Positions 1 through 64,000 of a DNA stretch of 64,000 nucleotides are shown piece by piece. The stretch spans positions 1 to 64,000 of the forward strand of contig NZ_JACERN010000010.1 of NCBI RefSeq assembly GCF_013911085.1. The letters run 5' to 3'. A model generated the notes under the pieces. It searched no databases, was not told where the DNA came from, and saw nothing but the letters and a program-made list of their open reading frames with translations. The position numbers and the translations under genes were made by a program. Position 1 is the first letter of the stretch, and the number at the start of each line of letters is the position of its first letter. The DNA is from Aquitalea aquatica (lineage in GTDB: Bacteria > Pseudomonadota > Gammaproteobacteria > Burkholderiales > Chromobacteriaceae).

Positions 1-3000
1 GACCACTCAGGTTGGCGCTGCTGGCCGTCCAGTTGCCGCTGCCATCAACGGTAGCGGTAGTGCTAGCGGTATGGCCCTGGCTATCAGTGAAGGTGACAGT
101 GACGGTCTGGCCGGCCTCCACACCAGAGGTGCTGCCACTGACTACCACGTCACCACTTTCGGTCTTGTTGTAGACGTGATCGTTACCAGCACCATTAGTA
201 CCAATGCTGATGCTGGCGGCGGTGTTGAGGCTTTCGCCCGGCTGGCCACTGCCGGTATCGGTGTTGGCGGTGGCGGTGTTGCCGGCCTTGTCGCTGACAC
301 TGGCGCTGACACTGATGCTGCCATCCGTCAGGCCGGACAGGTTGGCCGGGTTGGCCGTCCAGTTGCCGTTGCCATCAACGGTAGCGGTGGTGGTGGCGGT
401 ATGGCCCTGGCTGTCAGTGAAGGTAACGGTGACGGTCTGGCCGGCTTCCACGCTGCCAGTGCTGCCACTGATGACGACGGCGCCGCTTTCAGCCTTGTTG
501 TAAACGTGATCGCCACCCGAGCCATCGTTGCCGATGGTGATGGTGGCGGTGGTGTCCTTGCTGTCGCTGATGCTGGCACTGGCACTATTACCGGCCACGC
601 TGGTGACGTCGGCTTTGACGGTGACGCTGCCATCCACCAGACCACTCAGGTTGGCGCTGCTGGCCGTCCAGTTGCCGCTGCCATCAACGGTAGCGGTAGT
701 GCTAGCGGTATGGCCCTGGCTATCAGTGAAGGTGACAGTGACGGTCTGGCCGGCCTCCACACCAGATGTGCTGCCGCTGACTACCACGTCACCACTTTCG
801 GTCTTGTTGTAGACGTGATCGTTACCAGCACCATCGGTACCAATACTGATGCTGGCGGCGGTGTTGAGGCTTTCGCCCGGCTGGCCACTGCCGGTATCGG
901 TGTTGGCGGTGGCGGTGTTACCGGCCTTGTCGCTGACGCTGGCACTGACACTGATGCTGCCATCCGTCAGGCCGGACAGGTTGGCCGGGTTGGCCGTCCA
1001 GTTGCCGTTGCCATCAACGGTAGCGGTGGTGGTAGCGGTATGGCCTTGGCTGTCGGTGAAGGTGACAGTAACGGTCTGGCCGGCTTCCACGCTGCCGGTA
1101 CTGCCGCTGACCACAACAGCCGTGCTTTCAGCCTTGTTGTAGATGTGATCGCCGCCCGAGCCATCGTTGCCGATAGTGATGGTGGCGCTCAGGTCGAGCT
1201 GGGCAGTGCTGCTGCCGCTGGCCGACGTATTGCCAGCCGGATCGGTGATGGTGGCAGTTACCGTCAGCGTAGCGCCATCGGCCGGTGCAGCCGGAGTGAG
1301 AACGACCTGACCCGCAGTGATTTCAGCAGCAGTCAGTACATGACCCGGCTGGGCCACGCCATTCAGGGTGACGTTCAGCGTGTCGCCAGCCTTGGCATCT
1401 GCCGGCAGGCCGATGTTCACCGTGTCGGTGGTCGCGCTGCCCTGCTCGGCCTTGTTGATGAAGCCGTCGTTGTTGGCATCGGTAGCGATGACCACAGTCG
1501 GTGCCGACGGCGCGGTGGTGTCCAGCTTGGCGCTGTCACTGGCGCTGGCCGAGGTATTACCTGCCACGTCAGTGATGGTAGCGGCCACCGTCAGCGTGCC
1601 ACCTTCGGCCGGAGCGGTCGGAGTGAGGACGACCTGGCCTGCAGTAATTTCAGCTGCAGTCAGCACGTGACCCGGCTGGGCCACGCCATTGAGGGTGACG
1701 TTCAGTGTGTCGCCAGCCTTGGCATCTGCCGGCAGGCCGATGTTCACCGTATCGGTGGTGGCGCTGCCCTGCTCGGCCTTGTTGATGAAGCCGTCGTTAT
1801 TGGCATCGGTGGCGATGACCACGGTCGGGGCCGACGGGGCGGTGGTATCCAGACCCTCGCCCGGCTGGCCGCTGCCGGTATCGGTGTTGGCGGTGGCGGT
1901 GTTGCCGGCCTTGTCGCTGACGCTGGCGCTGACACTGATGCTGCCATCCGTCAGGCCGGACAGGTTGGCCGGGTTGGCCGTCCAGTTACCGTTGCCATCA
2001 ACGGTAGCGGTGGTGGTGGCGGTATGGCCCTGGCTGTCGGTGAAGGTGACAGTAACGGTCTGGCCGGCTTCCACGCTGCCGGTACTGCCGCTGACCACAA
2101 CAGCCGTGCTTTCAGCCTTGTTGTAGATGTGATCGCCGCCCGAGCCATCGTTGCCGATGGTGATGGTGGCGCTCAAGTCGAGCTGGGCAGTGCTGCTGCC
2201 GCTGGCCGACGTATTGCCAGCCGGATCGGTGATGGTGGCAGTTACCGTCAGCGTAGCGCCATCGGCCGGCGCTGCCGGAGTGAGAACAACCTGACCTGCA
2301 GTAATTTCAGCAGCAGTCAGCACATGACCTGGCTGCGCCACGCCATTGATGGTGACATTCAGCGTATCGCCCGCCTTGGCATCACTCGGCAGGCCGATGT
2401 TTACCGTATCGGTGGTGGAACTGCCTTGCTCGGTCTTGTTGATGAAGCCGTCGTGGTTGGTATCGGTGGCAATGCTTACCGTCGGCGCGCTCGGTGCCAC
2501 GGTATCCAGCTTGCCACTGTCGTTACCCTGACCGGATGTGTTGCCTACGCCATCGGTCTGGGTGGCGGTGATGGTGACCGCTGCGTCCTGTGCCGGCGGG
2601 GTCATGCTGATGGTAACCGTGCCATTGCTGTAACTGCCGCTGACCGTGCCGTCGGCACCGGTCACGCTGCCATCGCTGTGTACCACCAGCGTGGTGATAT
2701 GGCCGCCATCGTTGACCACGATGGTGGCGCTGCCGTTCTTGGCCAGATCGGCGGCATCCAGCTTGACGGTGGCTTCCACCTTGCCATTGACCAGATCACC
2801 AGCACCAATCACGCCGTTGGGATCATTATGTTCGGTGATGGTTACCGTCGGCGTTGCCGGCGGTGTGGTATCGATGATCGCAGTACCGGTAGCGCTGGCG
2901 GAAGAACCGGCCGCATTGGTGCTGGTGGCAATCAGGGTGTCGGTCCCATCCGGCAGCGGCGACGACGGCGTCAAATTCCAGTTGCCGTCACTGCCCACGA

Positions 3001-3652
3001 CTGCGCTGCCAATCACGGTGCCGGCAGCATTGCTCACCACGACGGTCAGGCCGGGAATGCCGGTACCGTGAATGGTGGGGGTGGCATTATTGGTGGCGCT
3101 GATATTGTCGATGGATACGCTGATGGGCGTAGCAGCGGCAACTGCTTGCACAGGCGTGGTGCTGAAAGTGTCGCCCTGTACGGTGGGTACAAGGACTTCC
3201 GTCGTGGCGTTACTGTCCAGGCTGAGGCTGTTGAGGGTTTCGCTGATGCGCATCAGACGGACAAAGCCGTGGCTGCCTTCATCAGTAGCGCCGCCAGCAT
3301 TCAAACCGGCAGCAGCGGAGTCGAGCTGTGCCAGCGGGTCCTGCCCGTTTTCCAGGGCGGCCAATACTTGTTGTGCTTCCGGGGCCAGCTTGGCTACGGC
3401 CGCCTCGCTCTTGTCGGTGCTTTGCGGTGTCAGGGTTTCGTCAGTCAGTGCCAGATCACGCGGGCCATCCACCGTGATGCTGTCCCCCCCGGCGCGGGAT
3501 ACGGTCAGTGTGGCGCCATCCAGCAGCACGACATGCTCGCCCGGCTGAATGATGTCGCCCGCCTTCAGGATGCGCTCGTGCCCTTGGGCATCGATGACTT
3601 TGACAACACCGTGGATGGCAACAACCTGACCTTGGATCGCGGGGGCATTCAT
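1..3652 (-). CDS. LapA-like giant type I-secreted adhesin, N-terminal part (C-terminus lies off the left edge)
   Basis: Surface adhesin that should be exported by the ABC exporter encoded upstream. The frame is open from the ATG at 3652 to base 1, about 1,217 residues, with AGGAG at 3659-3663 as ribosome site. Residues 1-170 resemble the LapA retention module and hold an Ala-Ala-Ala-Gly motif at residues 113-116, near where LapG cuts LapA (A108/A109). Then come roughly 100-residue bacterial Ig-like domains with recurrent motifs such as GQTVTVTFTDSQGHTA, DGNGNWTANPANLSGL and DKAGNTATA. Three of them carry an EF-hand loop, DxNxDGxIxxxE. The C-terminal RTX/secretion signal is not visible. The repeat DNA is near-identical between copies, so the true length may vary between strains. 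A terminator separates it from the regulator gene upstream, so it probably has its own promoter. Confidence 0.88.
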   Translation of the reverse strand, partial: MNAPAIQGQVVAIHGVVKVIDAQGHERILKAGDIIQPGEHVVLLDGATLTVSRAGGDSITVDGPRDLALTDETLTPQSTDKSEAAVAKLAPEAQQVLAALENGQDPLAQLDSAAAGLNAGGATDEGSHGFVRLMRISETLNSLSLDSNATTEVLVPTVQGDTFSTTPVQAVAAATPISVSIDNISATNNATPTIHGTGIPGLTVVVSNAAGTVIGSAVVGSDGNWNLTPSSPLPDGTDTLIATSTNAAGSSASATGTAIIDTTPPATPTVTITEHNDPNGVIGAGDLVNGKVEATVKLDAADLAKNGSATIVVNDGGHITTLVVHSDGSVTGADGTVSGSYSNGTVTISMTPPAQDAAVTITATQTDGVGNTSGQGNDSGKLDTVAPSAPTVSIATDTNHDGFINKTEQGSSTTDTVNIGLPSDAKAGDTLNVTINGVAQPGHVLTAAEITAGQVVLTPAAPADGATLTVTATITDPAGNTSASGSSTAQLDLSATITIGNDGSGGDHIYNKAESTAVVVSGSTGSVEAGQTVTVTFTDSQGHTATTTATVDGNGNWTANPANLSGLTDGSISVSASVSDKAGNTATANTDTGSGQPGEGLDTTAPSAPTVVIATDANNDGFINKAEQGSATTDTVNIGLPADAKAGDTLNVTLNGVAQPGHVLTAAEITAGQVVLTPTAPAEGGTLTVAATITDVAGNTSASASDSAKLDTTAPSAPTVVIATDANNDGFINKAEQGSATTDTVNIGLPADAKAGDTLNVTLNGVAQPGHVLTAAEITAGQVVLTPAAPADGATLTVTATITDPAGNTSASGSSTAQLDLSATITIGNDGSGGDHIYNKAESTAVVVSGSTGSVEAGQTVTVTFTDSQGHTATTTATVDGNGNWTANPANLSGLTDGSISVSASVSDKAGNTATANTDTGSGQPGESLNTAASISIGTDGAGNDHVYNKTESGDVVVSGSTSGVEAGQTVTVTFTDSQGHTASTTATVDGSGNWTASSANLSGLVDGSVTVKADVTSVAGNSASASISDSKDTTATITIGNDGSGGDHVYNKAESGAVVISGSTGSVEAGQTVTVTFTDSQGHTATTTATVDGNGNWTANPANLSGLTDGSISVSASVSDKAGNTATANTDTGSGQPGESLNTAASISIGTNGAGNDHVYNKTESGDVVVSGSTSGVEAGQTVTVTFTDSQGHTASTTATVDGSGNWTASSANLSG
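2..545 (-). repeat. Adhesin tandem repeat, copy 1 of the 639-bp spaced pair
   Basis: Nearly identical to 641-1184, at an offset of 639 bp (213 codons, so in frame). It encodes parts of two consecutive Ig-like domains. Differences are mostly single silent-looking bases. Confidence 0.85.
641..1184 (-). repeat. Adhesin tandem repeat, copy 2 of the 639-bp spaced pair
   Basis: Second copy of 2-545. Beyond about 1184 the two copies diverge because the following domain in reading order is of the EF-hand type. Confidence 0.85.
873..1410 (-). repeat. Adhesin repeat, copy A of the 984-bp spaced pair
   Basis: Matches 1857-2394 almost base for base at an offset of 984 bp (328 codons). It includes one Ig-like domain without an EF-hand and part of one EF-hand type domain. 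Confidence 0.8.
1857..2394 (-). repeat. Adhesin repeat, copy B of the 984-bp spaced pair
   Basis: Second copy of 873-1410. The intervening extra EF-hand domain (offset 327 bp from its neighbour) looks like a later single-domain duplication. Confidence 0.8.
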
Positions 3653-3668
3653 AACTGACTCCTGAAGA

Positions 3669-3684
3669 CGCAATAAGTATTGCG
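3669..3684. promoter_or_regulatory. Short inverted repeat in the adhesin leader
   Basis: CGCAATA-AG-TATTGCG, seven-base arms around two bases, lying just upstream of the adhesin ribosome site (3659-3663). It could be an operator or a leader hairpin. The AT-rich stretch 3685-3765 should hold the adhesin promoter, but I cannot fix -35 and -10 boxes with confidence. Confidence 0.35.
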
Positions 3685-3767
3685 CCCAGATTAGTCAGGC
3701 GGCTGGGAAAAACCTATTGTACTGAAGGGCAATTTCCTAATTATTTTCAGAAACTTCCTGACATCGT

Positions 3768-3808
3768 TTAAAAACAAAGCCGCAGTACCAAGCAGGCACT
3801 ACGGCTTT
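3768..3808 (-). terminator. Intrinsic terminator after the LuxR-type regulator gene
   Basis: On the minus strand, arms AAAGCCGTAGT and ACTGCGGCTTT (one mismatch) are followed by GTTTTT. It lies 22 bases beyond the regulator stop and separates the exporter/regulator operon from the adhesin gene. Confidence 0.75.
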
Positions 3809-3829
3809 GCACGCTGAGCAGGGGGAAGA

Positions 3830-4438
3830 CTAGCCGCCGGTCAGCTTCAGCAGCAGCTGCAGCCGGTCTTCTACCCCGAATTTCTGGAATACCGATGTCA
3901 GGTGTGCCTTGACCGTGCGCTCGGAAATATCCAGCAAGCGGGCAATCTCCTTATTGGCCTTGCCCTGGCGCAGCGCCTCTACCACCGCCAGCTCGCGTTC
4001 GGACAACTTGGCTGCCAATGGCGAGGTTGGCGTCGCAGGCAGACGGCTGCCAAAGCGGGCGCACAACTGCTGCATGATGCTGCGGCCCACCCAGGTACCA
4101 CCAGCGGCTACCGTCTCGAACATCTGCAGTAGCAGGTCACCCGTGCTCATGGCATGGGCATAGCCCACCGCGCCACATTGCAGCCAGTACAAGCCTTCTG
4201 CATCGCTGGGCTGCGAGGACAGCGCCAGCACCCGGCAATGTCGGCAGGCCTGGACGATGTCCTGCTCCACCACGTTTTGCTGGGCCAGATCTACCAGCAC
4301 CAGGCTGTCGGCCGCCACGGCATGGTGGTTGAGCGCCGCCAGATCAGCCAGGCGCAAGGCATCTTGCAGGCCCAGGCTGTCGGCCCAGTAGTCGGCCAGC
4401 GCCGGGCTGGCGGTAATCAGGATCACACTGTTGCTCAT
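3830..4438 (-). CDS. LuxR/NarL-type regulator with degenerate receiver, in the adhesin export operon
   Basis: Predicted DNA-binding regulator of 202 residues. The C-terminal 60 residues are a LuxR-type helix-turn-helix (LSERELAVVEALRQGKANKE, then ISERTVKAHL). Residues 1-125 have the length and beta/alpha pattern of a receiver. D50 stands at the usual phosphorylation position (LVLVD), but the acidic pair at the end of the first strand is replaced (ILITAS) and the conserved Lys near residue 95 is absent (VGYAHA). It may therefore work without phosphorylation. Its ATG overlaps the stop of the fusion-protein gene (ATGA), so it is translated as the last gene of the exporter operon, and it is followed by a terminator. 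The likely target is the adjacent adhesin promoter (inference). Confidence 0.85.
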   Translation of the reverse strand: MSNSVILITASPALADYWADSLGLQDALRLADLAALNHHAVAADSLVLVDLAQQNVVEQDIVQACRHCRVLALSSQPSDAEGLYWLQCGAVGYAHAMSTGDLLLQMFETVAAGGTWVGRSIMQQLCARFGSRLPATPTSPLAAKLSERELAVVEALRQGKANKEIARLLDISERTVKAHLTSVFQKFGVEDRLQLLLKLTGG

Positions 4439-5844
4439 CGTTCGGTCAAAGCCTCTGCCTTGGCGCGCAGCACCGGTTTCAACAGGTAGGAAAGAATGCT
4501 CTTCTTACCAGTCATGATATCCACCTGGGCCACCATGCCCGGAATAATGGGCAGGTGCTTCTCGCCCAGCGCGCCCTGCTTGGTACGCACCTTGACGATA
4601 TAAAAGGCATTGCCCTTGTCATCAGTCACCGTATCGGCACCAATTTCCTGCAGGCTGCCCTCCATACCACCGTAAACGGTGTAGTCATAGGCGGTAAAGC
4701 GCACCATGGCGCGCTGACCTGGGCGCAGGAAGGCGATGTCACGTGGCGAAACCCGGGTTTCGATCATCAGCGAATCTTCCAGCGGGACAATTTCCAGAAT
4801 GTCCTTGCCTGGCTGTACCACACCACCAATGGTGTTGACGAACAGGCGCTTGACCTCACCCTTTACCGGCGAACGCACCTCGGACAGCTTCACCTTGTCG
4901 GCCAGGCCAGAGCTACCGGCGGACAGGCTGTTGATCTTGCCCATGGTGTCGGACAGATCAGCACTGGCCTGATTGCGAAAATTCAGCTCCACTTCCTGAA
5001 TCTTGTGGTTGGCTTCGCTGATGGCGGCCTGCAGCTTGGGAATCTGCGCTCCTGCCATATCGCGCTCCCCCAGATAACGCGACACATCGCGCTGCAGGCG
5101 TAGCAGGTCGACATCGGATACCGCACCAGATTCTTTCAGCGGCTTGGTAACAGCCAACTCGCGCTGGGTCAGCTGATAGCCTTGCTGCGCCTGTTCGTAG
5201 CGGGCGCGCACCTCGTTCAGCTCCTGTGAGCGCTGGGTCAGTTCCTGGCGGGCAATGGATACCGTGGCTTCCAGTTCGCGGCGCTTGGTCAGGTACAGAT
5301 CCATTTCCTGCTTGGCCACATCCGGTGCCTGAGAGCTCACTTCCTTGGGCAGTTCGAACGGCACATTATTGGCAATGGCCCGCAAGCGCGCCGCCTTGCC
5401 CAGCAGGGACAGGTACTGCGCCTGGTTTTCGTTAAGCGAGGAAACAAAGCGAGTATTGTCGATATTCAGTAGCAGTTGGCCTTTTTGCACGATCTGGCCT
5501 TCCTTCACCAGAATCTTGGAGACCACGCCACCGTCCAGGCTCTGGATATGCTGGTTTTGCGAAACCGGCACCACCTTGCCCTCGCCACGGGCCACTTCAT
5601 CAATCTGCGACAGACCGGCCCACAGCAACGCCACCACCAGCAAGCCCAGCATGGTCCAGACAAATACCCGTGGCCGCCCCGGGCTTTGCTCCAGAATGGC
5701 CCAATCGCCGTCGGTAGCAAAATCCAAGCGGTCTTGCAGGTCGCGCGCGGCGGCCCAGTCCATCAGTTTGTCCCAGTAGGGCGAGGTTTTATCCTGCCCG
5801 CGCTGAATCCAGCCTTGCAGCTTTTGCTTCCAGGTCGTTTTCAT
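4435..5844 (-). CDS. lapC: HlyD-family membrane fusion protein of the adhesin type I secretion system
   Basis: Periplasmic adaptor that would link the ABC exporter to a TolC-type outer membrane channel. 469 residues: a cytoplasmic N-terminus, one membrane segment near residues 55-77 (VFVWTMLGLLVVALLWAGL), a lipoyl-like half (GKVVPVSQNQHIQSLDGGVV), a long alpha-helical hairpin at about 140-290, and the C-terminal HlyD beta-barrel region ending with an inner-membrane return motif (PIIPGMVAQVDIMTGKKSI). I start at the ATG at 5844, which overlaps the exporter stop as TGATG; the TTG codon just before it is unlikely. The length and the neighbours fit LapC. The symbol is assigned by family and context. 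No tolC/lapE gene is nearby. Confidence 0.9.
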   Translation of the reverse strand: MKTTWKQKLQGWIQRGQDKTSPYWDKLMDWAAARDLQDRLDFATDGDWAILEQSPGRPRVFVWTMLGLLVVALLWAGLSQIDEVARGEGKVVPVSQNQHIQSLDGGVVSKILVKEGQIVQKGQLLLNIDNTRFVSSLNENQAQYLSLLGKAARLRAIANNVPFELPKEVSSQAPDVAKQEMDLYLTKRRELEATVSIARQELTQRSQELNEVRARYEQAQQGYQLTQRELAVTKPLKESGAVSDVDLLRLQRDVSRYLGERDMAGAQIPKLQAAISEANHKIQEVELNFRNQASADLSDTMGKINSLSAGSSGLADKVKLSEVRSPVKGEVKRLFVNTIGGVVQPGKDILEIVPLEDSLMIETRVSPRDIAFLRPGQRAMVRFTAYDYTVYGGMEGSLQEIGADTVTDDKGNAFYIVKVRTKQGALGEKHLPIIPGMVAQVDIMTGKKSILSYLLKPVLRAKAEALTER

Positions 5845-8012
5845 CAATTCGCCCTCCCTACCTGGCCCTGCTGCAATGCCTGAATCACCGCGGCTTTTTC
5901 GCCGTCGGCCACGATGGCACCGTTATCGATCACGATCAGCCGGTCTGCCAGGTCCAGCAAGGCATTGTGGTGGGTCACCATGATCATGGTCTTGCCGGCC
6001 ATCACCTTCACCAGCGTCTGCTTGATCTGGTTTTCGGTGCTGTTGTCCATATTGCTGGTCGGCTCATCCATCAACAGAATGGGCGGTGCATTCAGCAGGG
6101 CTCGTGCGATGGTGACCGCCTTGCGCTGGCCGCCGGACAGCGAGTCGCCGCGCTCGCCGATAATCATGTCAAAACCCTGCGGATGGCCATTGATGAACTC
6201 GGCCAGGCCGGCCAGTTCGGCAGCGGCGGCAATGCTGGCATCGTGCGCATGCGGTGCACCCATGGCGATGTTCTGGCGCAAGGTGCCATAGAACAGCACA
6301 GAATCCTGCGGCACATAGCCGATATGGCGGCGCAATTCGGCTGGATCGATCTGGTTGATATCGATGCCGTCAACCCGTACCGAACCTTCCGTAGGCCGGA
6401 ACAGGCCGAGAATCAGCTTTTGCAGGGTGGTCTTGCCGGAGCCGACACGGCCGATGATGGCCACCCGCTCACCCGCCTTGATCTTGAATGACACATTGCG
6501 CAAGGCCACTTGCGGATTGTCCGGGTAGCTGAAGGACACATTGCGGAACTCGATCTCACCTTTAAAACTGGTGCGATGGAAGAAGTTGGCATCCTGCTCG
6601 CGTTCCACCGGCATTTTCATGAAACCATCCAGCGAAGACAGCGAGGTCTTGGCATTGTGGTACTGGGTCAGCAGCCCCACCAGCTGGCCTAGCGGTGCCA
6701 TGGCACGGCCAGACAACATCACCGCCGCAATCACCCCACCCTGCGAGGTATTGCCATCCATGATCTGGTACACCCCCAGCACCAGCATCACAATGGAAAC
6801 CAGCTGGGTGATGAAGCCGGCAAAGGTATTGGCCGAGGTCGCCAGCAGCTTCAGCCGCGCACCCACCTGGGCCAGATACAAGGTGCCCTGCTCCCAGCGC
6901 CCTTGTTGCTGGCCTTCCGCCGCCAGGATCTTGATGGTTTCCAGGCCGGCCAGATTCTCCACCAGCTGCGCATTGCGCTGGGCCGAGGCACGCAGGGTGG
7001 CTTCGGTCAGCTCCTTCATCTTTTCCTGGATCAGCAAGGCAAACACGATCATCAGCACCCCACCCACTACCACCGGCAAGGTCAGCAGCGGCGACACCCA
7101 CAGGATGGCCAGCAGGAAGATCAGCACGAAAGGCAGGTCGATCAGCGCGGTGATGGAGGCCGAGGCGATGAAATCGCGCACCGTTTCAAAGGCACGCAAA
7201 TTGGACGAAAACGCCCCCACCGAGGCCGGCCGCGCTTCCATGCGGATACCCAGCACCCGTTCCATGATCAGGCTGGACAGCGTCACATCCACCCGTTTGC
7301 TGGCCAGATCAATCAGATAAGCGCGGGTCATCTTCAGCAGGAAGTCGAAAATCAGCGCCAAGAGGCCGCCAATGGCCAGTACCCATAGCGTTTCCGTCGC
7401 CATGTTTGGCACCACGCGGTCGTAGACATTCATCGACACCAATGGAATGACCAGCGCAAACAGGTTGATCAGCAAGGCGGCAATCATCGAATCGCGATAC
7501 AGCGGCAGGCCGCCGTAAACCGTCTGCCAGAACCAGTGGCGCGAGCGGATTTCACCCAGCTCGGGCGCCCGCCGTTCAAAATTGAAGCGTGGCCGCACGA
7601 AAATAGCCAGACCGGCATATTTCTCCGCCAGATCAGCCAGCGGGATGCTGGTTTCCGCTTCGGTCAGCTCGGCAAAACTCACCCGCGCCATGCCGCTTTC
7701 GCGGTCGATGCCGCGCAGAATGCAGGCCTCGTCGCCGTGCAACAGCAGCACTGCCGGCAGCAGCTGCTCGCGCAGCTTGTCCAGCGGCTGGCGCACCACG
7801 CGCGAAGTCAGGCCGATGCGCCGCGCCGAGCGCGAAAACATCGAGGGATTCAGCCGGTTGTTGATCAGGGGAATACCGGCCACCAGCGATTCACGGGTGG
7901 CATTGATGCCATAGGAACGCGCCAGAGCGAACAGGCAATCCAGCAAGGGGTCCAGATGAGTTGCCTGCAGGGGAATGGAGCTATGTTGCGGTTCCGTGGA
8001 AGGGGAATGCAT
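5844..8012 (-). CDS. lapB: Type I secretion ABC transporter (LapB-like, with inactive C39-like domain)
   Basis: Inner-membrane ATPase that energises adhesin export. 722 residues. The N-terminal 130 residues are a C39-peptidase-like domain whose catalytic Cys is missing, as expected for exporters of uncleaved RTX/adhesin substrates. A six-helix transmembrane domain follows at about 170-450, then the nucleotide-binding domain: Walker A GRVGSGKTT at 521-529, signature LSGGQRKAVTIARALL near 624, Walker B ILLMDEPTS near 642. The ribosome site GAGGG precedes the ATG at a good distance. It is the first gene of the operon lapB-lapC-regulator. Its own promoter should lie in the AT-rich region 8085-8180. 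Confidence 0.93.
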   Translation of the reverse strand: MHSPSTEPQHSSIPLQATHLDPLLDCLFALARSYGINATRESLVAGIPLINNRLNPSMFSRSARRIGLTSRVVRQPLDKLREQLLPAVLLLHGDEACILRGIDRESGMARVSFAELTEAETSIPLADLAEKYAGLAIFVRPRFNFERRAPELGEIRSRHWFWQTVYGGLPLYRDSMIAALLINLFALVIPLVSMNVYDRVVPNMATETLWVLAIGGLLALIFDFLLKMTRAYLIDLASKRVDVTLSSLIMERVLGIRMEARPASVGAFSSNLRAFETVRDFIASASITALIDLPFVLIFLLAILWVSPLLTLPVVVGGVLMIVFALLIQEKMKELTEATLRASAQRNAQLVENLAGLETIKILAAEGQQQGRWEQGTLYLAQVGARLKLLATSANTFAGFITQLVSIVMLVLGVYQIMDGNTSQGGVIAAVMLSGRAMAPLGQLVGLLTQYHNAKTSLSSLDGFMKMPVEREQDANFFHRTSFKGEIEFRNVSFSYPDNPQVALRNVSFKIKAGERVAIIGRVGSGKTTLQKLILGLFRPTEGSVRVDGIDINQIDPAELRRHIGYVPQDSVLFYGTLRQNIAMGAPHAHDASIAAAAELAGLAEFINGHPQGFDMIIGERGDSLSGGQRKAVTIARALLNAPPILLMDEPTSNMDNSTENQIKQTLVKVMAGKTMIMVTHHNALLDLADRLIVIDNGAIVADGEKAAVIQALQQGQVGRAN

Positions 8013-8099
8013 GCGCTGCCCTCACTATGCTTTTGTTGTTGGCGGCTGTTTAGCGGGTCGCCGTTAATGCCGACATTCTAATGGAAGCTTTTATATCGG

Positions 8100-8160
8100 C
8101 AAATTCTTTCAAATAATTAAAATAATTGATTAAAAAAACAAGAAAATTCTCTACAGACTT
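8100..8160 (-). promoter_or_regulatory. AT-rich putative promoter region of the adhesin exporter operon
   Basis: The only strongly AT-rich stretch between the exporter start and the terminator at 8186-8219. On the minus strand TTGTTT followed 17 bases later by AATTAT is a possible weak sigma-70 pair. The rest of 8013-8242 holds only the terminator. Confidence 0.3.
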
Positions 8161-8185
8161 TCATCACTTTATTTAAATCCGCCGC

Positions 8186-8219
8186 TAAAAACAAAAACCT
8201 GCCATTAAAGACAGGTTTT
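8186..8219 (-). terminator. Intrinsic terminator after the tat/DUF2069 genes
   Basis: AAAACCTG and CAGGTTTT arms (8194-8201 and 8212-8219) with a ten-base loop. On the minus strand they are followed by TGTTTTT. It ends the long his-hinT-tat-DUF2069 transcript. Confidence 0.8.
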
Positions 8220-8242
8220 CGATCAATTACCGCAGCAAGCAC

Positions 8243-8590
8243 TCAATGTGCCGGGCGTTTGAAAGTACGGGCAAAACCCAGCACACAGGCAAAAAACAGT
8301 ACGCTGATGGCCACCTCGCACAAGGCCAGCGTCTGCGACAGGCCATGGTCAGCCCAGCTGCGCATGATGCCTTCGGTGAAGAAAGCCAGGATGAACATGC
8401 TGGACCACTGATAGGTATACAGCCGCTCTTTCAGGATGCCCATCAGCGGGGCCAGCAGCACCACCGCTTTCAGTGCCAGAAACGAGCCACCCGGCCGCAG
8501 CGGTGCCAGCCACAGCTCCCAGGCCAGGGTCAGCAGAATCAGCGCCACCAGACTGGCGGTGGCTCCATAGTGAAACAGTTTGCGGTTCAT
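8243..8590 (-). CDS. DUF2069 family small membrane protein
   Basis: 115-residue inner-membrane protein with three to four predicted membrane segments (for example LVALILLTLAWELWLAPL and VAISVLFFACVLGFA). I take the ATG at 8590, which overlaps the tatC stop as ATGA. A longer reading from 8674 would run inside tatC and adds a basic, non-conserved tail. DUF2069 proteins have no known function. Translational coupling to tatC suggests co-expression, not necessarily a role in Tat export. The last gene before the terminator. Confidence 0.8.
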   Translation of the reverse strand: MNRKLFHYGATASLVALILLTLAWELWLAPLRPGGSFLALKAVVLLAPLMGILKERLYTYQWSSMFILAFFTEGIMRSWADHGLSQTLALCEVAISVLFFACVLGFARTFKRPAH

Positions 8591-9330
8591 TTTTCCTGAT
8601 TTCCGGCGGGTTCGACCGACGCGGGACGCGCCATGAATGCCGCCATGATGATGCCTACTTCGTACAGCAACCACAGCGGCACCGCCAGCATGGTTTGCGA
8701 CAAGACATCGGGGGGAGTCACCACCGCAGCCACCACGAAGGCGCCGACGATGACATAAGGCCGGCCCTCGCGCAGCTTGGCCACCGACACCACTCCCATG
8801 CGCACCAGCACGATGACGATGATGGGGACTTCAAAGGTGACGCCAAAGGCCAGGAACATGCCCATGACGAAGGACAAATACTTGTCGATGTCCGTCATCA
8901 TGCTCACCCCGCTGGGCGTCATCATGGAAAAGAAGTGAAATGCCACCGGAAACACCAGGAAATAAGCAAAACTCATCCCCAGCAAAAACAGCAGCACGCT
9001 GGCCACCACCAAGGGCAGGATCAGCTTCTTTTCATGGCTGTACAGCCCCGGGGCCACAAAGGCCCAGATCTGATACAGGGTATTAGGCAGCGAGATGAGG
9101 AAGGCCACCAGCATGGTGAGCTTCATCGGCACGAAAAAGGTGGCGGTAACTTCGGTGGCGATCATGCTGCCGCCATTGGGCAGCGCATCCAGCAGCGGCT
9201 TGGCCAGCAGATGGTAGATGTCTCCAGACCAGTGAAACAGGCCGAGAAACACCAGCAGCAGGCCGAGAATCGCGCGCACCAGCCGTGTACGCAATTCCAG
9301 CAGGTGGACAAGCAGAGGTTGTTCGTTCAT
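8587..9330 (-). CDS. tatC: Twin-arginine translocase subunit TatC
   Basis: Inner-membrane core of the Tat pathway; it binds twin-arginine signal peptides of folded proteins. 247 residues with six membrane helices, the N-terminal motif PLLVHLLELRTRLVRAI, the cytosolic-face signature FAYFLVFPVAFHFF and VTPPDVLSQ before the fifth helix. The ATG overlaps the tatB stop by four bases, and its own stop overlaps the DUF2069 start. Length and gene order (tatA-tatB-tatC) are standard. Confidence 0.97.
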   Translation of the reverse strand: MNEQPLLVHLLELRTRLVRAILGLLLVFLGLFHWSGDIYHLLAKPLLDALPNGGSMIATEVTATFFVPMKLTMLVAFLISLPNTLYQIWAFVAPGLYSHEKKLILPLVVASVLLFLLGMSFAYFLVFPVAFHFFSMMTPSGVSMMTDIDKYLSFVMGMFLAFGVTFEVPIIVIVLVRMGVVSVAKLREGRPYVIVGAFVVAAVVTPPDVLSQTMLAVPLWLLYEVGIIMAAFMARPASVEPAGNQEK

Positions 9331-9839
9331 GCGTGAGGGCGGGATTCGGTAGCAGGCTGCGCAGCAGCCGGAGGAGGATCATCAAACAGGTCGAGCTGGT
9401 TTTCGTCGCGCGCTGGCGGTTCGGCCGCACTGTTTTCCACCACCAGGGCCGACGCCACGGCAGCCGGCGCGGCAGGTGCTTCTAGATCAAGCGCGCCGTG
9501 AATGCTGCGCTCGGCCTCCACAAATGGAGCGCTGGCCTCACCGGATAACTGTTGCAACTGGGCGGACTGCTCGGCCATCACCTGGCGCACGCCCTGCACT
9601 TCGCTTTCCATCTGCGACTTGAAGCTGTTGGCCGCATCCTGGATATCGTTGCGCAGGCCATCCAGCCCGCTCAGATTGGCCTGCTGATGGATGTCGGCCT
9701 TGACGCTGGCAACGAAACGCTGCGCCCGCGCCACCAGCGCACCCAGCGTACGGGCCACGGTGGGCAGCCGCTCCGGCCCCAGCACCACCAGGGCCACGAT
9801 GCCGATCAGGAGGATCTCACCAAAACTGATATCGAACAC
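9327..9839 (-). CDS. tatB: Sec-independent translocase subunit TatB
   Basis: Partner of TatC in substrate recognition. 170 residues: an N-terminal membrane helix followed by the Gly-Pro hinge and amphipathic helix (LLIGIVALVVLGPERLPTVA), a charged helical region at 30-110, and a disordered Ala/Pro/Glu-rich tail. Overlaps tatC by four bases and lies 15 bases downstream of tatA. Confidence 0.95.
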   Translation of the reverse strand: MFDISFGEILLIGIVALVVLGPERLPTVARTLGALVARAQRFVASVKADIHQQANLSGLDGLRNDIQDAANSFKSQMESEVQGVRQVMAEQSAQLQQLSGEASAPFVEAERSIHGALDLEAPAAPAAVASALVVENSAAEPPARDENQLDLFDDPPPAAAQPATESRPHA

Positions 9840-9854
9840 GGCGCGCCCTGTGGG

Positions 9855-10058
9855 TTATTTCTTGTCGGATTCGTTGTCGATGATGCGGCCAGATTCGGCA
9901 GGCTTATCGGCCTTGTCGTTCTCGCCCTTCATGCCTTCCTTGAAGCCGCGCACCGCGCCGCCCAGGTCTTCACCCACGTTTTTCAGTTTTTTGGTGCCGA
10001 AAATCAGCACCACGATCAACAGCACCACCAGCCAGTGCCAGATACTGAAAGAACCCAT
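9855..10058 (-). CDS. tatA: Sec-independent translocase subunit TatA
   Basis: Pore-forming component of the Tat system. 67 residues from the ATG at 10058; an in-frame GTG at 10064 is possible, but AAGGAA sits six bases from the ATG and decides for it. The membrane helix [17 protein letters not shown] is followed by the usual Phe-Gly hinge, [11 protein letters not shown] amphipathic helix and an acidic tail. First gene of the tat trio. Confidence 0.94.
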
Positions 10059-10116
10059 TGCCACTTCCTTTCCAAATAGTCTGGCGCGCCGACAAGCGGC
10101 GCACCATCAAAACCGT

Positions 10117-10440
10117 TCAGCCCTTGTGGCCGAAAACATGCACATGCAGGTGGAACACTTCCTGGCCGCCGCCACGCCCGGTATTGATGCCGGTCTTGAA
10201 GCCGGCGCTCATGCCCTGCTCTGCTGCCAGCTTCGGCACCAGACCCATGATGCGGCCCAGCAAGGCTTCGTGCTCCGGGCCACAGTCGGCCAGCGAGGCC
10301 ACATGCAACTTGGGAATGATCAGGAAATGCACCGGCGCAATCGGGCGGATGTCATGAAAGGCGACGACATCGGCGTCTTCGTAAATCTTGTTGCAAGGGA
10401 TGTCCCCTGCGGCGATCTTGCAGAAAATGCAGTCACTCAT
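10117..10440 (-). CDS. hinT: HIT-family purine nucleoside phosphoramidase HinT
   Basis: Small nucleotide hydrolase of the histidine-triad family, 107 residues. It shows the N-terminal CIFCKIAAGDIP motif and, near the C-terminus, the catalytic triad HLHVHVFG. HinT enzymes cleave AMP from phosphoramidates. The gene lies between hisE and tatA with short gaps and is presumably read through from the his genes, a frequent arrangement in beta-proteobacteria. Confidence 0.93.
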   Translation of the reverse strand: MSDCIFCKIAAGDIPCNKIYEDADVVAFHDIRPIAPVHFLIIPKLHVASLADCGPEHEALLGRIMGLVPKLAAEQGMSAGFKTGINTGRGGGQEVFHLHVHVFGHKG

Positions 10441-10462
10441 TACTTGGTCCTGTACGAAGGGT

Positions 10463-10783
10463 TCAGGAAGGACGGGAGGCTTTTTCGTCGATGCCGGAAA
10501 TGCCCTCGCGGCGATGCAGCTCCATCAGCACATCTTCCGGGCGCAGGCCATGATAAGCCAGCAAGACCATGGTGTGAAACCACAGGTCAGCCACTTCGCG
10601 CACCAGATGCAGCTTGTCCTTGTCCTTGGAGGCCATCAGGGTTTCGGCGGCTTCTTCTGCCACTTTTTTCAGAATGGCGTCTTCGCCCTTGTGAAACAGC
10701 GAGGCGACATAAGAGGACTGGGGGCTCGCTTCACGGCGGGCTTCCAGCGTATCGGCAACCGTCTTGAGCACATCGAAGGTCAT
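10463..10783 (-). CDS. hisE: Phosphoribosyl-ATP pyrophosphatase
   Basis: Second step of histidine synthesis: PR-ATP to PR-AMP and pyrophosphate. 106 residues with the MazG-like helical fold; motifs [20 protein letters not shown] and [13 protein letters not shown] carry the metal-binding acidic residues. Encoded separately from HisI, as in most beta-proteobacteria. A 124-base gap without a gene separates it from hisI. Confidence 0.95.
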
Positions 10784-10907
10784 GATGCTTCACCTTTGCA
10801 TACTGGGAATTCGGCAAGTATAGGCCGATTCGGACATCGGCCGTTAGCGCTTGGCATGGGCTGCCATTGTAGCGGCCGTGGCTGAGCGCGGTTTGATGCG
10901 GCGCAAC

Positions 10908-11296
10908 TCAATGCTTGTGCTGGTAGATGGCATCCGGGTCTTTGAGCACGGCATCCACCACCGTCCAGCCGCCCTGTTCAAAACGGCGATAGAAGCAGCT
11001 TTCGCGACCGGTATGGCAGGCAATGCCACCGGCTTGCTGGATCTGCATCACGATCACATCGCCGTCACAGTCCAGTCGCAGCTCCTGCACGGTTTGCAAG
11101 TGGCCGGACTCCTCACCCTTTTTCCACAGTTTCTGGCGCGAACGGCTCCAGTAGTGGGCAATGCCGGTGTCAGCGGTCAGTTGCAGGCTTTCCCGGTTCA
11201 TCCAGGCCACCATCAGCACACGGCCAGTGGCACTGTCCTGGGCAATGGCGGTCACCAGGCCCTGGGCATCCCATTTGACTTCATCCAGCCAGTTGC

Positions 11297-11300
<4 letters not shown>
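10908..11300 (-). CDS. hisI: Phosphoribosyl-AMP cyclohydrolase
   Basis: Third step of histidine synthesis, opening the adenine ring of PR-AMP. 130 residues, single domain (no fused HisE). Metal-binding features are visible: the DCDGDVI acidic cluster, [12 protein letters not shown] with two Cys, and [19 protein letters not shown]. The ATG overlaps the hisF stop by four bases. Confidence 0.96.
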
Positions 11301-12064
<764 letters not shown>

Positions 12065-12075
12065 GTTCACGACAC

Positions 12076-12110
12076 AAAAAAAGCTTGGCCGAAGAGTCTT
12101 CGGCCAAGCT
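12076..12110 (-). terminator. Strong intrinsic terminator between hisA and hisF
   Basis: Perfect 14-base arms AGCTTGGCCGAAGA and TCTTCGGCCAAGCT (12082-12095, 12097-12110), followed on the minus strand by seven T. It lies between two genes of the same pathway and strand. Confidence 0.85.
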
Positions 12111-12126
12111 GGGGTTTAAGGCAGGA

Positions 12127-12870
12127 TCAGGCCTCGGACAGTGAGTCGGCCAGCGTCTGTGCGGCAGCGAAATCAATGCTGCCCTCGTAGATGGCCCGTC
12201 CGGTGATGGCGCCTTCGATGCCTTCGTCTTCCACCGCGCACAGATTGCGCACATCATCCAGATTGGTCAGGCCGCCAGAGGCGATGACCGGGATGGTTAG
12301 TGCCTGTGCCAGCTTGACGGTGGCTTCGATATTGACGCCGTTCATCATGCCGTCGCGGCCGATGTCGGTGTAGATCACCGAATTGACGCCGTAGTCCTCG
12401 AAGCGCTTGGCCAGGTCAATCACATTGTGATTGGTGATCTTGGCCCAGCCATCGATGGCAACCATGCCATCCTTGGCATCCAGGCCGACAATCACCTGAC
12501 CGGGGAAGGCATCGCAGGCATCATGCAGGAAACCGGGGGTTTTCACCGCCGCCGTCCCGATGATGACGTAGGACAGGCCCATGTCGAGGTATTTTTCGAT
12601 GGTGTCCAGATCGCGAATGCCGCCACCCAGTTGAACCGGCATGTCATCGCCCACTTCCTGCAGGATGGAGCGGATGATGTTCAGGTTCTTGGGTTTGCCG
12701 GCAAAGGCACCGTTCAGGTCAACCAGATGCAGACGACGGGCTCCCTGGTCTCGCCAGTGAGTGGCCACCTTGACCGGATCGTCAGAAAACACGGTGGCAT
12801 CGTCCATAACGCCTTGTTTCAGGCGTACGCATTGACCATCCTTGAGGTCGATAGCGGGTATAAGCAGCAT
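12127..12870 (-). CDS. hisA: ProFAR isomerase (phosphoribosylformimino-AICAR-phosphate isomerase)
   Basis: Fourth step of histidine synthesis, an Amadori rearrangement of ProFAR to PRFAR. 247-residue TIM barrel, homologous to HisF. Catalytic Asp in [16 protein letters not shown] and in [12 protein letters not shown]; phosphate-binding VQLGGGIRD and IASGGLTN loops. Starts 19 bases after hisH ends and is followed by the terminator at 12076-12110. Confidence 0.97.
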
Positions 12871-12889
12871 GGTGCTAGATCAACGTAAG

Positions 12890-13534
12890 TTAAACACTGC
12901 CGTCCCATGCCAGGAAGTTCTTCATCATCTGAAGTCCGGCACGGTGGCTCTTTTCGGTATGAAATTGCGTCGCAAAGATATTGCCACGCCCGACGATACA
13001 GGAAAACCTGTCCGGGTACTCACTTTCCGCCAGCGTCAGCGCTGCATCAGCCGGGGCGAAATGGTAACTGTGGACAAAATAGAAACGCTCACCATCCTCG
13101 ATCCCGGCAAACAGCGGATGGGATACAGTCTGGTAAACGCGGTTCCAGCCCATGTGCGGCACCTTCAGGCGCTCGCCAGCGGCGTCAGTCAGGTTAGCCG
13201 AAAAACGGACCACATTGCCCGGAAACAAGCCAAGTCCGGGCGTATCGCCTTCTTCACTGTGCTGGAAAAGCAACTGGGCACCCACGCAGATGCCAAAAAA
13301 CGGCTTGGTCTGCGTGGTTTCACGTACGGCTTCGGCCAGACCGTAGCTGTTCAGCTCGCGCATGCAGTCCGGCATGGCACCCTGGCCGGGAAACACCACC
13401 TTGTCTGCCTTGACGATGGCTTCCGGGTCGCGGCTGAGGAAAATATCCGCCCCCGTCTCATTGACTGCCTGGATGGATTTCAGCACCGAGTGCAGATTGC
13501 CCATGCCATAGTCGATTACTGCGACTTTCATCAT
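12890..13534 (-). CDS. hisH: Imidazole glycerol phosphate synthase, glutamine amidotransferase subunit
   Basis: Class I glutaminase that supplies ammonia to HisF. 214 residues. Nucleophile Cys in PFFGICVGAQLLF; His and Glu in FATQFHTEKSH; oxyanion loop VFPGQGAMPDCM. Two adjacent ATG codons (13534 and 13531) are possible; AGGGG is better placed for the second. Located between hisB and hisA. Confidence 0.96.
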   Translation of the reverse strand: MMKVAVIDYGMGNLHSVLKSIQAVNETGADIFLSRDPEAIVKADKVVFPGQGAMPDCMRELNSYGLAEAVRETTQTKPFFGICVGAQLLFQHSEEGDTPGLGLFPGNVVRFSANLTDAAGERLKVPHMGWNRVYQTVSHPLFAGIEDGERFYFVHSYHFAPADAALTLAESEYPDRFSCIVGRGNIFATQFHTEKSHRAGLQMMKNFLAWDGSV

Positions 13535-13568
13535 GCCCCTAACTGTTCAGGTGGAGATGGCCTGCGGC

Positions 13569-14162
13569 TCAGGCCGTCAGCGTACCCTTGGTGGACGGTG
13601 TGGCACCACCCATGCGTTCGTCCACTTCACAGGCCATGCGCAGTGCGCGGCCAAAGGCCTTGAAGATGGTTTCGGCCTGGTGATGGCTGTTCACACCGCG
13701 CAGATTGTCGATGTGCAGCGTCACCATGCTGTGGTTGACGAAGCCATGGAAAAACTCGGAGAACAGATCAACATCAAACTGGCCGATGCTGGCGCGGGTG
13801 TAATCGACGTTGTACACCAGGCCGGGGCGGCCGGAGAGGTCGATCACCACGCGGCTGAGCGCTTCGTCCAGCGGCACATAGGCATGGCCGTAACGGCGGA
13901 TGCCTTTTTTGTCGCCAATGGCCTTGGCAAAAGCCTGGCCCAAGGTGATGCCGATGTCTTCCACTGTGTGGTGGGCATCGATGTGCAGGTCACCCTTGGC
14001 AACGATGTCCAGGTCGATCAGGCCGTGGCGGGCGATCTGGTCCATCATGTGGTCGAGAAAAGGCACGCCGGTATCGAAATGGCTGCGGCCATTACCATCC
14101 AGATTGATGGTGACGGTGATCTGGGTTTCCAGGGTATTGCGGGTAACGGATGCGGTTCTCAT
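13569..14162 (-). CDS. hisB: Imidazoleglycerol-phosphate dehydratase
   Basis: Sixth step, dehydration of IGP to imidazole acetol phosphate. 197 residues, the single-function form without the phosphatase domain of E. coli HisB. The two His-rich manganese motifs are present: [14 protein letters not shown] and [12 protein letters not shown], with [10 protein letters not shown] use the ATG at 14162, immediately after the hisC stop (14167), which gives the family's usual N-terminus ([12 protein letters not shown]). Confidence 0.96.
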
Positions 14163-14166
14163 GATT

Positions 14167-15237
14167 TCAGGCAAAGTAGCGGTCCAGTGCGGCAAGCACG
14201 GCCGTGTTTTCTTCCGGGCTGCCCACAGTCAGGCGCAGGCAGTTGTCGAGCAGCGGGTGGCTGCCATGCAAGTTCTTGATCAGGATGCCATTTTTCTTCA
14301 GCCATGCAAACAGCTCACCGGCATCCGGCACCCGTAGCGTGATGAAATTGGCTTGCGAATCAAAAACGGTAGTCGCTGCAAACTGGCGCAGGGCCCGTAA
14401 CAGGCGCTGGCGTTCGTCGCGCAGGGTTTGCGCCTGCTGCATGAACACGTCCAGGTGGCGCAGCGCGAAACGGGCAGCGGCCTGGGTCAGCACATTGATG
14501 TTGTAGGGCGGGCGGACCTTGTCCAGCTCTTCTATCCATTCGGCGCAGCCTGCGGCATAGCCCAGACGCAGGCCGGCCAGGCCGAGTTTGGACAGGGTGC
14601 GCATCACCAGCAGATTCGGCTGGCTACCCGCCAGCTCCATCAGACTGTCGCTGGCAAAGGCCTGATAGGCCTCATCCACCACCACCAGGCCCGGTGCGGC
14701 ATCCAGCACGGCCAGCACTTGCTCGCGGGCGAACTGTGGGCCGGTAGGATTATTCGGGTAGGACAGAAACACCACCGCCGGCTGATGGCGGGCAATCGCC
14801 TCGAGCAGGGCCGGCAGATCAAGGCTGAAATCGGCATGCAGCGGCACACCCACATACTGCAGGCCGGAGAACAGCGCGTTCATGCGGTACATGACGAAGG
14901 ATGGCTCCAGCGCCAGCATCACCGCACCGGGCCGGGCCAGCGCCTGGGCAATCAGGGTGATGATTTCGTCCGAGCCATTGCCCAAGAGCACACTGGCCGC
15001 GGCCGGAATAGCAAAAGCGGCCTTGAGTTCTTCCTTGAGGCCACCGCCATGCGGATCGGGATAGCGGTTGATGGCGACATCGGCCAGGCATTGCCCCAGT
15101 TCGGCGCGCAGTACGGCCGGCAAGGCGTACGGGTTCTCCATGGCGTCCAGCTTGAGCAGGCCGGCGGCGTCAGGTACATGGTAGGCCTTGATTCCGGTTA
15201 TTTCCGGACGGACCAGTTGCTTGGCAGTCAATGTCAT
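14167..15237 (-). CDS. hisC: Histidinol-phosphate aminotransferase
   Basis: PLP-dependent class I/II aminotransferase, 356 residues. PLP-Lys lies in [14 protein letters not shown]; substrate/PLP motifs [13 protein letters not shown] and VVDEAYQAF are clear. Starts at the ATG at 15237, since the codon before it is GTG. It opens the hisC-hisB-hisH-hisA group; a terminator lies upstream at 15391-15419, so a promoter is expected in 15238-15390. Confidence 0.95.
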
Positions 15238-15390
15238 CACGATAGGGCGGTGGCGGTCATGGCGACCAGGCCAGCCATGCAGGTCAACAGGGGGCGTTGT
15301 CGGGACAACGCAGCAGGTGGCTATCCTACCGTGTTCGGCCGGTTTGGGCTACCCGGCATGCCACGCAGATCCTGCGGCGATAATGGCAGA

Positions 15391-15419
15391 AACAGGGCCA
15401 GACGCTGTCTGGCCCTGTT
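15391..15419 (-). terminator. Hairpin terminator between hisD and hisC
   Basis: Perfect 13-base arms AACAGGGCCAGAC and GTCTGGCCCTGTT with loop GCT, 24 bases after the hisD stop. The T-run on the minus strand is short (TTTCT), so termination may be partial. Confidence 0.7.
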
Positions 15420-15442
15420 CGGAAGGGCTTAGCTTGATAGCC

Positions 15443-16735
15443 TCAGGACTCCAGGCGCAGCTCGGCAGCACGGGCGTGGGCGGTGAGGCCTTCGCCATGT
15501 GCCAGCACGCTGGCAATCTTACCCAGCTTCTGTGCTCCTGCCGCAGAAACGCGGATCAGACTGGAACGCTTCTGGAAGTCGTACACCCCCAGCGGGCTGG
15601 CAAAACGCGCGGTGCGACTGGTCGGCAACACGTGGTTTGGGCCGGCACAGTAGTCGCCCAGGCTTTCCGAGGTGAAACGGCCCATGAAGATGGCACCGGC
15701 GTGACGCAACAGCGGCAGTTGCTGTTCCGGCTCGCTCACCGACAATTCCAGATGCTCAGGCGCAATGTAGTTGGCAATCTCGCAGGCTTCGGCCAGATCA
15801 CGCACCTGGATCAGCGCGCCACGGTTGCCCAGGCTGGCTTCAATGATGGCGCGGCGCGGCATGGTCGGCAGCAGCTTTTCGATGCTGGCTTCCACTTCGG
15901 CAATGTATTCGGCCGACGGGCACAGCAGGATGGCCTGGGCGATTTCGTCGTGCTCGGCCTGGCTGAACAGGTCCATGGCAATCCAGTCGGCCGGGGTGTT
16001 GCCATCACAAATCACCAGGATTTCGGAGGGGCCGGCCACCATGTCGATACCCACCACGCCGAACACGCGGCGCTTGGCGGCAGCCACATAGGCATTGCCC
16101 GGCCCGGTGATCTTGTCCACCTGCGGAATGGTGGCCGTGCCATAAGCCAGCGCGGCCACGGCCTGCGCGCCACCACAGGTGAACACCTTGTCCACACCGG
16201 CGATGAAGGCGGCAGCCAACACCAGATCATTGCGCTCACCCTGCGGGGTGGGCACCACCATGATGATTTCAGCGACACCCGCCACCTTAGCCGGCATGGC
16301 ATTCATCAGCACCGAGCTGGGATAGGCGGCCTTGCCGCCCGGCACATAGATGCCGACGCGGTCCAGCGGCGTCACCTGCTGCCCCAGCAGCGTGCCGTCT
16401 TCGTCTTCGTAGCTCCAGGAGTGGGCCAGCTGCTTTTCGTGGTAGCGGCGCACGCGTTCGGCAGCGGCGCTCAGTGCCTGTTGCACCTCGGCCGGCAAAC
16501 GGTGCCAGGCGGCTTCCAGCTGTTCGCGCGACAAGGTGAGATCAGCCATGGAGGCTGCCTGCATGCGGTCAAAGCGGTTGGTGTATTCCAGCACGGCGGC
16601 ATCGCCACGTGTTTTGACATCATCACAGATGGCGGCCACGGCGCTATCCACCGCCGGGTCCTGCGCGGTTTCAAAAGCCAGCAGGGCTTGCAATTGCTGC
16701 TGGAAATCAGCTTGGGTAGAAGACAGTTTCAGCAT
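15443..16735 (-). CDS. hisD: Histidinol dehydrogenase
   Basis: Last two steps of the pathway, NAD-dependent oxidation of histidinol to histidine with zinc. 430 residues. Motifs: [16 protein letters not shown], the SEILVICDG region, FSQAEHDE with zinc ligands, and [15 protein letters not shown] start at the ATG at 16735 ([13 protein letters not shown]); a longer in-frame reading to 17116 would run through hisG and is an artefact. Begins 18 bases after the hisG stop. Confidence 0.97.
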
Positions 16736-16752
16736 GGGATTCCGTTCCTGCC

Positions 16753-17394
16753 TTATGCCGGCACGGCAGAGACAAAGGCATCCAGCACTGGCTGGATGCG
16801 GTCGTATTTGAGTTTGAGCGCAGCCTGGTTCACCACCAGCCGCGAGCTGATGTCGATGATGTGTTCGACCGCCACCAGATTGTTGGCGCGCAACGTGCCA
16901 CCGGTGGACACCAGATCGACGATGGCATCGGCCAGACCGACCAGCGGTGCCAGCTCCATCGAGCCATACAGCTTGATGATGTCCACATGCACGCCCTTGG
17001 CGGCAAAATGCTCGCGCGCGATCTTGGGATACTTGGTGGCGATTTTCAGCCGGGCACCCTGGCGCACGGCGTTCTGGTAGTCGAAGCCGTTTTCCACCGC
17101 CACCATCATCTTGCACTTGGCAATATTCAGGTCCAGCGGCTGGTACAGGCCATCGCCACCGTGTTCGATCAGCACATCGCGGCCGGCAATGCCCAGATCG
17201 GCAGCGCCGTACTGTACATAGGTGGGGACATCCGAGGCTCTTACAATCACCAGCCGCACATCTGCATGATTGGTCTCGATGATGAGCTTGCGCGAGGATT
17301 CCGGATCTTCCGCCGGAACGATGCCGGCGGCGGCCAGCAGGGGCAGGGTTTCTTCAAAGATGCGCCCTTTGGACAGGGCAATAGTCAGGGTCAT
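16753..17394 (-). CDS. hisG: ATP phosphoribosyltransferase, short catalytic form
   Basis: First committed step of histidine synthesis. 213 residues, the short HisG type that lacks the C-terminal regulatory domain and needs HisZ. HisZ is not in this window. Motifs: [18 protein letters not shown], the PRPP loop [14 protein letters not shown] and the R-A-S-D-V-P-T-Y region. I start at the ATG at 17394; 28 extra upstream codons in frame overlap the PilZ gene and are not family-like. Only 40 bases separate it from the PilZ gene on the same strand. Confidence 0.96.
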
Positions 17395-17434
17395 GATATT
17401 AAGCAGGCAATAGGGAAAAGAAGAGAAACCATCA

Positions 17435-18199
17435 TCAGCCGACCAGGGCGCGCCGTTCGCGCTCCAGCTGGCCGACATAACGCTGCACCAGCGTTTCCGA
17501 CGACGGAGTCATATTGAGAAAGGCGCAACCGGCACGGACGGCTTCATTGCCGTTGCGCAGCTGGGTAGTCAGGCGGTGGCGGATTTCGATACCCACCCGC
17601 AAGCTGCCCAGCGGTTTCAATTCGAATGAACAATTCTGGTATTTCTGGCCCAGATCAAAACCGGGCGCATGTGGTGCCGGCAGCCACAGGCTGCAGCCCC
17701 CCAGGCTGATGTCGAACAGCACCAGATCCAGCGGCCGGCCAGGATAATCGGCCACATGGCAGCTAACCGGATTGCTGACCGGGGTCTGGATGCGGAAAAA
17801 CTCGCGCCGTTGCAGCTTGATCACCTGCTCGGGCAGGTCCACCTCGAAAGCCGGGCCGCTATCCAGCATCACCTTGCGGGCGGCGGTGGTGACAAACTGG
17901 GTCTTTACCCCGTCTGGCGAGCAGACAAACACATTGCGTTCGCTGGCGAGCAGTTGTTCATTGGTGGCCGGATCCGCACCCCAGTCCAGCAACAGCACAC
18001 CACGCTTGGCATCCACCTCCAGAAAGCGGGTGAGAATGAAGGTTTTTCCCTTGTTGGAAAATACCGTCACCATATGCCCGGACCTGGCGATAGACGCCAG
18101 ATGATGCACGACCTCAACCGGGGTGGCCAGGATATACCTGGTCAGATCGGGCTGGGCATGGTTGCTGTGCAGCATACCGGGGTTGTTGTCTTCGCTCAC
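17435..18199 (-). CDS. YcgR-like cyclic di-GMP-binding PilZ protein
   Basis: 254 residues: an N-terminal YcgR/PilZN-like domain (about 20-125) and a C-terminal PilZ domain with both signature parts, RREFFRIQ (RxxxR) and DISLGGCSL (D/NxSxxG). YcgR proteins slow the flagellar motor when cyclic di-GMP is high. No flagellar genes are near; the gene sits just upstream of hisG and may be co-transcribed with it. It is a possible link between the second messenger and the adhesion locus at the left of the window (inference). Confidence 0.88.
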
Positions 18200-18245
18200 G
18201 ATGGGCGCTTCTTTCCGCAGTCAAAGTTGGGTGATTGCCTGAATT

Positions 18246-18836
18246 CTAGCGTAACAGCTGACGAATATCATGAGTCAGGCTGTCTGCCGGCGTGGCATAA
18301 GCCTCATAAACCCGTAATTTTCCGCTTTTGTCGAACAGATAAGAGCCGGCACTGTGGTCTACCGTGTAAGCGCCACCCGGCACCGCCACTTTCTGTGCCA
18401 CCACCTTGTAGGCCGACTTGACCTGCTCGATCTGCGCCGCGCTGCCGGTCAGGCCGACAAAACGGGGGTCGAAGTGCGGCACATAGCCGGCCAGTACCGC
18501 CGTGGTATCGCGTTCCGGGTCGACCGTGACAAACAGGACCTGCACCTTGTCAGCGTCCGGCCCCAGTTTCTTCATGACTGTGGCGTATTCCAGCATGGTG
18601 GTGGGGCAGACATCCGGACAATGGGTATAGCCGAAGAACAGCGCGACCACCTTGCCAGAGAAGTCAGACAGCTTGCGCGGCTGGCCCAGGTGGTCGGTCA
18701 GGCTGAAATCGCCGCCCAGCTGGGTATCGCTCATATCCGTGCCGTTGAGATCCAGCTTGGGGGCCGCTGGCGGCGCGCAGGCAGTCAGTGCGGCAAACAG
18801 AATGAACAGGGAGAGCAAACGTAGCAGATGGCGCAT
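18246..18836 (-). CDS. SCO1/SenC/PrrC family copper chaperone lipoprotein
   Basis: Periplasmic copper chaperone for the CuA site of cytochrome oxidase. 196 residues from the ATG at 18836, which shares its A with the ctaB stop (TGATG). The N-terminus is a lipoprotein signal with lipobox LTAC. The thioredoxin fold has the copper motif GYTHCPDVCPTTM and the distal His in YTVDHSAG. Last gene of the oxidase cluster. Confidence 0.94.
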   Translation of the reverse strand: MRHLLRLLSLFILFAALTACAPPAAPKLDLNGTDMSDTQLGGDFSLTDHLGQPRKLSDFSGKVVALFFGYTHCPDVCPTTMLEYATVMKKLGPDADKVQVLFVTVDPERDTTAVLAGYVPHFDPRFVGLTGSAAQIEQVKSAYKVVAQKVAVPGGAYTVDHSAGSYLFDKSGKLRVYEAYATPADSLTHDIRQLLR

Positions 18837-19738
18837 CAGGAAACCGGTAGCAGACAATAATGATCGGACAACATCGCGGCAAACAGCCAGGTCAGATACC
18901 AGATCGACCAGGAAAAGGTGCGGCGAGCCAAGGCGTCAGCATACTGACGATGCAGTTGCACAGCAAGAAACAAGAAGCGTCCGTCCAGTGCCAGGGCGGC
19001 CAGCAGATACAGCCAGCCGGCCACGCCCAGCGCCACCGGCAACAGGGTGACGGCGGTCAGCAGCAGGGTGTACAGCAGAATGGACAAGGTGGTGAAATCC
19101 TGGCCATGCGTCAGCGGCAGCATGGGCAGGCCGGCGCGGGCATAGTCGGCACGCCGGTATAGCGCCAGCGCCCAGAAATGCGGCGGCGTCCAAGTGTAGA
19201 TGATCAGCAGCAGCAACAGCGCATGCGGGCTGACCTGCCCGGTCATCGCCGTCCAGCCCAGCAGTGGCGGCATGGCCCCGCTGATGCCGCCGATGACGAT
19301 GTTTTGCGGGGTGTACGGTTTCAGCAGCAGGGTATACACCAGCGCATAGCCCAGCAGGGTGGCCAGCGTCAGCCAGGCGGTCAGCGCATTGACCCAGCCC
19401 CACAGCAGCAGCATGCCAACAGCGCCCAGCAGCACCGCCAGCAGCAGGGTTTCGCCGCGCCCGGCGCTGCCCCGCGCCGTGGCACGCCAGGCGGTACGCA
19501 GCATGCGGGCATCCAGCGCACGCTCCAGCAGGCAGTTGAGCATCGCCGCCGCGCCGGCCATCAGCGCAATACCCAGGGTGGCCGGCAATAACAGCCGCAG
19601 CGCCGGCAACGCTGGCTGCGACAGCAACATGCCGATCACGGCGCAGAACACGATCAGCGCCACCACGCGCGGCTTGGCCAGTTGCAACATGGCCAGCGCA
19701 TGCGCATAGCCGGCTTGCAGTCTCACACTGGCAGACAT
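18836..19738 (-). CDS. ctaB: Protoheme IX farnesyltransferase (heme O synthase)
   Basis: UbiA-family membrane enzyme that adds the farnesyl group to heme B. 300 residues, about nine membrane helices. First Asp-rich region LNCLLERALDARMLRTAWR and the conserved loop KPYTPQNIVIGGISGAMPP; also YTWTPPHFWALALY. I start at the ATG at 19738 (the open frame reaches 20044 but through ctaA). It overlaps the end of ctaA by 16 bases. Confidence 0.95.
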   Translation of the reverse strand: MSASVRLQAGYAHALAMLQLAKPRVVALIVFCAVIGMLLSQPALPALRLLLPATLGIALMAGAAAMLNCLLERALDARMLRTAWRATARGSAGRGETLLLAVLLGAVGMLLLWGWVNALTAWLTLATLLGYALVYTLLLKPYTPQNIVIGGISGAMPPLLGWTAMTGQVSPHALLLLLIIYTWTPPHFWALALYRRADYARAGLPMLPLTHGQDFTTLSILLYTLLLTAVTLLPVALGVAGWLYLLAALALDGRFLFLAVQLHRQYADALARRTFSWSIWYLTWLFAAMLSDHYCLLPVS

Positions 19739-20781
19739 GGCCTGCTTCCCTCTCGCCCGTTTTCCTGCCGGCGCGACAACATGCCACCGCGCCAGGGCTG
19801 GACTGGACTGCTGCGGCTCTGCCAGCCCAGCCAGTGCTGACGCAAGGGCCGATAAGCGGCCGGCACCTGCAGCCGGCACAGCAGCATGCAGCTGCTCGCC
19901 AGCAGCAGCATGGCCCCGGCATGGTGGGCCAGCGCCAAGGGCAAGGGGTGCAGCCACAGCACATTGGCCACGCCCAGCATAGGCTGCAGCAAGCCTACCG
20001 CCAGCAGCAACAGCAATTGACGACGCAGACCGGGTATCGACCACAAACGCCAGTACAGCAGGCCGAGCACCAGCATCACCACCAGCGCACCCAGTCGGTG
20101 CAGCCAGTGCATGGCTACCAGGCTGGCCATGGGTAAGGCTCCGCTTTGCAATACAAAAGCGTCAGCCAGAGATGATGGCCACCAACTGCCGTTGCAGCTG
20201 GGAAAACCCTGGCAGGCCAGCGCCGCCTGATGGGACGACACCCAGCCGCCCAAAGCAATCTGCCCGGCCACCGATAACAGCAACAGCCAGGCCAGCCTGC
20301 GCTGGCCAGCCCTCACCCGCACGCCCGGCCAGCGGCTGCCAGCTGCCTGCCACAGCAACAAGGCCAGCAGGCTCATGCCCAATAGCAGATGGGCGGTGAC
20401 CACCAGCGGCTGCAGGCGCATGGTGACCGTCAACATGCCCAATACTGCCTGCAAGGCCAAAAAAAGCAGCAGCAGGCCGGCGATACGCCGCTGCCGGCCG
20501 CTGCACCAGGCTTGCAGCGCCTGCCACAGGATCAACAAGCCCAAACTGCCCGCCAGATAGCGATGCAGCATTTCCTTCCAGGCCTTGTCCGGGCTGACCG
20601 GGCCATCCGGCTGCAGCTGCATGGCCTGCTCGATGGCCGCGGCGGCATGCGCCGGACTGAGCCGGCCATAGCAACCCGGCCAATCCGGACAGCCGAGGCC
20701 GGCATCCGACAAACGCACATACGCCCCCAGCGGCAGGACCACACAGGCCAGCAACAGGGCCAGCCAGGCCAGTTTTTTCAT
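19723..20781 (-). CDS. ctaA: Heme A synthase (COX15/CtaA)
   Basis: Converts heme O to heme A for the oxidase. 352 residues, eight membrane helices. Conserved features: GAYVRLSDAGLGCPDWPGCYG with the periplasmic Cys pair, the second Cys pair ACQGFPSC, and axial His residues in LHRYLAG, TAHLLLG, MHWLHRLGA and LAHHAGA. GGAGG precedes the ATG at 20781, so the 13 earlier in-frame codons are not used. Confidence 0.95.
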   Translation of the reverse strand: MKKLAWLALLLACVVLPLGAYVRLSDAGLGCPDWPGCYGRLSPAHAAAAIEQAMQLQPDGPVSPDKAWKEMLHRYLAGSLGLLILWQALQAWCSGRQRRIAGLLLLFLALQAVLGMLTVTMRLQPLVVTAHLLLGMSLLALLLWQAAGSRWPGVRVRAGQRRLAWLLLLSVAGQIALGGWVSSHQAALACQGFPSCNGSWWPSSLADAFVLQSGALPMASLVAMHWLHRLGALVVMLVLGLLYWRLWSIPGLRRQLLLLLAVGLLQPMLGVANVLWLHPLPLALAHHAGAMLLLASSCMLLCRLQVPAAYRPLRQHWLGWQSRSSPVQPWRGGMLSRRQENGREGSRPCLPV

Positions 20782-20824
20782 TGCGGCCTCCTTGCCAGCG
20801 CGCAACGCCGGCAGCTGCACGGCA

Positions 20825-21331
20825 TCATCCCAAGCCGTTGTTAACCTTCATCAGTTGTTGCACTTCCTTGATGATCTTGTCCGGACGCAGTGCATCCGGG
20901 TAAAACAGCACCTGGTTGCCCAGCGGGTCGATCAGGTAAAAACCGTCGGCTCGGGCCGGTAACCGGTCGCTCGCCACCGCCAGCTGCACAAAGCCCTCTG
21001 CCGCAGCCGGTGCGGCGGCGCTGTACAACAGCACCCGACGCAAGCGGCCGGCAGCTTCGCCCTGGGCCAGATGAATCTGTCGCATGGTGAACAGACGCTG
21101 CTGGCAGGCCTGCTCGCAACGCCCCTGAAACTGCCCGGCCAGCACCCAGCGCTTACCGGGCCAGTCCGCCCGGCTGGCAGCGGCAAAGGGCTGGGTCGGC
21201 AGCAATTCTCCAGCGCTGTTGCCCCCTGCCGGCGGCCAGTAGCGATAACTGAACCAAGCCGCCAGCAGCGGCAGCAGACAGAGCAGCAAGATCAGCAGCA
21301 ACACCAGCCGGCTGTAGCGTCCCGGGTTCAT
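20825..21331 (-). CDS. Membrane-anchored SCO-like protein of the oxidase cluster, unknown function
   Basis: 168 residues from the ATG at 21331, overlapping the SURF1 stop as ATGA. One N-terminal membrane anchor (LVLLLILLLCLLPLLAAWF), then a soluble domain facing the periplasm. It contains CEQAC, a CxxxC spacing as in SCO proteins, followed by a VLLYS strand and the C-terminal pattern GFYLIDPLGNQVLFY, which matches the end of SCO/thioredoxin folds. No obvious distal His ligand. Proteins at this position between SURF1 and CtaA are common in proteobacterial cox clusters. I infer a copper or redox role in oxidase assembly, unproven. Confidence 0.8.
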   Translation of the reverse strand: MNPGRYSRLVLLLILLLCLLPLLAAWFSYRYWPPAGGNSAGELLPTQPFAAASRADWPGKRWVLAGQFQGRCEQACQQRLFTMRQIHLAQGEAAGRLRRVLLYSAAAPAAAEGFVQLAVASDRLPARADGFYLIDPLGNQVLFYPDALRPDKIIKEVQQLMKVNNGLG

Positions 21332-22041
21332 CGCGGTCTTCCTCTCCATTGCCATGGCCGCAGCAATAGCAGCAGGCATAGCGCCAGCACCGCCCATTGC
21401 AGGGCATAGGCAAAATGTCGCTGCGCCGACAGGGGTGGCTGCAACGGCCACGGCTGCAAACCGGGCAGCGCGGGCTGCAACACCAGCATGCCCTGGCGCC
21501 AGCGGCCCGGATACACCTGCGGCAAGCTGGCCACGGCAACCTCATCCACCCGGCCGGCAATGCCCGACCGCGCGCCGGGCAAGGTCCAGCGCCCATGCCA
21601 CGGCAGCCATTGCCCACTGAATAGCAGTGGCAGCGGCAAGGAGGGCTGCGGGCGGGAATCAGCCAGCCAACCCAGGTCGAGTAGCAGCATGCTGTCATCT
21701 GCCAGCCGCACCGGCAGCAGCAGCCTGGCCCCCGGCTGCTCGTCCCGCAGGCTGTTGCCCAGCTGGATCACCGCCCCCAGCGGGCGGGCCCCTGCCACGC
21801 TGCGGCGGGAATAGTCCGGAGCCTGGGTCAGCGGCATCGCAGACCACGACTGCGCCGGCTGACTGGCTGCCCGTGCCAGCGCCTGTTCACGCTGCCATGC
21901 GTCCATGCCGCGCAACACCTGCCAGCAGGCCAATACAAAAGGTAACAACACACATAGCAACAGAAGCCCACGATTGCGCTTTTTGCCACTAGACTGAAAG
22001 CATGTTTTTGCAGGCGCAGCAGCACCGGGGGGCTCAGCCAT
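21328..22041 (-). CDS. SURF1 family cytochrome oxidase assembly protein
   Basis: Inner-membrane protein that helps insert heme A in subunit I. 237 residues from the ATG at 22041, with two membrane segments: N-terminal LLLLCVLLPFVLACWQVLRG and C-terminal YALQWAVLALCLLLLL, with the SURF1-typical WQ...R after the first and HFAYALQW before the second. The start is uncertain: the ATG overlaps head-to-head with the DUF2909 start on the plus strand, there is no ribosome site, and further in-frame ATGs exist upstream (22053 and beyond). Confidence 0.85.
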   Translation of the reverse strand: MAEPPGAAAPAKTCFQSSGKKRNRGLLLLCVLLPFVLACWQVLRGMDAWQREQALARAASQPAQSWSAMPLTQAPDYSRRSVAGARPLGAVIQLGNSLRDEQPGARLLLPVRLADDSMLLLDLGWLADSRPQPSLPLPLLFSGQWLPWHGRWTLPGARSGIAGRVDEVAVASLPQVYPGRWRQGMLVLQPALPGLQPWPLQPPLSAQRHFAYALQWAVLALCLLLLLRPWQWRGRPR

Positions 22042-22240
22042 GAAAATCGTCATCGTCTTTTTGCTTGCCTGCATCGTGCTGGCCCTGTTCTGGGGGCTAT
22101 CGGGCCTGCTCAAGGCCGAGTCCGGCTCACAGCGGCTGATCCGTTCGCTGACCCTGCGGCTTGGCTTGTCCATTGGTCTGTTCATCCTGCTGTTGCTGGG
22201 GGTGCTGTTTGGCTGGTGGCGGCCGCATCAGCCCAGCTAG
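22040..22240 (+). CDS. DUF2909 twin-transmembrane protein
   Basis: 66-residue protein with two membrane helices (IVIVFLLACIVLALFWGL and LSIGLFILLLLGVLFGWW). It lies on the strand opposite to the oxidase genes, between SURF1 and cox3, which is the known position of DUF2909 genes. GGGGGG about eight bases upstream serves as ribosome site. Function unknown, presumed related to oxidase assembly by location. Confidence 0.85.
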   Translation: MKIVIVFLLACIVLALFWGLSGLLKAESGSQRLIRSLTLRLGLSIGLFILLLLGVLFGWWRPHQPS

Positions 22241-22251
22241 GCTGGCTGCGG

Positions 22252-23115
22252 CTACAGGCAGTAGACGAAGACAAACAGCAGCAGCCACACCACATCGACA
22301 AAATGCCAATACCAGGCAGCCGCCTCGAAAGCGAAATGGTGTTGCTGGTCGAAGTGCCCGCGCAGCACCCGCAACCACACCACCAGCAGGATGGCACTGC
22401 CCAGCAAGACATGCAGACCATGCAGGCCGGTCAGCATGTAGAAGGTCATGCCGTAGCCCCCGGCCGATAATGTCAGCTGCTGTGCCGTCCAGGCATGGTG
22501 GTATTCGATGGCCTGCAAACAGAGAAAACCCAGCCCCAGCACAATGGTGATGAGCAGGCCCAGCTTCAGCTGTGCCCGTCGCCCCAGTAGCAGGCCCCAG
22601 TGCGCCCAGGTCAGGCTGACCGCGGAAGATAGCAGGATCAGCGTATTGAGCGCCGGCAGCCCCCAGGCTTCCATGGCCTGATACGCTGGCCCCGCTGCCG
22701 GGGCGGTCTGCAATGGCCAACTGGCGGAAAAATCCGGATACAGCAATTTGTAATCCAGGCTGCCCAGCGTCGGCAGTGCCACCTGGCGCACCCAGAACAG
22801 TGCGGCGAAGAATGCGCCAAACAGCATGACTTCGGAAAAAATGAACCAGCCCATGCCCCAGCGGAAGGACAGCGCCTCCTGCCCGTGATAGCGGCCACCC
22901 ACGCTCTCGCCGATGACATCGCCAAACCAGCCGAACAACATGCGCAGCAGGATCAGCCCACCCAGCGCCAATACCCACCAGCCCAGCAGCATGCCGTTGA
23001 CGGCGAAAGCCGCCCCCAGTCCCAGGCAGAACAATGCCACCGCCCCCAGCACCGGCCAGTGCGATGGTGCGGGGACAAAATAATGTGCCTGCCCATGCTC
23101 ATCCAGTAGCGCCAT
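22252..23115 (-). CDS. ctaE: Cytochrome c oxidase subunit III
   Basis: Core subunit III of the heme-copper oxidase, 287 residues, seven membrane helices. Motifs: FRWGMGWFIFSEVMLFGAFF, IEYHHAW, and the C-terminal TGLHGLHVLLG followed by WYWHFVDVVWLLLF. Ten bases upstream of its ATG region lies the DUF2970 stop. Confidence 0.96.
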   Translation of the reverse strand: MALLDEHGQAHYFVPAPSHWPVLGAVALFCLGLGAAFAVNGMLLGWWVLALGGLILLRMLFGWFGDVIGESVGGRYHGQEALSFRWGMGWFIFSEVMLFGAFFAALFWVRQVALPTLGSLDYKLLYPDFSASWPLQTAPAAGPAYQAMEAWGLPALNTLILLSSAVSLTWAHWGLLLGRRAQLKLGLLITIVLGLGFLCLQAIEYHHAWTAQQLTLSAGGYGMTFYMLTGLHGLHVLLGSAILLVVWLRVLRGHFDQQHHFAFEAAAWYWHFVDVVWLLLFVFVYCL

Positions 23116-23125
23116 GATGTTCTCC

Positions 23126-23302
23126 TCAATGGCTGATCCAGTTCACCAGTAGCAGCAGCGCGCAGATCAGCGCCAGCACCAGCAACAAGGCAGTGGCAAT
23201 CAGCTGCAGCGGCCGCAAACGCCCGTCTTGCTGTGCCGCCTGCTGACGGCGGATGCCGGCAAACGCCGCCAGTACCGCCAGCACACCACGCCACCAGCTC
23301 AT
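23126..23302 (-). CDS. DUF2970 small membrane protein of the oxidase cluster
   Basis: 58 residues, too short for many gene callers. Starts MSWWRGVLAVLAAFAGIRRQ, has a basic/glutamine-rich loop and one membrane helix (LIATALLLVLALICALLLLV). The ATG at 23302 overlaps the ctaG stop (23299-23301); GGGGGAGG upstream. DUF2970 proteins occur next to ctaG and cox3 in beta- and gamma-proteobacteria. Function unknown. Confidence 0.85.
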   Translation of the reverse strand: MSWWRGVLAVLAAFAGIRRQQAAQQDGRLRPLQLIATALLLVLALICALLLLVNWISH

Positions 23303-23844
23303 GGCCTGCCCTCCCCCTGCGGTACATCGAACACGCTGTACGACAGGGTGATGCTGTCTATTGCTGCCGGCAGCGTCCGGTCTATCACCAGCACCACCGG
23401 GAAACGCCGTGTCTCACCCGGCAGAAACACTTGCTGGCGAAAACAGAAGCACTCCAGCTTCTTGACATAAGCCGCCGCTTCGGCCGGCAAATAACGCGGA
23501 ATCGCCTGCCCCACCACCTGCTGCCGGCTGTTATTGCGCAGCTCGTACTGCAGCTGGATGAACTGCCCGGTTTTCACCTGCAGCCGCGACTGCAGCGGCC
23601 TTACCTGCCAGGGCAGGCCCGGCTGCACCATGGCATCCAGTTGCAGCACCACCGGCCGTGCCGCGACCTGCGCCCCATCCCTGCCCGGCATGGCATCGGC
23701 CACCACCACCCGGTTCAGACCGGTCACCTCGCAAATCACCCGGTACAGCGGCACCAGCCCCCAGGCAAAACCGAACATCAGCAACACCAGCAGCAGCAAC
23801 CTACGCAACAAGGTGAGATTGGCTGCCCGCATACCGCTGGCCAT
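23299..23844 (-). CDS. ctaG: Cytochrome c oxidase assembly protein CtaG/Cox11
   Basis: Periplasm-facing, membrane-anchored copper chaperone for the CuB site of subunit I. 181 residues. N-terminal anchor LLLLVLLMFGFAWGLVPLY, then the copper motif ECFCF in YVKKLECFCFRQQ. GGGAGA precedes the ATG at 23844. A longer open frame to 24204 is a shadow of cox1. Lies 14 bases after cox1. Confidence 0.95.
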   Translation of the reverse strand: MASGMRAANLTLLRRLLLLVLLMFGFAWGLVPLYRVICEVTGLNRVVVADAMPGRDGAQVAARPVVLQLDAMVQPGLPWQVRPLQSRLQVKTGQFIQLQYELRNNSRQQVVGQAIPRYLPAEAAAYVKKLECFCFRQQVFLPGETRRFPVVLVIDRTLPAAIDSITLSYSVFDVPQGEGRP

Positions 23845-23858
23845 GGCTGTCTCCCGCG

Positions 23859-25484
23859 CTAGCCGTGCTTGCCGCCCTGCATGGCGACCACCACGCCGTT
23901 TTCTGCCACGTCCAGCTGTGGAGCCTCGCTGAAGCTGTGATACGGCGCGGGCGTGGGCAGCCGCCACTCCAGGGTATTGCCCCCCTCCCACGGCTGCTGG
24001 GCAGCCGTTTTGCCATGACTCAGCGAGTACAGGATGTTCACCAGGAAAATCAGCTGGCCCAGGCCGAACATGAAGGCACCGACGCTGGCGATCTGGTTGA
24101 ACTGGGTAAATTGCAGTGCGTAGTCGGGAATGCGCCGAGGCATGCCGGCCAGGCCAAGAAAATGCATGGGAAAGAAGGTGACGTTGAACCACAGCAGCGA
24201 CCACCAGAAATGCAGCTGGCCCAGCCGCTCCACATACATGCGTCCGGTCATCTTGGGAAACCAGTAATACACGGCGGAAAACAGGCTGAACAGGGCTCCG
24301 GCCACCAGCACGTAATGAAAATGCGCCACCACGTAATAGCTGCCATGCAGCTGCACATCTACCGCAGCCACGCTCAGCGTCACCCCGGACAGCCCGCCAA
24401 TGGTGAACAGCAGGATGAAGCCGATGGCAAACAGCATGGGGGTTTCAAAGCTCATGCTGCCCTCCCACATGGTGGCTATCCAGTTGAATACCTTCACCCC
24501 GGTGGGCACGGCGATCAGCATGGTGGCGTACATGAAAAACAGCTGGGCGGTAGCCGGCATGCCGGTGACAAACATGTGGTGCGCCCACACCATGAAGGAC
24601 AGCACGCCGATGGAGCTGGTGGCATACACCATGGAGGTGTAGCCAAACAGCGGCTTGCGGGCAAAGGTGGGAATCACCTGGCTGACAATGCCGAAGGCCG
24701 GCAAGGCCATGATGTAGACCTCGGGATGGCCGAAAAACCAGAACACATGCTGGTAGAGGATGGGATCGCCCCCGCCGGCCGCATTGAAAAAATGCGTGCC
24801 GAAGTGGCGATCGGTCAGCACCATGGTGACCGCACCGGCCAGCACCGGCATGACGGCGATGATGAGGTAGGCGGTGATCAGGCTGGCCCAGGCAAACATC
24901 GGCATCTTCATCATGCCCATGCCGGGCGCCCGCAGATTGATGATGGTGACCACGATATTGATGGCCCCCATGATGGAGCTGACCCCCAGGATGTGGATGG
25001 CAAAAATGGTCAGATCCATGCCCATGCCCAGTTGCACCGACAAGGGCGCGTACAGCGTCCAACCAGCCGCCGCCGCACCGCCAGGCACTACAAAGGACAG
25101 CAGCAGCAGGGCCATGGCCGGTGGCAACAGCCAGAAGCTCCAGTTATTCATGCGGGCAAACGCCATGTCCGGCGCGCCTATCATCAGCGGCAGCATCCAG
25201 TTGGCCAGGCCGGTAAAGGCCGGCATGATGGCGCCGAACACCATGATCAGCCCATGCAGGGTGGTGAGCTGGTTGAACAACTCCGGCTGGAAAAACTGCA
25301 GGCCGGGGCGAAACAGCTCGGCCCGTATGCACAGGGCCAGTACACCGCCCACCAGAAACATGCAGAAGGCAAACCACAGATACAGCGAACCGATGTCCTT
25401 GTGATTGGTGGCAAACAGCCAGCGCCGCCAGCCATGTGGCCGGTGCGACTGCTGCGGTACTGCGGCAAGACCGGCAATAGCCAT
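23859..25484 (-). CDS. ctaD: Cytochrome c oxidase subunit I
   Basis: Catalytic subunit holding heme a and the heme a3-CuB centre. 541 residues, twelve membrane helices. Motifs: FATNHKDIGSLYLWF, WFFGHPEVYIMALPAFG with the CuB/Tyr ligands, MVWAHHMFVTG with the His pair, and HFHYVLVAGALFS. GAGGAGG lies before the ATG at 25484. Classical A-type oxidase; the partner subunit II carries a cytochrome c domain. Confidence 0.97.
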   Translation of the reverse strand: MAIAGLAAVPQQSHRPHGWRRWLFATNHKDIGSLYLWFAFCMFLVGGVLALCIRAELFRPGLQFFQPELFNQLTTLHGLIMVFGAIMPAFTGLANWMLPLMIGAPDMAFARMNNWSFWLLPPAMALLLLSFVVPGGAAAAGWTLYAPLSVQLGMGMDLTIFAIHILGVSSIMGAINIVVTIINLRAPGMGMMKMPMFAWASLITAYLIIAVMPVLAGAVTMVLTDRHFGTHFFNAAGGGDPILYQHVFWFFGHPEVYIMALPAFGIVSQVIPTFARKPLFGYTSMVYATSSIGVLSFMVWAHHMFVTGMPATAQLFFMYATMLIAVPTGVKVFNWIATMWEGSMSFETPMLFAIGFILLFTIGGLSGVTLSVAAVDVQLHGSYYVVAHFHYVLVAGALFSLFSAVYYWFPKMTGRMYVERLGQLHFWWSLLWFNVTFFPMHFLGLAGMPRRIPDYALQFTQFNQIASVGAFMFGLGQLIFLVNILYSLSHGKTAAQQPWEGGNTLEWRLPTPAPYHSFSEAPQLDVAENGVVVAMQGGKHG

Positions 25485-25494
25485 GCTGCCCTCC

Positions 25495-26631
25495 TCAGGA
25501 TGCGGCACCGGTACGGGCGGCCCTGATCTCGGCCGGCTGCACCAGTTGCCCGGTGTGATTGCCCCAGGCATTGCGCTCGTAGCTGATGACCGCCGCGATG
25601 TCGGTATCGGACAATTGCTTGCCCCAGGCCTGCATCGCGGGGTTTTTCTGGCTGCCATTGAGCACGATATTGATATGGCCGGCCTTGTCGCCATTGACTA
25701 CGGGCGAACCATCCAGCGCCGGGAAACTGCCGGGGATGCCCTTGCCGTTTGCCTGATGGCAGGGAATGCAGTTCTGGCCATACACCTTCTCGCCACGCTC
25801 GCGCAGTGCCGCCAGCGTCCATACCCGCGCCGGGTCGTCAGCACTGGCTGCCGCCTGCTTCAGCCGCGCAGCGCGCCAGTGTTCATAGTCCTCCGGGCTA
25901 CGCGCATCCACCACAATGGGCATGAAGCCGTGATCCTTGCCACACAGCTCGGAACACTGGCCGCGATAAATGCCGGGCCTGTCCACCATGAACCAGGCAT
26001 CACGCAGAAAACCGGGGATGGCATCCTGCTTGATGCCCAGCTGCGGCACCCACCAGGAGTGGATGACATCGTTGGCAGTCAGCAGCAGCCGCACCTTGCG
26101 CCCGGTAGGCACCACCAGCGGCTCATCCACCTCCAGCAGATAATTCACCGGCTTGGCCACCGTACCGGCGATGGCGGCAGCCGGCGTAGCTAGGTGGCTC
26201 ATGAAGCCGAAATTGTCATCGAGATAGTCGTAGCGCCACTTCCACTGATAGCCGGTGATCTTGATGGTCAGCTCCTCGCCACGCGTGCTTTTCTGGTTCA
26301 GCACGGCCTGGGTTGCCGGCCAGGCAATCAGCAGCAGGATCAGCAGCGGGATGATCGTCCAGATGATTTCCACCGTGGTGTTCTCGTGGAAGAGCTTGGC
26401 CGCGTGGCCGGCCGATTTGCGATGACGCACGATGGCATACAACATGACGGCCAGTACCAGCAGGAAGATGCCACCGGTCACCAGCAGCAGCATGCTGTGC
26501 AGATCGTATTCCAGCCTGGCAAGCGAGGTGGCGGGGGCTTGCAGATTAATGGCCGCGACCTGGGCCTGTATGGCTGTGCTGGCGAACAAACTGCTGGCGG
26601 CGGTACTGCCCAGCATGTACCGGCAGGACAT
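25495..26631 (-). CDS. ctaC: Cytochrome c oxidase subunit II with fused cytochrome c domain
   Basis: Receives electrons and passes them through CuA. 378 residues: signal peptide, two membrane helices (45-120), a cupredoxin domain with the CuA motif GQCSELCGKDHGFM plus upstream His in NDVIHSWWVP, and a C-terminal cytochrome c domain with heme motif CIPCH and a distal Met in NPAMQAWGKQL. The fusion is the caa3 architecture, so the enzyme carries its own electron-donor domain. First gene of the cluster; GGGGGGACC upstream of the ATG. Confidence 0.96.
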   Translation of the reverse strand: MSCRYMLGSTAASSLFASTAIQAQVAAINLQAPATSLARLEYDLHSMLLLVTGGIFLLVLAVMLYAIVRHRKSAGHAAKLFHENTTVEIIWTIIPLLILLLIAWPATQAVLNQKSTRGEELTIKITGYQWKWRYDYLDDNFGFMSHLATPAAAIAGTVAKPVNYLLEVDEPLVVPTGRKVRLLLTANDVIHSWWVPQLGIKQDAIPGFLRDAWFMVDRPGIYRGQCSELCGKDHGFMPIVVDARSPEDYEHWRAARLKQAAASADDPARVWTLAALRERGEKVYGQNCIPCHQANGKGIPGSFPALDGSPVVNGDKAGHINIVLNGSQKNPAMQAWGKQLSDTDIAAVISYERNAWGNHTGQLVQPAEIRAARTGAAS

Positions 26632-26993
26632 GGTCCCCCCTCTCTGGCCAGCCGGCTGCGATACTGGCCTTTCAAGTGCTGACAATAACAATCATCAGCA
26701 ACTGCTTGAAATGCTAGGCCACCCCCAGATAAAAACAAGAATCTTTCATGATGCAATGCAAAAGGGAATCATTATCTCTAATGCATAAACTTGTAATTGG
26801 AATGAGATGACAAATAATGAGAATGAAGCGATAGCTATTTTGGTTAAAAGCCTCTAACAAACGCTCGCAGAGAACCCAATCCAAAGCCTGCCGCCGCAGA
26901 CAGTACAAGCAGTACGGCCTGGAGGCACAAGGCAGCAGCGGTGGTTTTGTCAGTGGGTCTAAAACGCAAGTAGTCCAGACGATAACCAACATC
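26632..26993. promoter_or_regulatory. Divergent regulatory region between cox2 and the HD-GYP gene
   Basis: 362 bases without a gene, AT-rich in 26735-26850. Two signals are visible. An imperfect hairpin at 26669-26712 (CAAGTGCTGA...TCAGCAACTGCTTG) lies in the cox2 leader. A Fur-box-like 19-mer at 26758-26776 matches 14 of 19 bases of GATAATGATAATCATTATC, with a weaker AATAATGAGAATGA at about 26812. Promoters for both genes should lie here, but I cannot place them firmly. Confidence 0.4.
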
Positions 26994-28289
26994 ATGTCCA
27001 ATGCCAGCCGTGCGCAGTACAGCGCCAATCCGCATTTTCTGCGCACCCTGTCCGGCCTGCTGGCCAGACAGGCCATCGTGGTAGAGCATGCCATCAGCGC
27101 GCCCGACGGCAGCATCCTGCTGACCAGCGGCAGCCGCCTGCAAGCACGACACTTCCAGCAACTTCTACAGCAATTGCTCCGCTCTCCGCTGGAATCCAGC
27201 CTGGTTTTGCCCGATTTTTCTGCACAGCGCCTGCTCAAAGAAAAAAGCAGCCAGCTGCTCGCCAGTCAGCCACTGCTGCTGCAGCTACTGGAAAAAACAG
27301 CACATCGACATGCCTGCCTGGCCGTGTTGGAAAATCTGCCTCTCAATCATGCACTTACCGTCTTGCTGGCGATGCTGGAAGAACAACAACTGCTGGAACA
27401 TGGCCTGCTGTGCTGCCTGATCAGCCTGGGGCTGGCCCTGCGCACCGGGCAATCCAGCGCACTACTGGAACAAATCGCTCTGGCGGCGCTGTTTCACGAT
27501 ATCGGTGAGCTGTATCTGGCTGCCGGACGGCCAAGCGCGGCCACCAATGGGACCGGGACGCTCCCCTGGCGGCAAAGGATGGTGCATCCGCTGATTGCTT
27601 ATCGGCAGATGCTGCAACTGGGGCAGCACCCACAGTTGGAGGCGATTGCGCTGGCCATGCTGCAGCATCACGAGCGGCTGGACGGCAGCGGCTATCCGCG
27701 GCGGGAAAAGGAAAAACAGCTGGGTATTGCCGGCCAGCTGATCGCCGTGGCCGACCTTAGCTGCCGGCTGCTGCAGAAAAGCCACTCCTGCCAACGGCTG
27801 GATATTGCCCTGCGCATCATCCCCGGTGAATTTCACCGCCCGGCGGTGGCGGTGATGAACCGCGTGCTCAAACAGCTGGGCAAGAACGCGCCGAACACGC
27901 CGACACCACCACCGGCAATGGCGGCATTGCACGCCCTGCTCAAGCGCATCGGCGAAATCACCCACCTGCTGCTCAATCTGCAGGAAGAAACGCTGACAGT
28001 GGCCGGCCAGGCGGCGCTCGGCCGCTGCATGGGCCAGTTTGATACCATCCAGCGCTCGCTGTTCAGCACCGGCATGCAAGCCAACCAGCCACTGGGGCAG
28101 GAGGAGGATCTACAGCTAGAAATCCTGCTGGTGACCGAGGAAATCAACTGGCGGCTACGCAATCTGGGCCGCGATCTGAGCCTGGCCCAGGACAGGCTGG
28201 GCCCGGATGATGCCATGCTGTTCCAGCCGCTGAGCAGCGTGTTGCTGGCCAGCCTCCAGCCGGAACCCTCCGTTCAGGCTGGCGCGTAG
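26994..28289 (+). CDS. HD-GYP domain protein, probable cyclic di-GMP phosphodiesterase
   Basis: 431 residues. The central region has the HD-GYP pattern: H168-D169 in FHDIGE and HHERLDGSGYPR with H225-H226. The usual HDIGK Lys is Glu here, so activity should be tested. Flanking Leu/Gln-rich helical regions (residues 40-160 and 290-420) match no family I recognise; no receiver, PAS or membrane segment is visible, so it should be cytosolic. Divergent from the oxidase cluster; its 3' end overlaps the end of bioD tail to tail by 16 bases. Confidence 0.82.
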   Translation: MSNASRAQYSANPHFLRTLSGLLARQAIVVEHAISAPDGSILLTSGSRLQARHFQQLLQQLLRSPLESSLVLPDFSAQRLLKEKSSQLLASQPLLLQLLEKTAHRHACLAVLENLPLNHALTVLLAMLEEQQLLEHGLLCCLISLGLALRTGQSSALLEQIALAALFHDIGELYLAAGRPSAATNGTGTLPWRQRMVHPLIAYRQMLQLGQHPQLEAIALAMLQHHERLDGSGYPRREKEKQLGIAGQLIAVADLSCRLLQKSHSCQRLDIALRIIPGEFHRPAVAVMNRVLKQLGKNAPNTPTPPPAMAALHALLKRIGEITHLLLNLQEETLTVAGQAALGRCMGQFDTIQRSLFSTGMQANQPLGQEEDLQLEILLVTEEINWRLRNLGRDLSLAQDRLGPDDAMLFQPLSSVLLASLQPEPSVQAGA

Positions 28290-28903
28290 GGCAGCTCCAG
28301 CAACAAGGGCGCGTCGATGGCTGCTTGCAGGGTAGCCAGATTGTCGGCATAGGCCAGTTGCTGCGGCACCACCCGGTTGGCCACCCAGCCGGCCAGCGTC
28401 AGTCCTGAGGCCTGAATGGCCCGCACCGTCAGCAAGGCATGGTTGATGCAACCCAGCCGCATGCCCACCACCAGAATCACCGGCAGTTGCAGCGCCCGCG
28501 CCATGTCTTCCATATACAGACCCTCGGCCAGCGGGGCGAGCCAGCCACCAGCCGCTTCCACCAGCACGGTGTCCGCCTGCGTCGCCAGTTGCTGGTAATG
28601 GCTGACAATGGTATCCAGCGCAATCTCCACTCCGGCCTGGCGTGCGGCGATATGCGGCGAAACCGGCGGCAAAAAGCGATAGGGGTTCATCAGGTCCAGA
28701 TCCTGCTGGCCGGTCACCGCCACCAGCCGTGCCACATCGTCGTTCAGCCAGCTGCCGTCGGCCAGCACTTCGCAGCCGGAGGCCACCGGCTTCATCGCCA
28801 ATACCCGCTGGCCCTGTGCTTGCCAATGGCGCAGCAGGGCGACGGCAGAATGGGTTTTGCCGATTTCGGTATCGGTGCCGGTAATGAAAAAGCCTTGAGC
28901 CAT
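28274..28903 (-). CDS. bioD: ATP-dependent dethiobiotin synthetase
   Basis: Penultimate biotin step, closing the ureido ring of DAPA with CO2 and ATP. 209 residues from the ATG at 28903. P-loop FFITGTDTEIGKTHSA, KPVASG motif for substrate binding, and VEAAGGWLAPL. An in-frame ATG seven codons upstream is possible. No other bio genes are in the window, so biotin synthesis is split in the genome. Confidence 0.94.
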   Translation of the reverse strand: MAQGFFITGTDTEIGKTHSAVALLRHWQAQGQRVLAMKPVASGCEVLADGSWLNDDVARLVAVTGQQDLDLMNPYRFLPPVSPHIAARQAGVEIALDTIVSHYQQLATQADTVLVEAAGGWLAPLAEGLYMEDMARALQLPVILVVGMRLGCINHALLTVRAIQASGLTLAGWVANRVVPQQLAYADNLATLQAAIDAPLLLELPYAPA

Positions 28904-29209
28904 GGTGAGTTTGCCTTGCATCAATGAAGCAGGCTGGATGATAGCGCGGGAAAAGACAATGCGGGAAACCGGGGGCCAGCCCGCCAGCGCAGCGGCGCCG
29001 ACCTCCTGGGTCGGCGATCTGCCACGCTGGCCTTGTGAGCCTGGGCTGTATGGATGCGGCCTTGTGAGCCTTAGGGTTTCAATATCGGAGTGGACTGAAA
29101 CCGGTTTGCCAGGGCTTGCCCCTGACTGCCTTGCCGCCGGCCGGGAACGGGATGGGAAAATCCGGCAGACAGTAAAGCAGCACGGGGCTGGCCCGGCAGG
29201 TATTGCTAA
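28904..29209. other. Intergenic region between leuA and bioD
   Basis: 306 bases. It holds a perfect eight-base hairpin (CGCCGACC/GGTCGGCG, 28996-29003 and 29009-29016) without a T-run and a 14-base direct repeat GGCCTTGTGAGCCT near 29029 and 29059. A TATCAT at 28938-28943 on the minus strand could be the bioD -10. I see no convincing gene; the overlapping plus-strand frame has no family resemblance. Confidence 0.4.
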
Positions 29210-31006
29210 TCAGACATTGCCTTGCGCCTTGACGCGTTCCTGACGGTTGCTCAGTTTGTTGAGCGCTGACAGGTAAGCCTTGGCACTGGCGACAATTACA
29301 TCGGTATCAGCGCCCTGGCCATTCACCACGCGGCCATCCTTGGCCAGCCGTACGGTGACTTCGCCCTGCGACTCGGTACCCTTGGTAATGGCATTCACCG
29401 AGTACAGTTCCAGTTCGGCCTGGCTGTTGACCGTGCTTTCGATGGCCTTGAACGCAGCATCCACCGGGCCGGAGCCACTGGATTCGCAGCGCTTTTCCAC
29501 ACCATGTTCAACAAACACGATGGCGGCCTGCGGCGCTTCGCCGGTTTCGGTATTCACCTTCAGCGACACGAATTTGTAGTCTTCCTGCAAGGTAGCCACC
29601 AGCTCGTCCGACACCAGTGCGTGCAGGTCTTCGTCGAAGATTTCACGCTTGCGGTCGGCCAGATCCTTGAAGCGGGCAAAGGCGGCGTTAAGCGCTTCTT
29701 CGCTGTCCAGCACGATGCCCAGATCGGTCAGCTTGGTCTTGAAGGCATTGCGACCGGACAATTTGCCCAGCGTCAGGCGGTTGGCACTCCAGCCCACGCT
29801 CTCTGCCGACATGATTTCATAGGTTTCGCGATGCTTGAGCACGCCATCCTGATGGATGCCGGATTCGTGAGCAAAGGCATTGGCACCGACGATGGCCTTG
29901 TTCGGCTGCACCGGATAGCCGGTCACCGTGGACACCAGCTTGGAAGCCGGCACGATCTGGGTGGCATCGACGCGGGTATCCACCGCGAAAATGTCCTTGC
30001 GGGTACGCACCGCCATGACGATTTCTTCCAGCGCGGCATTACCGGCTCGTTCACCCAGGCCATTGATGGTGCACTCCACCTGACGGGCACCGCCCAATAC
30101 CGCAGCCAGGCTATTGGCCACGGCCATGCCCAGATCGTTGTGGCAATGGGCCGACCAGATCACCTTGTCGCCACCTTCGGTCTTGCTGATCAATTCGCGG
30201 AAGAAGGCCTCGGTAGCACGCGGCACGGCGTAGCCCACGGTATCCGGCACGTTCAGCGTGGTGGCACCGGCCTTGATCACTTCGCCAAAAATGCGGGCGA
30301 GGAAATCGATATCCGAACGCAGGGCATCTTCGGCAGAAAACTCGACATCATCGGTATATTCACGCGCCAGCTTGACGGCCTTTACCGCAGCATCCACCAC
30401 CTCGTCCGGCGTCATGCGCAGCTTCTTTTCCATATGGATGGGGCTGGTGGCGATAAAGGTATGGATACGGCCACGGGCGGCCGGCTTGATGGCTTCGCCA
30501 GCAGCACGCACATCGCGCTCATTGGCACGGGCCAGGCTACAGACGGTGGAATCCTTGATCACCTCGGCAATGGCGTGGATGGCATCGGCATCACCCGGGC
30601 TGGCGGCGGCAAAGCCGGCCTCGATCACATCGACACCCAGACGTTCCAGCTGGCGGGCGATGCGGATCTTTTCTTCCTTGGTCATGGAAGCGCCCGGCGA
30701 CTGTTCGCCATCACGCAAGGTGGTATCAAAAATATAAAGACGATCGCCCATGTCGAATGTTCTCCCTTGTCCCTGTGCTGCTGTCCCGGCTGCGTTCAGG
30801 TAATCGTTGAAATCGAATCTCTTGCCCTGGCTTGCCGCCAGTTGCGCCAACTTGTTCAACTGCGCCAGCGGTAGGCTGCCGCGTTCTCTCCACTTGTAGA
30901 CTGCTGCACGGCTGACCGGCTCATCGGGAAAAATCCGGCTCAGACCTTCAGCCACCGCACCGGGGCCGCCCAGATCGTCAATGAGTCGTTCAATGTCCAA
31001 TTGCAT
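29210..31006 (-). CDS. leuA: 2-isopropylmalate synthase with N-terminal helix-turn-helix extension
   Basis: First leucine-specific step: acetyl-CoA plus 2-ketoisovalerate. The enzyme part (513 residues from the ATG at 30751) is complete: [38 protein letters not shown] and the C-terminal allosteric domain. The frame continues 85 residues upstream to an ATG at 31006 with AGGAG seven bases away and a good sigma-70 promoter just upstream. The extension resembles a Cro/cI-like HTH ([17 protein letters not shown], then [16 protein letters not shown]). GGGAGAA also precedes the internal ATG, so both a 598- and a 513-residue protein may be made. A monocistronic gene; stop at 29210. Confidence 0.93.
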
Positions 31007-31034
31007 GTTGTGCTCCTGCAGCAAGTTTTGATTC

Positions 31035-31063
31035 AATGTAGCGATTGGACGACATAACGTCAA
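31035..31063 (-). promoter_or_regulatory. Sigma-70 promoter of leuA
   Basis: Minus strand TTGACG (31058-31063), 17-base spacer, TACATT (31035-31040). The start site would be near 31028, leaving a leader of about 22 bases before the long leuA start. This excludes the in-frame start at 31063. Confidence 0.65.
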
Positions 31064-31252
31064 ACGTGCAGTGCAACATTCGTAAAAAACTCGGCGGAGC
31101 GTGTGTCAAATTTGCAATTATTAGACACAAAGTCCAATAATGATCAAAAAGCCAGCTTACCCAAGCCCAGCCCGGCCATTACCACCCGGTGTTTTCTACC
31201 CAGTCGATAAGAAATATCAGACGAATTTGTCCAATCACACAGTAGCACCAAG

Positions 31253-31289
31253 AAAAAGCCCCGCTGCTGCCAGGGCAGGAGCGGGGCTT
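31253..31289 (-). terminator. Intrinsic terminator of pssA
   Basis: AAGCCCCGCT/AGCGGGGCTT arms with a 14-base loop that can pair further, followed on the minus strand by TTTTTC. It lies 18 bases after the pssA stop. Confidence 0.85.
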
Positions 31290-31306
31290 GATCGCAACAA
31301 GGACAA

Positions 31307-32068
31307 TCAGGGCGCGATCGTCTCTGCCGGCTTGCGTCGCAACAGACTCCAGCCAGCCATCACATAACCGGACAAGGCATAGCAGACAAAGAAGCCGAAC
31401 AGCACCAGCGGCGGCTCCGACATCAGCAGCAACAAACCCACCACCAGCGCCAGCAGCATGACAAAAGGCACACGGCGGCGCAGATGGATTTCCTTGAAGC
31501 TCCAGAACTTCACATTGGTCACCATGGTGATGCCGGAAAAAGCGGTAAAGCCCAGCAATACCCACTTCAGCCCCGGCAGCGCGGTGTAGTCATAGGCATG
31601 GCAGATCCACACCAGCCCCGCCACCAGCGCCGCTGCCGCCGGGCTGGGCAGGCCGGTAAACCAGCGCTTGTCGGTGCTGCCTATCATGGTGTTGAAACGC
31701 GCCAGGCGCAGCGCAGCGCCAGCACAGTGGATGAATGCCACCATCCAGCCCAGCTTGCCCATGTCTTTCAGCAGCCATTCATAGGCCACCAGCGCGGGGG
31801 CGACGCCAAAGCTCACCATGTCCGACAGGCTGTCAAACTCGGCACCAAAGGCACTCTGGCTATGGGTTAGCCGGGCTACCCGGCCATCCATGCCATCCAG
31901 AATCATGGCAACAAAAATAGCAACGGCAGCAATCTGGAAATTCTGATTCATCGCCTGCACGATGGCGTAGAAACCGGCAAACAAGGCTGCCAGGGTAAAG
32001 GAATTGGGCAGCAGGTAAATACCCTGACGGCGCAGGGACGGCTTACCCGGAACGGGGTCATGGATCAT
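31307..32068 (-). CDS. pssA: CDP-diacylglycerol--serine O-phosphatidyltransferase
   Basis: Makes phosphatidylserine, precursor of phosphatidylethanolamine, in the inner membrane. 253 residues with about eight membrane helices and the CDP-alcohol phosphatidyltransferase signature LDGMDGRVARLT...GAEFDSLSD near residue 60. I start at the ATG at 32068 with GGAT upstream; 14 earlier in-frame codons are less likely. It lies between ilvC and leuA, an order frequent in beta-proteobacteria. Confidence 0.94.
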   Translation of the reverse strand: MIHDPVPGKPSLRRQGIYLLPNSFTLAALFAGFYAIVQAMNQNFQIAAVAIFVAMILDGMDGRVARLTHSQSAFGAEFDSLSDMVSFGVAPALVAYEWLLKDMGKLGWMVAFIHCAGAALRLARFNTMIGSTDKRWFTGLPSPAAAALVAGLVWICHAYDYTALPGLKWVLLGFTAFSGITMVTNVKFWSFKEIHLRRRVPFVMLLALVVGLLLLMSEPPLVLFGFFVCYALSGYVMAGWSLLRRKPAETIAP

Positions 32069-32179
32069 GGTGTTATCCGTAAGCGAAGCTATCGGTACGG
32101 CGCTGAGCACATACCGGCGCGGGCCGGCTGTCAGTACGTCGACGATCTAGACAAAGGGCGCATGCGCGCAGAGCCGCTG

Positions 32180-32208
32180 ATTTTAATCCAAGCTGGCCCC
32201 GGCAGCAA
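32180..32208 (-). promoter_or_regulatory. Putative promoter of pssA
   Basis: Minus strand TTGCTG (32203-32208), 17-base spacer, TAAAAT (32180-32185). This leaves a leader of about 105 bases. Confidence 0.45.
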
Positions 32209-32250
32209 AAGCACCGGTCCGGCCACACTCGTGACCGCTATTCAGTAATG

Positions 32251-32275
32251 AAAAAAGCCGGGTTTCCCCGGCTTT
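32251..32275 (-). terminator. Intrinsic terminator of ilvBNC
   Basis: AAAGCCGGG/CCCGGCTTT arms with loop TTTC; on the minus strand the hairpin ends in six T. Located 22 bases after the ilvC stop. Confidence 0.88.
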
Positions 32276-32297
32276 GGCACACTGACTGACTTCGAAA

Positions 32298-33329
<1,032 letters not shown>

Positions 33330-33377
33330 TTATCCGGGCGGCCACCGCTGTGGCCCGCCGTCAGATGTATAGATATA

Positions 33378-33869
33378 TCAGATTTTCAGAACCCGTTCAC
33401 CACGGCCAATGCCGGATGCGCCAGTACGGACCGTTTCCAGGATCACTGCGCGGTCGATGGCCTCGATAAAGGCCCCCAGCTTGTCGCTCGTACCAGTCAG
33501 CTCGATGGTGTAAGTCTTTTCCGTAACATCAATGATGCGACCGCGGAAAATATCCGCCATGCGCTTCATTTCCTCCCGGTCTTTACCGGTAGCGCGCACT
33601 TTGATCAGCATCATCTCGCGTTCGATGTGCTCGGATTCATTGAGGTCTATCACCTTGACCACCTCGATCAGCTTGTTGAGCTGCTTGGTGATCTGCTCGA
33701 TGACTTCGTCGGAACCATGCGTGACGATCGTCATCCGTGACAGTGTCGGATCCTCGGTAGTCGACACCGTCAGTGAGTCAATATTGTAAGCCCGGGCCGA
33801 AAACAGCCCCACCACGCGGGACAGTGCGCCCGCTTCGTTTTCCAGCAAAATCGAAAGAATATGTCTCAT
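33378..33869 (-). CDS. ilvN: Acetolactate synthase small (regulatory) subunit
   Basis: ACT-domain subunit that confers valine feedback inhibition on the large subunit; also named ilvH in some genomes. 163 residues from the ATG at 33869 (RHILSILLENEAGALSRVVG with the effector-binding region). The in-frame sequence upstream lies in ilvB and is not used. It starts ten bases after the ilvB stop. Confidence 0.95.
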   Translation of the reverse strand: MRHILSILLENEAGALSRVVGLFSARAYNIDSLTVSTTEDPTLSRMTIVTHGSDEVIEQITKQLNKLIEVVKVIDLNESEHIEREMMLIKVRATGKDREEMKRMADIFRGRIIDVTEKTYTIELTGTSDKLGAFIEAIDRAVILETVRTGASGIGRGERVLKI

Positions 33870-33879
33870 ACCGTCCGCC

Positions 33880-35646
33880 TCAGCACATATTGCCGTAGTC
33901 ACGGTTGTTCTCGAAGGGGACCTGCTGGACGTCGCGCATGTGCGGCGGCAAATCCATCTGGTCCAGACCCTTGCCATTCTGGATCATCGGGAACACGTTC
34001 TCGGATTGATCGGTACGGAAGTCCAGGAATACCAGACGTTCCTTCAGAGCAGGGCCAAAGGCCTCGCGCAGTACCGGCTCGACATCGGACGGGTTTTCGA
34101 TCTTGAAGCCAACGTGGCCATAGGCCTCGGCCACCTTTACGAAATCCGGCAACGCATCCATGTAGGACTCGGAATACCGGGTGCCGTAGAAGAATTCCTG
34201 CCACTGACGCACCATGCCCAGATAGCGGTTGTTGAGCGCCACGATCTTGACCGGTGTGTGGTACTGCTTGCAGGTGGACAGCTCCTGGATATTCATCTGG
34301 ATGGAGCCTTCGCCGGTAATACAGGCGACGGTTGCATCTGGATTGGCCAGTTGCGCACCCATGGCTGCAGGCAAACCGAAGCCCATGGTACCCAAGCCGC
34401 CGGAATTCAGCCACTGCTTCGGACTGTCGAACTTGTAATACTGGGCCGCCCACATCTGATGCTGTCCCACATCGGAGGCGACGATGGCCTTGCCACCGGT
34501 GATTTCATACAGCTTTTCCACCACGTACTGCGGCTTGATCAGCTCGGTGGACGGGGTGTACAGCAGGCTGTTGTGGCCACGCCATTCTTCAATCTGCTTC
34601 CACCAGTGCGCCAGATGCTGTGCATCCGGTTTCTGGCCCGACTGGCGCAGGATGTCCAGCATTTCGCGCAACACGTGCTTGACGTCGCCGACGATGGGCA
34701 CATCCACTTTCACGCGCTTGGAAATGGAAGACGGGTCCACGTCGATGTGGATGATCTTCTTCGGCTGCGACAGGAAATGCGATGGCACGCTGATGACACG
34801 GTCGTCAAAACGCGCACCCACGGCAATCAGCACATCACAGTACTGCATGGCCATATTGGCCTCGTAAGTACCGTGCATGCCCAGCATGCCGAGGAACTGC
34901 GGATCGGAACCCGGATAGGCACCCAGGCCCATCAGGGTGTTGGTACATGGCAGGCCCAGCGACTTCACCAGCTCGGTGACTTCGGCTGCAGCATTGCCTT
35001 GCACGGCACCGCCGCCCACGTAGATGTAAGGACGCTTGGCTTCCAGCAGAAGGTTGATGGCCTTCTTGATCTGTCCCGGATGGCCGCGGGTGGCAGGCAC
35101 ATAGGAACGGATGTGCACGCTTTCCGGGTAGTGGAATTCGGCACGTTGCTGGGTAATGTCCTTGGGAATATCCACCACCACCGGGCCGGGTCGGCCGCTC
35201 TTGGCGATGTAGAATGCTTTCTTGATGGTTTCAGCGATATCGTTGACATCCTTCACCAGGAAGTTGTGCTTCACGCACGGGCGGGTAATGCCCACCATGT
35301 CCACTTCCTGAAAGGCGTCCAGACCGATGGCCGGAGTGGCCACCTGACCGGAGATCACCACCATGGGAATCGAATCCATATAAGCGGTGGCAATGCCGGT
35401 AACGGCATTGGTGGCACCAGGACCGGAGGTCACCAGCGCTACGCCTACCTTGTCGCTGGAACGCGAGTACGCATCAGCCGCATGCACTGCAGCCTGCTCG
35501 TGACGCACCAGAACGTGCTTGAACTTTTCCTGCCGGAAGATGGCATCATATATTTCCAGAACCGCGCCGCCGGGGTAGCCGAACAGAAATTCGACTCCTT
35601 CTTCCTGCAGGCAACGGACTAGGATTTCCGCGCCCGATATCTGCAT
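33880..35646 (-). CDS. ilvB: Acetolactate synthase large (catalytic) subunit
   Basis: Thiamine diphosphate enzyme forming acetolactate or acetohydroxybutyrate. 588 residues. Active-site Glu in VRHEQAAVHAADAY, FAD region PFQEVDMVGITRP-like (FQEVDMVGITRPCVKHNF), and the ThDP motif GEGSIQMNIQELSTCKQY...NN. AGAGG precedes the ATG. The gene is also called ilvI in some annotations. It opens the ilvBNC operon. Confidence 0.96.
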   Translation of the reverse strand: MQISGAEILVRCLQEEGVEFLFGYPGGAVLEIYDAIFRQEKFKHVLVRHEQAAVHAADAYSRSSDKVGVALVTSGPGATNAVTGIATAYMDSIPMVVISGQVATPAIGLDAFQEVDMVGITRPCVKHNFLVKDVNDIAETIKKAFYIAKSGRPGPVVVDIPKDITQQRAEFHYPESVHIRSYVPATRGHPGQIKKAINLLLEAKRPYIYVGGGAVQGNAAAEVTELVKSLGLPCTNTLMGLGAYPGSDPQFLGMLGMHGTYEANMAMQYCDVLIAVGARFDDRVISVPSHFLSQPKKIIHIDVDPSSISKRVKVDVPIVGDVKHVLREMLDILRQSGQKPDAQHLAHWWKQIEEWRGHNSLLYTPSTELIKPQYVVEKLYEITGGKAIVASDVGQHQMWAAQYYKFDSPKQWLNSGGLGTMGFGLPAAMGAQLANPDATVACITGEGSIQMNIQELSTCKQYHTPVKIVALNNRYLGMVRQWQEFFYGTRYSESYMDALPDFVKVAEAYGHVGFKIENPSDVEPVLREAFGPALKERLVFLDFRTDQSENVFPMIQNGKGLDQMDLPPHMRDVQQVPFENNRDYGNMC

Positions 35647-35718
35647 CTTGTGCCTCTTTGTCTTGTCTTGCAGTCAATCTTGGCAATTGACTTGTGTTTC
35701 ATCCCGTTGTGATGAAAG

Positions 35719-35748
35719 ACCTTAGCCTATCCCTCAAATAGCGGTCAA
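35719..35748 (-). promoter_or_regulatory. Putative promoter of ilvBNC
   Basis: Minus strand TTGACC (35743-35748), 18-base spacer, TAAGGT (35719-35724), leaving a leader of about 65 bases. I found no leader peptide rich in Ile, Leu or Val codons. Confidence 0.45.
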
Positions 35749-35873
35749 GTGCTTTTGTGCAGGTGCAAAAACACGCTAAGCCACGGTAAAAACAGGGAAA
35801 TCCGCGGGGTGGCCTTGCCTGTCCGGCTCTGCTACTATCTTTCGTTGGCATCAACCAGAATCTTCCCCTACAC

Positions 35874-36440
35874 ATGGCAAGCCGCAAGGAAATGGCCGAC
35901 TTTCTGCAGTCGGTGGAACGACGCGCCTTCAAGCAAGCCCTGTACGCCGTGCGCAATGACGAAAATGCGCTGGATATCGTGCAAGACTCCATGATGAAGC
36001 TGGCAGACCGCTACGCCCATGCACCGGCGGCCGAATTGCCGCTGATTTTCCAGCGCATCCTGCAAAACACCATTCGCGATCACTTCCGCCGCGCCAAGGT
36101 GCGTCAGTTCTTTGGCACACTGCTGTCTTCGCTGCTGCCCACCCGCGAGGAAGACGAAAGCGCCGATCCGCTGGAAACGCTGAACATCGCAGCGGACGAG
36201 GCCAGCAGTAATCCGGAAAAATGGTATGCCCGCAAAGAAGTCGCCCAACTGATCGACGGCGCGGTGCAACTGCTGCCCAATCGTCAACGGGAAGCTTTCC
36301 TGCTGCGTTACTGGGAGGGACTGGATGTCGCCGAAACCGCACGGGTGATGGGCTGCTCGGAAGGCAGCGTCAAGACGCATTGCTCGCGCGCCACCCACAC
36401 GCTGGCGGCCATCCTGCAGCAAAAAGGAGTGGTGCTATGA
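35874..36440 (+). CDS. ECF-type RNA polymerase sigma factor
   Basis: Sigma-70 family factor of 188 residues with regions 2 and 4 only. Region 2 is atypical at its N-terminus (VERRAFKQALYAVRNDENALDIVQD) and continues MMKLADRY; region 4 is clear: LLPNRQREAFLLRYWEGLDVAETARVMGCSEGSVKTH. An acidic linker (about 82-110) is longer than usual. Overlaps the DUF3619 gene as ATGA. Such factors normally pair with an anti-sigma factor; the next gene is a candidate (inference). Confidence 0.9.
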   Translation: MASRKEMADFLQSVERRAFKQALYAVRNDENALDIVQDSMMKLADRYAHAPAAELPLIFQRILQNTIRDHFRRAKVRQFFGTLLSSLLPTREEDESADPLETLNIAADEASSNPEKWYARKEVAQLIDGAVQLLPNRQREAFLLRYWEGLDVAETARVMGCSEGSVKTHCSRATHTLAAILQQKGVVL

Positions 36441-36835
36441 CCCCCTCGAAGCAAGGTACCGGCACGCATGCCGGTGCCGACGACAAGCTCAAGCACAGTG
36501 TGACCACAATACTGAACCAACCGGGCAACCAGCTCAGTGCTGCCCAACAGCAACGCCTGCGGCAGGCCAGGGAGCAGGCACTGGCCCGCTTTGACGAACG
36601 TGCTGGAGAAGCGCCGCGTATGCGCGAACGGCTGTCGCTTTGGCTACAGCGCCATACTCAGGGTCTGCGCCGCAGCGTACTCGCGCTGAGCTTTGCCATG
36701 ATGGCAGGCACGGGCCTGTGGGTGATGGAGGGCCTGCTGGTAGAGGAAGAGGCGGTCGATGCAGCCATCCTGGCCCATGAGCTGCCTTTGGAAATGCTGA
36801 TGGACCCGCACTTTTCGGGAAGCCTGCATGACTAA
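36437..36835 (+). CDS. DUF3619 single-pass membrane protein, candidate anti-sigma factor
   Basis: 132 residues: a soluble basic N-terminal half (about 1-80, with an LRQAREQALARFDERAG helix), one membrane helix near 83-100 (VLALSFAMMAGTGLWVMEGL), and an acidic C-terminal part with PLEMLMDPHFSGSL. Translation is coupled to the sigma gene upstream and it overlaps DUF3106 downstream. Topology and position resemble those of anti-sigma factors, but no zinc-binding motif is present and DUF3619 has no proven function. Confidence 0.8.
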   Translation: MTPSKQGTGTHAGADDKLKHSVTTILNQPGNQLSAAQQQRLRQAREQALARFDERAGEAPRMRERLSLWLQRHTQGLRRSVLALSFAMMAGTGLWVMEGLLVEEEAVDAAILAHELPLEMLMDPHFSGSLHD

Positions 36836-37217
36836 AACACAGTGGCTATTACCATTACTGCTGGCAGGCTGCCTGTTGGCCCAGCCGACGCTAGCCAGCC
36901 CACTGAACAATCCCCGCTGGGATCAGCTGGATACCGAGCAACAGACAGTCATGGCGCCGCTGGCCGCCGAATGGGACCGCTATGCGCCGGAGAAAAAGAA
37001 AAACCTGTTGGCCATCGTGCCGGAATATCGCAGCCTGGACCCTGCCGGACGCCTGCGTCTGCAAAGCAAGCTGAAAAGCTGGTCTGACCTGACGCTGGAG
37101 CAACGCCAGCAAATCCGCCAAAACTGGAAAACGCTGCAAGGCCTTCCCGCTACCGAGCGGGAGAAAGCCATTCAGCGCCTGAAACAAAGCCAGCCCAAGC
37201 CCCAGGCTTCCGGCTGA
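36828..37217 (+). CDS. DUF3106 periplasmic protein
   Basis: 129 residues. A signal peptide (LLPLLLAGCLLAQPTLA) is followed by a mature part of short helical repeats with conserved W and L: NPRWDQLDTEQQTVMAPLA, EWDRYAPEKKKNLLAI and LTLEQRQQIRQNWKTLQGLP. Overlaps the DUF3619 stop by eight bases. Function unknown. The fixed order sigma-DUF3619-DUF3106-RDD suggests an envelope-stress module. Confidence 0.85.
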   Translation: MTKTQWLLPLLLAGCLLAQPTLASPLNNPRWDQLDTEQQTVMAPLAAEWDRYAPEKKKNLLAIVPEYRSLDPAGRLRLQSKLKSWSDLTLEQRQQIRQNWKTLQGLPATEREKAIQRLKQSQPKPQASG

Positions 37218-37239
37218 GCATCACCCTGCCGTCATCATC

Positions 37240-37785
37240 ATGAGCCCAACCTTTACCGCGGCCAGCATTGGTCGCCGCCTGTGTAGCCAGCTTTACGAAT
37301 TGCTGTTGATTGCCGCCCTGCTGCTTACCGTTTCCGCCGTCATGACCGGCCTGCAAGCCTGGCTGGGCCAATCGCTGCTGCTGGACCTGCTCACCCAGCT
37401 GGCACTCGCTGGCTCATTGTTCGGCTATTTCGGCAGCAGCTGGGTCAAATCAGGCCAGACCGTCGCCATGAAGGCCTGGCGGGTGAAGATAGTGCGGCAG
37501 GATGACGGACAGCTGATGGATTGGCGTCAGGCAGGCTTCCGCTACATCGTCGGCCTGCTGCTGTTTGTTGGTATGCCGGCGATTTCCTACCTGGCCTGGT
37601 CGCGCAACCTGGGGCATGGGCGCGAGGCGCTGCTGATTTCGCTGGCCTGGTGCATCCTGCCCTATCTGGCGGCCTGCTATGACAAGGAGCGGCTGTTTCT
37701 GCACGACCGCCTGGCCCGCACCCGACAGATCACCCTGCCCAAGCCCCCTCACCCAGGCAAGGGCCGGGCACGACAAACAAGCTGA
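37240..37785 (+). CDS. RDD family membrane protein
   Basis: 181 residues, four or so membrane helices (YELLLIAALLLTVSAVM, LAGSLFGYFGSSW, FRYIVGLLLFVGMPAI, ALLISLAWCILPYLAA). The RDD signature is recognisable at the N-terminus (IGRRLCSQLYELLL) with variation from the strict Arg-Asp-Asp. Follows DUF3106 by 22 bases, so it is probably the last gene of the sigma operon. Function unknown; some RDD proteins act in ion transport. Confidence 0.85.
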   Translation: MSPTFTAASIGRRLCSQLYELLLIAALLLTVSAVMTGLQAWLGQSLLLDLLTQLALAGSLFGYFGSSWVKSGQTVAMKAWRVKIVRQDDGQLMDWRQAGFRYIVGLLLFVGMPAISYLAWSRNLGHGREALLISLAWCILPYLAACYDKERLFLHDRLARTRQITLPKPPHPGKGRARQTS

Positions 37786-37842
37786 GTCCGCGCTTGCTCC
37801 CAAGACCCAGCCGTCACCGGGCCGGTGTGGCTGATCTTGGCA

Positions 37843-37866
37843 AAATATCTTCATCAAAAGATATTT
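37843..37866. promoter_or_regulatory. Perfect palindrome upstream of the MarR gene, likely operator
   Basis: AAATATCTT, six bases, AAGATATTT: nine-base arms, 73 bases before the MarR ATG. Size and symmetry fit a MarR-dimer site, suggesting autoregulation. Confidence 0.6.
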
Positions 37867-37939
37867 CACCCCGAAGTCATGATACTCTTTGCGCCCGGAA
37901 CGGAAAGCCTTGCCCCTCCTTTACCTGGAAGCCCGCAGA

Positions 37940-38437
37940 ATGCATCAACAGCCCGATCAGATCGACCGCATCGTCGCCCTCTGGAATGAAGTACGTCCCG
38001 ACCTGGACCCCTCGTCCACTCAGGTTATCGGTCGTATCGTTCGAATGGAATATTTCATTACCCGCCGGGTACTGCAGGATCTGGCGCGCTACAACCTCAA
38101 CGTAGGCGAGTTTGATGTGCTGGCGGCACTGCGCCGCCGTGGTGAACCCTATCAGTTGTCGCCCAACCAGTTGCAGGGCATGGTACTGATTTCCTCCGGC
38201 GCACTGACCAACCGTATCAACCGGCTGGAAGAAGCCGGCCTGGTCACCCGCTCGCCCGATCCGGAAGACCGTCGCGGCGTCATCGTTACACTGAGCGCCA
38301 AGGGCTTTGCCGTAATCGAGGAGGCCGTGGTGAATCATCTGGCAGCCGAAGCCGAACTGATGGAAAACCTGGACGACAGCGAAAAGCTGCAATTGGCAGG
38401 CCTGCTGAAAAAGCTGCTGCAGACCCAGGAAGACTAA
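37940..38437 (+). CDS. MarR family transcriptional regulator
   Basis: 165 residues from the ATG at 37940; a TTG start 17 codons earlier is possible but less likely. Winged helix with LNVGEFDVLAALRRRGEPYQ, recognition helix SSGALTNRINRLEEAGLV and the wing TRSPDPEDRRGVIVTLSAKG. N- and C-terminal helices form the dimer part. No drug-efflux or catabolic gene is adjacent, so the target is not evident apart from its own promoter (palindrome at 37843-37866). Followed by a bidirectional terminator. Confidence 0.92.
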   Translation: MHQQPDQIDRIVALWNEVRPDLDPSSTQVIGRIVRMEYFITRRVLQDLARYNLNVGEFDVLAALRRRGEPYQLSPNQLQGMVLISSGALTNRINRLEEAGLVTRSPDPEDRRGVIVTLSAKGFAVIEEAVVNHLAAEAELMENLDDSEKLQLAGLLKKLLQTQED

Positions 38438-38472
38438 ACAGCAAGACTGAGTGGCCCCCAGCCGCCAGCCAC

Positions 38473-38500
38473 AAAAAAGCCGCATTGCTGCGGCTTTTTT
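38473..38500. terminator. Bidirectional intrinsic terminator between marR-type gene and mntH
   Basis: Perfect 12-base arms AAAAAAGCCGCA/TGCGGCTTTTTT with loop TTGC, serving convergent genes on both strands. Confidence 0.92.
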
Positions 38501-38503
38501 CAT

Positions 38504-39811
38504 TTACAGCCCGATGATCAGCAGCAGGTTTGCGCCACAGATCAGCACAAACAACAACCAGCCCACTAGCTGTAGCCACGGTGCCAGGGCAAACTCTCCC
38601 ATCAACTGGCGGCTGGCCGTCATGCGCAGCAGCGGCCACATGGCCAAGGGCAATTGCAGGCTGAGTACCACCTGACTCCACACCAGCATGCGCCCCACCG
38701 CCCCCTCCCCCAACAGCAGCACACCCAGCAGCGCCGGCAGTAAAGCCAGCCCACGGGTAATCAGTCGTCGCTGGTAGCAGGGAATCCTGATCTGCAGAAA
38801 ACCATCCATGATCACCTGCCCGGCCACGGTACCGGTAAGCGTGGAGCTTTGCCCGGCCGCCAGCAAGGCCAGGCCAAACAGCAGCGCCGCCGCTCCGCCG
38901 GCCAGCGGCGTGATCAGCTGATAAGCCTGTTCGATATCATCCACCACCGGTTGCCCAACAGCATGAAAAGCCGAGCCAGCCAGCACCAGGATGGCCCCGT
39001 TCACCAGCATGGCCAGCAGCAGCGACAACACGGTATCGATGCGGCATAGCGCCAGCGTATCGCGCAGGCCATGCCTGCCACCTTCCACCCGCCGGGTCTG
39101 CACGATGGAAGAATGCAGATACAGGTTGTGCGGCATGATGGTGGCACCGACGATGCCCAGGCCCAGTACCACCGCCTGATGCAGGTCCGCACCGGGATTA
39201 GAAGGCAGCAGACCCCGTGCCACCCCCTGCCAATCCGGCCCCACCATGAAAACCTGGATGGCAAAACACAGCGCGATGGTGGCAATCAGGCCCAGCACCA
39301 CAGCCTCGATCTGACGGAAGCCCTTGCCCTTCATGCCCAGCACGATCAGGGTATCGAAGGCAGTCAGCCCCACTCCCCAGGCCAGCGGCACGCCAAACAG
39401 CAGCTTGAAAGCCAGGGCGCAGCCCAGCACCTCTGCCACATCGCAGGCGATGATGGACAACTCAGCGCTCAGCCACTGCAACAAACGCCCGGCCGGGCCG
39501 TAACGTTCGCGGCTGGCTTGTGCCAGATCCATGCCGGTGACCAGGCCCAGCCGTGCCGCCATCAGCTGCAACACGATGGCCATCACACTGGACAGCGCCA
39601 CCACCCACAGCAAACCATAGCCAAAACGCGACCCGGCCTCGATATCCGTTGCCCAGTTGCCCGGGTCCATATAGCCGACAGCCACCAACAGGCCGGGGCC
39701 GGCAAAGCGGCGTAGTCGCTGCCACCATGCGGCATGGGCGTCGATGCGGATACTGCCTTGAACTTCGGAAGGGCAAAATGGAGCGGTAGCGGTACGCGGG
39801 AGGGAAAACAT
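38504..39811 (-). CDS. mntH: Nramp family manganese/iron transporter
   Basis: Proton-coupled divalent metal importer. 435 residues, about eleven membrane helices. The metal-binding DPGN motif is in VGYMDPGNWATDIEAG, and the sixth-helix motif is MPHNLYLHSSIVQTR. The N-terminal 30 residues are soluble. Lies 51 bases downstream of the lytic transglycosylase gene; I see no clear MntR or Fur site in that short gap. Confidence 0.94.
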   Translation of the reverse strand: MFSLPRTATAPFCPSEVQGSIRIDAHAAWWQRLRRFAGPGLLVAVGYMDPGNWATDIEAGSRFGYGLLWVVALSSVMAIVLQLMAARLGLVTGMDLAQASRERYGPAGRLLQWLSAELSIIACDVAEVLGCALAFKLLFGVPLAWGVGLTAFDTLIVLGMKGKGFRQIEAVVLGLIATIALCFAIQVFMVGPDWQGVARGLLPSNPGADLHQAVVLGLGIVGATIMPHNLYLHSSIVQTRRVEGGRHGLRDTLALCRIDTVLSLLLAMLVNGAILVLAGSAFHAVGQPVVDDIEQAYQLITPLAGGAAALLFGLALLAAGQSSTLTGTVAGQVIMDGFLQIRIPCYQRRLITRGLALLPALLGVLLLGEGAVGRMLVWSQVVLSLQLPLAMWPLLRMTASRQLMGEFALAPWLQLVGWLLFVLICGANLLLIIGL

Positions 39812-39862
39812 GCAACTTCCTCAAACAGAAAGGCCGAAAATGCGCGCCGGACGCAGTGGTAT

Positions 39863-40501
39863 CTACTGACCTAAAGGCAAATTGACACCGGCCATTTTCA
39901 CCGACTCAACTGGCGTCCATGCCCAGTTTTTCTTCCAGGCACCAATCACCAGATTGGGATATTCCGGCCGGCCCAGGCTGCCGTTATAGCGGCCAAGGGC
40001 ACGATAGAGGCTGCCCCGCTCGATATCCAGATAATGGCGCAGGATGGTGCAGCCATAGCGCAGATTGAGCGTGAGTTCGAACAGATTGTGTTGCGGATTG
40101 CCGATCTGGCGCACCCAGAAGGGCATTACCTGCATCAGGCCGCGGGCTCCAACGGGGGAAATGGCGTACTTGTTAAAGCCGCTTTCCACCTGGATCAGCC
40201 CCAGCACCAGTTGCGGGTCCAGTCCGGCACGGGTGGCTTCGTACTGGATGGTGGTGAGCAGGCGTTCGCGCATCCAGCTGTCGGGAATGCGCTTTTGCAG
40301 CCGGCGCGACATCTCGGCCAGCCAGGCCTGGCCTTCCTGCGGCGTATCGAACACCAGGCGCGGCGCATTGATGTCGGCGATGGTGCGGCTCATGGCCGAA
40401 GCCACATTGGCGGCCAGCGCCTCCTCGCGCTGCGCACCCGCCCACGCCGGCGACCAGGCCAGCAGGAAAGACAGGGCACACAGCGTCAGGAGGCGTTTCA
40501 T
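39863..40501 (-). CDS. Lytic transglycosylase (SLT domain), periplasmic
   Basis: Cleaves peptidoglycan to 1,6-anhydro-MurNAc products. 212 residues: signal peptide (LLTLCALSFLLAWSPAWA), then an SLT domain with the catalytic Glu in IQVESGFNKYAISPVGARGL, MQVMPFW, and LRYGCTILRHYL...ALGRYNGSLG. The ATG shares its A with the proS stop (TGATG), so it is translationally coupled to proS, an order found in many beta-proteobacteria. Confidence 0.93.
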   Translation of the reverse strand: MKRLLTLCALSFLLAWSPAWAGAQREEALAANVASAMSRTIADINAPRLVFDTPQEGQAWLAEMSRRLQKRIPDSWMRERLLTTIQYEATRAGLDPQLVLGLIQVESGFNKYAISPVGARGLMQVMPFWVRQIGNPQHNLFELTLNLRYGCTILRHYLDIERGSLYRALGRYNGSLGRPEYPNLVIGAWKKNWAWTPVESVKMAGVNLPLGQ

Positions 40502-42207
40502 CAGGCGAGCTTGGCGAGCAGATGTTCCAGAATAGCATCTGCCGCAACCGCCGTTGCCGCGGCATCGCGACGCTGCTGGTATTCCACCTTGCCTTCTTTC
40601 AGGCCGCGGTCGCCGATGGTGACGCGATGCGGTGCACCGATCAGCTCCCAGTCGGCAAACATCGCACCCGGACGCTCGCCACGGTCGTCGATGATCACAT
40701 CCACGCCCTTGGCCAGCAGAGCGGCATACAGCGTGTCGGCAGCGGCTTTGACTTCGGCCGAGCGATCGTAGCCCACCGGGCAGATCACCACATTGAACGG
40801 GGCCAGGCTGTCCGGCCAGATGATGCCCTTGTCGTCGTGATTCTGCTCGATGGCCGCGCCCAGGATGCGGGTCACGCCGATGCCGTAGCAGCCCATTTCG
40901 AACGGTTTCGGCTTGCCGTCTTCATCGAGGAAGGTGGCGTTCATGGCGGCGGAGTACTTGGTACCGAGGTAGAACACATGGCCCACTTCGATACCACGCT
41001 GGATGGCCAGCACGCCCTTGCCGTCCGGGCTGGGGTCACCAGCCACTACATTGCGGATGTCGGCGACTTCCGGCTCGGCGCAGTCGCGGCCGAAGTTGGC
41101 GCCGGTGTAGTGCTGGTCGTCTTCGTTGGCGCCGATGACAAAATCGGCCATCTTGGCCACGGTGCGGTCGGCAATCATGCGGCCCTTGAAGCCTACTGGG
41201 CCAAGCGAACCCGGATTGGCACCAAAGGCTTCGCGGATCACGGCCGGCGAAGCCATGGTCAGCGGTTTCTTGATACCGGTAATTTTCTCGGCCTTCACTT
41301 CGTTCAGTTCGTGGTCACCACGCACCAACATCAGCACGGCTTCGCCGGCTTCACCTTCCACCACCAGCGCCTTGACTGTGCTCGTGATTTCGATATTGAG
41401 GAAGCTGACCAGATCAGCAATGGTCTTGACCTTGGGGGTATGCACCTTGGTGAGGGCCGCGGCAGCCACCGGACGTTCGCCAGCCGGGGCGACGGCTTCG
41501 GCCAGCTCGATATTGGCGGCGTAGTCGGAATCCGGGCAGTAGATGATGGCATCTTCGCCGGTATCGGCAATCACCTGGAATTCGTGCGAACGGTCGCCGC
41601 CGATGGCACCGGTATCGGCAGCCACAGCACGGTAGGTCAGGCCCAGGCGGTCGAAGATGCGGCAGTAGGTGTTGTACATGTTTTCGTAGCTGAGGCCAGC
41701 GGCTTCCGGGCTACGGTCGAAGGAGTAGGCATCCTTCATGGTGAATTCGCGACCGCGCATCACGCCAAAACGCGGACGACGCTCGTCGCGGAACTTGGTC
41801 TGAATCTGGTAGAAATTGCGCGGCAGGGCGCGGTAGCTGCGCAGCTCGCTGCGGGCGATATCGGTAATCACTTCTTCTGCAGTCGGCTGCAGCGCAAAAT
41901 CGCGCTCGTGGCGGTCTTTGAAGCGCAGCATTTCCTCGCCCATGGTGTCCCAGCGGCCGGACTCTTGCCACAGGCCAGCCGGCTGCACCACCGGCAGCGA
42001 CACTTCAATGGCACCGGCACGGTTCATTTCTTCACGCACGATGTTTTCCACCTTGCGCACCACGCGCAGGCCCATCGGCATCCAGGAATAAATGCCAGCG
42101 GCAACCTTGCGGATAAAACCGGCACGAATCATCAGCTTCTGGCTGGTGATGTCGGCGTCGGCGGGAGCTTCTTTCAGGGTGGAAATGAAAAACTGCGATG
42201 CGCGCAT
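40501..42207 (-). CDS. proS: Prolyl-tRNA synthetase
   Basis: Class II aminoacyl-tRNA synthetase of the bacterial type, 568 residues. Motif 1 around [20 protein letters not shown], motif 2 with [17 protein letters not shown], the inserted editing domain (about 225-400) and motif 3 [13 protein letters not shown], then the anticodon-binding domain. AAGGA precedes the ATG. Confidence 0.97.
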
Positions 42208-42508
42208 GATGCGTCCTTCGGTATTCGGCTAAATGGGGATGATTGTAGCGTTTTGCAGCCTTGACGGGAAAGCATCCTGTCCTGCGCGGCATGCTGTCAG
42301 GGTAGCCGCAGGAATTCCGTGGCGCTTTGTCGTTTTCCCCCTACATGGTGCAAGGTAAAAATAGCAGGAATACAGCATTAGCTTGGCGCTGCCCCGACTC
42401 AGTAGTAACCTTCGCGCTCACAGGCCATTCCCGTTTCTTGCACCGCAACATGAACGCAAGTCGGATGGCATTGCATGCTTAACTACACAAAGAACTCACA
42501 CTCACATC
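42208..42508. promoter_or_regulatory. Divergent region between proS and kup
   Basis: 301 bases without a gene. On the minus strand TACAAT at 42242-42247 with a weak TTCCCG 17 bases upstream is a plausible proS promoter. The kup promoter is not obvious; the last 80 bases before kup contain no good ribosome site. Confidence 0.35.
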
Positions 42509-44374
42509 ATGCAGGCTCACAATAAACAAGCCATGACCGGCCTGACGCTGGCTGCGCTGGGCGTGGTGTACGGAGATATCGGCACCAGCCCGCTCTATAC
42601 GCTGCGCGAATGTTTTACCGGGCATGGTCTTGCCACGACCCCTGACAATATTTTCGGCATCCTGTCGCTGATCTTCTGGTCGCTGATCTTCGTGGTCTCC
42701 ATCAAATACGTCGTGTTCGTACTGCGCGCCGATAACCATGGCGAAGGCGGCATCATGGCGCTGATGGCATTGGCACGGCATTACGTCACCCATGCTGCAC
42801 GCTGGAAAGTAGTGCTGCTGGGCCTGTTTGGTGCCTCCCTGTTCTATGGCGACGCCATCATCACCCCGGCCATGTCGGTACTGTCTGCCGCCGAAGGACT
42901 GGAAGTGCTCAGCCCCAGCATGCAGCCCTATGTTTTGCCCATTGCCATCACCGTACTGGTGGGGCTGTTTGCCCTGCAGCGCTTTGGCACGGCCAGCGTA
43001 GGCATGATGTTTGGCCCGGTAATGCTGGCGTGGTTTTCCATTCTGGGTGTATTGGGCGTGCTGCAAATCGTGCAGGCACCCGGCATCCTGGCGGCCATCA
43101 ACCCCTGGTACGCCTATAATTTCGTGGCTCACCATGGCGTAGGGGCCTACCTGACGCTAGGCTCGGTAGTACTGGCACTGACCGGTGCCGAAGCGCTGTA
43201 TGCCGATATGGGCCACTTCGGCAAGAAACCGATTCGCCGTGCCTGGTATGGCCTGGTGCTCCCGGCACTGGTGCTGAACTACTTCGGCCAGGGCGCGCTC
43301 CTGATGCTCAAGCCGGAAACCATCAAGAACCCCTTCTTCCTGCTGGCTCCGCAATGGGCGCTGCTGCCGCTGATCATCCTGGCCACCCTGGCCACCGTGA
43401 TTGCCTCACAGGCGGTGATTTCCGGTGCCTACTCGCTCACCCGTCAGGCCATCCAGCTGGGCTATAGCCCGCGCATGGAAATCTCCCACACCTCGGAAAA
43501 CGAGATCGGCCAGATCTATCTGCCCTTCGTCAACTGGGCCTTGCTGGTGGCCGTGCTGGTGGTGGTACTGATTTTCCAGAGCTCGGACAACCTGGCCTCG
43601 GCTTACGGCATTGCCGTGACCGGCACCATGCTGATCACCACCCTGCTGTTCTTCGTGGTGGCACGGGTCAACTGGCGCTGGCCACTGCCGCTGGCACTGG
43701 GCATTACCATTTTCTTCGGCATCATCGATACCGCCTTCTTTACGGCCAACCTGCTCAAGCTGTTCTCCGGCGGCTGGCTGCCGCTGGTGCTGGGCATGGT
43801 GATCTTCCTGTTGATGACCACCTGGAAACAAGGCCGCAAACTGCTGTTTGACCGCCTGCGCGAACAGGCACTGCCGCTAGACAGCTTTATCGAGAACCTG
43901 GAAGCCTTCCCGCCCACTCGCGTACAGGGCACGGCAGTATTCCTGACCAGTACCCTGCACGGGGTGCCGCATGCGCTGTTGCATAATCTGAAGCACAACA
44001 AGGTGCTGCATGACCGCATCGTGCTGATGACCATCCGTACCGAGGATGTGCCTTACATCAGCAATGAATCGCGGCTGGAAGTGGTGCAGCTGTCACCATC
44101 ATTCTGGCGCGTGGTGGCCCGTTACGGCTTCAAGGAAGACCCGAGCGTGCTCAATGTGCTGGAACTGTGCGAAGCCGATGGCCTGGCCTTCGAGCTGATG
44201 GATACGTCTTTCTTCCTGTCGCGCGAAACCATCATCTCCACCGAACGTCCGGGCATGGCACGCTGGCGCGAACGGCTGTTTGTGTGGATGAGCAAGAACG
44301 CCTTGCGCGCCACCGACTTTTTCCAGATTCCTACCAATCGGGTAGTGGAACTGGGGGCACAAGTCGAACTGTAG
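42509..44374 (+). CDS. kup: Low-affinity potassium transporter Kup
   Basis: Proton-coupled K+ uptake in the inner membrane. 621 residues, twelve membrane helices followed by a soluble C-terminal domain (about 450-621). N-terminal signature LGVVYGDIGTSPLYTLRE, then FGASLFYGDAIITPAMSVLS and GAYSLTRQAIQLGY. I start at the ATG at 42509 (QAHNKQAMTGLTLAALG); the 42 earlier in-frame codons are not family-like. Confidence 0.95.
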   Translation: MQAHNKQAMTGLTLAALGVVYGDIGTSPLYTLRECFTGHGLATTPDNIFGILSLIFWSLIFVVSIKYVVFVLRADNHGEGGIMALMALARHYVTHAARWKVVLLGLFGASLFYGDAIITPAMSVLSAAEGLEVLSPSMQPYVLPIAITVLVGLFALQRFGTASVGMMFGPVMLAWFSILGVLGVLQIVQAPGILAAINPWYAYNFVAHHGVGAYLTLGSVVLALTGAEALYADMGHFGKKPIRRAWYGLVLPALVLNYFGQGALLMLKPETIKNPFFLLAPQWALLPLIILATLATVIASQAVISGAYSLTRQAIQLGYSPRMEISHTSENEIGQIYLPFVNWALLVAVLVVVLIFQSSDNLASAYGIAVTGTMLITTLLFFVVARVNWRWPLPLALGITIFFGIIDTAFFTANLLKLFSGGWLPLVLGMVIFLLMTTWKQGRKLLFDRLREQALPLDSFIENLEAFPPTRVQGTAVFLTSTLHGVPHALLHNLKHNKVLHDRIVLMTIRTEDVPYISNESRLEVVQLSPSFWRVVARYGFKEDPSVLNVLELCEADGLAFELMDTSFFLSRETIISTERPGMARWRERLFVWMSKNALRATDFFQIPTNRVVELGAQVEL

Positions 44375-44389
44375 TCAAGCAACTACATC

Positions 44390-44420
44390 AAAAGGCAGGC
44401 TTTTCAGCCTGCCTTTTTTA
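44390..44420 (+). terminator. Intrinsic terminator of kup
   Basis: AAAAGGCAGGC/GCCTGCCTTTT arms (44390-44400, 44407-44417), loop TTTTCA, ending in a run of six T. The AT-rich stretch 44421-44620 after it holds no gene that I recognise. Confidence 0.9.
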
Positions 44421-44620
44421 TTTGCCATGCAAAATTCATGCAATGTAATCGATTACAAATCATCTTCTTTCACAGTAAAATTACATAAAATACATGCACT
44501 TAAGTTGAAAAAAACGGAAACTGACATCCGCTAACTCACCCATTGCAACAAAAATGGCCGACGCAAAACCATCGGCCACATGATGCAAAACGAATGAAAT
44601 TTTACTATGTAGTGACAACA

Positions 44621-45640
44621 CTACATCGGCAGGTCGATTTCACGTCTCACCCTGGCCCAATCGAAGTAAGGACCAGGATCGGTTTTGCGCCCTGGAGCAA
44701 TATTTTCATGCCCGGTCATGCCACGCACAGGGAGCTGAGCACGCAATTCGCGCAGCAGCGCCAGCAGCATCTGATACTGCGCATCGGCAAAGGGCTCGAA
44801 ATCACAGCCTTCCATCTCGATACCGATGGAAAAATCATTGCAGCGCTCCCGGCCCTGCCAGCTGGACACGCCGGCATGCCAGGCACGCTGATGCACGGAA
44901 ACAAACTGCAACAGCTGTCCGCTACGCCGGATAAAGAAATGCGATGACACCCGCAGTTGCTGGATCGTGGCAAAAAACGGGTCTTCATCCGGATTCAGGC
45001 TATTGGTAAACAGCTGTTCCACCGCCTGCCCGCCATAGCGATAGGGCGGCAGGCTGATATTGTGAATGACCAGCAACTCGGCCACCCCGCCCTCGCGGGC
45101 ATCGCAATTGGGTGAAGGAATCTGTCGTGCTTCGCGCACCCAGCCATTGGCATCCAGATGCACAGCCGGCTGCACACGGCCGGCCTGATAGACCATGCGC
45201 CACAGCACCAGGCCATCCGGCACCTTCCAGCGCTGCTCCAGCACAAAACCCGCCTTGTGATACAGCGCCACGGCTGCGGCATTGACCTCGGCAGTATCCA
45301 CGCTGACCTCGTCGGCATCTGCCAGCAGATGATTCAGCAGGCGATAGCCCCAGCCATCACCAAAGCAGGCCGGGTCCACCACCGTGCGCTCGATATGCCA
45401 GCCACCCTGCTGACGTTGGCTTGCCACCAGCACGCCACGTAGCACATCGCCCTCGAAGGCACCCAGCACACGGTCCCGGCAGGTCATCACGGCGGCCAGA
45501 TCCGGCCACATCAGCGGCAGCTGGGGATAATCCAGCCACGCGCACTCCACCTGATGAGCCAGTAACTGGATACGTAGGGCCGCGGCCGCCAGCTGCGGGT
45601 CGTCCAACCGTATTGTCCTGATTTCAAAAGGAATATCCAT
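44621..45640 (-). CDS. Fusion of GNAT acetyltransferase and AmpD-type N-acetylmuramyl-L-alanine amidase
   Basis: 339 residues. Residues 1-155 are a GNAT domain: acetyl-CoA motif FGDGWGYRLLNHLL and the NAAAVALYHKAGF motif. From about residue 160 (HLDANGWVREARQIPSPNCD) to the end it is a complete AmpD: VIHNISLPP with the first zinc His, LRVSSHFFIRRSGQLLQFV, RAWHAGVSSWQGRERCNDFS, and TGHENIAPGRKTDPGP with the other His and Asp ligands. AmpD removes the peptide from 1,6-anhydro-MurNAc during wall recycling. AAGG precedes the ATG at 45640. AmpD is normally stand-alone; an internal GTG at 45163 could give free AmpD, but it has no ribosome site. The GNAT substrate is unknown. Confidence 0.88.
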   Translation of the reverse strand: MDIPFEIRTIRLDDPQLAAAALRIQLLAHQVECAWLDYPQLPLMWPDLAAVMTCRDRVLGAFEGDVLRGVLVASQRQQGGWHIERTVVDPACFGDGWGYRLLNHLLADADEVSVDTAEVNAAAVALYHKAGFVLEQRWKVPDGLVLWRMVYQAGRVQPAVHLDANGWVREARQIPSPNCDAREGGVAELLVIHNISLPPYRYGGQAVEQLFTNSLNPDEDPFFATIQQLRVSSHFFIRRSGQLLQFVSVHQRAWHAGVSSWQGRERCNDFSIGIEMEGCDFEPFADAQYQMLLALLRELRAQLPVRGMTGHENIAPGRKTDPGPYFDWARVRREIDLPM

Positions 45641-45858
45641 TGCTGCCTTTCTCGCCGGTCTTTGCCGCCGCAACATCACCACCCTGCCCCCACCACCGCA
45701 TTGCACTGGGCAAGCACCCACGCCGGGCGCACAATGTCCTATTGTGCCAGCAGCGTCGGCCACTGCGAACCGAGTGCCGCGCATTTGAGCAGAATCATGG
45801 TTTTTTGCAATGCAGCACGGCACACTCGACACATTCACCCAGCTTGAGGCCACCCACC

Positions 45859-46389
45859 ATGCTTACCCTGAATGATATCGGCAACACCGGCAGCGCCAGC
45901 TTCGAACAACCCCTGGACATGCTGCTGGCCTGCCATGACAAGATCCGCCGCTTCTGCGACCAGCTGGACAAGCTGCCCGGCTATATCGCGGAACATGGCG
46001 TAAACGAGGCGGTAAAGAACACCATCGATGGTGTCATCCGCTATTTTGACGTCGCTGGCCCTGCCCATCATATCGACGAGGAAGAGGAACTGTTTCCCAT
46101 CCTGCTGGAGCGCGTCCCCACGGCGGCCCCGCGCATCGAACAGCTGGAGGCCGAGCACGGCTATCTGCATTCCTGCTGGAATGCCATTCGCGATGATCTG
46201 CGCGCCCTGCGCAATGGCGAAATCGACAGCATCAGCGAAAATGCCGTGGCCGAATTCGTGCGCCAGTATCGTGAGCACGCCGCCTCGGAAGAGGCTTGGC
46301 TGATTCCCACCGCAGCAGCCACGCTGAATACGGATGAGCTGCGCAATGCCGGCCTGCGCATGGCCCAGCGTCGCCAGCAAGCCTGCTGA
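45859..46389 (+). CDS. Hemerythrin/HHE domain protein
   Basis: 176 residues, cytosolic, four-helix bundle. Candidate di-iron ligands: CHDKIRRF near residue 26, AGPAHHIDEEEELF near 75, EHGYLHSCW near 100 and YREHAASEE near 145. Hemerythrin-like proteins bind oxygen or iron or sense nitric oxide. I start at the ATG at 45859 with GAGG upstream; the open frame extends to 45640 but through the divergent gene's leader. The 218-base gap 45641-45858 should hold both promoters. Confidence 0.88.
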   Translation: MLTLNDIGNTGSASFEQPLDMLLACHDKIRRFCDQLDKLPGYIAEHGVNEAVKNTIDGVIRYFDVAGPAHHIDEEEELFPILLERVPTAAPRIEQLEAEHGYLHSCWNAIRDDLRALRNGEIDSISENAVAEFVRQYREHAASEEAWLIPTAAATLNTDELRNAGLRMAQRRQQAC

Positions 46390-46410
46390 ACGCCAGCCGG
46401 GGCGTAAAAC

Positions 46411-46440
46411 AAAAAAGGATGCCGCCGGGCATCCTTTTTT
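46411..46440. terminator. Bidirectional intrinsic terminator between the hemerythrin gene and tal
   Basis: AAAAAAGGATGCC/GGCATCCTTTTTT arms of 13 bases with loop GCCG. Works for both convergent genes. Confidence 0.92.
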
Positions 46441-46462
46441 GCGCTAGCGGCTACCGCTAGTC

Positions 46463-47524
46463 TTAAGCCGTTAGCTGCAACAGTGCAGCGAATGCATCTT
46501 CAAACAGCTTCAGGCCGTCCTGCTGCAGCTTGTCACCCACGGCAACCAGATCGATATCCGCCTCTGCCACATCCAGCAGCGTGGCTTGCGCCTGCTGTGC
46601 ATCTTGCGGCAGGGTCAGTGCGGCTACGCCGTGATCGCGGAAGGCCGCCAGCGTGCCATCCGGCACGGTATTGACGGTTTCATCGCCAATCAGGCTTTCC
46701 ACGTACAGCACATCGGAGTAAGCCGCGTTCTTGGTGCCGGTAGACGCCCACAGCAGGAATTGCGGCCAGGCACCAGCGGCCTTGAGCGCAGCGAATTCGC
46801 TGCCATGGAAGCGCTGCTGATAGCGGGCGTAAGCCACCTTGGACAAGGCAATGGCGGCCTTACCTTGCAGTGCTGTCGGCAATTGCGGGTCCAGCAGGCT
46901 ATCGACCCGTGACAGGAAGAAGCTGGCCACGGCCTTAATACCGGACACCGGCTGGCCGGCGGCATGGCGTGCTGTCAGGCCATCGATATAGGCATCCCAT
47001 ACCGCCTCCACCTGCGGCAGGCTGAACAGCAGGGTGATGTTGACGTTGATGCCTTCGGCGGTGAGTGTCTGGAAGGCACGGATGCCGGCCGGCGTGGCCG
47101 GGATCTTGATCATGGCGTTGGGACGGCCGATCTCGGCCCACAAGCGGCGTGCCGCAGCCAGCGTGCCAGCTTCGTCGTGCGACAGGGCCGGGGAGACTTC
47201 CAGGCTGACATAGCCATCATTGCCCTGGCTGCTCTGGTATTGCTCCAGCAACAAGTCGCATGCGGCCTGAATATCCGGCACCACCAGCGCCTCGTAACGC
47301 TGCTCTGCCGTGAGCGCAGCATTATTCTTCAGCAGGGCCAGATCGCCCTGGTAACTGGCATCGCTGCTAATGGCCTTGTAGAAAATGGCCGGGTTGGAAG
47401 TCACGCCGGCAATGCCGTCTTCTTGCAGCAAAGTGGCCAGTTGGCCGGAAGCCAGCAGTTCACGGGACAGATTATCCAGCCAGATACGCTGGCCGAACGG
47501 ACGAATGGATTGCAGACGATTCAT
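46463..47524 (-). CDS. tal: Transaldolase
   Basis: Pentose phosphate pathway enzyme exchanging dihydroxyacetone units. 353 residues from the ATG at 47524 (NRLQSIRPFGQRIWLDN). Start-proximal motif GVTSNPAIFYKAIS; Schiff-base Lys in NAMIKIPATPAG; later ASTGTKNAAYSDVLYVE. Size and motifs match the longer transaldolase type of actinobacteria and some proteobacteria rather than E. coli TalB. An upstream ATG at 47554 is a possible alternative; neither has a strong ribosome site. Confidence 0.93.
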   Translation of the reverse strand: MNRLQSIRPFGQRIWLDNLSRELLASGQLATLLQEDGIAGVTSNPAIFYKAISSDASYQGDLALLKNNAALTAEQRYEALVVPDIQAACDLLLEQYQSSQGNDGYVSLEVSPALSHDEAGTLAAARRLWAEIGRPNAMIKIPATPAGIRAFQTLTAEGINVNITLLFSLPQVEAVWDAYIDGLTARHAAGQPVSGIKAVASFFLSRVDSLLDPQLPTALQGKAAIALSKVAYARYQQRFHGSEFAALKAAGAWPQFLLWASTGTKNAAYSDVLYVESLIGDETVNTVPDGTLAAFRDHGVAALTLPQDAQQAQATLLDVAEADIDLVAVGDKLQQDGLKLFEDAFAALLQLTA

Positions 47525-47617
47525 GGTGTGGTCCGGGAACAGGGTAGTTTGCATTGTGGAGGAATATCCTAGCGCGCCAGCGCAGGCAGGCCAAGCCCCA
47601 AACACAGCGATTTTCCG

Positions 47618-47917
47618 CTAACTTGCATGGAAATCACTGACTAAAACGTCATCAACAAATGGTTTGAGGAATGAAACAAACTCCAGATGGGCCGGATGGT
47701 GCAGATAGCCATCACGGGCAGCCGTATCGGTAAAGCTTAACAGCCAGCCATGGGTAAAACCCTGCTGCAAGCCTTCCGGGCTGCAATCCTCCCCACCGGC
47801 AAAAGCCTGGATGCCGGGAATAAGTGCCGGCAAGGCGGCAAAGCGTCGGCTGATCTCGGCAATGTCAGATGGCGTGCTCGCCGCAGTAAAACGCAACAAC
47901 ACCACATGATGCAGCAT
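47618..47917 (-). CDS. Dabb (stress-responsive alpha/beta barrel) domain protein
   Basis: 99 residues, one Dabb domain of the ferredoxin-like dimeric barrel type: HHVVLLRFTAASTPSDIAEI at the start and FTDTAARDGYLHHPAHLEFV later. Homologues include small monooxygenase- or cyclase-like barrel proteins and salt-stress proteins. The specific role is unknown. Between phoR and tal, probably an independent unit. Confidence 0.82.
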   Translation of the reverse strand: MLHHVVLLRFTAASTPSDIAEISRRFAALPALIPGIQAFAGGEDCSPEGLQQGFTHGWLLSFTDTAARDGYLHHPAHLEFVSFLKPFVDDVLVSDFHAS

Positions 47918-48049
47918 GCCAGTTCCTTAGCAGAAGGGGGACTTGCCATGCTACCTGCCATGAGGCGGGCTGACGAGCCCTGGCCAGACTGCCTGCCCAG
48001 CCCCTGCCGATAGTGGCCTGCGCTGCGTGCAGGCCACTCAGCGCGTCAA

Positions 48050-49369
48050 TCAGGCACTATGAGTGCCGCTTTCCGGCTCGGCTGATCGTTCACGCTGGAA
48101 AATGACGCTGAAAGTACTGCCCTTGTCCGGCTCGCTCTTGATATCCAGCCTGGCGTTATGGCGGGCGATCACATGCTTGACGATGGCCAGCCCCAGGCCG
48201 GTGCCGCCATTACCACGCGAACGGCCACGGTCCACCCGGTAAAAGCGTTCGGTCAGGCGCGGGATATGCTCGCGCGGAATGCCAATACCGCTGTCCTTGA
48301 CGGAGAAACGCAGGCGTTCGCCTTCGGCCTTCCACGACAGGGTGATGGCCCCACCTTCCGGGGTGTAACGCACGGCATTGGACACCAGATTGCCAAAAGC
48401 CGAATGCAATTCCTGCGCACTACCCCACAGCCATTGGCTGCAATCCTTTTCCAGCTTGATCTGATGCCGCCCCTGCGACAGCCCTTCGGCCTCCACCATC
48501 AGGGTATCCAGCATCAGTTGCATGTTGACCTTTTCTGCTGCCACCGCCTTGGGGCTGTTTTCCAGCCGCGACAGGGTCAGCAGATCTTCCACCAGGCTTT
48601 GCATGCGCCGCGACTGCTCCATCATCATGGGCAGGAAATGGCTGAGCGTGGCCTGATCCACTTCCTCCATATCGGCCAGCGTCTCCAGAAAACCACCCAC
48701 CACCGTCAGCGGTGTGCGCAGCTCATGCGAGACATTGGCGACAAAGTCGCGATGCACGGTCTGTACCCGCTCCAGCGAGGTAATGTCGCGGCTGAGCAGC
48801 AACTTGCGCGTGGAGTCGAAGGGCACCAGTTGCACCGAAATGACCAGTTCGCGTGGCTGAACAAACTGCAACACCAGCGGCTGGCTGAAGCTGGCGTTTT
48901 TCATATAGGCATGGAAGCTGGGCTGACGGATCAAATTGAGAATCTGGTTACCCACATCCTGCTTGCGGTCCAGATTCAGGTGCTCCATCGCCATCGGATT
49001 GATCCACTCGATGCGATCATGTTCATCCAGCACCACCACACCGTCCGGCATGGCCTCACCAGCATTGATGAAACGCTCCAGCACATTGGTCAGCTTGCGC
49101 TTGCTCTGCATCTGGGTGCGCATGGTGCGGTACAGCGTCATGAACACCGTATGCCAGGCACCGAAGCCATCGGGAACCCGCTCGGCCGTGGGGTGGTCGA
49201 GCCAGCGCAGCAACAGGGCAATGTGATAGAGATGAAAGCCCAGCCAGGCCAACAGGCTGAGGCCGGCAGCGATCAGGCCTTCAATCGGGCCGGAGAAGGC
49301 CCAGAAGCCCAGGCCGATGAAGAGGATGACAATCAGCCAAACCAGGGTACGCTGCAGGAATTCTCGCAA
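48050..49369 (-). CDS. phoR: Phosphate regulon sensor histidine kinase
   Basis: 439 residues. Two N-terminal membrane helices (VWLIVILFIGLGFWAF and LIAAGLSLLAWLGFHLY), a short linker, PAS domain at about 90-200, DHp domain with H215 in FVANVSHELRTPLTVVGGF, and the HATPase with NLVSNAVRYTPEGGAI, DSGIGIPREHIPRLTERFYRV-type boxes and GGTGLGLAIVKHV. Follows phoB by eight bases, so phoB-phoR are one operon. Confidence 0.95.
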   Translation of the reverse strand: MREFLQRTLVWLIVILFIGLGFWAFSGPIEGLIAAGLSLLAWLGFHLYHIALLLRWLDHPTAERVPDGFGAWHTVFMTLYRTMRTQMQSKRKLTNVLERFINAGEAMPDGVVVLDEHDRIEWINPMAMEHLNLDRKQDVGNQILNLIRQPSFHAYMKNASFSQPLVLQFVQPRELVISVQLVPFDSTRKLLLSRDITSLERVQTVHRDFVANVSHELRTPLTVVGGFLETLADMEEVDQATLSHFLPMMMEQSRRMQSLVEDLLTLSRLENSPKAVAAEKVNMQLMLDTLMVEAEGLSQGRHQIKLEKDCSQWLWGSAQELHSAFGNLVSNAVRYTPEGGAITLSWKAEGERLRFSVKDSGIGIPREHIPRLTERFYRVDRGRSRGNGGTGLGLAIVKHVIARHNARLDIKSEPDKGSTFSVIFQRERSAEPESGTHSA

Positions 49370-49376
49370 GACTGCC

Positions 49377-50066
49377 TCACTGCTGGGTGGAGAAACGGTA
49401 ACCCGTGCCGCGAACGGTCTGAATCAGGGCATCATGGCCGGTGGTTTCCAGCGAACTGCGCAAGCGGCGGATATGCACGTCAACCGTACGTTCCTCCACG
49501 AAGACATGATCGCCCCACACCTGATCCAGCAGCTGGGAACGCGAGTGTACACGCTCCGGGTGCGTCATGAAGAAATGCAGCAGGCGGAATTCGGTCGGCC
49601 CCAGATCGATGGTGCCGCCATTGCCACTGACGCGATGGGTGATTGGGTCCAGCCGCAAGCCCTGCACCTCGACCGCATCATCGGTCATCTGCGGGGCGCG
49701 GCGACGCAGCACAGCCTTGATGCGAGCCAGCAGTTCGCGCGGCGAGAAGGGTTTGGTGATGTAGTCGTCGGCACCGGACTCCAGCCCGGTTATCTTGTCC
49801 TGCTCGTCGGAGCGGGCGGTCAGCATGATGATGGGAATATGCTTGGTACGTTCGTCCGAACGCAAGCGCCTGGCGATATCCACACCGGAGGCACCCGGCA
49901 GCATCCAGTCCAGCAGTACCAGATCGGGCAGTGCATTGCGCACCAGGGTCAGGGCGGCTTCGGCCGTGCTGGCACGCAAGACGTGATGCCCCGCCTGAGT
50001 GAGGTTAAAGGCGATCAGTTCCTGAATCGCCGGTTCGTCTTCGACAAGCAAAATATTGGCAGCCAT
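49377..50066 (-). CDS. phoB: Phosphate regulon response regulator
   Basis: 229 residues: receiver with acidic pair E9-D10 and phosphorylation site D53 in LVLLDWMLPGAS, then an OmpR-type winged helix (IDLGPTEFRLLHFFMTHPER, then VWGDHVFVEERTVDVHIRRL). A Pho-box-like repeat lies upstream at 50114-50131. Confidence 0.96.
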   Translation of the reverse strand: MAANILLVEDEPAIQELIAFNLTQAGHHVLRASTAEAALTLVRNALPDLVLLDWMLPGASGVDIARRLRSDERTKHIPIIMLTARSDEQDKITGLESGADDYITKPFSPRELLARIKAVLRRRAPQMTDDAVEVQGLRLDPITHRVSGNGGTIDLGPTEFRLLHFFMTHPERVHSRSQLLDQVWGDHVFVEERTVDVHIRRLRSSLETTGHDALIQTVRGTGYRFSTQQ

Positions 50067-50113
50067 GTATCGGTCCAGTCCCGGTTTGATTATGGCAAGG
50101 ATAAAAACCAGCG

Positions 50114-50131
50114 ATTACAGAAATATGACAT
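50114..50131 (-). promoter_or_regulatory. Pho box upstream of phoB
   Basis: Minus strand ATGTCAT-ATTT-CTGTAAT: two seven-base half-sites with a four-base spacer, each six of seven to CTGTCAT. TATCCT ten bases further could be the -10. Predicts autoregulation of phoBR. Confidence 0.6.
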
Positions 50132-50220
50132 TTCTTAAATAGTTGCCGAAACTTTTGCCACACGCACCAACACAACGGGCAAGGCTGTCATCTTGCCATG
50201 CCTGATCCGGAAAACAGGCA

Positions 50221-50252
50221 AAAAAAACGGGCCTGCCGCAAGGCAGACCCGG
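50221..50252 (-). terminator. Orphan intrinsic terminator on the minus strand
   Basis: CGGGTCTGCC-TTGC-GGCAGGCCCG on the minus strand (one internal mismatch), followed by eight T. No recognisable minus-strand gene ends upstream of it, since lrp is on the plus strand. Confidence 0.75.
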
Positions 50253-50408
50253 AATGGCCTTCGTCAAAAATTTGTTTGTCTGACTTGAGACCAGGGACAA
50301 AGAGATCACCAGGACAGTTTCAAACGGGTTACATGCAAATGAACCCATCAGCAACGAATCCGGACAAGAGCCATCCCGGCGGGACAGTGCCGAAACGGCT
50401 CTGATACG
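50221..50408 (-). ncRNA. Candidate small RNA upstream of phoB
   Basis: A minus-strand transcript of about 185 bases is predicted from TACAAT (50415-50420, with a weak TTAAAT box 17 bases upstream) to the orphan terminator at 50221-50252. The lrp-phoB gap (50067-50519, 453 bases) contains no credible ORF confined to this segment. Alternative: the terminator merely shields phoB. Confidence 0.35.
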
Positions 50409-50519
50409 GCAGGCATTGTACGGAGCAAGCAGCAATAATTTAATGTAAAAATATGGGATTTTTCGCATTAATGCCTTGTAAAATGGCTTTTTTAGGCCAT
50501 TAAACTTTCGATTCAAAGC

Positions 50520-50963
50520 ATGGATAAATTCGACAAAAAAATTCTGGCTGCCCTGCACGAAAATGCACGTATCAGCTTTGCCGAACTGGCGCGCCGGGTG
50601 AACCTGTCGGCACCGGCCATTGCCGACCGGGTGGAGAAACTGGAACGTCTGGGCGTCATCACCGGTTACCAGGCACAGATCGATCCGGCCAAAGTGGGAC
50701 TGCCGATTCTGTGCATGATCGAACTGACCGTGAAGCACCTGGAGTATTACGTGGTGCTGGAGCGCATCCGCAGCCTGCCCCAGGTGCTGGAGTGCGCCTC
50801 CATCACTGGCACCAGTGGCCTGATGATGAAGGTGGCTGTCGACGCCATGCCCAGCCTGCAGGCACTGATCGCCCAGCTGATGCAGTTTGGTGATACCAAA
50901 ACCTCCATCATTATCGACATGCCGGTCGTACCGCGTATGCCGCAACTGCTGCAGGACGACTGA
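50520..50963 (+). CDS. Lrp/AsnC family transcriptional regulator
   Basis: 147 residues. N-terminal helix-turn-helix (ILAALHENARISFAELARRV, then LSAPAIADRVEKLERLGVI) and C-terminal RAM/ligand domain (LERIRSLPQVLECASITGTS, MKVAVDAMPSLQALI). Proteins of this size and type sense amino acids. Transcribed away from phoBR; no adjacent transporter or catabolic gene reveals the target. Preceded by an AT-rich leader with AATGG...CCATT symmetry near 50482-50502. Confidence 0.92.
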   Translation: MDKFDKKILAALHENARISFAELARRVNLSAPAIADRVEKLERLGVITGYQAQIDPAKVGLPILCMIELTVKHLEYYVVLERIRSLPQVLECASITGTSGLMMKVAVDAMPSLQALIAQLMQFGDTKTSIIIDMPVVPRMPQLLQDD

Positions 50964-51011
50964 AAGCCACTCCGCAGCCGGCTGCCACACCAGATATCGT
51001 CCTGCCCAGAC

Positions 51012-51047
51012 AAAAAAATGGCCGAAGAATCGACGATTCTTCGGCCA
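51012..51047 (-). terminator. Intrinsic terminator of gap
   Basis: GGCCGAAGAATCG/CGATTCTTCGGCC, 13-base arms around one base, extended by a T-A pair, then seven T on the minus strand. It lies 133 bases beyond the gap stop and is without T-run for lrp on the plus strand. Confidence 0.85.
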
Positions 51048-51179
51048 AACTCTTGGGAGAGACCATATAGAAGCACATCTACGAACGAAGCACCCGGCAG
51101 GCATCTTCTGAGCAATGCCAGCCAGGTTTACTGCACCGGTTTCCCTCTGGCGGTTCTGACGCCACCAGGGAGAAACGGA

Positions 51180-52190
51180 TTACTTGGCAGCCACCCAGGC
51201 CAGCGAGGTATCCAGCATGCGGTTGGCAAAGCCCCACTCGTTGTCGTACCAGGACAGTACCTTGACTTCACGACCAGCGATGACACGGGTCAGCGTGGAA
51301 TCAAACACGCTGGAAGCCGGGTGGTGCAGGAAGTCACGCGAGACCAGCGGCAGGGTGTTGACGGCCAGTACACCGGCCAGACGGCCCTTGGCCGCGGTGG
51401 TAATCAGTTCGTTCACCTCTTCCACCGTGGTGTCACGGGAGGAAGTGAAGGTCAGGTCAACCAGCGAGACATTGCTGACCGGGACACGGACAGCAAAGCC
51501 ATCCAGCTTGCCTTTCAGCTTGGGCAGCACCAGGCCCACTGCAGCAGCGGCACCGGTCTTGGTCGGGATCATCGACACGGCAGCAGAACGGGCACGGCGC
51601 AGGTCGGAGTGATCGGTATCCAGCAACACCTGGTCGTTGGTGTAGGCGTGGATGGTGGTCATCAGGCCACGTTCGATACCGATGGTGTCGATCAGCGGCT
51701 GTACCAGCGGGGCCAGGCAGTTGGTGGTGCAGGACGCATTGGAGACCACGGTCATGGCACTGGTGAGTACATCGTCGTTGACACCGAATACTACGGTGGC
51801 ATCAGCATCGTTGGCCGGAGCCGAAATCAGCACGCGCTTGGCACCCGCTTCCAGATGCAGGGCAGCCTTGTCGCGTTTGGTGAAGATGCCGGTACATTCC
51901 AGTACCACATCCACGCCCAGTTCTTTCCACGGCAGCTCGGCCGGGTTGCGGATGGACAGCAGCTTGATCGGCTTGCCGTTCACCACCAGGGCATCGCCTT
52001 CCAGCGTAACGGTGCCACCGAAGGGGCCATGCACGCTGTCAAAACGGGTGAGGTGTTCGTGCAGTTCCGGCTTGCCCAGGTCATTGATGGCCACGATTTC
52101 GATATCGCGGTCAGCAAAACGCTCCTGCCAGGCGCGGACCACCATGCGGCCGATACGGCCGTAACCATTAATGGCAACTTTCAACGTCAT
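51180..52190 (-). CDS. gap: Glyceraldehyde-3-phosphate dehydrogenase, type I
   Basis: Glycolytic/gluconeogenic enzyme. 336 residues from the ATG at 52190 with GGAGG upstream. NAD fold [17 protein letters not shown], catalytic Cys in [13 protein letters not shown], and [15 protein letters not shown] near the end. Unlinked to other glycolysis genes; the gap 52191-52365 to nagE holds small palindromes (for example ACTAC-AAAA-GTAGT at 52281-52294) and the gap promoter. Confidence 0.97.
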
Positions 52191-52365
52191 GATGCATCCT
52201 CCAAAATGATAATGGCGCAAGGTCATCTAAGCGTGCCCTGCGCCATTCAATTTCTGCTCCTTTTGCTCTGTAAGCAAGCGACTACAAAAGTAGTGTGCAG
52301 GCTACCAACAAAGCGGTGAAATCCTTGTCAGACAAGGCCCGCCGCCCTGTAGTGGCCGAGTGCGC

Positions 52366-54108
52366 TCACACCTGCAACAAACTGGCAAAAGGAGCAGGGT
52401 CTTCTGCCAATACCACATGTAGCAGATTGCCGGAAAATGTGGTCACACCACGCGCGCCCAGGGCGTGCAGGGCCTGTTCATCCACCAGGCTGGTATCCGC
52501 CACCTCCACTCGCAAGCGACTGCCGGCTACTGCCTCTACATGCTTTACATTAGCTGCTCCACCCAGGGCCTGCAGCCAGTCATTGCGCTGGCCACTGCTG
52601 GCCACGGCCCTGACGCTGCTCAACACCACCGCAGGTGCGGCGTTATCCGTCACCACAGCACCCTGCTGCAAGGCAGTGCGGATTTCATCAGAGATCAGAT
52701 CGGCCTCCGGCCCCAACACCACTTGCACACTGCCGGCGGCCGGCTTGATCAGCCCACGCGAGCCGAGGGCCTTGAGCGCGGCTTCATCCACCTTGGCGTT
52801 ATCCGCCACCTGCAGGCGCAAACGCGTTGTGCAGGCATCCACCGACTTCAGGTTGGCGGCACCACCCAGCGCCAGGATGAAGCCATGCGCACGCGCCGAG
52901 CCTTCCACCACTTGTACGGCAACTTGCGGGGCATCCTCCCGCCCCATGGTTTGCAGATTGAATTTGCGGATAAAGAAGCTGAACAGGCTGTAATACACCA
53001 CGAAATAGAGCAGGCCCACCGGCAGCAGCAGCCACGGTTTCTGGGCAATGCCGAAGTTGAGCAGGTAATCGAACAGGCCGGCGGAGAAGCCGAAACCAAG
53101 ATGCACGCCCAGCGCATACATCAGCGCCATAGAAACACCGGTCAGCACGGCATGGATGGCATACAGCACGGGAGCCAGGAACATGAAGGCGAACTCGACC
53201 GGCTCGGTCACGCCGGTCAGGAAGGCCGTCAGCGCCATGGAGAACAACACGCCCCCTACCGCAGCCTTGTTTTCCGGCTTGGCCGCACGATACATGGCCA
53301 GGCAGGCGGCGGGCAGGCCGAACATCATCACCGGAAAAAAGCCGCTCATGAACATGCCGGCACTCTTGTCACCAGCAAAGAAACGGGTCAGGTCACCGTG
53401 CACCAGCTTGCCGGCGGCATCGGTGTAATCGCCCACCTGGAACCACACCATGGTGTTGAGGATGTGATGCAGACCGGTGACGATGAGCAGCCGGTTGAGA
53501 ATGCCGTACAGGAACAGGCCGATCTCACCAACGCCAATCAGCCATTTGCCCAGCGCATCGATGCCGTTCTGCACCGGCGGCCAGGCCAGGCCAAGCACAA
53601 CACCCAGCAGCAGCATGGCAAAGCCGGTGGCAATCGGTACAAAGCGTCGGCCACCGAAAAAGGCCAGATAGGTCGGCAGCTTGATGTCCTTGTAGCGGTT
53701 GTACAGCACACCGGCCACCAGGCCCGCCAGAATACCGGCCAGCACACCCATATTGATGGCGAAAGGCTTGCCCGCCGGATCGAGATGCACCAGCGTCTTG
53801 AAAGCATCGTAGCCCAGCAGGGTGTCGGGCATTACCTTCAGCACCGCGGTCAGCACCATATAGCCGATGGCACCGGCCAGCCCGGCCGCGCCGTTGTTGT
53901 CGCGGGCAAAGCCCACGGCCACACCGATGGCAAAAATCAGCGCCAGATTGCCAAAAATGGCATCGCCGGCCTGGGCCATCACCTTGATGTTCAAGAGATC
54001 CGGCTGGCCCAGCCGCAATAGCAAGCCGGCCACGGGCAATACGGCAATCGGCAGCATCAGGGCACGGCCCAGCTGCTGGATGCCAGCAAACTTGTTCTGT
54101 GTACTCAC
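52366..54108 (-). CDS. nagE: N-acetylglucosamine-specific PTS permease, EIIC-EIIB plus second EIIB-like domain
   Basis: Imports and phosphorylates GlcNAc. 580 residues. EIIC (about 1-385) has the glucose-superfamily motifs LGRALMLPIAVLPVAGLLL, FARDNNGAAGLAG and GVTEPVEFAFMF. The first EIIB carries C426 in SVDACTTRLRL. A second EIIB-like domain follows (about 500-580), in which the Cys is replaced by V527 (HVEAVAGSRLRVEV). There is no EIIA; that domain is in the upstream gene. Last gene of the nag operon. A weak CCTTG/CAAGG hairpin lies after the stop. Confidence 0.93.
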   Translation of the reverse strand: MSTQNKFAGIQQLGRALMLPIAVLPVAGLLLRLGQPDLLNIKVMAQAGDAIFGNLALIFAIGVAVGFARDNNGAAGLAGAIGYMVLTAVLKVMPDTLLGYDAFKTLVHLDPAGKPFAINMGVLAGILAGLVAGVLYNRYKDIKLPTYLAFFGGRRFVPIATGFAMLLLGVVLGLAWPPVQNGIDALGKWLIGVGEIGLFLYGILNRLLIVTGLHHILNTMVWFQVGDYTDAAGKLVHGDLTRFFAGDKSAGMFMSGFFPVMMFGLPAACLAMYRAAKPENKAAVGGVLFSMALTAFLTGVTEPVEFAFMFLAPVLYAIHAVLTGVSMALMYALGVHLGFGFSAGLFDYLLNFGIAQKPWLLLPVGLLYFVVYYSLFSFFIRKFNLQTMGREDAPQVAVQVVEGSARAHGFILALGGAANLKSVDACTTRLRLQVADNAKVDEAALKALGSRGLIKPAAGSVQVVLGPEADLISDEIRTALQQGAVVTDNAAPAVVLSSVRAVASSGQRNDWLQALGGAANVKHVEAVAGSRLRVEVADTSLVDEQALHALGARGVTTFSGNLLHVVLAEDPAPFASLLQV

Positions 54109-54171
54109 CTCAACTCCTCCTTGGGTTTATCGGATGACCTGGCGGCCATCCCGTTTTGTCCGCAAGCCGGC

Positions 54172-56670
54172 TCAGGCAGCCGGCCAACAGTGTTGTGCGC
54201 GTTGTCGTACTTCGCTGGCAGAGCTCAGCGTCTGCATGGAGCGTGCTTCGCGCTGGCATACGGCTAAATCCAGCGCGCGGATGCGGCTCTTGATTTCCGG
54301 TACCAGGCCTGGACTGACCGATAGTTCGGTCACGCCCAGCCCGACCAGCACCGGTACCGCAAGCGGATCGGAAGCCAGGGCACCGCACACACCCACCCAC
54401 TTGCCATGCTGGCGTGCGCCCTCCACCGTCATGGCGATCAGCCGCAACAGCGCGGGGTGCAGGGCATCCATCCGCGATGCCAGCGTGGCATTGCAGCGGT
54501 CCATGGCCAGGGTGTACTGGGTCAGGTCATTGGTACCGATAGAGAGAAAATCGGCATGACGGGCCAACTGGTCGGCTAGCAGGGCCGCGGCAGGTACTTC
54601 GATCATCACGCCCAGCTGTGGACGCTCGCTCAAGCCCAGTTGACCGGCCAACAGCTCCAGCCGCTGCCTTACCCGCAACAGCTCGTCCACTTCGCTGATC
54701 ATCGGCAGCAGGATGCGCAGCCGTGACAGCGGCTGTACCGCCAACAGTGCGTTCAGCTGCATATCAAGCAGGGCCGGGTCGGCAAAGCCGCTGCGGATGC
54801 CGCGCAAGCCCAGTGCCGGATTCGTCTCGGCCGGCAGCTGCAGATAAGGCACTTCCTTGTCGCCGCCCACATCTAGGGTGCGGATGATGACGGGACGCTC
54901 CGGCATGGCATCCAATACCGCCTGATAAGCCTGTTGCTGCTCGGCGGCATCCGGTGCCTGCTGCCGGTCGATGAACAGGAATTCGGTCCGGGTCAGGCCC
55001 ACGCTGTCCGCGCCATGACGCAGGCCGTCGCGGGCTTCATCGGCATTGGCGACATTGACGGCCACCTCGATGCTGACACCATCCAGCGTGACGGCGGCGG
55101 CATTGGCGCAGGCCTGCATGTGCTGTCTTCGCTGGACCAGCGCGGCAATGCGCCCGGCAGCCTCGCTCAGGGTGCGCTCATCCGGAGCCGGATGGCACCA
55201 GCCCTGGCTGGCATCCAGCAATACCTGCTGCCCGGTGTGCAATTGCAGGGCGGCAGGCCCGCAGGCCACCAGTGCCGGAATGCCCAGCGCACGCGCCAGA
55301 ATGGCCACATGTGACGTGGCACCACCGGCTGCGGTGAGCATGCCGGCCACCTTGTCCTGCGGCAGGCTGGCCAGCTGGGACGGGGCAAGATCTTCGGCCA
55401 CCAGAATGACCGGGACGCTCAACACCGGTGGCTGGCTCTCCTCGCCCAGCAAGATCTGCAGTAACTGCCGCTGCAGATCGCGCAGGTCGGCAATGCGCTC
55501 GGCCAGCAGCGGATTGCCCAGCGCAGCCAGCAGCTGGCACTGGGTACTGATGGCCTGGCGAAAGGCAAAACCGGCACTCAGGCCGCTGGCGATGCCCTTC
55601 TGGCAGGCCTGCAACAGCTCCGGGTCGTCCAGCAAGGCCAGATGAGCTGAAAAAATTTCGCTTTGTGCCTGCGCTCCACGGCGCAGGGCATCGTTGACGG
55701 ACTGGCCTATCCGACCACGCAGCTGCTGCAAGGCTTGCTGCAGCCAGCGTGCTTCCTGCCCTGGATCATCGGCCCATTGCACCGGTTCCGGCTCGCGGAT
55801 ATCCAGCCTGAGTACCGGGGCGATGGCCAGACCGGGCGCAGCGCACACTCCACTCAACATGCCTGCCGCCACCGTAGGCCGCGCCACCGGCTGTGCCGTG
55901 GCATGCGCGCCCTGGCTACGGGTCTGCAACGCAGCAATGACGGCGGCAGCCGCCGCTGCGGCATCGCTGCCCTGTGCCAGCACCTCGACATCGTCCTCTT
56001 CGGCAACACCCAAAGTCATCAGTGCCACCATGCTTTTGGCGTTGACGCTATGTCCCTTGAACGCCACCTGCACCTGGGCGGCAAACGGCCGCGCCGCATT
56101 CTGTACCAGTGCTGCCGGGCGGGCATGCAGGCCGCCGGCATGCCGTACCGTGGCGCGCCCATGGCTTTCGCCAGTCAGCTCGCTGGCATAGGCAGTGGTA
56201 GCGGCAGGCAAGGCATGCAGACGCAGCAACGGCGTTTGTCCGGCCTGCGCCAGCCCGCTGGCGCGCTCGTCCAGCTGGTAGTGTTCGCCGTTGGCGATCA
56301 CCAGCATGCTGATCAGCGAAGCTGCCCGGCGCGCCACGACATCCAGATCGACCTCGATCAACGCCTGCCCCTGTCGCACGCGGTCGCCCTGTGCCACCAG
56401 GGCAGTAAAGCCGGCCCCAGCCAGCTGCACGGTGTCGATGCCGATATGCAGCAGGATTTGCGCACCATTGGCAGCAGTCAGTGTCAGGGCGTGGTGGGTG
56501 CGCGCCAACTGGCTGATGACGCCATCACAGGGGGCAAGCAGGGTGGAGGACAGGGGTTCGATGGCCAGGCCATCGCCCATCATCAGGCCGGCGAAGACCG
56601 GATCGGGCACCTGCGACAAAGGCAGCAGCAGCCCGCTGAATGGGGCTATGAGTTGCAGCGAAGGGTTCAT
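54172..56670 (-). CDS. PTS multiphosphoryl transfer protein, EIIA(Glc-type)-HPr-EI
   Basis: One 832-residue protein supplies all soluble PTS steps for GlcNAc. EIIA domain 1-150 with H75 in ILLHIGIDT; HPr domain about 168-255 with H182 in GGLHARPAALV; EI from about 275, with active H454 in GGATSHVAILARALGIP and C-terminal PEP-binding motifs (LTRTEFLFIDR, SIGTNDLTQYTLAMDR, CGALASDP). AGGAGG precedes the ATG. The domain order is that of Gram-negative NagF-type proteins. Lies between nagB2 and nagE, so the phosphate path PEP-EI-HPr-EIIA-EIIB-sugar is encoded locally. Confidence 0.95.
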   Translation of the reverse strand: MNPSLQLIAPFSGLLLPLSQVPDPVFAGLMMGDGLAIEPLSSTLLAPCDGVISQLARTHHALTLTAANGAQILLHIGIDTVQLAGAGFTALVAQGDRVRQGQALIEVDLDVVARRAASLISMLVIANGEHYQLDERASGLAQAGQTPLLRLHALPAATTAYASELTGESHGRATVRHAGGLHARPAALVQNAARPFAAQVQVAFKGHSVNAKSMVALMTLGVAEEDDVEVLAQGSDAAAAAAAVIAALQTRSQGAHATAQPVARPTVAAGMLSGVCAAPGLAIAPVLRLDIREPEPVQWADDPGQEARWLQQALQQLRGRIGQSVNDALRRGAQAQSEIFSAHLALLDDPELLQACQKGIASGLSAGFAFRQAISTQCQLLAALGNPLLAERIADLRDLQRQLLQILLGEESQPPVLSVPVILVAEDLAPSQLASLPQDKVAGMLTAAGGATSHVAILARALGIPALVACGPAALQLHTGQQVLLDASQGWCHPAPDERTLSEAAGRIAALVQRRQHMQACANAAAVTLDGVSIEVAVNVANADEARDGLRHGADSVGLTRTEFLFIDRQQAPDAAEQQQAYQAVLDAMPERPVIIRTLDVGGDKEVPYLQLPAETNPALGLRGIRSGFADPALLDMQLNALLAVQPLSRLRILLPMISEVDELLRVRQRLELLAGQLGLSERPQLGVMIEVPAAALLADQLARHADFLSIGTNDLTQYTLAMDRCNATLASRMDALHPALLRLIAMTVEGARQHGKWVGVCGALASDPLAVPVLVGLGVTELSVSPGLVPEIKSRIRALDLAVCQREARSMQTLSSASEVRQRAQHCWPAA

Positions 56671-56773
56671 CGGACATCCTCCTGTCTATGCCAGGAGGTG
56701 CCGTCCCGCAGGGAGGACTCCTGGCGTTCAGGCCCTGCCCGGCCAGCTGCGCCAGCAATAGGCGCAAGCCGGG

Positions 56774-56800
56774 CCGGACACGGCGCCAAACCGTGTCTGG
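56774..56800. other. Hairpin in the nagB2-EI intergenic gap
   Basis: CCGGACACGG/CCGTGTCTGG arms (one G-T pair) with a seven-base loop and no T-run; a second GCCAGGAG...CTCCTGGC stem lies at about 56690-56725. They may stabilise mRNA ends or adjust expression within the operon. Confidence 0.35.
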
Positions 56801-56843
56801 TCTGTCATTGGCGGCCTGCTGGCAGCCATGTCTGGATCAGGCT

Positions 56844-57854
56844 TCAATGCGTGCGCGTTACCTTGGACAGATGACGCGGGGTATCGGGATTGAGGCCACG
56901 CGCCTCGGACAATTGTGCAGCCATCAGGTAGAAGCTCTGGATGGCCAGCAAGGGATCCAGTGCCTCGTCATCCGCAACACTGAGCGTCAGGTCACGACTG
57001 GGCTCATCGGCCGGCGCGGCCAGCAGCACCCGCGCTCCACGGCAACGCATCTCGGCGGCCAGGGCAATCAGCCCCTGCTGCTCCGGTCCACGCGGGGCAA
57101 ACACCAGCAAGGGGTAGCCTTCGTCGATCAGCGCCATCGGCCCATGCTTGATTTCCGCACCAGAGAAGGCTTCGGCCTGGATGGCGCAGGTTTCCTTGAA
57201 CTTGAGCGCAGCTTCCAGTGCCACGGCAAAACCGAGACCGCGCCCTACCACCATGATGCGTTCGGCACTGGCCAGCACGGGAATGGCAGCACTCCAGTCC
57301 TGGCGGCAAGCTTCTTTCAGTTGCTCCGGCAGGGCATCGAGCGCCCGCAGCAGGCCGTTATCACCCTGCCAGTGCGCCACCAGCCGGGCTACTGCCGACA
57401 GCGAAGCGATATAGCTCTTGGTGGCGGCCACGCTCTTTTCCTCACCGGCACACAAGGGTAGCGACCACTCACAGGCAGCAGCCAGCGGCGATTCATGCTT
57501 GTTGACCAGCGCCACGGTGCGGGCACCGGCTTCGGCCAGGCGGCTCATGGTGTCGATCAGGTCCGGGCTCTGGCCCGACTGCGACAGCGCCACCGCCAGT
57601 TGTCCCTTCACCGCCAGCGGCGCGTGGTGCAGCGTCACCAGCGACATAGGCAGGGACACCACCGGCACACCCAGGCGCTGCATGGCCAGATAGGCAAAAT
57701 AGCTGGCAGCATGGTCGGAGCTGCCACGCGCCACCGTCAGCGCCAGCGTGGGCCGGGCATTAGCCAGTTCGCGGCCCAGCACCGCCAGGCCTTCATCGGC
57801 ATACATGTGTTGTGTGGCTACGGCATCGGCCGCAGACAGCGCTTCTTCATACAT
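56844..57854 (-). CDS. SIS-domain glucosamine-6-phosphate deaminase, NagB-II type
   Basis: Converts GlcN-6-P to fructose-6-P and ammonia. 336 residues with two SIS sugar-isomerase domains, like the C-terminal half of GlmS but with no glutaminase domain: VARGSSDHAASYFAYLAM, SQSGQSPDLIDTM, EEKSVAATKSYIA, and FKETCAIQAEAFSGAEIKHGP. Its place after nagA points to the NagB-II deaminase rather than GlmS. The ATG at 57854 lies inside the last codons of nagA (eight-base overlap). Confidence 0.9.
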   Translation of the reverse strand: MYEEALSAADAVATQHMYADEGLAVLGRELANARPTLALTVARGSSDHAASYFAYLAMQRLGVPVVSLPMSLVTLHHAPLAVKGQLAVALSQSGQSPDLIDTMSRLAEAGARTVALVNKHESPLAAACEWSLPLCAGEEKSVAATKSYIASLSAVARLVAHWQGDNGLLRALDALPEQLKEACRQDWSAAIPVLASAERIMVVGRGLGFAVALEAALKFKETCAIQAEAFSGAEIKHGPMALIDEGYPLLVFAPRGPEQQGLIALAAEMRCRGARVLLAAPADEPSRDLTLSVADDEALDPLLAIQSFYLMAAQLSEARGLNPDTPRHLSKVTRTH

Positions 57855-58968
57855 CAGAGACGACAAGGTGTTCCCCTTCCAGATAGACATCCAGCAAATT
57901 CAAGGCATCGTCCAGTACCAGCACATCGGCCCAGGCGCCGGTTTCCAGCCGGCCACGGTCGGCATGGCCCAGGTAGTCGGCCGGATACAAGGACAGCCGG
58001 TGCGAGGCCTCGGCCAGCGGCAGCCCGATGGCCAGCAGATTGCGCAAGGCCTGATCCATGGTCAGCGTACTGCCCGCCAGCGTGCCGTCGGCCAGCCGCA
58101 CCCCGCCCATGCACTTGGTCACCGCATGCGAACCGAGCTTGTACTCACCGTCCGGCATGCCGGCAGCGGCAGTGGAGTCGGTGACACAGTACAGCCGGGG
58201 AATGGCACGCAAGGCAGTGCGGATGGCACCGGGATGCACATGCAGCAGGTCCGGGATCAGCTCGGCATATTCGGCATGCGCCAGCGCGGCCCCCACCATG
58301 CCCGGCTCGCGGTGATGCAGGCCGCTCATGGCATTGAACAAATGGGTAAAACCAGCCGCACCCTGCTGCAGCGCTTGCACACCGTCCTCGTAACTGCCCA
58401 GGGTATGGCCGATCTGCACCCGGATGCCGGCATCGCTCAGCGCACGGATGATCTCCATATGGCCGGGAATTTCCGGCGCCAGCGTCAGCAGCGCGATGGG
58501 GGCCAGTTGACCCAGCTTGTCGATTTGCGACAGCACGGCACGACAGGCATCGTCCGGCTGGGCACCCAGCTTGCCCGGATTGATGTACGGGCCTTCCAGA
58601 TGCACGCCCAGCAGCCGTGCCGTGCCGGGGGTGCGCTGACGGCAGCAAGGCCCCAGCGCGGCCAACACGTTTTCAATCTCGTCCATCGGCGCGGTCATGG
58701 TGGTGGCCAGCATGGCGGTAGTGCCATGCCGCGCATGCAGCCGGGCAACCGCTTCGGCCGCGCGGCCGCCTTCCATGATGTCTACCCCGCCGCCGCCGTG
58801 TACATGCAGGTCGATGAAGCCGGGCAGGATGTAACGCTCTACCGCGCGGCCAGAGGCCAGCCGGCCATCGATGGCGGCGATGCGGCCATCCGCACCCAGG
58901 GTGATCGTGCCGTCCAGCCAGCCATTGCCGCTCAGGATGCGGCCCTGCAGTACATGTTGTGTCGTCAT
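57847..58968 (-). CDS. nagA: N-acetylglucosamine-6-phosphate deacetylase
   Basis: Removes acetate from GlcNAc-6-P. 373-residue amidohydrolase. Metal motif FIDLHVHGGGGVDIME, later LEGPYINPGKLGA, GHTLGSYEDG, THLFNAMSGLHHREPG and catalytic Asp in VTDSTAAAGMPDGEY. Overlaps nagR by four bases and nagB2 by eight. Confidence 0.96.
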   Translation of the reverse strand: MTTQHVLQGRILSGNGWLDGTITLGADGRIAAIDGRLASGRAVERYILPGFIDLHVHGGGGVDIMEGGRAAEAVARLHARHGTTAMLATTMTAPMDEIENVLAALGPCCRQRTPGTARLLGVHLEGPYINPGKLGAQPDDACRAVLSQIDKLGQLAPIALLTLAPEIPGHMEIIRALSDAGIRVQIGHTLGSYEDGVQALQQGAAGFTHLFNAMSGLHHREPGMVGAALAHAEYAELIPDLLHVHPGAIRTALRAIPRLYCVTDSTAAAGMPDGEYKLGSHAVTKCMGGVRLADGTLAGSTLTMDQALRNLLAIGLPLAEASHRLSLYPADYLGHADRGRLETGAWADVLVLDDALNLLDVYLEGEHLVVSDV

Positions 58969-59699
58969 CGTCTCAGTTCAGCGACAAAGTCGTAGTAATC
59001 GTTACGGCAATAGGTATCAGTCAGTTCTATTGCCAGATTGTCGGCATTGAAGCCGATCCGGGTAATCAACAGCATGGCCTCGCCCTGGCGGATGCCGGCC
59101 AGCGCAGCGATCTCCGGCGAGGCATTCACCGCCCGGATATGCTGCAAGGCGCGCACCACCGAGTGGCCAGCGGCATCCAGGTAGGCGTACAGCGAGTTGC
59201 CTACTTTATGCGGCTCTGGCAGATAGGCCACTGGCAATGTGGTCATCTCTATCGCCATCACCACGCCATCAGCCAGCCGCTGCCGCTTCAGCCGCGCCAC
59301 CTGCGAGGTGGGGGACAAGCCCAGCTTGATCACCTCGTCGTTGCTGGGCGGATGAATGCCCCGCTCCAGCCATACCGACGAAGGTTCGAACCCGCGCTGA
59401 CGCAGCTGTTCGGTAAATCCGGTCAGCCGCGACAGGGGCTGCTCCAGCCGGGGCGTGATAAAGGTGCCCGAGCCATGACGGCGGCGAATCAGCCCCTGCT
59501 CCAGCAATACATCCATGGCCTTGCGGGCAGTCACCCGCGAAATACCGAGTTCTTCAGAAAAAGTCCGCTCCGATGGCAGGGCCTCATCGGCCTGCCACCA
59601 GCCGGCATTAATGGCATCGGCCAGTTTTCTGGCCAGTTGCAAATACAGCGGGGTGGTGGATTCACCCTCGGGCTTGAGTGCACTCCAGCGATTTTCCAT
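58965..59699 (-). CDS. nagR: GntR/HutC family regulator of GlcNAc use (NagQ/NagR type)
   Basis: 244 residues from the ATG at 59699: GntR winged helix (LPSERTFSEELGISRVTARK, EQGLIRRRHGSGTFI) and C-terminal UTRA effector domain that would bind GlcNAc-6-P or GlcN-6-P. First gene of the operon; overlaps nagA. TGGTATT-N4-TGGTATT repeats, known as the NagQ box of Xanthomonas, lie upstream. I call it nagR by operon role; the family matches NagQ. Confidence 0.92.
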   Translation of the reverse strand: MENRWSALKPEGESTTPLYLQLARKLADAINAGWWQADEALPSERTFSEELGISRVTARKAMDVLLEQGLIRRRHGSGTFITPRLEQPLSRLTGFTEQLRQRGFEPSSVWLERGIHPPSNDEVIKLGLSPTSQVARLKRQRLADGVVMAIEMTTLPVAYLPEPHKVGNSLYAYLDAAGHSVVRALQHIRAVNASPEIAALAGIRQGEAMLLITRIGFNADNLAIELTDTYCRNDYYDFVAELRR

Positions 59700-59787
59700 A
59701 AGCGGTCTGCATGTGGTCTTGACGATAACAGCCTGAATATCGCACTCATTCCCGGCTGCGCCTAGCGGCTGGATTGCTGATGAAGTT

Positions 59788-59816
59788 AATACCACTTAAA
59801 TACCACGTCAATACCA
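59788..59816 (-). promoter_or_regulatory. Triple NagQ box upstream of the nag operon
   Basis: Minus strand TGGTATT-GACG-TGGTATT-TAAG-TGGTATT: three exact heptamers with four-base spacers (11-base period), starting 89 bases before nagR. Confidence 0.8.
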
Positions 59817-59937
59817 ATTTTCTCAAAACCCCCATAAAAAGATGTAGCAAGCACGGGAAACAGGTAGTAAATGCAGGAAAAACCGGTGACACTCCACGCG
59901 AAGTGACAAGTACTTCCCAGCAAGCACAACGGCAAAT

Positions 59938-59955
59938 TGGTATTGAATTGGTAAT
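59938..59955 (+). promoter_or_regulatory. Second NagQ box, opposite orientation
   Basis: Plus strand TGGTATT-GAAT-TGGTAAT, about 120 bases further upstream and inverted relative to the triple box. Bound dimers at both could loop DNA. The gap 59700-60183 (484 bases) otherwise holds the eamA terminator and no gene I can support. Confidence 0.7.
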
Positions 59956-60110
59956 AAATAAGCAGCTAAACCGTGCAGAGCCCGGCTGATCACCGCTGAC
60001 AGGCCGCAGGGCGCAGCACGCCTTGCACAGGACAGCGCGGCCTCCGCATCGCCGCACGATGCGTGGCCAGAAAACCACAGCAACTGGTATGAGCATGGTC
60101 GCAGACATGG

Positions 60111-60142
60111 AAAAAGGGCCACTGCTTTCGCAGGGGCCCTTT
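60111..60142 (-). terminator. Intrinsic terminator of the EamA gene
   Basis: AAAGGGCC/GGCCCTTT with an inner CTGC-TTTC-GCAG stem; on the minus strand it ends in five T. 41 bases after the stop. Confidence 0.85.
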
Positions 60143-60183
60143 GCCGGAGGAATGAAGCGGCAGCGGTCTGCCGCAAGTCGTAA

Positions 60184-61059
60184 TCAGCGCTTGCGCCAGC
60201 TGATGAGAATGACCCCGGACAGGATGATGACCATGGCGATGATTTCCTGCTGGCCAACATGTTCGCCCAACAGTAATACCCCCAGCATCACCGCAATGAT
60301 CGGGTTGACGTAGGCATAGCTGGTAGCCGCTGCCGGCGACACGGTCTTCAGCAGATGCAGATAAGCGCTGTAGGCCAGCATGGAGCCAAAGATCGACAGA
60401 TAGGCAATGGCTGCCCAGCCCTGCCATGACGGCGCGGCTGCCAGCCTTTCGCCCACCACAGTACTGCCCAGCAGCAAGGCCAGACCACCAAAAATCATCA
60501 TCCAGGCACTGCCCATCGGCCCCTTGGGCTGCACGATGACCCGGCTCCAGGCCGAACCCAGCGCCCAGCCGGCCGAAGCAAACAGCAGCCAGAACGCCCC
60601 CAGCGGGCTGGCACGCAAATTGGACCCCAGATTCAGTACCAGCATGCCCAGCATACCCAGCGCAATGCCCGCCCACTCGCGCCGCGTGGCGCGCAGACCA
60701 AAACAGAAGCGGCCAAACAGCACGGTAAACAAGGGTACGGTGGCCACCACCAGCGCCGCCACCCCGGAGGACACCTGTTTTTCTGCCAGGGTGACAAAGC
60801 CATTGCCGATAGCCGGCATCAACACCCCCAGAATGGCGGCCCCGCGCAGCTCCTGTCGGCTAGGCAGACGATGGCCACGCAGCAGCAGGAAAGCCAGCAT
60901 CACGCTGCCGGCAAACAGAAAACGCAAGCCGGCCATCATGAAGGGCGGCCAGGATTCGATACCGATGCGTATGAAGAAATAGGTAGAGCCCCAGATCACA
61001 TACAGGGCGAAGAAGGCCGACAGGGTCAGCACGGACAGCGAAGCGTGGCGGGAAGGCAT
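60184..61059 (-). CDS. EamA/DMT family transporter
   Basis: Inner-membrane metabolite exporter of 291 residues with ten membrane helices in two EamA repeats (FALYVIWGSTYFFIRIGIE; WALGSAWSRVI...LSIFGSMLAYSAYLHLL). The first repeat and the length are YedA/RhaT-like. Substrate unknown. Separated from tolQ by 115 bases with a hairpin. Confidence 0.9.
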   Translation of the reverse strand: MPSRHASLSVLTLSAFFALYVIWGSTYFFIRIGIESWPPFMMAGLRFLFAGSVMLAFLLLRGHRLPSRQELRGAAILGVLMPAIGNGFVTLAEKQVSSGVAALVVATVPLFTVLFGRFCFGLRATRREWAGIALGMLGMLVLNLGSNLRASPLGAFWLLFASAGWALGSAWSRVIVQPKGPMGSAWMMIFGGLALLLGSTVVGERLAAAPSWQGWAAIAYLSIFGSMLAYSAYLHLLKTVSPAAATSYAYVNPIIAVMLGVLLLGEHVGQQEIIAMVIILSGVILISWRKR

Positions 61060-61119
61060 GGCGGACTCGGGGATACTGGCCGCTTACCATGCCTTCCGCA
61101 TGCAGAAAACTCAAGCCTT

Positions 61120-61159
61120 GCCGGGAAAATATCTGTTCTGCAGGCAGAACAATCCCGGC
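61120..61159 (-). terminator. Nested hairpin after tolQ
   Basis: Inner GTTCTGC-AG-GCAGAAC (61135-61150) enclosed by GCCGGGA/TCCCGGC. There is no real T-run, so it may be a rho-dependent end or an mRNA-stability element. Confidence 0.4.
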
Positions 61160-61174
61160 CTTCGACCCTGCAGC

Positions 61175-61843
61175 CTAGCGGGTGGCCAGCCGCTGCAGGA
61201 TGTTGGAAAACTCTTCCATATAGGTGTCAAAGCGGGTAGCCAGGCGGTCGACATCGGTGGCAAAGCGGTTATAGGCCACTACCGCCGGAATGGCGGCGAA
61301 CAGACCGATGGCCGTGGCTACCAGTGCTTCGGCAATACCCGGTGCCACGGTGGACAAGGTGGCCTGGCCGGCATTACCCAGCCCGATAAAGGCATGCATG
61401 ATGCCCCACACTGTGCCGAACAGGCCGACATAGGGGCTGACCGAACCCACCGTCGCCAGAAAGGAAGTATGGCTATCCAACGCATCCAGCTCACGCTGGG
61501 CAGCGGCGCGCATGGCACGGCGCGAACCATCCATGATGTCGGACAGCTCGGCCCCGCTACGACCGCGTAGCTTGAGGAATTCGGCAAAGCCAGACTGAAA
61601 GATGCGCTCCATGCCCACGCTGTCATTGCGCCGGTTGGCATCCTCGTACAGCCGGTTCAGGTCGGCCCCGCTCCAGAAATTGCGCTCGAACTCGTCACTA
61701 TGGCGCCGAGCCGCCCGCAGCACGGCAATCTTGTTGAAGATGAGTGCCCAGGACAGCACGGACACCACGGCCAGACCGGCCATGACCAGCTGCACCACCA
61801 GACTGGCATTCATCACCAGACTGAAAATGGAAATCTGCTGCAC
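61175..61843 (-). CDS. tolQ: TolQ-type proton channel protein (orphan)
   Basis: 222 residues, MotA/TolQ/ExbB family: three membrane helices (LVMAGLAVVSVLSWALIF; GSVSPYVGLFGTVWGIMHAF; ALVATAIGLFAAIPAVVAY). It aligns better with TolQ than ExbB by length and by the SIFSLVMNASLVVQ start. TolQ with TolR energises outer-membrane constriction. Here no tolR, tolA, tolB or pal follows; the next gene is an EamA transporter. It lies 26 bases after the Sua5/YrdC gene. Confidence 0.88.
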   Translation of the reverse strand: MQQISIFSLVMNASLVVQLVMAGLAVVSVLSWALIFNKIAVLRAARRHSDEFERNFWSGADLNRLYEDANRRNDSVGMERIFQSGFAEFLKLRGRSGAELSDIMDGSRRAMRAAAQRELDALDSHTSFLATVGSVSPYVGLFGTVWGIMHAFIGLGNAGQATLSTVAPGIAEALVATAIGLFAAIPAVVAYNRFATDVDRLATRFDTYMEEFSNILQRLATR

Positions 61844-61869
61844 GATGTTTCCTTGTCTAAAAGCGCGGC

Positions 61870-62457
61870 CTAGCGCAAAACGCGGCCGCTAGCGAAATCG
61901 ATGATGGTGGAAGGCTTTCTGCGCTTGCCGATACGACCCGGCAGGGTCAAAACCCGCTCGCCAAAGGCCTGCCGACAAGCACGGGCAGTCTTGAGCGAAC
62001 GCTGGCCAGCACGGTTGGCCGAGGTCGACACCAGCGCCGTGCCCAGCGCCCGGCACAAGGCAGCTGCTTCGCCATGGGCGGTAATGCGTACGGCTAGCTG
62101 CGCATGGCGACCGCGCAAGGCCGGCGGCACTTTATGCGAGGCTGGCAACAAAAAGGTATAAGGACCGGGCCAGTAGCCGGCAAGTTCCGCCCATTGTGCC
62201 GGCGACAGCGGCTTGACCAGGTGGCGGATCTGGCTGACATCGGCAGCGATGACGATCAGGCCCTTGTGGTTCGGCCTGGCTTTCACCGCCAATACGCGCC
62301 GGATGGCGCGCGCATCCTCAGGCAGACAGCCCAGGCCAAAACAGGATTCGGTGGAATAGGCGATCATGCCGCCCGCTTGCAAGCGCGCGCGTGCCTGCTG
62401 CATCAGGCCGGCCTTGGGCAAGCGGCGACGGGACGACCGCAATGGCAGGTGGGACAT
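61870..62457 (-). CDS. tsaC: Sua5/YciO/YrdC family protein (TsaC-like threonylcarbamoyl-AMP synthase)
   Basis: 195 residues from the ATG at 62457. It would make threonylcarbamoyl-AMP for the t6A37 tRNA modification. Substrate motifs: IAYSTESCFGLGCLP, KARPNHKGLIVIA, WPGPYTFLLPA, VRITAHGEAA, STSANRAGQ. Single domain without the Sua5 C-terminal extension. Upstream of tolQ, probably co-transcribed. Confidence 0.9.
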   Translation of the reverse strand: MSHLPLRSSRRRLPKAGLMQQARARLQAGGMIAYSTESCFGLGCLPEDARAIRRVLAVKARPNHKGLIVIAADVSQIRHLVKPLSPAQWAELAGYWPGPYTFLLPASHKVPPALRGRHAQLAVRITAHGEAAALCRALGTALVSTSANRAGQRSLKTARACRQAFGERVLTLPGRIGKRRKPSTIIDFASGRVLR

Positions 62458-62538
62458 CGGCGAACAAACCACAAAAAAACAGAAGCTGCCATTGTAGCGG
62501 CAGCGTCCCCCGGGATGAAACCGCGATCTGCAGCAGTT

Positions 62539-63267
62539 TCAGTCTTTCTGGTTAAGATATTTGGCATTGATGCGCGCCAGCGTACCGTCGCGCTGCATGC
62601 CACGCAGCAATTCATTCAGTTGCTGAACCTGGCTGTCCGCCATCGCAGGATTACAGGCTAGATAGAGCAAGGTGGTATTGAAGGTCAGCACCGGTTTGAG
62701 CTGACTGACCTTTTCGCGTGCCAGCAAGGATGCGCCGAGATATTTGCCGGTAGCCCAGAAATCGATGCGTCCGACCAGCAGCTTTTTGACATTGAGCTGG
62801 TCGGTGTTGGCCAAATCCACATCAAAGCCACGGTCGATCAGGTATTGCGAGATGGCATCGCCGCTATAACCGCCGATCTTGAAACTGCGCGCCTCCTCCA
62901 GCGACAGGATGGCATGCCGGCTGTCGGCTCGCGCATACAGCACCCAGGGGTTTTCCACCAGCGGGCCTATCCACTTGAACTGATGCTCGCGGCTATCGGT
63001 CCGCGTCGTGGAGTAAAGGCAGGTATTGGCTTCCAGTACCGTCAGATTGAAAGCGCGTATCCACGGCAGCAAGCTGATGTCATAACTGACGCCAGCACGT
63101 CGGAACAGCTCCTGCACGATGTCAGTGGACAAACCACTGATGTGACCGCCCTGCCCCATCATGTTGAAGGGCGGGTAATCCTCGGTCAGCACCCTGAGCG
63201 GAGGGGCTGCCTGGACCAGTTGGCTGCACAGCAACAACAGGCTAGCCAAATATAGTTGGATGCGCAT
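62539..63267 (-). CDS. Periplasmic solute-binding protein, family 3
   Basis: 242 residues with a signal peptide (YLASLLLLCSQLVQA), then two lobes: PPLRVLTEDYPPFNMMGQGG at the start and ARINAKYLNQ at the end, typical for amino-acid-like ligand binding. No ABC permease genes are adjacent. Such orphans often act in sensing or as diverged binding proteins. GGGAGGGG precedes the ATG. Confidence 0.87.
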   Translation of the reverse strand: MRIQLYLASLLLLCSQLVQAAPPLRVLTEDYPPFNMMGQGGHISGLSTDIVQELFRRAGVSYDISLLPWIRAFNLTVLEANTCLYSTTRTDSREHQFKWIGPLVENPWVLYARADSRHAILSLEEARSFKIGGYSGDAISQYLIDRGFDVDLANTDQLNVKKLLVGRIDFWATGKYLGASLLAREKVSQLKPVLTFNTTLLYLACNPAMADSQVQQLNELLRGMQRDGTLARINAKYLNQKD

Positions 63268-63480
63268 CTTACCCCTCCCAATACCACGCGGTAACCATAC
63301 CGACTCCCACTGTTCACATTAGTCAAGGATAAGAGCTTGCGCTATCGGGTACTTGCGCTGACAAGAAATAGAAGTGATTCACAGCAGACTGATCCGCCCA
63401 AATGGCATGACCAGTCTGATAGATCAATAGCCAGGCTAGCCCTAAGGTGAACGCTTCGAATCATCTGGGAAGTGTCGCTC
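63268..63480. other. Divergent intergenic region
   Basis: 213 bases between the binding protein and kdsD. A CAGACTG/CAGTCTG inverted repeat flanks a 20-base loop at about 63382-63415, and a TTGCGCT direct repeat lies near 63330 and 63348. No firm promoter call. Confidence 0.3.
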
Positions 63481-64000
63481 ATGCCCGACAGCGTGCAAAT
63501 CGGTGCGAATGTATTCTTGCAGCAGGGACATGCCCTACTCAAACAGGCCGAGAGTCTGTCAGGGGATTTCGAGCAGGCGGTCCAATTGATTGCTGATACA
63601 CAAGGCAAGCTGGTGGTCTGTGGTATGGGGAAATCGGGCATCATCGGTCGCAAGATTGCCGCCACCCTGGCCTCTACTGGCAGTCCCAGCTTTTTTGTTC
63701 ACCCGGCAGAAGCCTTTCATGGCGATCTGGGCATGATTACCGCACAGGACAGTGTGCTATTGCTGTCCTACAGCGGTGAAACTGAAGAAATCCGGCGACT
63801 ACTCCCACACTTGCAACAACTAGGCGCACCGGTGATCGCCATCACTGCGGTGGCTGTATCGACACTGGCCACCGTCGCCGATCTGACGCTGCATGTCGAT
63901 GTTCCCCGCGAGTGCTGCCCGAATAATCTGGCCCCCACCACCTCGACCACCATGATGCTGGTGATGGGCGATGCCCTCGCCATGGCACTGATGACAAAGC
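63481..64000 (+). CDS. kdsD: Arabinose-5-phosphate isomerase KdsD/KpsF (5' part; runs off the right edge)
   Basis: First step of KDO synthesis for lipopolysaccharide, converting ribulose-5-P to arabinose-5-P. 173 residues are visible of about 325. The SIS domain shows GKLVVCGMGKSGIIGRKIAA, TGSPSFFVHPAEAFHGDLG, LLSYSGETEEI and LAPTTSTTMMLVMGDALAMA. The CBS pair lies beyond the window. GGGAAG precedes the ATG at 63481. Confidence 0.93.
   Translation, partial: MPDSVQIGANVFLQQGHALLKQAESLSGDFEQAVQLIADTQGKLVVCGMGKSGIIGRKIAATLASTGSPSFFVHPAEAFHGDLGMITAQDSVLLLSYSGETEEIRRLLPHLQQLGAPVIAITAVAVSTLATVADLTLHVDVPRECCPNNLAPTTSTTMMLVMGDALAMALMTK

Follow-up and report, generated by a model that had tools for sequence, protein, structure and literature searches.

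What does a helix-turn-helix (HTH) domain do at the front of LeuA, an isopropylmalate synthase? The question is raised by a locus on the minus strand of the window, which is the whole stretch of 64,000 nucleotides analysed here (Aquitalea aquatica GCF_013911085.1, contig NZ_JACERN010000010.1, positions 1 to 64,000, forward strand).

The long reading frame and its head domain

An earlier note on this DNA had claimed an in-frame HTH extension of LeuA, and the claim is borne out. The frame is open from the ATG at 31006 to the stop at 29210, and 85 residues precede M86 (ATG at 30751). The long form, HTH-LeuA, is composed of the following parts.

29210..31006, minus strand: long form HTH-LeuA, 598 aa (open frame; NF002087 896 bits, NF046037 65.5 bits)
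30809..31006, minus strand: carph-isopro (Cro-like) HTH domain, residues 1-66 (NF046037; five-helix model; Cro matches)
30752..30808, minus strand: linker, residues 67-85, variable (differs among relatives; pLDDT < 50 at 72-85)
29933..30739, minus strand: HMGL-like catalytic barrel, residues 90-358 (Pfam PF00682)
29252..29644, minus strand: LeuA_dimer allosteric domain, residues 455-585 (Pfam PF08502)

The enzyme is identified as LeuA by NF002087 (896.4 bits, cut-off 729) and TIGR00973 (686.7 bits, cut-off 598.7), the cut-offs of both being exceeded. The head alone scores 71.1 bits against NCBIfam NF046037 (carph-isopro; curated cut-off 38) and is a member of that domain; in Pfam it has no significant family, its matches all lying below cut-off. 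Because NF046037 is a curated NCBI domain and the head falls within it, the fusion itself is already known, and the statement in the earlier note that a small HTH is annotated before some isopropylmalate synthases was correct. The name carph-isopro presumably combines carbamoyl-phosphate and isopropylmalate synthases. The A. aquatica genome has one HTH-LeuA fusion.

The head is modelled as five helices with a mean pLDDT of 82. In a Foldseek search with this model, 3bd1 was the best match (1.5 Å over 55 columns, probability 0.96), and the top seven PDB structure matches are all Cro chains, yet the best E value is only 0.48, which is not significant. A PDB sequence search with the head found no convincing relative (best E 1.6). 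The model of the whole protein is poor (mean pLDDT 68, and < 50 in linker residues 72-85); therefore, no dimer geometry is claimed. A phage source of the head was considered and rejected as weak, the matches consisting of phrog_8008 (E 3.5e-6), just two partial relatives in viral contigs, and one phage record (E 0.09).

The head is under purifying selection: two comparisons within Aquitalea gave dN/dS values of 0.08 and 0.06. Its recognition helix has residues that are invariant in two alignments (38 and 35 sequences), from which Neisseria was left out. As to stops or frameshifts in the extension of relatives, a point raised in the earlier note, the head has zero internal stops across the 49 listed fused genomes, and one of 69 loci has a frameshift, which lies behind the head, between it and LeuA (L147, Paludibacterium denitrificans). 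The operators described below are retained at this locus (L147:2501-2900), and the frameshift may be a sequencing error.

Distribution of the fusion

In an order-wide scan of 399 genomes, 66 exceed the carph-isopro cut-off and 49 carry HTH-LeuA, each confirmed at the locus; these belong to families f1, f5, f14, f32, f44, and f51, together with one f22 genome. Among named genomes, a scan with one peptide pattern, which is not matched by Neisseria, gave 69 loci, by title mostly from Neisseriales (Aquitalea, Vogesella, Chromobacterium, Chitinibacter, and Iodobacter). Two titles, Xenophilus and Janthinobacterium, are off-group and may be mislabelled. The closest named relatives are those of Aquitalea.

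Genus g46 of family f44 is Neisseria by inference, because the LeuA of its fused locus L052 is about 95% identical (347/365, counted by eye) to the LeuA of N. meningitidis (3rmj). At least nine genomes of g46 are fused among the matches listed. In gonococci leu1 is induced anaerobically, and in meningococcal biofilm LeuA is raised (PMC3032703 and PMC4138514); the head is absent from the passages of these papers that concern leu1/LeuA.

In a LeuA tree built from 86 fused and 13 non-fused rows (215 columns), at least four gains or losses of the fusion are needed, three of them forced by well-supported branches. Therefore, losses or transfers happened, and the tree did not demonstrate that the fusion arose once.

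Operators upstream of fused leuA

The region ahead of fused leuA repeatedly contains the palindrome TTAGACA-N3-TGTCTAA. Its length of 17 bp is the usual one for lambda-type operators. In the window the following candidate sites are found.

31121..31137, minus strand: operator O1, TTGGACTTTGTGTCTAA, 2 mismatches (palindrome conserved in relatives)
31048..31064, minus strand: operator O2, TTTGACGTTATGTCGTC, 5 mismatches, over the -35 box (centre 73 bp from O1)
31102..31111, minus strand: extra half-site, ATTTGACACA (sequence inspection)

The earlier note had drawn a site GTGTC...GACAC at 31101-31126. This took in the right half of O1, but its register was wrong and was given up, since relatives conserve the TTAGACA-N3-TGTCTAA register instead; the rest of it is the extra half-site.

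The best site has no more than three mismatches in 68 of 78 distinct fused loci, against 0.8 expected from dinucleotide shuffles, and a second site with no more than four is present in 59 of the 78, against 0.3 expected, although this shuffle test is partly circular, the consensus having been derived from fused loci. Independent tests are provided by non-fused leuA, by leuA2, and by comparisons within genera. The shuffle, spacing, and Shine-Dalgarno figures refer to these first 78 loci, for which the motif used missed the FDTTMR type of LeuA, so that most of the Neisseria-like loci and a part of the non-fused ones were not included; the count that follows uses both motifs.

With the wider LeuA motif, the palindrome is found with three or fewer mismatches at 73 of 83 distinct fused leuA loci and at none of 31 non-fused ones, the loci being mutually related, so that the counts do not represent independent events. 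Rows were de-duplicated by protein start; the 31 non-fused ones come from 30 genomes (G116 appears twice). At the other 10 fused loci the best site is no better than four or five mismatches; three of the non-fused rows have four mismatches and none has fewer. Neisseria-like fused loci have a best site with one to three mismatches, and the non-fused G168, of the Neisseria-like family f44, has five. In family f22, O1 of the fused G068 has two mismatches, against 6, 6, 5, and 6 in its non-fused congeners G021, G188, G112, and G151.

Two sites are typical. O2 lies mostly at -57 to -60, overlapping the -35 box, and O1, about 130 bp upstream, is mostly found between -111 and -141. Both sites are clear in 59 of the 78 loci, and their spacings there cluster near 53, 64, 73, and 83, apart from one case each at 41 and 46. 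For the 16 distinct values, R is 0.58 when a helical period of 10.5 bp is assumed (p about 0.005), and the best-fitting period is a broad one around 10.1. This phasing is suggestive of O1 and O2 having to lie on the same face of the helix. A conserved operator in the regulated promoter, as would be expected of an enzyme that doubles as a repressor, is thus found for HTH-LeuA.

Specificity of the palindrome and leuA2

The scans give no sign of a wide regulon. In the A. aquatica genome the reversed control pattern has 5 matches against 5 for the forward one, and the motif shows no excess; in 20 genomes the motif totals are below the reversed-pattern control (16 against 38 forward, 17 against 39 reverse). 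Therefore, the palindrome is not a dispersed site. Nineteen of these 20 genomes are fused, and G012 has an aminotransferase fusion, not HTH-LeuA. All four exact matches in the 20 genomes are at fused leuA. With at most one mismatch there are 26 places, of which 13 are at fused leuA, two before leuA2, two in the porin-hemB interval of two Aquitalea genomes, and nine elsewhere (three were inspected, with no clear pattern). The operator-like palindromes of the porin-hemB interval are at L179:1501-1517 and L210:1501-1517.

The gene leuA2, which encodes a second isopropylmalate synthase of another type, is present in 15 of the 49 fused genomes. It offers the cleanest independent test, because the consensus was not derived from it. 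An upstream site with at most three mismatches is found in 8 of the 15 (0.12 expected), and one with at most four in 12 (1.06 expected). When G117 and G268, the loci that prompted the idea, are left out, the figures are 6/13 and 10/13. Seven of the 15 loci have more than three mismatches, and three of these miss at 5, 6, and 7. Among leuA2 loci of non-fused genomes (27 loci, out of 33 such genomes with the gene), none has a site with three or fewer mismatches and one has a site with four; the mean G+C upstream of leuA2 is 0.50 in the fused set and 0.55 in the non-fused one. It is probable from these comparisons that the long LeuA also represses leuA2 in many genomes having both.

One of the three misses is in G205, where leuA2 is directly behind an HTH-LeuA paralogue, L084 (L084:2210-3877), which exists beside a normal HTH-LeuA. 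The paralogue is 47% identical to the window protein in the head, 54% in the leucine domain, and 28% in the barrel, and the normal copy 74%, 81%, and 81%, respectively. In L084, D99 and H287 (of the LRDGEQ and HCHND motifs), which we take to have a metal role in LeuA, are substituted. Two operator-like sites, with three mismatches each, precede it. A paralogue of this type occurs in one of six genomes of its family, and it looks like a repressor that remained after catalysis was lost.

Two translation starts

The signals for transcription and translation in the window are as follows.

31035..31063, minus strand: promoter TTGACG-17-TACATT (one of three promoter-like sites in 621 bases)
31013..31017, minus strand: Shine-Dalgarno AGGAG of the long form (read from the sequence ahead of ATG 31006)
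30762..30766, minus strand: Shine-Dalgarno GGGAG of the short form (read from the sequence ahead of ATG 30751; core statistics)
29210..30751, minus strand: short form LeuA, 513 aa, internal ATG (Met in 83/83; Shine-Dalgarno statistics)
31258..31276, minus strand: terminator-like hairpin behind the preceding gene (weak: 1 found vs 0.9 expected)

The good promoter that had been described before the long start was located at 31063-31035; the three promoter-like sites in 621 bases compare with 0.4 expected. Two starts had likewise been proposed, and a ribosome site indeed stands ahead of each. A Met is present at the start of LeuA in 78/78 loci and in 83/83 of the wider set, despite the variable linker, any Met within about 12 residues ahead of the LeuA motif being accepted. 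A GGAG, GAGG, or AGGA core precedes this internal Met in 63 of 78 loci, against 7.2 expected under synonymous recoding, and the cores occur in all three frames (40, 12, and 11). The mean anti-Shine-Dalgarno pairing energy at the internal start, -6.8 against -3.6, equals that of the upstream start. Selection for the internal start would be the simplest cause of this conservation. Since both the Met and the Shine-Dalgarno core are conserved, a short, head-free LeuA is probably produced as well.

Proposed mechanism and its alternatives

The best explanation of these observations, to which we assign a probability of roughly 0.82, is that the long LeuA would be both an enzyme and a repressor of its own gene, acting at the palindromes, with leuA2 as a co-target, a short catalytic form beside it, and leucine tuning its activity. 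It starts from what comparison of sequences brings out, namely the domain, the sites, the link of the sites to the fusion, and the internal start. Since a DNA-binding-type head is combined with matching sites in the promoter, the enzyme probably shuts off its own gene. The proposal of the earlier note, a long DNA-binding form and a short catalytic one, is well supported by the fusion-linked operators and by the conserved internal start with its Shine-Dalgarno core. A literature search, which covered few subscription journals, found no report of LeuA as a repressor of its own gene.

From this basis we infer binding, repression, looping, and leucine as the signal, with its direction, as follows. 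Each TTAGACA-N3-TGTCTAA palindrome would be occupied by the two N-terminal Cro-like heads of a LeuA dimer. Since O2 covers the -35 box, binding there would exclude RNA polymerase and block the leuA promoter, and O1, which lies further upstream by about seven turns of the helix, would contribute cooperative binding or looping. The long form would also repress leuA2 in many of the genomes where that gene is present. Translation from the second start, served by a separate ribosome site, would yield a short, purely catalytic LeuA. Finally, leucine bound at the C-terminal domain would most likely tune the binding of DNA by the long form.

The palindromes might instead serve an unrelated repressor of leucine genes, the LeuA head having some other role. 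Sites before leuA2 would be in keeping with such a repressor, but the palindromes appear and vanish together with the fusion, and each of two further fusions, in which the head is the same or related, has a palindrome of its own (see below); we consider this improbable. Less credible still, to the point of being very improbable, is that the head is a leftover of gene fusion and that the short LeuA alone matters. The N. meningitidis LeuA structure, whose chain starts at the internal Met once six residues have passed, and the frameshift behind the head in L147 would agree with this, but not the dN/dS of 0.06-0.08, the invariant residues of the recognition helix in the two alignments without Neisseria, or the freedom from internal stops in the listed fused genomes.

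More weight, though still less than even, is given to the possibility that the head binds its sites without sensing leucine, as plain autoregulation that holds the level of LeuA constant. Against this stands the G205 paralogue, in which the leucine domain has been retained far better than the barrel. We regard leucine control of the long LeuA, as in the preferred reading of an enzyme that represses its own gene, as likely. If that reading is true, leucine synthesis in Neisseriales would be governed by its first enzyme as its own repressor, and annotation of the start at the internal Met would conceal the regulatory half of LeuA, just as the N. meningitidis chain was solved without its head.

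The same or a related head on other enzymes

A class V aminotransferase begins with a similar head in other families of the order (at least 14 loci: L070-L081, L087, and L088). The scores of these heads straddle the carph-isopro cut-off, several being above 38 and that of L076, whose head Pfam assigns to YdaS, being 34.9. The enzyme itself is far under all named aminotransferase cut-offs. In one alphaproteobacterial family, carph-isopro matches are found in 74 of 80 genomes, and CarA carries the domain in all 35 loci examined (L238-L242 and L263-L292). Upstream of the aminotransferase gene the palindrome TTGTCAAA-N5-TTTGACAA occurs with at most three mismatches in 14/14 loci (0.04 expected), and upstream of carA TGGGAA-N5-TTCCCA occurs with at most two in 33/35 (0.4 expected), both consensuses being drawn from the loci scored and the counts covering fused genes alone.

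In one genome the domain is also seen, below cut-off (32.9 bits), at the head of ArgA, N-acetylglutamate synthase (L228:160-1695). In L083 it heads a RhuM-type protein (Pfam PF13310), and L082 is alike by eye.

Judged by these sequences, some further enzymes seem to be constructed as LeuA is. We lean, by a small degree, towards the broader view of a portable repressor head that has been added repeatedly (to LeuA, CarA, the class V aminotransferase, and perhaps ArgA). Each fusion would act on a private operator to repress the gene that encodes it, possibly with sensing of the pathway and, at least in LeuA, with an internal start that gives the plain enzyme, and one lineage, after decay of the enzyme part, would be left with a dedicated leucine-sensing repressor. 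That this or a related head occurs on further enzymes, in two cases with an upstream palindrome, suggests a general route to the self-regulation of enzymes.

Comparison with known systems

The NF046037 entry, of which the window head is a member, names the domain only; operators, autoregulation, and an internal start are proposed here in addition, none of which was found for carph-isopro in the literature search, with its few subscription journals. In its predicted fold the head may resemble Cro repressors of phages (those of Xfaso 1, 3bd1, and N15, 6on0), but it differs from them in being joined to a biosynthetic enzyme. The N. meningitidis LeuA of 3rmj is the same enzyme, crystallised as a headless chain. 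The nearest parallels in function would be the enzyme-repressors PutA and BirA, which are likewise metabolic enzymes that bind promoter DNA. They differ in pathway and in sites, and the internal start of HTH-LeuA probably adds to such a design a headless form of the enzyme.
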